A stretch of DNA of 22,233 nt from a virus. The stretch covers positions 1 to 22,233 of the IMG/VR virus record IMGVR_UViG_3300006121_000057; one strand, written 5' to 3'. The notes beneath the pieces were generated by a model that ran no database searches, was not told the DNA's origin, and saw only the letters and a program-made list of their open reading frames with translations. Position numbers and translations under genes: made by a program. Below, piece by piece: positions 1-22,233 of the stretch. Numbering within the stretch: position 1 is the stretch's first letter; each line of letters starts with the position of its first letter.

Positions 1-1
1 A

Positions 2-1249
2 AACTTTAATCCTATGTGTGTGCGTTGGTCGGATCAGGCTAACCCTTATCAGTGGGTTCCTAGCGTTACCAATCAGTCTGGTGACTATACCTTAACCAAT
101 GGATCTTACATTGTTGGAGCAAGGTCTACCCGTCAAGAGATATTAATCTGGACTGATTCTGCGCTTTACTCTATGCAGTATGTAGGTGCTCCTTATGTTT
201 GGGGCTTCCAGTTATTGATGGATAACATCTCTACCGTATCGCCTAACTGCATGGTGACAGTTAATAACGTAACGTATTGGATGGGTGAAAATAAATTTTA
301 TATTTATACAGGTACGGTGCAAACACTACCTTGCTCAGTGCGTCAATATGTGTTCCAAAATATAAATCAATATCAAAACTACCAAATCTTTGCCGGAGCT
401 AATGAGCAGTTTAATGAAGTATGGTGGTTCTATTGTTCTATTACCGGACCAAACGGAACTGGTACAACAACTAATCCAAACACAATAGTTGATTCTTATG
501 TCATCTATAACTACTTAGAAAGAACTTGGAGCATAGGGCAGATGAGCCGCACGGCTTGGTTCCAAACTGGTATTAACCAATACCCTATTGCGGCTTGTTA
601 CTATACCAATTGTGTCTGCACAGGTTCTATTTCTGGGTCAACATTAACGGTTAGTGCGGTCCCTACTGTTGGTGCTTTGGCGGTGGGTCAAACTATTACT
701 GGAACCGGTATTGCTCCTAATACTACAATTACAGCTATTATTACCGGATCTGGTGGTATCGGCACTTATACAATTACACCTAATCAAACTGTTGCATCCA
801 CGCCAATTATTGCAACTAGCGGCAATGGGGTTCTTGTAAACCATGAAAACGGAACAGACGACAACTCTACTGCAGCAACATTACCTATTGATGCGTTTGT
901 GCAATCATCAGACTTTGAAATTAGTGAAGGGCATAACTTTGGGTTTGTGTGGAGAATACTGCCTGACGTTAATTTCAACGGATCTAACATTAGCCAACCA
1001 TTGGTTACAATGACGGTCAAGCCTAGACAAAACTCAGGATCAGCATATGGTGTGGCGGACAACCCACAAGTAATAAGCGCTAATAATTATGCTGCACAAA
1101 GCGAATACGATATTCAGCAGTTTACAGGTCAGGTTTATACCAGATTGCGTGGTCGTCAGATGAGCTTTAGAATAGAGTCCAATACGATTGGAACATCTTG
1201 GCAGCTTGGTGTTCCTAGGATTGACATTAGACCGGACGGTAGACGATGA
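2..1249 (+). CDS. Virion structural protein (tail hub / stabilisation-like), 5' end outside window
   Basis: The frame is open to the left edge; the first ATG at 14 is preceded by sense codons (Asn-Phe-Asn-Pro), so the true start lies upstream and at least 411 residues are seen. The [11 protein letters not shown] opening, the [17 protein letters not shown] segment and the C-terminal [11 protein letters not shown]...[10 protein letters not shown] block are, from memory, features of a widespread podophage structural protein, often annotated only as a virion protein and possibly related to neck/tail-hub beta-propeller proteins such as P22 gp10. That relationship is inference. Residues about 202-267 (counting from ATG 14) form a Gly/Thr-rich module that looks inserted between two parts of the conserved body (see separate entry). 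It overlaps the next gene by ATGA, indicating translational coupling. A virion structural role is fairly sure; the exact tail position is not. Confidence 0.8.
617..814 (+). other. Inserted Gly/Thr/Ile-rich beta module within the structural protein
   Basis: About 66 residues between the YPIAACYY and [10 protein letters not shown] segments have the layout [55 protein letters not shown]. This TG-TLTVS / L-VGQ-ISGTGI / GTYTV-P-QTV pattern recurs in many phage and bacterial surface proteins as a small stand-alone beta-sandwich-like module. The flanking sequence reads naturally as one domain if the module is removed. It was probably acquired as a cassette and is likely exposed on the virion. Function is not known. 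Confidence 0.65.
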
Positions 1250-1584
1250 GTACTGGGACTACAAAAGCACCTAACTTACCCATTGCTCCTGTTGAGTATG
1301 ACCAGGACTATATGAATAAGTTTGCAAACGTTTTGCGTTTGTACTTTGCTCAATTAGACAATCCAGGCCCAAGTGCAATGTCAACCCAAAGGGTAACGGC
1401 TCCTAATTCAACAACGACATCTCAGGTTATTTCAGCAGTTAATTTCAGTCAACCCGGGACAAGTGGAACTGGACAAGTTTTAAGTTTACCTACACAGGCT
1501 GATTATTCAGCTGGACTGCTTAGAGTGGGTGATATTTATGTAGACACAAGCGCAGGTAATGTGCTAAAAGTAAGAACATCTTAG
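1246..1584 (+). CDS. Small conserved phage protein of unknown function (112 aa)
   Basis: The ATG overlaps the TGA of the preceding structural gene (ATGA), so translation is probably coupled. The N-terminal half contains a short amphipathic helix ([20 protein letters not shown]), and the rest is Ser/Thr/Gly-rich with a predicted beta C-terminus ([22 protein letters not shown]). A small protein with a [11 protein letters not shown]-type helix next to this structural gene is familiar from environmental podophage genomes, which supports it as a real gene. No enzymatic motif, signal peptide or membrane segment is visible. It may be a minor virion or assembly protein, from position only. Confidence 0.75.
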
Positions 1585-1593
1585 GGGAAAATT

Positions 1594-2865
1594 ATGGCAG
1601 ATGGTGGAATTGGAGAAGCAGCTTTATTAAGCGAAGCCGGCGCTGATGCAGGGGCTGTTAGTGGCATGGACTTAGCCGCTGATGCCGGCATGGGCGGAGC
1701 AAATGCTATTGGTGGTGGAGCACTATCTAGCTACGGAGTAAGTCCTATGGATTTAGCGTCTCCCGAGTCTGCTAATTTACCACAAAACTTATCTAACATA
1801 CCGCAAGGGCCGGGAACGCCGCAGGGTATTGCGCCAAAAGTGGCGGAACAAGCAGTTACTGCTGCTAACCAAGCAAGTCAATTTAACCCTAGCACTGCTG
1901 GACTGCCTGGTTCTGAATTTATGGGTCCTCCTTCTACTATATCTGCTGGAACTATAGCGGGGGAACTTGGTCAAGCTGGTACAGATGCAAACCCATTATC
2001 AGGTATAGGCAGTAAATTAATGAGTACCTGGAACAGCATGAGCACAGCACAAAAAGTTGCTGTTGGTGGTATTGCTGGCTTGGCGGCTTTAATGAAAGCA
2101 AATGCATTTAAAGCTAACTTTATGTCCCCATACCAACCTCAAACTGCGCAACAGGTGGGTTTAGGTAGGACTTTATCTCCACAATATCAGCCCGTCCGTC
2201 CAATGGCAGAAGGTGGTATAACTTCATTAGCAGTTGGCGGTATGCCTGGACAGCAGTATCCAATGAGTCAAATCAATTACAACGGATATAACACACCAAC
2301 TCAAATGCCTACTTCTGCTATGCAAATGGCAGGATATCAACCTAGCAACACGCCATTATCTGGTGCGTTAGAACAAAATATGGCAAGTGGTGGTTCAACG
2401 GGTATAACTGCAGCGGGAGAATCTACTGGTAACGGTTTAAATATTTACACGCCAAATACTTCTAATAATAGTACAGGCGCACAACTAGCTGCTTTGGCAT
2501 CTCAATATGGAGTTAGTTTACCTACTACCATGGCGGCTGAAGGTGGAATTATGGCTTTATCAAGTGGTGGACATACTGATGGAACTTATAATCTAGGGGG
2601 CTATTCAGATGGTGGACGACTACTTAAAGGCCCGGGCGACGGTATGTCAGATCATATACCCGCTAGTATTGCCGATAAACAACCCGCAAGATTGGCTGAT
2701 GGAGAGTTTGTTGTTCCTGCTGATGTTGTGTCTCATCTTGGTAATGGGTCTACTGATGCTGGTGCTAGGCATCTTTACAGTATGATGGACAAAGTTCGTA
2801 AAGCCCGAACAGGGAATACAAAACAAGGTAAACAAATTCAACCCGAAAAATATATACCTGCATGA
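1594..2865 (+). CDS. Gly/Ala-rich putative virion protein with GPGxGxSD...GEFVV C-terminal signature
   Basis: The 423-residue product starts at an ATG behind a GGGGA Shine-Dalgarno sequence. Residues 1-150 are rich in Ala, Gly and Asn. A short helical hydrophobic stretch lies near residues 150-170. The second half carries three motifs of the type MA(A)(E/S)GG at about residues 204, 263 and 313. The C-terminus has GPGDGMSDHIPA followed by PARLADGEFVVPADVVSHLG and a basic tail. GPGxGxSDxIPAxLxxGEFVV patterns are well known near the C-termini of tape-measure and other phage structural proteins. The gene lies between tail-hub-like and internal-protein-like genes and overlaps the next by ATGA. A role as a tail or internal virion protein is inference from motif and position. 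Confidence 0.7.
   Translation: MADGGIGEAALLSEAGADAGAVSGMDLAADAGMGGANAIGGGALSSYGVSPMDLASPESANLPQNLSNIPQGPGTPQGIAPKVAEQAVTAANQASQFNPSTAGLPGSEFMGPPSTISAGTIAGELGQAGTDANPLSGIGSKLMSTWNSMSTAQKVAVGGIAGLAALMKANAFKANFMSPYQPQTAQQVGLGRTLSPQYQPVRPMAEGGITSLAVGGMPGQQYPMSQINYNGYNTPTQMPTSAMQMAGYQPSNTPLSGALEQNMASGGSTGITAAGESTGNGLNIYTPNTSNNSTGAQLAALASQYGVSLPTTMAAEGGIMALSSGGHTDGTYNLGGYSDGGRLLKGPGDGMSDHIPASIADKQPARLADGEFVVPADVVSHLGNGSTDAGARHLYSMMDKVRKARTGNTKQGKQIQPEKYIPA
2203..2241 (+). repeat. AEGG...GG motif copy 1 (Gly/Ala-rich virion protein)
   Basis: The encoded peptide is MAEGGITSLAVGG. It follows the pattern M-A-(A)-E-G-G-(I/V)-x-x-L-x-x-G-G also seen at 2530, 4621 and 5163. A degenerate member, MASGGSTG, lies at 2380. 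Confidence 0.7.
2530..2571 (+). repeat. AEGG...GG motif copy 2 (Gly/Ala-rich virion protein)
   Basis: The encoded peptide is MAAEGGIMALSSGG, followed by a His/Thr/Asp-Gly-rich stretch leading to the GPGDGMSD signature. It is the closest match to the copy at 5163 in the next large gene. Confidence 0.7.
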
Positions 2866-3275
2866 CATTAACTATAAAGCACGTCGCTACAAACTATTGC
2901 GCCCAAACTTGGCCTTTAGTTGAAAGTTTTATTGCTGAAGCACATAAGCATGGGGGCGGTGATTATAGTATGGACCAAATCCAAATGTTTGTAAATCTTG
3001 GAACTTGGGTTTTATTGGTTGCGGTTGATGAAAACAATGTGATTCATGGGGCAGGAACAGTTTCATTTATAAACTATCCGACTCACAGGGTGGCGTTTTT
3101 TACAACGATAGGTGGTAAGTTAATTATGAACCACGATACTTTTAATCAAATGAAAGAAATAGTAAAAAACATGGGAGCAACTAGAATACAGGGTGCGGTA
3201 AGAGATTCTGTGGCTAGATTACTGAGACGGTATAGTTTTGCAAAGCGCTACACAGTAGTGCAATCAGATATTTAG
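2862..3275 (+). CDS. GNAT-like small protein, possible internal virion protein analogue
   Basis: The 137-residue protein has the alternating strand/helix pattern of an N-acyltransferase (GNAT) fold: a helix with WPLVESFIAEAHKH, a strand with WVLLVAVDENNVIHGAGTV, a strand with RVAFFTTIGG, a helix with FNQMKEIVKNMG, then a strand with RIQGAVRDSVARLLRRYSF. The acetyl-CoA loop (R/Q-x-x-G-x-G/A) is not evident, so it may be catalytically inactive. T7 gp13 is a small GNAT-like internal virion protein of about the same length (138 aa) and sits immediately upstream of gp14-gp16; here the gene sits just upstream of two long virion proteins. The analogy is inference from length, fold pattern and order. 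Its ATG overlaps the previous stop codon. Confidence 0.65.
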   Translation: MTLTIKHVATNYCAQTWPLVESFIAEAHKHGGGDYSMDQIQMFVNLGTWVLLVAVDENNVIHGAGTVSFINYPTHRVAFFTTIGGKLIMNHDTFNQMKEIVKNMGATRIQGAVRDSVARLLRRYSFAKRYTVVQSDI

Positions 3276-3284
3276 GAGTCTATT

Positions 3285-6200
3285 ATGGGCGGTGGATCAA
3301 GCGGCGGCGGACAAACGCAACAACAAAATCAATATACAAGTTTATCGCCTTGGGCGCAACCATATGTCTCGTCATATCTTGGTGCGGCTCAGCAACAAGT
3401 ATTTAATACAGATCCCAATACCGGTCAGATTACTGGTGTAAACCCTTACCAAGCCTATGGAAGTATAAATCCTGCCGGCGGTCAATACGGGATGAGCGCT
3501 TCTGATCAAAGCGCAGCCAATGCATCTGTAGCTGGGTTTACTCCGCTACAACAACAGCAACAACAGTCTGTAGCTAATTTACAAACACCAGGTCAATACG
3601 GAACAGCTACGGATCTAACTAATCAAGCCGGAGCGGGAGCTTTGGGCACAACACAAACCGCTGCCCAATATGGTCAACAAGGATCTAGGGCCGCTCAGCA
3701 AAATGCTGGACTATCTAATATATATGGCGGATTGGGAGCTAATACTGGACAGCAATATGCGGGACAATCTTTAGGCTATGGACAACAAGGTTCCCAAATT
3801 GGTCAACAGGCGGCTGCTTTAGGTGCTAGTGCTACACCACAAGATTTCCAAAATCAAGTTGGTGGATATATGAATCCATATATAAATCAAGCTCTTGCAC
3901 CATCAATGCAATTGCTTAACCAACAATATGGAATGCAGGGAGCTGCTGAACAAGGTGCTGCCACATCTGCTGGAGCTTTTGGCGGAAGTAGAGAAGCTTT
4001 GATGCAAGGATTAAACCAACAAAATCAAATGTTGGCGCAAAATCAACTGGTAGGTAATGCATATAACAATGCTTTCACTGCAGCCCAAAACCAATACAAC
4101 CAAGCCGGTACGTTCCAAATGCAGGGTTTGCAAAACGCTTTAACAGGTAATGCACAAGGTTTACAAGGTGCCAATCAAGCAGGGTCTCAAGCACTGCAAG
4201 GGTATGGATTGGGCTTGTCTGGTGCGCAACAAGCTGGTAATTTAGGTATTGCAGGAGCCAATGCGGGTCTTGCAGGAGTTGGGGCTCAACAATCTGGATA
4301 TGGTCTTGCGGGCACACAGGGACAAAACCTTGCAAATATTGGCACACAGCAGTTGGGTGCTCAGCAAAACATTCTTAATATGCAAGGTACTGTTGGCGGA
4401 CAACAGCAACAGCAACAGCAAAATATCATTAACCAAGGAATGCAAAATTACAATACTGCACAGCAGTATCCGATGACGCAACTTGGTCAGCTTAAGAATT
4501 TAATTTCTGGTACACCAATTACAGATGTAACAACTACCCAACAAGCTGCGGCTCCAACCGTGTTTGGTCAAATAGCTCCCCTTGCTGGTGCAACGGCGGC
4601 TGGTGTGGCTTTAGCTAATAAAGCTGAAGGTGGTATTTTAAAAGCCAAGCGTTTTGATAGTGGCGGTATTGCTGCTATTAACCGCAAAGTTATGTTAGCT
4701 CCTGATAAATACTCTAAACAAACTATTGATAAGGGTATGCAGGACGGAACAATATCTAAACCTGCCGGGGGCATTGCCGAGGCGATTCAACTTAGCGAAC
4801 AAGCGGATTCGGCTCCTAAAACTCCACCACCTAAATCTACTGTAATAGACGACCTAAAAGCTAAAGTTGCGCAAGTTAACTCAGCTAAACAAATTGAATT
4901 GTTAAAATCTACTATCGAAGCTAAATTAGAAAAAGCGGTTGAAGAAGGGCACAATGACGAAGCGCATAAGTATGCGGCTGATTTGGCTAAACTTGATCAA
5001 ATACTTTCTGCCCAACAAGGCGGTGCGCCTGCACCTACAGGCGGTATGAATCCAGCATCCCCTGCGCAACCACAAGGTATATCTCAAGCTGCGCCACCAC
5101 AACCTGCTCCACAACAACCTCCTCAAGGTATTGACCAAGCACCGTCTAACTTGCCAACACAAATGGCGGCAGAGGGTGGGGTTATGCGTTTGGCTGGTGG
5201 TACTAACCCATACTTAGACCCAGAAACTGGGATGTATGAAAATGAAAAACAAGATACAAGCCCTGGTATTTTGGCTAGGTTATTTAATTTAGGTGCAGGT
5301 ACAAAAATTGATCCAAAAGCAATTATTGCTGCGGAACAAGCACAAAGAACAGCCCCACCTAGTGAAAAAAGTTACACACCATCCACAAATACAACTACTA
5401 CCCCTACACCAACAGATACTGGTATTGTTATCCATGATACCCCAGTAAAAGCCAGAGAGGGAGCACCCGCAACGCCAAGCACGACTACTGCCAGCCCCCT
5501 TAGTTATTTAAGTGCAGATGCGCCTAGGGGGGATACATCTGGCGTTACTTCATTATTAACTAAGTACGAAAAGATGATTAACGACAATGCTGAAGATCCA
5601 GAGAAAGCAAGGTCTAACGCTATGTTAATGCGTCTTATTCAAGGTGCTATGGGCGCAGCAGGTAAAGCGGGTAAAGTCGAACCTGGTAAAGTTCAAACTG
5701 CTTTTAGTAGTTGGGCTGAAGGCGCAGAACCTGCGTTCCAGGGATATATGTCTGACATTGACAAAATTAATACGGCAAAAAATGATAAGGTCAAACAGCT
5801 ATTGGCTCTTGGTCTTACTGGTGAACAACTTAAAATGGAAGCTGAAAAACTTGGTATATCCAAAGCAGAACTTCCAGTTCGTATTGCCCAAGCTAATGCA
5901 CAAATTGCTGATGTTAACAATAAGATTTCTGAAACGCCGGGCATTAATGATCTCCGTGCGGCACAGGCATACCAAGCAACGCAAACTGGCAACTACATGA
6001 AAGAACGTCCTCGTACTAGTGCGGCTGGACTTGGTGGTGGTATTGGTAACATAGCGTATATGAAACTTGAGGATAAATATGATGGATATAAAGCTATGCC
6101 ATCATCTGCGCCGTTCTTTTCAAAGTTACCCGCAAAAATTCAAGATGGTCTTACTAACTATGGACCTAAAACATCTACATATAAAAAAGCTAGGGAAGAT

Positions 6201-6308
6201 TTTGATGCTTTTGCGGATAAATATATGGAAAATGAAATGGTTAGAATGTCAGCAGTTAATAGAAAATCTGCTGCGCCAACATCAGAATTAGCCAACCCAT
6301 TTGAATAA
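3285..6308 (+). CDS. Large Gln/Gly/Ala-rich internal virion-like protein (1007 aa)
   Basis: The start has a strong TAGGAG Shine-Dalgarno sequence about 7 bases upstream. Residues 1-430 are dominated by Gln, Gly, Ala and Asn with short poly-Gln runs. A hydrophobic Ala/Gly stretch follows near 425-447 and is joined directly to an AEGG motif. Residues about 520-580 look helical or coiled-coil (charged Lys/Glu/Ala), 590-630 are Pro/Gln-rich, a second AEGG motif lies near 630, and 690-760 are a Thr/Pro/Ser linker. The C-terminal 250 residues are helical and charged. No catalytic motif was recognised. Composition, size and position before the giant protein suggest an ejection or internal core protein, comparable in place to T7 gp14/gp15; a tail protein is the alternative. 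Confidence 0.65.
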   Translation: MGGGSSGGGQTQQQNQYTSLSPWAQPYVSSYLGAAQQQVFNTDPNTGQITGVNPYQAYGSINPAGGQYGMSASDQSAANASVAGFTPLQQQQQQSVANLQTPGQYGTATDLTNQAGAGALGTTQTAAQYGQQGSRAAQQNAGLSNIYGGLGANTGQQYAGQSLGYGQQGSQIGQQAAALGASATPQDFQNQVGGYMNPYINQALAPSMQLLNQQYGMQGAAEQGAATSAGAFGGSREALMQGLNQQNQMLAQNQLVGNAYNNAFTAAQNQYNQAGTFQMQGLQNALTGNAQGLQGANQAGSQALQGYGLGLSGAQQAGNLGIAGANAGLAGVGAQQSGYGLAGTQGQNLANIGTQQLGAQQNILNMQGTVGGQQQQQQQNIINQGMQNYNTAQQYPMTQLGQLKNLISGTPITDVTTTQQAAAPTVFGQIAPLAGATAAGVALANKAEGGILKAKRFDSGGIAAINRKVMLAPDKYSKQTIDKGMQDGTISKPAGGIAEAIQLSEQADSAPKTPPPKSTVIDDLKAKVAQVNSAKQIELLKSTIEAKLEKAVEEGHNDEAHKYAADLAKLDQILSAQQGGAPAPTGGMNPASPAQPQGISQAAPPQPAPQQPPQGIDQAPSNLPTQMAAEGGVMRLAGGTNPYLDPETGMYENEKQDTSPGILARLFNLGAGTKIDPKAIIAAEQAQRTAPPSEKSYTPSTNTTTTPTPTDTGIVIHDTPVKAREGAPATPSTTTASPLSYLSADAPRGDTSGVTSLLTKYEKMINDNAEDPEKARSNAMLMRLIQGAMGAAGKAGKVEPGKVQTAFSSWAEGAEPAFQGYMSDIDKINTAKNDKVKQLLALGLTGEQLKMEAEKLGISKAELPVRIAQANAQIADVNNKISETPGINDLRAAQAYQATQTGNYMKERPRTSAAGLGGGIGNIAYMKLEDKYDGYKAMPSSAPFFSKLPAKIQDGLTNYGPKTSTYKKAREDFDAFADKYMENEMVRMSAVNRKSAAPTSELANPFE
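4401..4421 (+). repeat. CAACAG tandem repeat encoding poly-Gln
   Basis: Alternating CAA and CAG codons give seven consecutive glutamines in the 1007-aa protein. A shorter Gln run (six residues) is at about 3548-3566. The hexamer repeat can in principle change length by slippage in whole-codon steps without breaking the frame. Confidence 0.7.
4621..4671 (+). repeat. AEGG...GG motif copy 3 (1007-aa protein), longer spacer
   Basis: The encoded peptide runs KAEGGILKAKRFDSGGI. The spacer between the two Gly pairs is nine residues, against five or six in the other copies. It directly follows a hydrophobic Ala/Gly segment. Confidence 0.6.
5163..5198 (+). repeat. AEGG...GG motif copy 4 (1007-aa protein)
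   Basis: The encoded peptide is MAAEGGVMRLAGG. It sits at the boundary between a Pro/Gln-rich linker and the following segment, as if marking a domain border. Confidence 0.65.
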
Positions 6309-6317
6309 GGAAGCACT

Positions 6318-9300
6318 ATGCCACGGGTAACTATACCGGGGGTCGGCGATGTAATGATGCCTGACTCTATGCCAAGAGATGAAATTATGGCTCGTGCTAC
6401 CGCTATGCAACAAGCGGCTATGACTAAGCAACAAGAAGCGGATTGGCAACCTGACCCTCGTGAACTTGGTATAGGGCAACTTATTGCCGGTGGCGCTAAA
6501 CGTGGATGGGAAGGTACTAAAGGAACATTTTCAGAATTGCTTCCGGCATTAGGTGCATCTGTCTTAGGTAAAGACGAATACGCTAAGCAAAAGCTTGGTG
6601 AATACCAACAACGGATGCAAACCGCAGAGGAAGAAAACCCAACTGCATATAAATCAGTTAAAGATATAGCAGGTCCAACAGGTAGCATATTAGGTTATGG
6701 CGCAGAAACACTTGGCGAACTTGCTCCCGATATTGGAGCTTTTATTGGCGGCGCAGGGGTTGGTGAGATTGGTGGTAAATATCTCGCTAGAAAAGGCGTA
6801 GAAAAAGCGGTTAAAGAACAAGCCGCTAAAACTATAGCTAAAAAAGGTTTGACTGAAGAAGCCGGTAAAGAATATGCTGATAGGTTATTAGCACGAACTA
6901 CAGCTGATGCTGCTGGACAGGCAGCAACTAAAAAAGGTGCAGAGATTGGTTCTAAGACTGGACTTTGGGGCGCATCTTTAGCTACTAACGTTCCTGACGT
7001 ATTTCAAAGTATCTATGAAGATACAGGCGAACTTCACCCCGGTATTGCTTTAACAATTGGTCCGCTGGTTGCAGCACTAGATACATATTTACCCGAAAAG
7101 ATGTTAAGTCAATTAGGTGAAGCGGGTAAGAAACGTATTGCTGCAGGTATGCTTGAGAAGTCTACTGTCGTACCCCCCACATTTAAGAAAGCTTTTGGTG
7201 TTGAGCTACTTAAAACAATGGGTGGCGAATCTCTTACTGAAAGCGGGCAACAGGCTTTACAAATTCTTGCATCTCAAATTGCGGGAGATAAACAAGACTT
7301 TTTCTCTACTAAAAATATTGATAGCATTATTACCTCTGCCGTTAAAGGTGCAGTAGGTGGTACGTTCTTTGGTGCTCCCGGTGCTGCAGTAGAAGCTAGT
7401 CGTAAGATTGCAGATACCAAACAAAAAATCCAAGATCGTAAAGATCAAGAAGCATTAGCAAAACAACAAGCTAGACAAGCATTACAACCTCCCGGTGCAC
7501 CCCAATTAGGATACACCCCACCACCTGGAGGGTATCAACCCGATCTATTTCCGGTTGAAAAATATCAAGCCGAACAAGAACAAGCCGCAAGCGAAGCCAA
7601 AAAACAAGCGGCTATGGACGCATATCGTCCCGACTTTAAACTTGGCGAACAACAACTTGCGCCAATACAAGAAGAACAAACACAAGAACCGCAACCTCAA
7701 CAAATGGAGTTGCCGTTTGAAGAACCCAAAGCTGAACCTATACAACAAGAATTAGATTTAACTGGCGCACGTACTGGGCCGCAGGTGGCTATAGAACAAA
7801 AAGTAGCTGCAGAAAACCAAGCACAATTAGATGCAATTCAACAGAAAAAAGATGAAGCGCAAATTAAATTAAATGATGCTATTGCTGAAACCGATGCACG
7901 AGTAGCCAAAGGTGAAATTGATCGTAGACAAGCGGCTCGCCTTGATTTATTGCACCCATTGCTTGAGAATGTAAATTTACTTAATACCGCCGAACTATTC
8001 CAAGATAAGTTGCGTGATGCAGGTTATGCTAATGTAGAGTTGACTGAAACTGAAAAACGTTTAATAGGTCACGCTAATGATGTTAAAGCTGCTTTTGCGG
8101 AAGAAGAAAGAACTAAGAACGAAGCACCTGAAACAGTTCCATCACCTGAAAACGAATTAACACCAGAAATCACTGGCATCAAAGAAAAAGGTGAAAAAGG
8201 TCCGGCAGGTAAATTAGGGCAGAGAGAATATAAACAACTACAACTGCCTGGTGTACCCTATCCAACCAAACAAGAACGGCGTGCGGCACAAGTTGAACCC
8301 GAAGCCGAGCCGGAACCACAACCTGAAAGCACTGTGCTTGATGCCAATACTTTAAATAGTACGGGCCTGACTAAACAATCTGGTTTTTACAAACAACTTC
8401 TTAACAAAGACTTAGCTAATCCTGAACACCAACAACAGGTCGCAAACGTATTAGTTAGTGTGCGTAGTAACCCCAACCTATCTGCGTCCACCAAGCAAGC
8501 AATTGAAGGTGTGGCAATGAAAGCGTTTAGGAACTTGGCAACCCAACAGCCACTCTTTGGACCTAAAGGTGGTATCGCAAAAGGAGCAGAACGTGCCGAA
8601 CCATCCAAACGAACTGGGTCTAGACCTGTCACTCCCGCAACTGGAACAAGCGTTTCAACACCTAGTAAGCCAGAACCTAAACCCGCCGGAGGAGTTGAAA
8701 AATCTAAACCAGGAACAGTGGTATCTAGTGAGCCACCTGCTAATAAACCTGCAAAGCGAAAAGCTAATGAGTCAAGTACATTAGAGAAAAAAGAAGTTAA
8801 AGCTGAAGCTCCTGCAGAAATTAAAGAACCAGAGATTCCTGAACACGCTTATTTAGATGAGGAACCTAAAGGTGAAGCTAAAACCAAACCAGCAAAGAAA
8901 GCTAGTAAGCCTACTGCTACGACTACCCCTGCCCCAAAGACTGAAAAACAAGCTGCTCGTGGAGCTGTTAAAGATATAAAGTCTAGTGCGTTTGATGAGA
9001 TTGAAAAGTCTATTGAAGAAAAAGAAAGCGTTAACCCAAATGCTAAACCACCCAAAGGTTTAGTCGAAACTATTAAACGTGGGTATACAAACTTCTTTAG
9101 AAACGATGTTAAAAACGACGATGATCATATTGCTGTTGCAGGTGTAATACTTAATAAAAAAGAACAGTCCCCTGCAGAACGTGCGGCGCAAACTTACTTT
9201 AAGAAAATGCCACGCATCATTGATGGACTATTTAATATTTCTTTTGATCTAGTTAATGATACTCCGCAATTTAGATCTACTGGCGAATCGCTTGTTGAAG

Positions 9301-12300
9301 CCGAGTTCTTTAAGGGTATGAATGGTGCAAACGCTAAACTTGCATCTGACTGGATTCGTTCTAATTTAAGCGAAGACTCTGTAAAAGAGTTTGACCATAT
9401 GCTTAAATACTTTGAGAAAGTAAATAAAAACAGTCAAGACATTGTAGATACGCTAGGCCGAGTTTACTTTGGCATGGGTGCTGATGAAACCGTAGATGAC
9501 TACTTGCAAAGGCAGGAAGACGAACGTGAAGGTCTTAATTTAAGACAAGACGCTATTTCTAAGCTTAGCAACATGCTGCATCCAGTAATCATTAGTGCGT
9601 TAGAGAATGGTGATCTTACGACAGCCCTTAACTTGTTAGCCTCGCAGTCAGATGGTTTTACATCTAAGTTAGCAACACAACTTGCCCAAGTAAACGCGGA
9701 TACTAAACTACAAGTTGTTGATAACTTAAAAGATGAATCTGGTAAACCCGTTGCAGGACTGTTTGATCCTAAAACGAATACGATTAAGCTTGACTCTGTA
9801 ACCGGCTTAAACTCTCATGTACTTTTACATGAATCAGGACACGCTGCAACATCTCATGTATTGGATGACCCAAATCATCCAGTAACACGTCAGCTACAAC
9901 AACTATTCGACAAAGTAAAGGATAGTATTCCAACTGCATATGGATCTACAAACTTACAAGAGTTCGTAGCCGAAGCTAAAGCAAATCCTGAATTCCGAGG
10001 AATGCTCAAGTCTATTAACCCAGACGGTCAAAAACATTCTGCATGGGATCGGTTCGTGCGTATCATTGGTAACTTCCTGCGCCGTATGGTTGGTATGGAG
10101 CCTAAGAAACTTGAATCTGCATTTGACCAGGCTGATAGACTGATTGATACTATTATTTCTCCTGCGCCTACATACAGAGATGCCGGGTCTTTATACGCTA
10201 TTAAAACACCGGAACAAACAAACCAATTTATTAGCCGTATAGATAAAGTAATTACTAGCGTTCCTAATATAGACTTGAAACAAAAAGCTGCGTTAAGTCA
10301 ATTAATTAAAAATGGCAACTCAACAGTTAGATCGAACACGTTTGCTTTCTTACCCATGCACGCTATGGGCGAAATTGCCGACCCTCTTTTAAACGGTCTT
10401 GGTAGTAAGCTAAACACTACGATAGATAAAAAAGATGGGTACAAGAAAAAATTAAACAACGAAGCTGATGCAGTTGTTGCGGAAGCTAAGAAAGCAATCA
10501 AAGCTAAACCCGAGCAAAGAGATAGTTTTAATACTGTTGTACATGAGTCTACTATTGCAGGGGTTGATCCTACAAAACCTCGTTCTGAATACGCAGATAA
10601 ATTAGACAGTAGTGGTAACAGGTTAGAAGAAGATTGGGATAAGCTCAATGCCGAATATAAAAAACTAAATCCCGTTTGGCAAAATCTTTATAAAACAATG
10701 CGTGATGCGTACAAGGGTATGTACGAAGAGATTGGCAATGTCATCCAAGAACGCATTGATAGTATGAATCTATCCAAAGAAAATAAGTTCTCTTTTAAAA
10801 CAGAGATCATGGATAAACTTCGTAAGCAGGGTGTGATTGATCCTTACTTTGCGCTTGGTCGTGAAGGTGATTACTGGTTGGCATATCAATATAAAGATAA
10901 GTATGACAGACCGCAACCTGGCTATGAAGCGTTTAAAACTGAACTCGAACGCTCTGCTCGAATAGAGGAACTGCAAAAACTAGGTGGTACAGATATAAGA
11001 CCTTACTCGCAGTTAGCGGAAGTTGATTACCGCCGTGCGCCGTCTGGTTCGTTTGTTAATGAAGTATTGCAAAGTCTTGAAGCTAATAAACCAAAGAATT
11101 TAAGTACAGAAGACAGTGCGCTGTACGACAAGAACACTGACGAAATTATGCGTCTATTTATTAGTACGCTACCCGAAACTGCATTTGCTAAGTCATTTCA
11201 AAAACGTAACAACCGTGCTGGTTTCTTAGAAGATTCTATTGGCGTATTTGAGAATAAGATACGCAGTACTATCCATCAGGTAGCTAGTATGAAGTTCAAC
11301 CCACAAATAAGTGGTGTGGTTGATAATATGCGTGATTTTGTGGACGACATAGGTAGAGGTAAAGTTGAAGGACGTTCAACAAATAACCAACTTGAGAAAG
11401 CATATTACGACGAATTCCATAAGCGTTTGGATTATATTCTTAACCCCAAGAAAAGTTCCGTAGGAAACATACTGTCTTCAGCAGTGTATAACTACACATT
11501 AGGTTTTAACGTATCTTCAGCTTTAGTTAACTTAGCTCAAGTTCCGATGATAGTAGCTCCGTACCTAAAAGCACATTACAAAGATGCTAATATTGCGGCG
11601 GCTATTGGAGAAGCGTCTAAACTATTTATGGGTAGCGGCTCAGAAGCAACTACTAAACTGCTTGGTGGTGAAGGCAAGACTACTAAGTTAGATGTACAAA
11701 GGTCAATCGCCAACTATGCGCCTGACTCTAAAATCGGTAAAAAGTATGCTACCTTTATTAGAGTACTAGGTGAGCGTGGACAGATCGGTCGTTCTCAACT
11801 GCATGAAATGTTGACTGGGGATACTCGTACAGGGTTCCTTGCTAAACTCAATGCCGCATCTGGTTGGATGTTTGCACAGACAGAACGTATGAACCGTGAA
11901 GTAACTATGCTTGCGACATATAACTTGGAGTTAGCTAAACTTAATAAACAAGGTATTACAGGTGAAGCCGCTGAAGAACAGGCAGCTAACCATGCCGTAT
12001 ACACAGCACAATTACTTAACGGTAGTACGTCTGCAGCTGCGGCGCCAAGGATTGCACAAAGTGGTCTTGGTAAATTAATGTTTATGTACAAGAGTTACGG
12101 CGTTACTCAGTACTATATGTTGATGAAAGCCTTTAGAGAAGCTACCAACGGCGAAACCCCCGAAATGAAAAAAGCCGCATGGAGACAGCTAGGCGGTATT
12201 GTGGGTATGACTGCTTTAATGGCTGGTGCTCAAGGCTTGCCAATGTTTGGTGCGGCGGCTATGGTCTATTCATTATTCTGTGATGATGACGACGATGACT

Positions 12301-13025
12301 TGGATACAGTTACTCGTAAGCACTTGGGTGAGTTCTTATATAAAGGTCCACTAGAGTACTTTACTAACCTATCTATTGCCGGTCGTATTGGCTTAAGCGA
12401 TCTTATTGTTAGAGATAACAAAGCAGGGGGATCCGGCACAACATTTAAAGATCAAATTCTTGAAGCTATAGGCGGCCCTGTGCTTAGTATTGGTGAGCGT
12501 ATCGGTCGAGGTATGAGCAAAATATCGGAAGGTAATGTTGAACGTGGCTTAGAAGATTTAGTACCTTCTTTACCAAGCAACATACTCAAAGGCGGTCGGT
12601 ATTTCTTTGAAGGTGCAAATACACTTCGTGGTGATCCAATTACCGGAGAGATTAGCGCATGGAATGCACTGGCTCAATCATTTGGTTTTGCCCCTGCCGA
12701 TTACACAAGACAGTTAGAAATCAATGCCAAAGAAAAAGGTATAGATAAAGCTATATCTACCAAGGCTTCAAAACTTAAGGCTCGTTATTATCTTGCTATG
12801 CGAAAAGGTGATACTGAAGGCGCAAACGCAGATAGAGATGCGCTACTTAAGTTGGGTGAGAAACACCCTGGACTTGGTATTAACGGCGGTACTATCAGCG
12901 ATATATTGGCTAAGTCTAAGAAGGCTCAAGATCGTGCGACTAAAGAGATGGTGCATGGGGTTAGGTTTAGTCCTAGAATGCGCAAAGAAATCTTAGAAAG
13001 CGAAAGAGAGATGGACGGCGAATAA
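6318..13025 (+). CDS. Giant internal virion (ejection-like) protein with HESGH zincin motif and polyvalent-protein C-terminal region
   Basis: The 2235-residue protein starts at an ATG after an AAGGA box. The opening VTIPGVGDVMMPDSMPRDEI resembles the PDG-x-MS-xx-EI N-terminus found in phage internal proteins. Gly/Ala-rich hydrophobic stretches lie near residues 139-150, 242-262 and 341-365. Residues about 366-900 are Gln-, Pro-, Lys- and Glu-rich linkers. HESGH at 1171-1175, with EFVAEA (Glu1215/Glu1219) about 40 residues later, fits a gluzincin-type metallopeptidase. The C-terminal third contains GWMFAQTERMNREV, a GLGKLMFMYKSYGVTQYYML segment, a hydrophobic stretch near 1958-1987, a run of six Asp near 1989 and NLSIAGRIGLSDL. 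These resemble the LPD38/PLxRFG region of large polyvalent proteins, as recalled without a search. Likely role: DNA ejection, with peptidase activity in the cell wall, membrane or cytoplasm of the host. The ORF is intact. Confidence 0.75.
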   Translation: MPRVTIPGVGDVMMPDSMPRDEIMARATAMQQAAMTKQQEADWQPDPRELGIGQLIAGGAKRGWEGTKGTFSELLPALGASVLGKDEYAKQKLGEYQQRMQTAEEENPTAYKSVKDIAGPTGSILGYGAETLGELAPDIGAFIGGAGVGEIGGKYLARKGVEKAVKEQAAKTIAKKGLTEEAGKEYADRLLARTTADAAGQAATKKGAEIGSKTGLWGASLATNVPDVFQSIYEDTGELHPGIALTIGPLVAALDTYLPEKMLSQLGEAGKKRIAAGMLEKSTVVPPTFKKAFGVELLKTMGGESLTESGQQALQILASQIAGDKQDFFSTKNIDSIITSAVKGAVGGTFFGAPGAAVEASRKIADTKQKIQDRKDQEALAKQQARQALQPPGAPQLGYTPPPGGYQPDLFPVEKYQAEQEQAASEAKKQAAMDAYRPDFKLGEQQLAPIQEEQTQEPQPQQMELPFEEPKAEPIQQELDLTGARTGPQVAIEQKVAAENQAQLDAIQQKKDEAQIKLNDAIAETDARVAKGEIDRRQAARLDLLHPLLENVNLLNTAELFQDKLRDAGYANVELTETEKRLIGHANDVKAAFAEEERTKNEAPETVPSPENELTPEITGIKEKGEKGPAGKLGQREYKQLQLPGVPYPTKQERRAAQVEPEAEPEPQPESTVLDANTLNSTGLTKQSGFYKQLLNKDLANPEHQQQVANVLVSVRSNPNLSASTKQAIEGVAMKAFRNLATQQPLFGPKGGIAKGAERAEPSKRTGSRPVTPATGTSVSTPSKPEPKPAGGVEKSKPGTVVSSEPPANKPAKRKANESSTLEKKEVKAEAPAEIKEPEIPEHAYLDEEPKGEAKTKPAKKASKPTATTTPAPKTEKQAARGAVKDIKSSAFDEIEKSIEEKESVNPNAKPPKGLVETIKRGYTNFFRNDVKNDDDHIAVAGVILNKKEQSPAERAAQTYFKKMPRIIDGLFNISFDLVNDTPQFRSTGESLVEAEFFKGMNGANAKLASDWIRSNLSEDSVKEFDHMLKYFEKVNKNSQDIVDTLGRVYFGMGADETVDDYLQRQEDEREGLNLRQDAISKLSNMLHPVIISALENGDLTTALNLLASQSDGFTSKLATQLAQVNADTKLQVVDNLKDESGKPVAGLFDPKTNTIKLDSVTGLNSHVLLHESGHAATSHVLDDPNHPVTRQLQQLFDKVKDSIPTAYGSTNLQEFVAEAKANPEFRGMLKSINPDGQKHSAWDRFVRIIGNFLRRMVGMEPKKLESAFDQADRLIDTIISPAPTYRDAGSLYAIKTPEQTNQFISRIDKVITSVPNIDLKQKAALSQLIKNGNSTVRSNTFAFLPMHAMGEIADPLLNGLGSKLNTTIDKKDGYKKKLNNEADAVVAEAKKAIKAKPEQRDSFNTVVHESTIAGVDPTKPRSEYADKLDSSGNRLEEDWDKLNAEYKKLNPVWQNLYKTMRDAYKGMYEEIGNVIQERIDSMNLSKENKFSFKTEIMDKLRKQGVIDPYFALGREGDYWLAYQYKDKYDRPQPGYEAFKTELERSARIEELQKLGGTDIRPYSQLAEVDYRRAPSGSFVNEVLQSLEANKPKNLSTEDSALYDKNTDEIMRLFISTLPETAFAKSFQKRNNRAGFLEDSIGVFENKIRSTIHQVASMKFNPQISGVVDNMRDFVDDIGRGKVEGRSTNNQLEKAYYDEFHKRLDYILNPKKSSVGNILSSAVYNYTLGFNVSSALVNLAQVPMIVAPYLKAHYKDANIAAAIGEASKLFMGSGSEATTKLLGGEGKTTKLDVQRSIANYAPDSKIGKKYATFIRVLGERGQIGRSQLHEMLTGDTRTGFLAKLNAASGWMFAQTERMNREVTMLATYNLELAKLNKQGITGEAAEEQAANHAVYTAQLLNGSTSAAAAPRIAQSGLGKLMFMYKSYGVTQYYMLMKAFREATNGETPEMKKAAWRQLGGIVGMTALMAGAQGLPMFGAAAMVYSLFCDDDDDDLDTVTRKHLGEFLYKGPLEYFTNLSIAGRIGLSDLIVRDNKAGGSGTTFKDQILEAIGGPVLSIGERIGRGMSKISEGNVERGLEDLVPSLPSNILKGGRYFFEGANTLRGDPITGEISAWNALAQSFGFAPADYTRQLEINAKEKGIDKAISTKASKLKARYYLAMRKGDTEGANADRDALLKLGEKHPGLGINGGTISDILAKSKKAQDRATKEMVHGVRFSPRMRKEILESEREMDGE

Positions 13026-13051
13026 AAAAACCCCCGAACATAGTCGGGGGG
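13024..13051 (-). terminator. Intrinsic terminator for the leftward replication operon
   Basis: CCCCCGA (13031-13037) pairs with TCGGGGG (13044-13050) over a six-base loop. Read leftwards, the stem is followed by seven T residues (seven A on the plus strand, 13024-13030), which is the classic Rho-independent form. Read rightwards the stem is followed by GTAAAG with no T-tract, so it should terminate minus-strand transcripts far better than plus-strand ones. It abuts the stop codon of the giant virion gene. Confidence 0.9.
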
Positions 13052-13107
13052 TAAAGCCTATTAGTGAGGCAACGAAATGACAACAGGAGAGTTGCAAGTG
13101 AATAATA

Positions 13108-13341
13108 TCACAAAATTCTCCAAAAGCGCATCCCTAGTTTTCCAGCTTCAATTCGTTGCGCCCCTTTAAGATTTAGGTTGTTATCTTTTGCAACGATTTG
13201 CATTTGTTTATTCAAAGCTGACAAATTAATTGCCGGTATAAATAGTGATGCCCCTACAACAAAGGCATCCCAGTTTACGTTTATTGGAACCCCATCAGGA
13301 TTCAGTTGCCACCCCTTTGTCCACTGTTTCGGGTACGTCAT
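13108..13341 (-). CDS. Small conserved protein at the end of the replication operon (77 aa)
   Basis: The reading frame starts inside the 3' end of the primase-helicase gene (47-base overlap in another frame) and is preceded by a strong GAGGAG Shine-Dalgarno sequence, which makes it a credible gene. The product has WTKGWQLNPDGVPINVNWDAF, a short nonpolar VVGASLFIPAINL segment, and an ending with RIEAGKLGMRFWRIL. The FIPAIN and RIE-GK-GxRxWR features resemble a small conserved phage protein of unknown function, from memory. It is followed after about 57 bases by the operon terminator, so it is the last gene. No catalytic motif is present, and the hydrophobic stretch is too short to call a membrane segment with confidence. 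Confidence 0.75.
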   Translation of the reverse strand: MTYPKQWTKGWQLNPDGVPINVNWDAFVVGASLFIPAINLSALNKQMQIVAKDNNLNLKGAQRIEAGKLGMRFWRIL

Positions 13342-16126
13342 CTAAAAACTCCTCACAGTTAATATGCAATACATCCGCCGAAGGTAGATTCATATGTGTG
13401 CCTTTGGACATACGCTTCTTACCAATCTTAGCCTTAGTGCGGCCCCGCTTAAGTGCGTCAACAAACCCTTGATAATTTATCTGTTGTTTGGTACACCATT
13501 CTTTAAGTGGCTTAGGATAAATGAATAACATCTTAACGTCGTATTCATACCTTGCGATCATGGCTACTCTCGGCGTTGCATCGGGAATAATTAAATGCTC
13601 TAAGCCAGAGTTGTTGTTAATCCTAGAATCATCCGTGCTTTTAATACGAAGAATGTTGTTGTAGTTTTCAGCTAAGAAGTTTGTAAGTGTGGTCTCGGCA
13701 TCGACATCCATTGCGCTTACCTGCTCCTTGATACTAGATACAGCATTTAGTAACCACTGCACCACTGCCGATACGTTATAGTTTATAAGTCCTGCCTTCT
13801 TAGCCATGAGTAAACCACTAATACCCCCTGCGCCAATAACAGAATGAAACCGATCTGCCGGGCCAAACCCACAAGCCTTATCTAACTTAAGTTGTGTCTG
13901 CTTGTATGTTTCTTCCGTGCCTTTAATATCGTTCATTACATATTGCAGGAACGGCAGATAAGCGTGACCGTAATTACTTAAGATTTTTTCACTAAGTTCG
14001 TCCGTATCTGTTTTTACTAAACCAAGCATAGGATACGCACGGATTTCTAAGATACGCATAGCTTCACCTTTAGGCATAGCCTTGAGGACGCTGATCTTTT
14101 CCATGATGCTTGTGTTGCCGGTACTGATACCGCATTGTTGCCACATCTCACCTCTTGTGCGCTCTTCGTTTGCGCTACCTGACATACGGTTACGTTGTGA
14201 CCCTGATGTATATTGATAGACGAAATCACTTAAGTCTTTAGCGGGTGAGTTAGTTACCTCGTCCATCCATAAACAAATATTTTTGTAACGCTCGGCTCGG
14301 TTCATCTTAGATGCCGCAGTATCAGCTTCCTTGAGAACTAACTTGGTTGGGTTGCCCCAAATACTAGCTCCTGCAAGCATAGCCGTAGTCTTACCAATAC
14401 CTGAGTCCGGACTAAAGATGTGCAGTAACGCTCCGTTGATTGAAGTAAAATCGGTAAAGATAGAACCAAAGCTAAGTCCTATTACAAACTGATGCAGTTC
14501 CATGCCGGGTCGGTTGTAAAACTCCATCGCTTCTTTCCAAGCGTCTAACGTACCCTGAGTTGTAAACGCACCAAACAGTTGTGCCGTAGCACTTGATGGT
14601 GGGTTATGGTCTACTCTATCTGCCCTGATCTCTTTGTCTCCAACAACAAACGCCTCATGCTTCTTGTCCGTCCATCCGAACTGTCTTCTTGCAACATCTG
14701 CCGCCGCATCGTGTTGCATATGATTAACCCATGTAGTTATATATGACATTATTTCGTCCATCTTCATTACGGCAACTCCGTGCATTGCCATATGTTTTCT
14801 AATCTCCTCTTTTGATGTCACGGCTGACAGAGGCACTGTAAATTCTCTAACCCCATCTCGGGGCAAATGTAGTCGAACGACTACCGCTTCTCCAACGTCC
14901 GAATCAACTAATCTCCTTGTAACGTATAAATCATTATGGTAAATCAATACATCTATCTCATCATCTTCTTTTATCACTCGTTTAAAGATACCGCCATTCT
15001 TACCTCTAAAGTACGGTTCAGGGTACTTAGGAATTATGTAAGTCTGCGTATGACCTTGGGGCGCATCGGCAGGGATATCTTCGACAATGTTATCTTCTTC
15101 GTTTGCTTCTTGTACTTCTCGACCTAACACGATTGGGGACTTGATGATCCCTCTGTTATGACAACCTTCGCAACCACCGGGGTTAAATTCTTCAAACTTT
15201 GCACAGGTATAAGGCCCACCCTTGATACCTCTAACTTTTCTATCCGCCATCTCAGGCGAATAATCAGGATGCCCACTAGATATTTTCTCAATGGCTTTAT
15301 CTGCATCAATACAGAACTTAGCTACAGACAGTCCGGCTCTCCACATCGGCTCAGACATTGTGGCTTGATTCTTAATGATGTGCGCTAACTGTTGACAACC
15401 TTCGCCCTTAACAGTTTTGATCAGTATGGTCTTAAATCTATTGGTGTAATTACCTAGGATAGCTTTAGTTACCTCATCCATTTCTCCTCGTGGGATATAT
15501 GGCTTGCGAGATAGGACTACTTCTCCTATAAGATCTTTTACTGTGGTTAACTCAATGGGCGGCGCTGCCGAACCCAGTAAAGTTACAGGTCTTGGCGTAT
15601 CATTCTTGTAATTCAGCGTATCCGGCACGCGGAGAATCCGCACCGAATCTGCGGTTACAACTGGATCGGCATGGAGGTCATTGTCGTCACATAGGCTCTT
15701 TAGCTTCTCAGCCAAGGGTAGCCACTCATCTTTTGATATAGCTTCGGTCAACGCCCAGTATGCGTGTATGCCACCACCCGAATTAACAAGGGATGGCTTG
15801 GGTAATCTTGTAGCTTTACAAAACTGTTTTAAAGACTGTATAGCTTCGGCTTGTGTTTCGTATGGTTTGCCAGGGCCGCAATCAAGGTCAATGAACAACG
15901 ACTTAAGTTGTTTGACATTTGCTGTTTTTCTAGACTTGCCATCATTAAACGTAGCCAATGCGTAATACGCATCATAGCCATTGTCTTTAAGGTTGTGTGC
16001 TACGGCTACCGCATCTTCTAACTTTTCGAAGAACTTTTGTACAGGCTTGTCCGAATCTTTTTTCAGACCAACAATACAATAGTATCCCCCGTCCCCGAGG
16101 ACTTGTTGTAGGAAATCCGTATTCAT
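13295..16126 (-). CDS. Primase-helicase: AEP-like primase fused to DUF927-like helicase
   Basis: The 943-residue protein joins two replication activities. Residues 78-82 FIDLD, 116-124 SGGGIHAYW and 159-174 ADSVRILRVPDTLNYK are the three motifs of archaeo-eukaryotic-type (prim-pol) primases, with Asp80 and Asp82 as probable metal ligands. Residues about 308-323 (C...GGCEGCH) look like a small zinc-binding insert. The C-terminal half has a Walker A loop (SGIGKTT, near 573-580) and Walker B (ICLWMDE, near 616-622), with a wider pattern (WGNP, YQYTSGSQRNR) resembling DUF927 helicases. It would unwind the fork and make primers for the family A polymerase. The ATG has only a modest AGGG upstream. 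Its 3' end overlaps the 77-aa gene. High confidence in the class; helicase polarity is not visible. Confidence 0.88.
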   Translation of the reverse strand: MNTDFLQQVLGDGGYYCIVGLKKDSDKPVQKFFEKLEDAVAVAHNLKDNGYDAYYALATFNDGKSRKTANVKQLKSLFIDLDCGPGKPYETQAEAIQSLKQFCKATRLPKPSLVNSGGGIHAYWALTEAISKDEWLPLAEKLKSLCDDNDLHADPVVTADSVRILRVPDTLNYKNDTPRPVTLLGSAAPPIELTTVKDLIGEVVLSRKPYIPRGEMDEVTKAILGNYTNRFKTILIKTVKGEGCQQLAHIIKNQATMSEPMWRAGLSVAKFCIDADKAIEKISSGHPDYSPEMADRKVRGIKGGPYTCAKFEEFNPGGCEGCHNRGIIKSPIVLGREVQEANEEDNIVEDIPADAPQGHTQTYIIPKYPEPYFRGKNGGIFKRVIKEDDEIDVLIYHNDLYVTRRLVDSDVGEAVVVRLHLPRDGVREFTVPLSAVTSKEEIRKHMAMHGVAVMKMDEIMSYITTWVNHMQHDAAADVARRQFGWTDKKHEAFVVGDKEIRADRVDHNPPSSATAQLFGAFTTQGTLDAWKEAMEFYNRPGMELHQFVIGLSFGSIFTDFTSINGALLHIFSPDSGIGKTTAMLAGASIWGNPTKLVLKEADTAASKMNRAERYKNICLWMDEVTNSPAKDLSDFVYQYTSGSQRNRMSGSANEERTRGEMWQQCGISTGNTSIMEKISVLKAMPKGEAMRILEIRAYPMLGLVKTDTDELSEKILSNYGHAYLPFLQYVMNDIKGTEETYKQTQLKLDKACGFGPADRFHSVIGAGGISGLLMAKKAGLINYNVSAVVQWLLNAVSSIKEQVSAMDVDAETTLTNFLAENYNNILRIKSTDDSRINNNSGLEHLIIPDATPRVAMIARYEYDVKMLFIYPKPLKEWCTKQQINYQGFVDALKRGRTKAKIGKKRMSKGTHMNLPSADVLHINCEEFLDDVPETVDKGVATES
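13349..13354 (-). promoter_or_regulatory. Shine-Dalgarno GAGGAG of the nested 77-aa gene
   Basis: The hexamer lies seven bases before the ATG at 13341 and inside the primase-helicase coding sequence. It is the main reason to accept the overlapping small gene and its start. Confidence 0.75.
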
Positions 16127-16140
16127 AAAAACCCTAAGAA

Positions 16141-16160
16141 TAGGGGGAGTTACCCCCCTG
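16141..16160 (-). promoter_or_regulatory. G/C hairpin between the ssDNA-binding-like gene and the primase gene
   Basis: AGGGGG (16142-16147) can pair with CCCCCT (16154-16159) over a six-base loop in the 41-base gap. Read leftwards it is followed by TATTCTTAGGG, not a clean T-run, so full termination is unlikely. It could attenuate transcription, protect the upstream mRNA 3' end or set the ratio of ssDNA-binding protein to primase. Confidence 0.55.
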
Positions 16161-16167
16161 AACTAAC

Positions 16168-17046
16168 TTAAACGTCGTCCCACTCACCAACTAAATCGGC
16201 TAGGTTTGGTTCAGCAGTTGCAGTAGCTTTTTTCGTTACTGCTTTCTTAGGTTCTTCTACTTCTTCGGCTTCTACTTTTTCAACAGCTTTAGGCTTGTCA
16301 AGAGATGTAAATACTTTGGGTTTGTTCTTCACACCATCGGTCTGCGCTACTGTCATAGTAATAGCAGAGGTTGCTTCTTGGGAATTGCCTAGGCGTTGAA
16401 TAACTTCGTACTCCTCCTCGGTCACACCACGGATAGGACTAAACACTAACTTAGGTGTAGGACTTGCAGTATCAAAACGCATCTCAGTAACTACACCGGT
16501 AATGGGCAAGCCATTGCTTTTTAAGTGACGTGCGTATGCTTGTAGTGGGAGTTTCTTTTTCTCACCATCACCAAACACAGAAGTAGGCGGTAATACCAAC
16601 TGATAAACTTCTTCTTTGTCAATCTCACCATCAATAATAACGGCAAGGCGTTGCTCGTAACGGCAAGCACGGCTATCGCCTTGTCCTGAACCCTTAATGT
16701 TTTGTGGACAGCTCATGCAGGTAGAAGCCTGCTTTTCTTTCACACCTTCATCGGGGCGCATACCATCGGTTGACCAGCAAGCGGGCGCAACAACTTCACC
16801 TTCCACATAAGATCCTGCATAAAACTTACGAGAAACTTTCGGTGCGGCTTTGATGACGACCACATTCATGGCACGTTCTTCAGACACACGGTACTCTTTA
16901 CCACCGATAAACTCACGGAATACACCACCCTTGATAGAGATACGACGTGCTCCAAGTTCACCACCGGCTAACGCATTAGTGGTATCGTCAACTGCATTTT
17001 TTAAATAGGCTGGCAGTCCACCTTTAAATATTGATAGTTCGCTCAT
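16168..17046 (-). CDS. Putative single-stranded DNA-binding protein (292 aa) with acidic C-terminal tail
   Basis: The N-terminus (MSELSIFKGGLPAYL, then RRISIKGGVFREFIGGKEY) and a beta-rich body lead to a Lys/Glu/Ala-rich linker from about residue 235 and an acidic end, NLADLVGEWDDV. Such a flexible linker and acidic tail are typical of phage and bacterial ssDNA-binding proteins, where the tail recruits partners. Four cysteines (CWSTDG, CMSCPQNIKGSG, RACRYEQR) between about residues 89 and 129 could bind zinc. Relatives, as recalled, are common in phage replication modules but mostly lack a function. The gene has a clear AACAGGAG ribosome site directly after the stop of the HTH gene. The ssDNA-binding role is inference; an unrelated replication accessory is possible. 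Confidence 0.65.
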   Translation of the reverse strand: MSELSIFKGGLPAYLKNAVDDTTNALAGGELGARRISIKGGVFREFIGGKEYRVSEERAMNVVVIKAAPKVSRKFYAGSYVEGEVVAPACWSTDGMRPDEGVKEKQASTCMSCPQNIKGSGQGDSRACRYEQRLAVIIDGEIDKEEVYQLVLPPTSVFGDGEKKKLPLQAYARHLKSNGLPITGVVTEMRFDTASPTPKLVFSPIRGVTEEEYEVIQRLGNSQEATSAITMTVAQTDGVKNKPKVFTSLDKPKAVEKVEAEEVEEPKKAVTKKATATAEPNLADLVGEWDDV

Positions 17047-17058
17047 TGTTTTCTCCTG

Positions 17059-17322
17059 TTAAACATCATCTTCGGGGCTAAAATCTAGGGCAAGTTGGTG
17101 AGGATCAACCTTCACTCTAATGCTCCCATCCTTTTCTTCTACTGGCAAATCACCGCCATTGAGTTCACGCAAAGTCCTCTCCACATCTGAAATCTTAAAA
17201 CGGTATACACCGCCAATCTTCAAAGCCGGAATTAAGTCTTGCCGAATCCATGCACGGACGGTCGATACAGATACAGCGAAATGCTCCGCAATATCTTCTA
17301 TCGGGACAAATTTTTCGTCCAT
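17059..17322 (-). CDS. Small excisionase/MerR-type helix-turn-helix protein with C-terminal QLALDF peptide
   Basis: Residues 6-50 (VPIEDIAEHFAVSVSTVRAWIRQDLIPALKIGG, then YRFKISDVERTL) match the compact winged HTH_17/excisionase pattern: helix-turn-helix followed by a wing and the conserved YRF-x-SDVE segment. The total is only 87 residues. The tail, residues 55-87, is charged and probably flexible, and contains QLALDF at 76-81, which fits the hexapeptide clamp-binding pattern QLxLx(L/F). Its ATG shares one base with the previous stop (TAATG) and has AAGGAG upstream. No integrase is seen nearby, so a role as a transcription or replication-initiation DNA-binding factor is more likely than excision. 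The DNA-binding fold is confident; its target is unknown. Confidence 0.8.
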   Translation of the reverse strand: MDEKFVPIEDIAEHFAVSVSTVRAWIRQDLIPALKIGGVYRFKISDVERTLRELNGGDLPVEEKDGSIRVKVDPHQLALDFSPEDDV

Positions 17323-17717
17323 TATTTTCTCCTTATGGTTACGGAATACTCTGTTGTAGCATTAAGTCCGGGCGGTAGTAAGTCCGGATGCTCTTCTAAA
17401 AATACCTTAGTATTGGTTTGTTGCAAACGTTTCTCCAATAGTTCAGGTACACCATGCTCAAGAACAAACTTGTGCATAGATTCCCAATCCGATGTGGTGT
17501 ATAAAGTCTTGGTAGTCCTGTACACCGTGCCGGAATCTGTTCGTATACTCTCAACGCCTAGGTCTTTCATTTGATCTAAGATAGCCGTCTTAACGGTCTT
17601 CATCTTCTCATCAATGCTACCTATTTGTTCCTCAAGTTCTTTTGCAAGTTCAGCTTTCTTATCTCGCATCTTAATATAAACTTGAGTCAGCTTCTCCAAT
17701 GAAACGCTTTCTGTCAT
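17322..17717 (-). CDS. Conserved coiled-coil phage protein (131 aa), unknown function
   Basis: Residues 1-55 form a highly charged helix (KLTQVYIKMRDKKAELAKEL...MKTVKTAILDQMKDLG), suggesting a coiled coil. The C-terminal half has a VYRTTKTLYTTSDWESMHKFV segment, LLEKRLQQTNTKVFL, and an ending PDLLPPGLNATTEYSVTIRRK. This ending, with LLPPGLN and a basic VTIRRK tail, recurs in my memory among phage replication-module proteins without an assigned function. It is the first gene behind the internal promoter and has a strong extended Shine-Dalgarno sequence, so it is probably made in quantity. Its stop overlaps the start of the HTH gene. A nucleic-acid-binding or Gam-like accessory role is only a guess. 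Confidence 0.8.
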   Translation of the reverse strand: MTESVSLEKLTQVYIKMRDKKAELAKELEEQIGSIDEKMKTVKTAILDQMKDLGVESIRTDSGTVYRTTKTLYTTSDWESMHKFVLEHGVPELLEKRLQQTNTKVFLEEHPDLLPPGLNATTEYSVTIRRK

Positions 17718-17721
17718 TATG

Positions 17722-17731
17722 TTCTCCTGTT
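17722..17731 (-). promoter_or_regulatory. Extended Shine-Dalgarno AACAGGAGAA before the 131-aa gene
   Basis: The same ten-base string, with similar spacing to the start codon, also precedes the ssDNA-binding-like gene (17051-17060) and the helicase gene (19352-19361). It supports the ATG at 17717. Confidence 0.75.
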
Positions 17732-17776
17732 GAAAAAAAGGTAATGGTCTTGTTTTGTTCTCACTACCGTACTAGT

Positions 17777-17804
17777 ATTATATAGCAAATTTTACATTAT
17801 TCAA
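17777..17804 (-). promoter_or_regulatory. Sigma70-type promoter inside the replication operon
   Basis: On the minus strand TTGAAT (17799-17804) is followed after 16 bases by a perfect TATAAT (17777-17782). Four of six bases match the -35 consensus and all six the -10. Transcription would begin near 17770 and lead directly into the 131-aa gene, giving a leader of about 50 bases. The -35 box overlaps the last codons of the helicase gene. A short imperfect inverted sequence (ACTACCGTACTAGT, 17763-17776) sits just downstream of the -10 and could be an operator, perhaps for the HTH protein encoded two genes on; that part is speculative. Confidence 0.7.
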
Positions 17805-19347
17805 GTAGATTTTTGTAAAGTTCAACTAATTTTGTGTTTTCGTCTATTCTATTATCTAATAGTTTGTAAAGATGTCTTTCAGCATTAGACCCTTGAAGCC
17901 TCACAATCGTAACCGGATGGCGTTGTCCGGCTCTATGCACCCGAGCGTTAGCCTGTGCATATATCTCAAGGGACGGAGTTGGCCCCCACCACACAACGGT
18001 ATCAGCCGCAGTTAGGGTTACACCATGAGCCGCCGCTTGAGGTTGGATGATTAGGATTCTTGGGTTAGGGGTAGTCTGAAAACTATGGAATATCTCTGCT
18101 CGTTTACCTGCTGATACGTCACCACTAATGATGTCCGTGGTATAACCGTCCGCATGGAGCTTTTCGGATAGTACCTTGATCGTATTCTTAAACGGCACAA
18201 AGATAAGAACCTTTTGCTTGGTCTCGTCGATTACCTCTTGCAGTACTTTATACCGATTCTTGATATCAAAGGTTAGGGTTTCTCCTGTATCGGAATAGAC
18301 TGCGCCACAAGATATTTGCAGGAGTTTACTTAACCCAACAGCGGCGTTGACCGCCGTAATTTGTTCGCCTGATGCTTGCACCACAAGTTGTTTACGGAGC
18401 ATTTCGTAGTATTTCTTTTGTTGCGTGCTAAGTTCAATCTCCCTTGTGACGTAAGTCATCTCAGGTAAATCTAAACATTCTGCCTTGGTAAACCGGATAG
18501 CCGGTTGCAACGCCTCAAACACAACCTTGTCGGCGTTAGCTTTTGGAACCCATTTAAACTGCGTTACCTTGTGCATTACCATGTCTTTAAAAGCGGTATA
18601 GAATTTGGGAACATTCTTTGGGTTAACAAGTTTAGCCAAACCATACGCATCGACCGGACTTTGGGCGGCAGGTGTTCCAGTCATCATCCAAAGCCAAGTG
18701 TCTGGTTTCAAAAGTCGATTAAGTGTTTTCCACCGAGTCGTCATGGCGTTCTTATAGGCATTAGCCTCATCAATCACGATTAGGTCAAAGCCTCCGTTAA
18801 TAATATCTTCTGCAACGATCTCAACACCGTCATAGTTAATGATGACAAATTCAGAACCGCCATTGATAATTTCTTTTCTCTTGGCTCGGTTACCGTAAGC
18901 AATGTCAACCGTCCTGTGCATAGCAAACTTAAATAAGTCAGCCCTCCATGCCGAGTCCATGATAGACAAAGGGCAGATAACCAATACTCTCTTAATACGT
19001 CCTACCTTCATCAAGTAGTCGGCAGCCCATATAACCGATCCGGTTTTGCCTGTGCCTTGTTCGTTCAAACAAAATGCTCTTGGATTTAGGGTAAGGAATG
19101 ATGCCGTTGTTTTTTGGTGATCAAACGGTTTATACAACCCAGGCCAGTTGTACTGCCCCATGATAGGTGATGGGATGTTTTTTATTTGTAGGTTCTTTAA
19201 AACCTGTGCTTCATCTAAGCCCCAGTTAACGGCAACCTCTGAATGTGTGTCGTGTGTACGAATTACTTTACTCTTTGGAATTACTGTCGTTACTTTACCC
19301 GGGTTCTTTAAATTCAAAAGCAATAGCTTATTGTCTATAACTTGCAA
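17797..19347 (-). CDS. SNF2-type SF2 DNA helicase/translocase (516 aa), TTG start
   Basis: Motifs are in the expected order: FDHQK (76-80), Walker A EQGTGKT (96-102), VICPLSIM (Ia region), the Walker B/DEAH box as VIDEANAYKN (191-200), TGTP (223-226), and motif VI QANARVHRAGQ (465-475) after QAAAHGVTLTAADTVVWW. This is a compact two-lobe SNF2-like translocase like those in phage replication modules; the DEAN box is a variant of DEAH. The start codon is TTG: the ten-base ribosome site AACAGGAGAA lies just before it and no ATG occurs until residue 63, beyond conserved-looking sequence. It probably remodels DNA or replication forks. An internal promoter overlaps its 3' end. Confidence 0.9.
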   Translation of the reverse strand: MQVIDNKLLLLNLKNPGKVTTVIPKSKVIRTHDTHSEVAVNWGLDEAQVLKNLQIKNIPSPIMGQYNWPGLYKPFDHQKTTASFLTLNPRAFCLNEQGTGKTGSVIWAADYLMKVGRIKRVLVICPLSIMDSAWRADLFKFAMHRTVDIAYGNRAKRKEIINGGSEFVIINYDGVEIVAEDIINGGFDLIVIDEANAYKNAMTTRWKTLNRLLKPDTWLWMMTGTPAAQSPVDAYGLAKLVNPKNVPKFYTAFKDMVMHKVTQFKWVPKANADKVVFEALQPAIRFTKAECLDLPEMTYVTREIELSTQQKKYYEMLRKQLVVQASGEQITAVNAAVGLSKLLQISCGAVYSDTGETLTFDIKNRYKVLQEVIDETKQKVLIFVPFKNTIKVLSEKLHADGYTTDIISGDVSAGKRAEIFHSFQTTPNPRILIIQPQAAAHGVTLTAADTVVWWGPTPSLEIYAQANARVHRAGQRHPVTIVRLQGSNAERHLYKLLDNRIDENTKLVELYKNLLE

Positions 19348-19351
19348 TTAT

Positions 19352-19361
19352 TTCTCCTGTT
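19352..19361 (-). promoter_or_regulatory. Extended Shine-Dalgarno that fixes the helicase TTG start
   Basis: AACAGGAGAA is followed after four bases (ATAA, on the minus strand) by TTG at 19347. Its identity with the boxes before two other genes in the operon makes the TTG start convincing. Confidence 0.75.
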
Positions 19362-19370
19362 GCTCTTTTC

Positions 19371-19712
19371 TTATTTGAGCTTGATTACTTTGCTTAGTTT
19401 CTTTTCGCCTTTTTCTTTTTTTGTGGTCTCTGAAACTAAGTTACTTTTTGAATCTCGCTTAAATGATCTGTTACCACTTGCGGATTCGATGAATACACCG
19501 TTCTTATTAGAACCGCCTTTGTCTAAGGCTTTGACGTGAGCTACATCTTTACCTTCTCTGATGTCTGCCTCGCCATTCTTATTTTTGTCGGGGTACTTTT
19601 TATCTATCGCACGTCTTGCACGTTGACGCTCCATGCGTCTTTCTTCTTCACCTCTTGCTTTTTGCTCTTGGTATTCCTTCTTATAAGGGCGTGGTGTATT
19701 AACGTATGGCAT
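19371..19712 (-). CDS. Degenerate HNH-like phage protein (113 aa)
   Basis: The ATG at 19712 is chosen over one at 19727 because it has GAAGGA six to nine bases upstream and follows the TGA of the nuclease gene by one base. Residues 8-45 are a very basic, charged helix. Residues 53-84 (EGKDVAHVKALDKGGSNKNGVF, then SASGNRSF) match the HNH pattern DVxHxxPLxKGGSN...N...N, with His59 and Asn69/71; Asn81 stands where the last HNH histidine often is. The CxxC zinc ribbons of many HNH enzymes are absent. Small proteins of this kind (GKDVDH...GGSN...NRSF) occur in phage genomes. It may be a nicking or resolving nuclease, or a DNA-binding remnant; activity is uncertain. Confidence 0.7.
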   Translation of the reverse strand: MPYVNTPRPYKKEYQEQKARGEEERRMERQRARRAIDKKYPDKNKNGEADIREGKDVAHVKALDKGGSNKNGVFIESASGNRSFKRDSKSNLVSETTKKEKGEKKLSKVIKLK

Positions 19713-19713
19713 A

Positions 19714-20373
19714 TCAGTTCCTTCCATTATGTGAACAATCTAACACAAGACAATGTTTCTTGCACAAGCCACTCGGTCTAGGATTCCATACATTACTCTC
19801 ATGGGCAAATTTGAGACGGCTAATCTCCTTCATCCACTTGAGCCACATCTTGTCCTGATTGCTAGAGTCGTAGCTATCTTTTATGAAAGCGTTAGCAATC
19901 ACAAACAACAACCCAGCCCTAACCCTTTTGATTTGGGGGAAGTGCTTAAACACGGCTAGTGCCATCAATTCTAACTGACCTGTGTCCGCATACTTAGCAG
20001 ATCGACCTGTTTTGTAGTCTAAAATCCTCGCTTCTTCGCCATTTAGGATAACCAAATCAGCTATCCCACGCCACCACCGTTTGGGATCGTTAAAATCGCA
20101 CGGTTCTAGCCCTTCGGTCAATGCCATCTCGAATTCGCACAACTTCTCACCCGGCATGGATTTGAGTCCATCCAAGGCATTCTTTGCGAATTTGAATGGT
20201 TCCGGTAATGGAGTACCATTTTTGATATAGAACTCAGCCGCTTCATGGAATTGCTGTCCATAATCCGTAGCCTGTGTAGGGGGTTCAACAACATCCTTTA
20301 ATACCTTTAGGTGATAATATTTCTTTGGGCACTGCCCAAATAGTTTGATGCTAGAGTACGACCATGTAATCAT
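19714..20373 (-). CDS. RecB/Cas4-like PD-(D/E)XK nuclease (219 aa) with four-cysteine Fe-S signature
   Basis: The ATG at 20373 is preferred over the upstream TTG because it overlaps the polymerase stop (TAATG) and has GGAG eight bases upstream. The catalytic set is visible: His43 (YGQQFHEAAE), Glu82, Asp106 (GIADLVIL), Asp119-x-Lys121 (ILDYKTG) and Gln133 (GQLELMA), as in PDDEXK_1/RecB-type nucleases. Cys15 (FGQCPKKYY) at the N-terminus and Cys204, Cys208, Cys213 (GLCKKHCLVLDC) at the C-terminus reproduce the one-plus-three arrangement of the [4Fe-4S] cluster in Cas4 and AddB. It probably degrades or trims DNA ends in replication, recombination or host DNA breakdown. No other CRISPR component is present. 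Confidence 0.85.
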   Translation of the reverse strand: MITWSYSSIKLFGQCPKKYYHLKVLKDVVEPPTQATDYGQQFHEAAEFYIKNGTPLPEPFKFAKNALDGLKSMPGEKLCEFEMALTEGLEPCDFNDPKRWWRGIADLVILNGEEARILDYKTGRSAKYADTGQLELMALAVFKHFPQIKRVRAGLLFVIANAFIKDSYDSSNQDKMWLKWMKEISRLKFAHESNVWNPRPSGLCKKHCLVLDCSHNGRN

Positions 20374-22205
20374 TAACAATCTCCATAAGATTCTCCGAAA
20401 CCGGATTCACAATTTACTGGTAAGCCTTCAGCCCAGTCGGGTGTCCAACGCATACACTCCTCGACATAATTCCTAGCTTCTTCAGCTTCTTCAACTTTCG
20501 CAAGACAAGCAATCGCATCATGGACTGTTAGCACAACATCATACTTCTTAGCGATACGAATCATTTGTTCGCCAATGATACACCGTGCAATAGCTTGGCA
20601 GACATTCTCAATTACTTTACCGCCATAGATTTTATTCCATCCACGACGAGTCTTGTACATATATTGAACACCTTTTTCATCCCTAGTTGCTCTTAAGTCG
20701 TCATAGCGCATCAAGAGTCCGCTTGGTAGTCGTATAGCTTTTTCAAGCGGTACAAGTTGTAGTACGCCTTCTTTACCTAAACGTATTACAGAGCCATTAG
20801 CTAACGCTTGTAAGGCGACTTGAGCTTGTTTCCATATAGAAACAATTTGTGGGTAAGTACTTCTGTACGTATGCACAATTCGCTTTGCTTCTTCAGCCTC
20901 AACTTCAACACCAAAAGTTTTAAGCTGGTTCTTAAATTTCTCCGACCCCATGCCGTAGCCCGCTCCAAGGATAGTCGTCTTACCCACGAACCGCTCCTCT
21001 TTTGTAATCTCTTCAGCTTTCTTACCGTAGATTGCCGATGCCATAAGTTTGTATACATCTTCGCCCTTTCTAAATGCTTCAACTAAATCGTTCTGTCCGG
21101 CAAGCCACGCAAGTGTTCTCGCCTCAATTTGTGAGGAGTCAGAGTCTATGATGACATAGCCCTCGGGTGCTTTTATAGCCTTCTTTAACTTCCCTGCGTT
21201 CTCGCCTCGGCTTGGTAAGTTTTGTAGGTTTAAGTTGTCACCGCCACCCCAACGTCCAGTATGCGCCGCATAATATTTCAGGGGCACTGGCATCAAACCA
21301 CGCTTGGCAATTCCAATAAAGCGTTCTGTCCTAGTTTCTTCTAGTGTACTCTTTGTACCTAGCCTCGCCGCAACTAAAGTCTGCACTCGTATATCGGGAT
21401 GCTCCGCTAAAGCTTTAAACGCCTCATCGTTCTTAGCTAATGCTAAAGTTTCTTTACCTGTGGTTACGCTTATCTTAGTCGGAGGACTAACGCCGTAGAG
21501 TCTAAGTAAATCCGCAAACTGTTGATTAGACGCAAGTTGTGTCGAGTCTGTTATGTCAGCATCCAGTAACAACTTAGCCTTCTTGTCTCTCACCTCATCG
21601 TAGTGCTGTTCAAGTAGAGTCAAGTCTAACTCTAATTTCGGCGTAATAAACATCCGTAGAGTAAGATCAATAAGTTTAAGTTCTTTCTTTGGAAAGCCGT
21701 TGTGCATCATACGACTAAATAGCGCATGGGTAATCTCAACGTCATTGATACAGTAGTCGCCGTACCTACTAAGTTGTTCAGGTGTAAAGTCTTGCCTGTA
21801 CTTGCCGTTGGCTTCATTAACCTCTGTACCCTTGGCTTGTAGTTTATAGCGTTCAGCCATCGCACCTAGACTGCCACCTACTTCAACGCCATGCAATGCC
21901 CTACCCATAGATAACGTATCAGCATAGACTTTAGGCACAATACCAAAACGCTCACTTAGTATAAAACCATCAAACGCTGTGTTATGGGCCAGTAAGATTG
22001 AATCATCCCATGGAAAAGATGTTAACCATTGTTGTATTTCCTCACGCGGGCCAGATGCCCATTCAGTTTCTTCGTTGTTTACTTTGACTGCTACGCCAAT
22101 TACTTCAAAACGTGAGTCACGCACATACTCCTCGGTCGTCAGCTTGGTTAAGCTAAACGTAGCCTTCTCATAATATGTTTCAAAGTCTAGTGTTATTAAG
22201 TTCAT
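20373..22205 (-). CDS. Family A DNA polymerase with 3'-5' exonuclease (610 aa)
   Basis: ATG 22205 (MNLITLDFET) is preferred; a TTG at 22217 would add four residues without a better ribosome site. The proofreading domain has ExoI DFETYY (Asp7, Glu9), ExoII HNTAFD (74-79) and ExoIII YCINDVE (Asp155). The polymerase domain shows HTGRWGGGDNLNLQNLP (315-331), motif A DSSQIEAR (Asp356-Arg363), motif B RFVGKTTILGAGYG (405-418) and motif C VHDAIA (561-566). Motif C has Ala564 where most family A enzymes have Glu. There is no 5' nuclease domain, as in T7-type phage polymerases. It is the main replicase and heads the visible operon. Anything upstream, including the promoter, is outside the window. Confidence 0.93.
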   Translation of the reverse strand: MNLITLDFETYYEKATFSLTKLTTEEYVRDSRFEVIGVAVKVNNEETEWASGPREEIQQWLTSFPWDDSILLAHNTAFDGFILSERFGIVPKVYADTLSMGRALHGVEVGGSLGAMAERYKLQAKGTEVNEANGKYRQDFTPEQLSRYGDYCINDVEITHALFSRMMHNGFPKKELKLIDLTLRMFITPKLELDLTLLEQHYDEVRDKKAKLLLDADITDSTQLASNQQFADLLRLYGVSPPTKISVTTGKETLALAKNDEAFKALAEHPDIRVQTLVAARLGTKSTLEETRTERFIGIAKRGLMPVPLKYYAAHTGRWGGGDNLNLQNLPSRGENAGKLKKAIKAPEGYVIIDSDSSQIEARTLAWLAGQNDLVEAFRKGEDVYKLMASAIYGKKAEEITKEERFVGKTTILGAGYGMGSEKFKNQLKTFGVEVEAEEAKRIVHTYRSTYPQIVSIWKQAQVALQALANGSVIRLGKEGVLQLVPLEKAIRLPSGLLMRYDDLRATRDEKGVQYMYKTRRGWNKIYGGKVIENVCQAIARCIIGEQMIRIAKKYDVVLTVHDAIACLAKVEEAEEARNYVEECMRWTPDWAEGLPVNCESGFGESYGDC

Positions 22206-22233
22206 TAAGTTTCTCAATGTAGTGAAATGCTTT

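Follow-up and report, generated by a model that had tools for sequence, protein, structure and literature searches.

The canonical clamp-binding motif reads Q-phi-x-[L/M]-[F/L] or Q-phi-x-[L/M]-x-[F/L] (PMC11139829, a 2024 review), the most abundant clamp peptide from phage display is LQLELDF, and acidic flanks have been noted in clamp-binding peptides (PMC11139829). Among the closest described systems is TrfA, the initiator of plasmid RK2 (PMC4980987), a DNA-binding replication protein of a mobile element with a motif for the host beta clamp, which the phage protein described here resembles in carrying a candidate motif of the same kind. TrfA is, however, a larger, iteron-binding initiator, whereas the phage protein is an 87-aa Xis/BldC-like winged helix-turn-helix (wHTH) protein with the motif in its C-terminal tail and an acidic tip; a search of intergenic stretches gave no convincing iteron-like direct repeats, though the origin may be located beyond the window. 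The transposases of insertion sequences (IS) are likewise DNA binders of mobile elements, and their motif, weak in consensus, lies close to the C-terminus within variable sequence, but they are enzymes found outside a phage replication operon, and no acidic tip is described for them in PMC4549789. A phage precedent is provided by T4 gp55 and gp33, which combine a variable linker with a hydrophobic-acidic clamp epitope (PMC2988020); unlike the phages analyzed here, in whose searched relatives a bacterial-type clamp was not found, T4 has a clamp gene of its own, and gp33 and gp55 bind RNA polymerase.

Two further clamp ligands share some features with the phage protein. Hda, a host AAA+ regulator, carries the hexameric motif QLSLPL in a disordered segment, and its peptide PAQLSLPLYL binds with a KD of 0.38 uM (PMC11139829); the QLELPL form of two orthologues of the phage protein (L372 and L387) is nearly identical, although the Hda motif is N-terminal, unlike the phage tail. 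Twort Gp168 is also a phage protein that acts on the host clamp, but it occupies the DNA channel and not the motif pocket (PMC11139829). The predicted DNA-binding core of the 87-aa protein is similar in fold to Xis of mycobacteriophage Pukovnik, RacA, and BldC, its best Foldseek matches, which are weak (E of at least 0.04, the best only 0.04, and none at or below 0.001). To our knowledge, a clamp-motif tail is not part of the described function of Xis, BldC, or RacA, and Gp168 is not an HTH protein.

The window, that is, the whole stretch of DNA analyzed (22,233 nucleotides), contains a replication operon on the minus strand in the order family A polymerase, PD-(D/E)XK exonuclease, 118-aa protein, SNF2 helicase, DUF7307 protein, HTH protein, 292-aa Cys4 protein, and DUF927 primase/helicase, and this order is also found in distant relatives. 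An earlier sequence-only reading had described a DNA-binding domain in a replication operon, and the HTH_17 protein indeed lies between polymerase, helicase, and primase genes. The operon features considered below are as follows.

20373..22217, minus strand: family A DNA polymerase (Pfam DNA_pol_A, E=2e-38); the window copy is without clamp motif
17797..19347, minus strand: SNF2-type helicase (Pfam SNF2), used as the survey query
17322..17717, minus strand: DUF7307 (Pam3 gp33-like) protein, 131 aa, upstream neighbor (PF23984, E=3e-6; conserved synteny)
17059..17322, minus strand: wHTH protein (HTH_17/Xis/BldC-like), 87 aa, with a bipartite tail (ORF, Pfam HTH_17, AF2, Foldseek)
16168..17046, minus strand: Cys4 protein, 292 aa, probable phage SSB, with the tip LADLVGEWDDV, which is kept in relatives
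13295..16126, minus strand: DUF927 primase/helicase-like protein (PF06048, E=1.3e-23; PHROG primase/helicase)

The 87-aa protein itself is divided as follows.

17161..17310, minus strand: winged HTH core, residues 5-54 (AF2 pLDDT 81-89)
17098..17160, minus strand: linker, residues 55-75, in which the motif-adjacent columns are hypervariable with indels
17080..17097, minus strand: QLALDF, candidate beta-clamp-binding motif, residues 76-81 (motif scan, alignments)
17062..17079, minus strand: acidic C-terminal tip SPEDDV-COOH, residues 82-87 (family form N-x-[DE]-[DE]-D-[IVL])
Tails in the family, for comparison: QLALDFSPEDDV and QLELDFNPDEDI, and the motif-less EDMLSELDDDI

The 87-aa protein matched Pfam HTH_17 with E=4.4e-11 and 43.3 bits, the curated cut-off being 27. 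In its AF2 model, which was built with 18 homologues, the core elements are E5-7, H8-14, H19-27, E34-36, E39-43, and H44-54, and secondary structure ends by residue 69. The claims of the sequence-only reading about the hexapeptide itself held: QLALDF does occupy residues 76-81 (encoded at 17097..17080 on the minus strand), it strictly matches Q-phi-x-[L/M]-x-[F/L] (PMC11139829), and the tail in which it was said to lie is predicted to be unstructured, with pLDDT 55 for residues 71-80 and 50 for residues 81-87. The motif is located outside the domain core, and its burial there is thus excluded in the model. A scan of the 14 main window proteins showed QLALDF to be the sole instance of QLxLx[LF]. 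No relatives of the HTH protein were found in bacterial genomes, and a PDB sequence search returned a single match, a de novo protein. Xis proteins act with an integrase in site-specific excision; an integrase was absent among the eight operon proteins scanned (Pfam and PHROGs).

Close homologues were collected from 80 IMG/VR loci fetched by protein, and more through alignments. Across 58 unique homologous genes, Q76 is found in 58, L79 in 57, and F81 in 58 (column table), position 2 of the motif is M, L, A, K, or I, and position 3 is A, V, T, or S. In the columns leading up to the motif, the alignment varies strongly and contains indels, and the residues after the motif are also conserved (N/S, P, D/N, E/D, D, I/V). 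The tail of the window's clade can be written as Q-[LM]-x-L-[ND]-F-N-P-[DN]-[DE]-D-[IV]-COOH, preceded by a linker varying in sequence and length, and in this 12-mer N7, D11, and I12 are conserved almost like Q1, L4, and F6, although they lie outside the motif. At least five different Leu codons are used at each Leu position among 80 tails, so selection acts on the protein. A constraint on the DNA, such as a ribosome-binding site, was rejected, because the Leu codons vary and the tail is kept where the next detected gene is distant: this gene begins 12 nt after the HTH stop codon in the window and up to about 200 nt further off in relatives. In some relatives (L013, L017, L062, and L074), the distance from the HTH gene to the start of the 292-aa gene exceeds that in the window by about 130-200 nt.

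The tail is also found well beyond these close homologues. A scan of IMG/VR with a degenerate DNA pattern of the tail, for which we estimate less than one chance match in the collection, matched at least 120 stretches. Among the matches listed, all 116 newly fetched loci encode a wHTH protein with the tail; in 67 of them it belongs to the close type, and in 49 both HTH and linker have clearly diverged. The neighbors were checked for these 49 loci and for a few of the more divergent close-type loci, and all of them adjoin relatives of the window operon genes. The hexapeptides most common among all unique orthologues are QLELDF (20/99), which is the core of the top phage-display clamp binder, then QLEFDF (12 unique), QMALNF, and QLELNF. 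Our literature search on QLELDF found only the clamp review (PMC11139829). Less canonical variants occur in some clades: position 4 is Phe in QLEFDF, and position 2 can be Lys or, as in QAVLNF, Ala. In E. coli tests, binding was weakened both by Phe in the fourth and by Ala in the second position (PMC11139829).

In a survey independent of the tail, three scans with the SNF2 helicase, from each of which the best 80 matches were taken, yielded a set of 105 complete, unique HTH orthologues. Of these best-80-per-scan orthologues, 30/105 have the strict motif, Q[LIMV]x[LM]x[FL], and 42/105 the relaxed form; the corresponding means for shuffled tails are 0.20 and 0.43 (never more than 2 and 3, respectively, in 1000 shuffles), in statistics that ignore phylogeny. 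An acidic stretch with a hydrophobic end residue (I, V, L, M, F, or Y) terminates 93/105 orthologues from the same best 80 matches per scan, which makes this acidic tip, overlooked by the earlier reading, more widespread than the clamp motif (93 vs 42). In a helicase tree built with FastTree from 147 rows, tail-selected ones included, the presence of the motif requires 13 changes, compared with 48 when labels are shuffled.

The expectation of the sequence-only reading that the motif is kept while the surrounding tail varies is therefore borne out in one part and not in the other: it holds in the window's clade, where 39/40 rows of the helicase tree have the motif, and fails in the wider family, about 60% of which is without it. 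Homologues with the same HTH and no motif, which that reading had regarded as evidence against itself, are present outside the window's clade (63/105 among the best 80 matches per scan), and the claim made here is therefore limited to the motif-keeping clades, the window's included. In five lineages (L372, L387, L373, L385, and L415), the hexapeptide, which reads QLELPL (as in L372 and L387) or QLELDF, lies 17-38 residues from the C-terminus with the acidic tip terminal, L457 keeps QMEFDF without the hydrophobic tip, and the linkers of distant orthologues are of very different lengths. We read the hexapeptide and the acidic tip as two separable modules, which would overlap in the window. The whole tail is lost in one clade (L400, L394, L436, L450, L452, and L454); given this loss and the motif-less share of the family, clamp binding would not be ancestral and indispensable, or it would have been lost repeatedly. 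The tail-less clade is a natural deletion series, with an HTH protein of 69-72 aa in the members measured.

Elsewhere in the operon, clamp-motif matches occur in the polymerase (10/102), the Cys4 protein (4/128), the primase (2/32), and the SNF2 helicase (1/160), with none in the others. The polymerase matches lie in segments that are apparently folded, and the HTH protein is the only operon protein with a comparable exposed motif. We also considered whether the polymerase had taken over the motif in clades whose HTH protein lacks it, and rejected this: QLELDL and QMILL of the polymerase occur in motif-bearing clades, in apparently folded segments, and were judged to be chance matches. No phage clamp had been visible to the sequence-only reading in the window, and no bacterial-type clamp was found in relatives of 60-66 kb either. 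Searches for DnaN domain 2 or 3 in 18 relative contigs and for DnaN domain 1 in eight, all of them possibly incomplete, gave no match, and the positive controls were matched; the T4-type clamp (PF02916) had no match in ten contigs, nor did any control genome match it. Phages in which no clamp was found may borrow or block that of the host. Against a role of the clamp stands the family A polymerase of the phage, and we know of no need of family A polymerases for the bacterial clamp. An attempt to identify the host from relatives of the SNF2 helicase led to four MAG contigs with inconsistent bins pointing to different groups, and the host was therefore not assigned.

We consider it fairly probable that the two-part tail (the clamp motif in the window's clade and the acidic tip), carried by an Xis/BldC-like DNA binder, brings the host clamp to phage DNA. 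On the precedents of TrfA, the IS transposases, and T4 gp55/gp33, we propose that DNA is contacted through the HTH and the clamp through the tail. The HTH would bind phage DNA, perhaps at an origin or promoter and in a cooperative manner, QLALDF would occupy the pocket in which the host beta clamp (DnaN) binds its protein partners, and the tail would hold the clamp at the HTH-bound DNA, as TrfA does with its own clamp motif; SPEDDV-COOH, as an acidic, hydrophobic-ended tip, would contact another partner. The outcome of such clamp capture could be aid to phage replication or origin assembly, replication-linked transcription, or hampering of the host. A broader reading is put forward only tentatively: in a large group of uncultured aquatic phages, with no clamp of their own found so far, an Xis/BldC-like protein would place the host beta clamp on phage DNA, at an origin or promoter. 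Such a clamp-capture device would be similar to TrfA or T4 gp33, but with another fold and with the host clamp as its target, and its hook would have been lost or gained several times and have shifted its position in the tail.

The tail could instead be a ligand of a phage protein (the polymerase, the primase-helicase, the SNF2 helicase, or the SSB), the acidic end being the working part and Q-L-x-L a clade-specific extension with no clamp role. The near-universal acidic tip beside the less frequent hexapeptide (93/105 and 42/105, best 80 matches per scan), the conservation of the entire 12-mer in the window's clade, and the co-occurrence of polymerase, helicase, and primase in the operon are consistent with this explanation. 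We nevertheless find it rather doubtful, as five lineages keep QLELPL or QLELDF at 17-38 residues from the C-terminus and the pattern of constraint is that of the clamp pocket.

It is unlikely that the motif binds the clamp in order to block it, a small, abundant phage protein competing with host Pol III and other partners and so shutting off host replication, although this explanation shares the clamp-binding step with the preferred one and the probabilities of the two overlap. Phage inhibitors of the clamp do exist, as exemplified by Twort Gp168 with its use of the DNA channel and not the motif pocket, and a consensus clamp peptide expressed in E. coli inhibits colony formation (PMC11139829). 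A pure inhibitor would, however, need no HTH, and the conserved DNA-binding domain and fixed place in the operon suggest a role at phage DNA.

A third alternative is that the tail mimics the C-terminal tip of SSB and recruits SSB partners. The tip of the Cys4 protein encoded next to the HTH protein, L-x-[DS]-L-[VI]-[GS]-E-W-D-D, is found in nearly all close relatives; the AF2 model of the 292-aa protein has pLDDT 44. In the L175 clade, the Cys4 protein is replaced by an Enc34/T7-type SSB protein (PF10991 over cut-off) that ends in LADIIDNWDD, and in other clades a tip-less Cys4 protein is followed by an Enc34-type-SSB-like protein with the tip, the resemblance being by sequence and the Pfam check covering the L175 protein. 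In the window, we infer, the Cys4 protein acts as the SSB, and the replacement suggests an unrecognized SSB family and movement of the tip between non-homologous proteins. A tip on an Enc34-type or similar protein, in place of one on the Cys4 protein, was observed at L175 (2829-3603), L361, L365, L393, and L339.

In bacterial SSB, the tip consists of acidic residues followed by Pro-Phe-COOH. The HTH tip shares with it the acidic residues and a hydrophobic C-terminal residue, and the neighboring probable SSB is also acidic-tipped (EWDDV), but the HTH tip is without Pro-Phe, and the tip of the probable SSBs, which fall into two families, is another one, approximately L-x-x-[LI]-[VLI]-x-x-[WF]-D-D, and is kept beside the HTH tip. 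Because of this difference between the two tips, SSB mimicry is very unlikely for the HTH protein and was rejected as the main reading. The presence of the clamp motif and that of the SSB tip are likewise unlinked: a link between the motif and the Cys4 acidic tip, suggested by 66 loci with both in raw counts, was discarded, since independent pairs on the tree show none. That QLALDF is a functionless chance match is scarcely credible, for although a six-residue match easily arises in a window of this size, the motif is conserved across the 58 unique clade genes and is in strong excess over shuffled tails in the tail-independent set, and it is, as far as these comparisons indicate, more than a chance match.

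Capture of the host clamp at phage DNA, if true, would give phages with a family A polymerase a route to engage this hub of replication and repair, and would provide a plausible function for a small HTH protein that routine annotation would label an excisionase. One syntenic gene offers an evolutionary series of a short linear motif that is present, moved, or lost, and the benefit of clamp binding to the phage therefore becomes testable. The motif-bearing wHTH protein belongs to a large group of uncultured aquatic phages.

Two observations concern the neighbors of the HTH gene. The best PHROG of the DUF7307 protein is a minor head protein, yet the gene recurs in the replication operon of the relatives examined, and the head annotation therefore looks doubtful. 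A 2235-aa ORF (6318-13025, plus strand) is convergent with the replication operon, and its relatives adjoin the same operon in many contigs.
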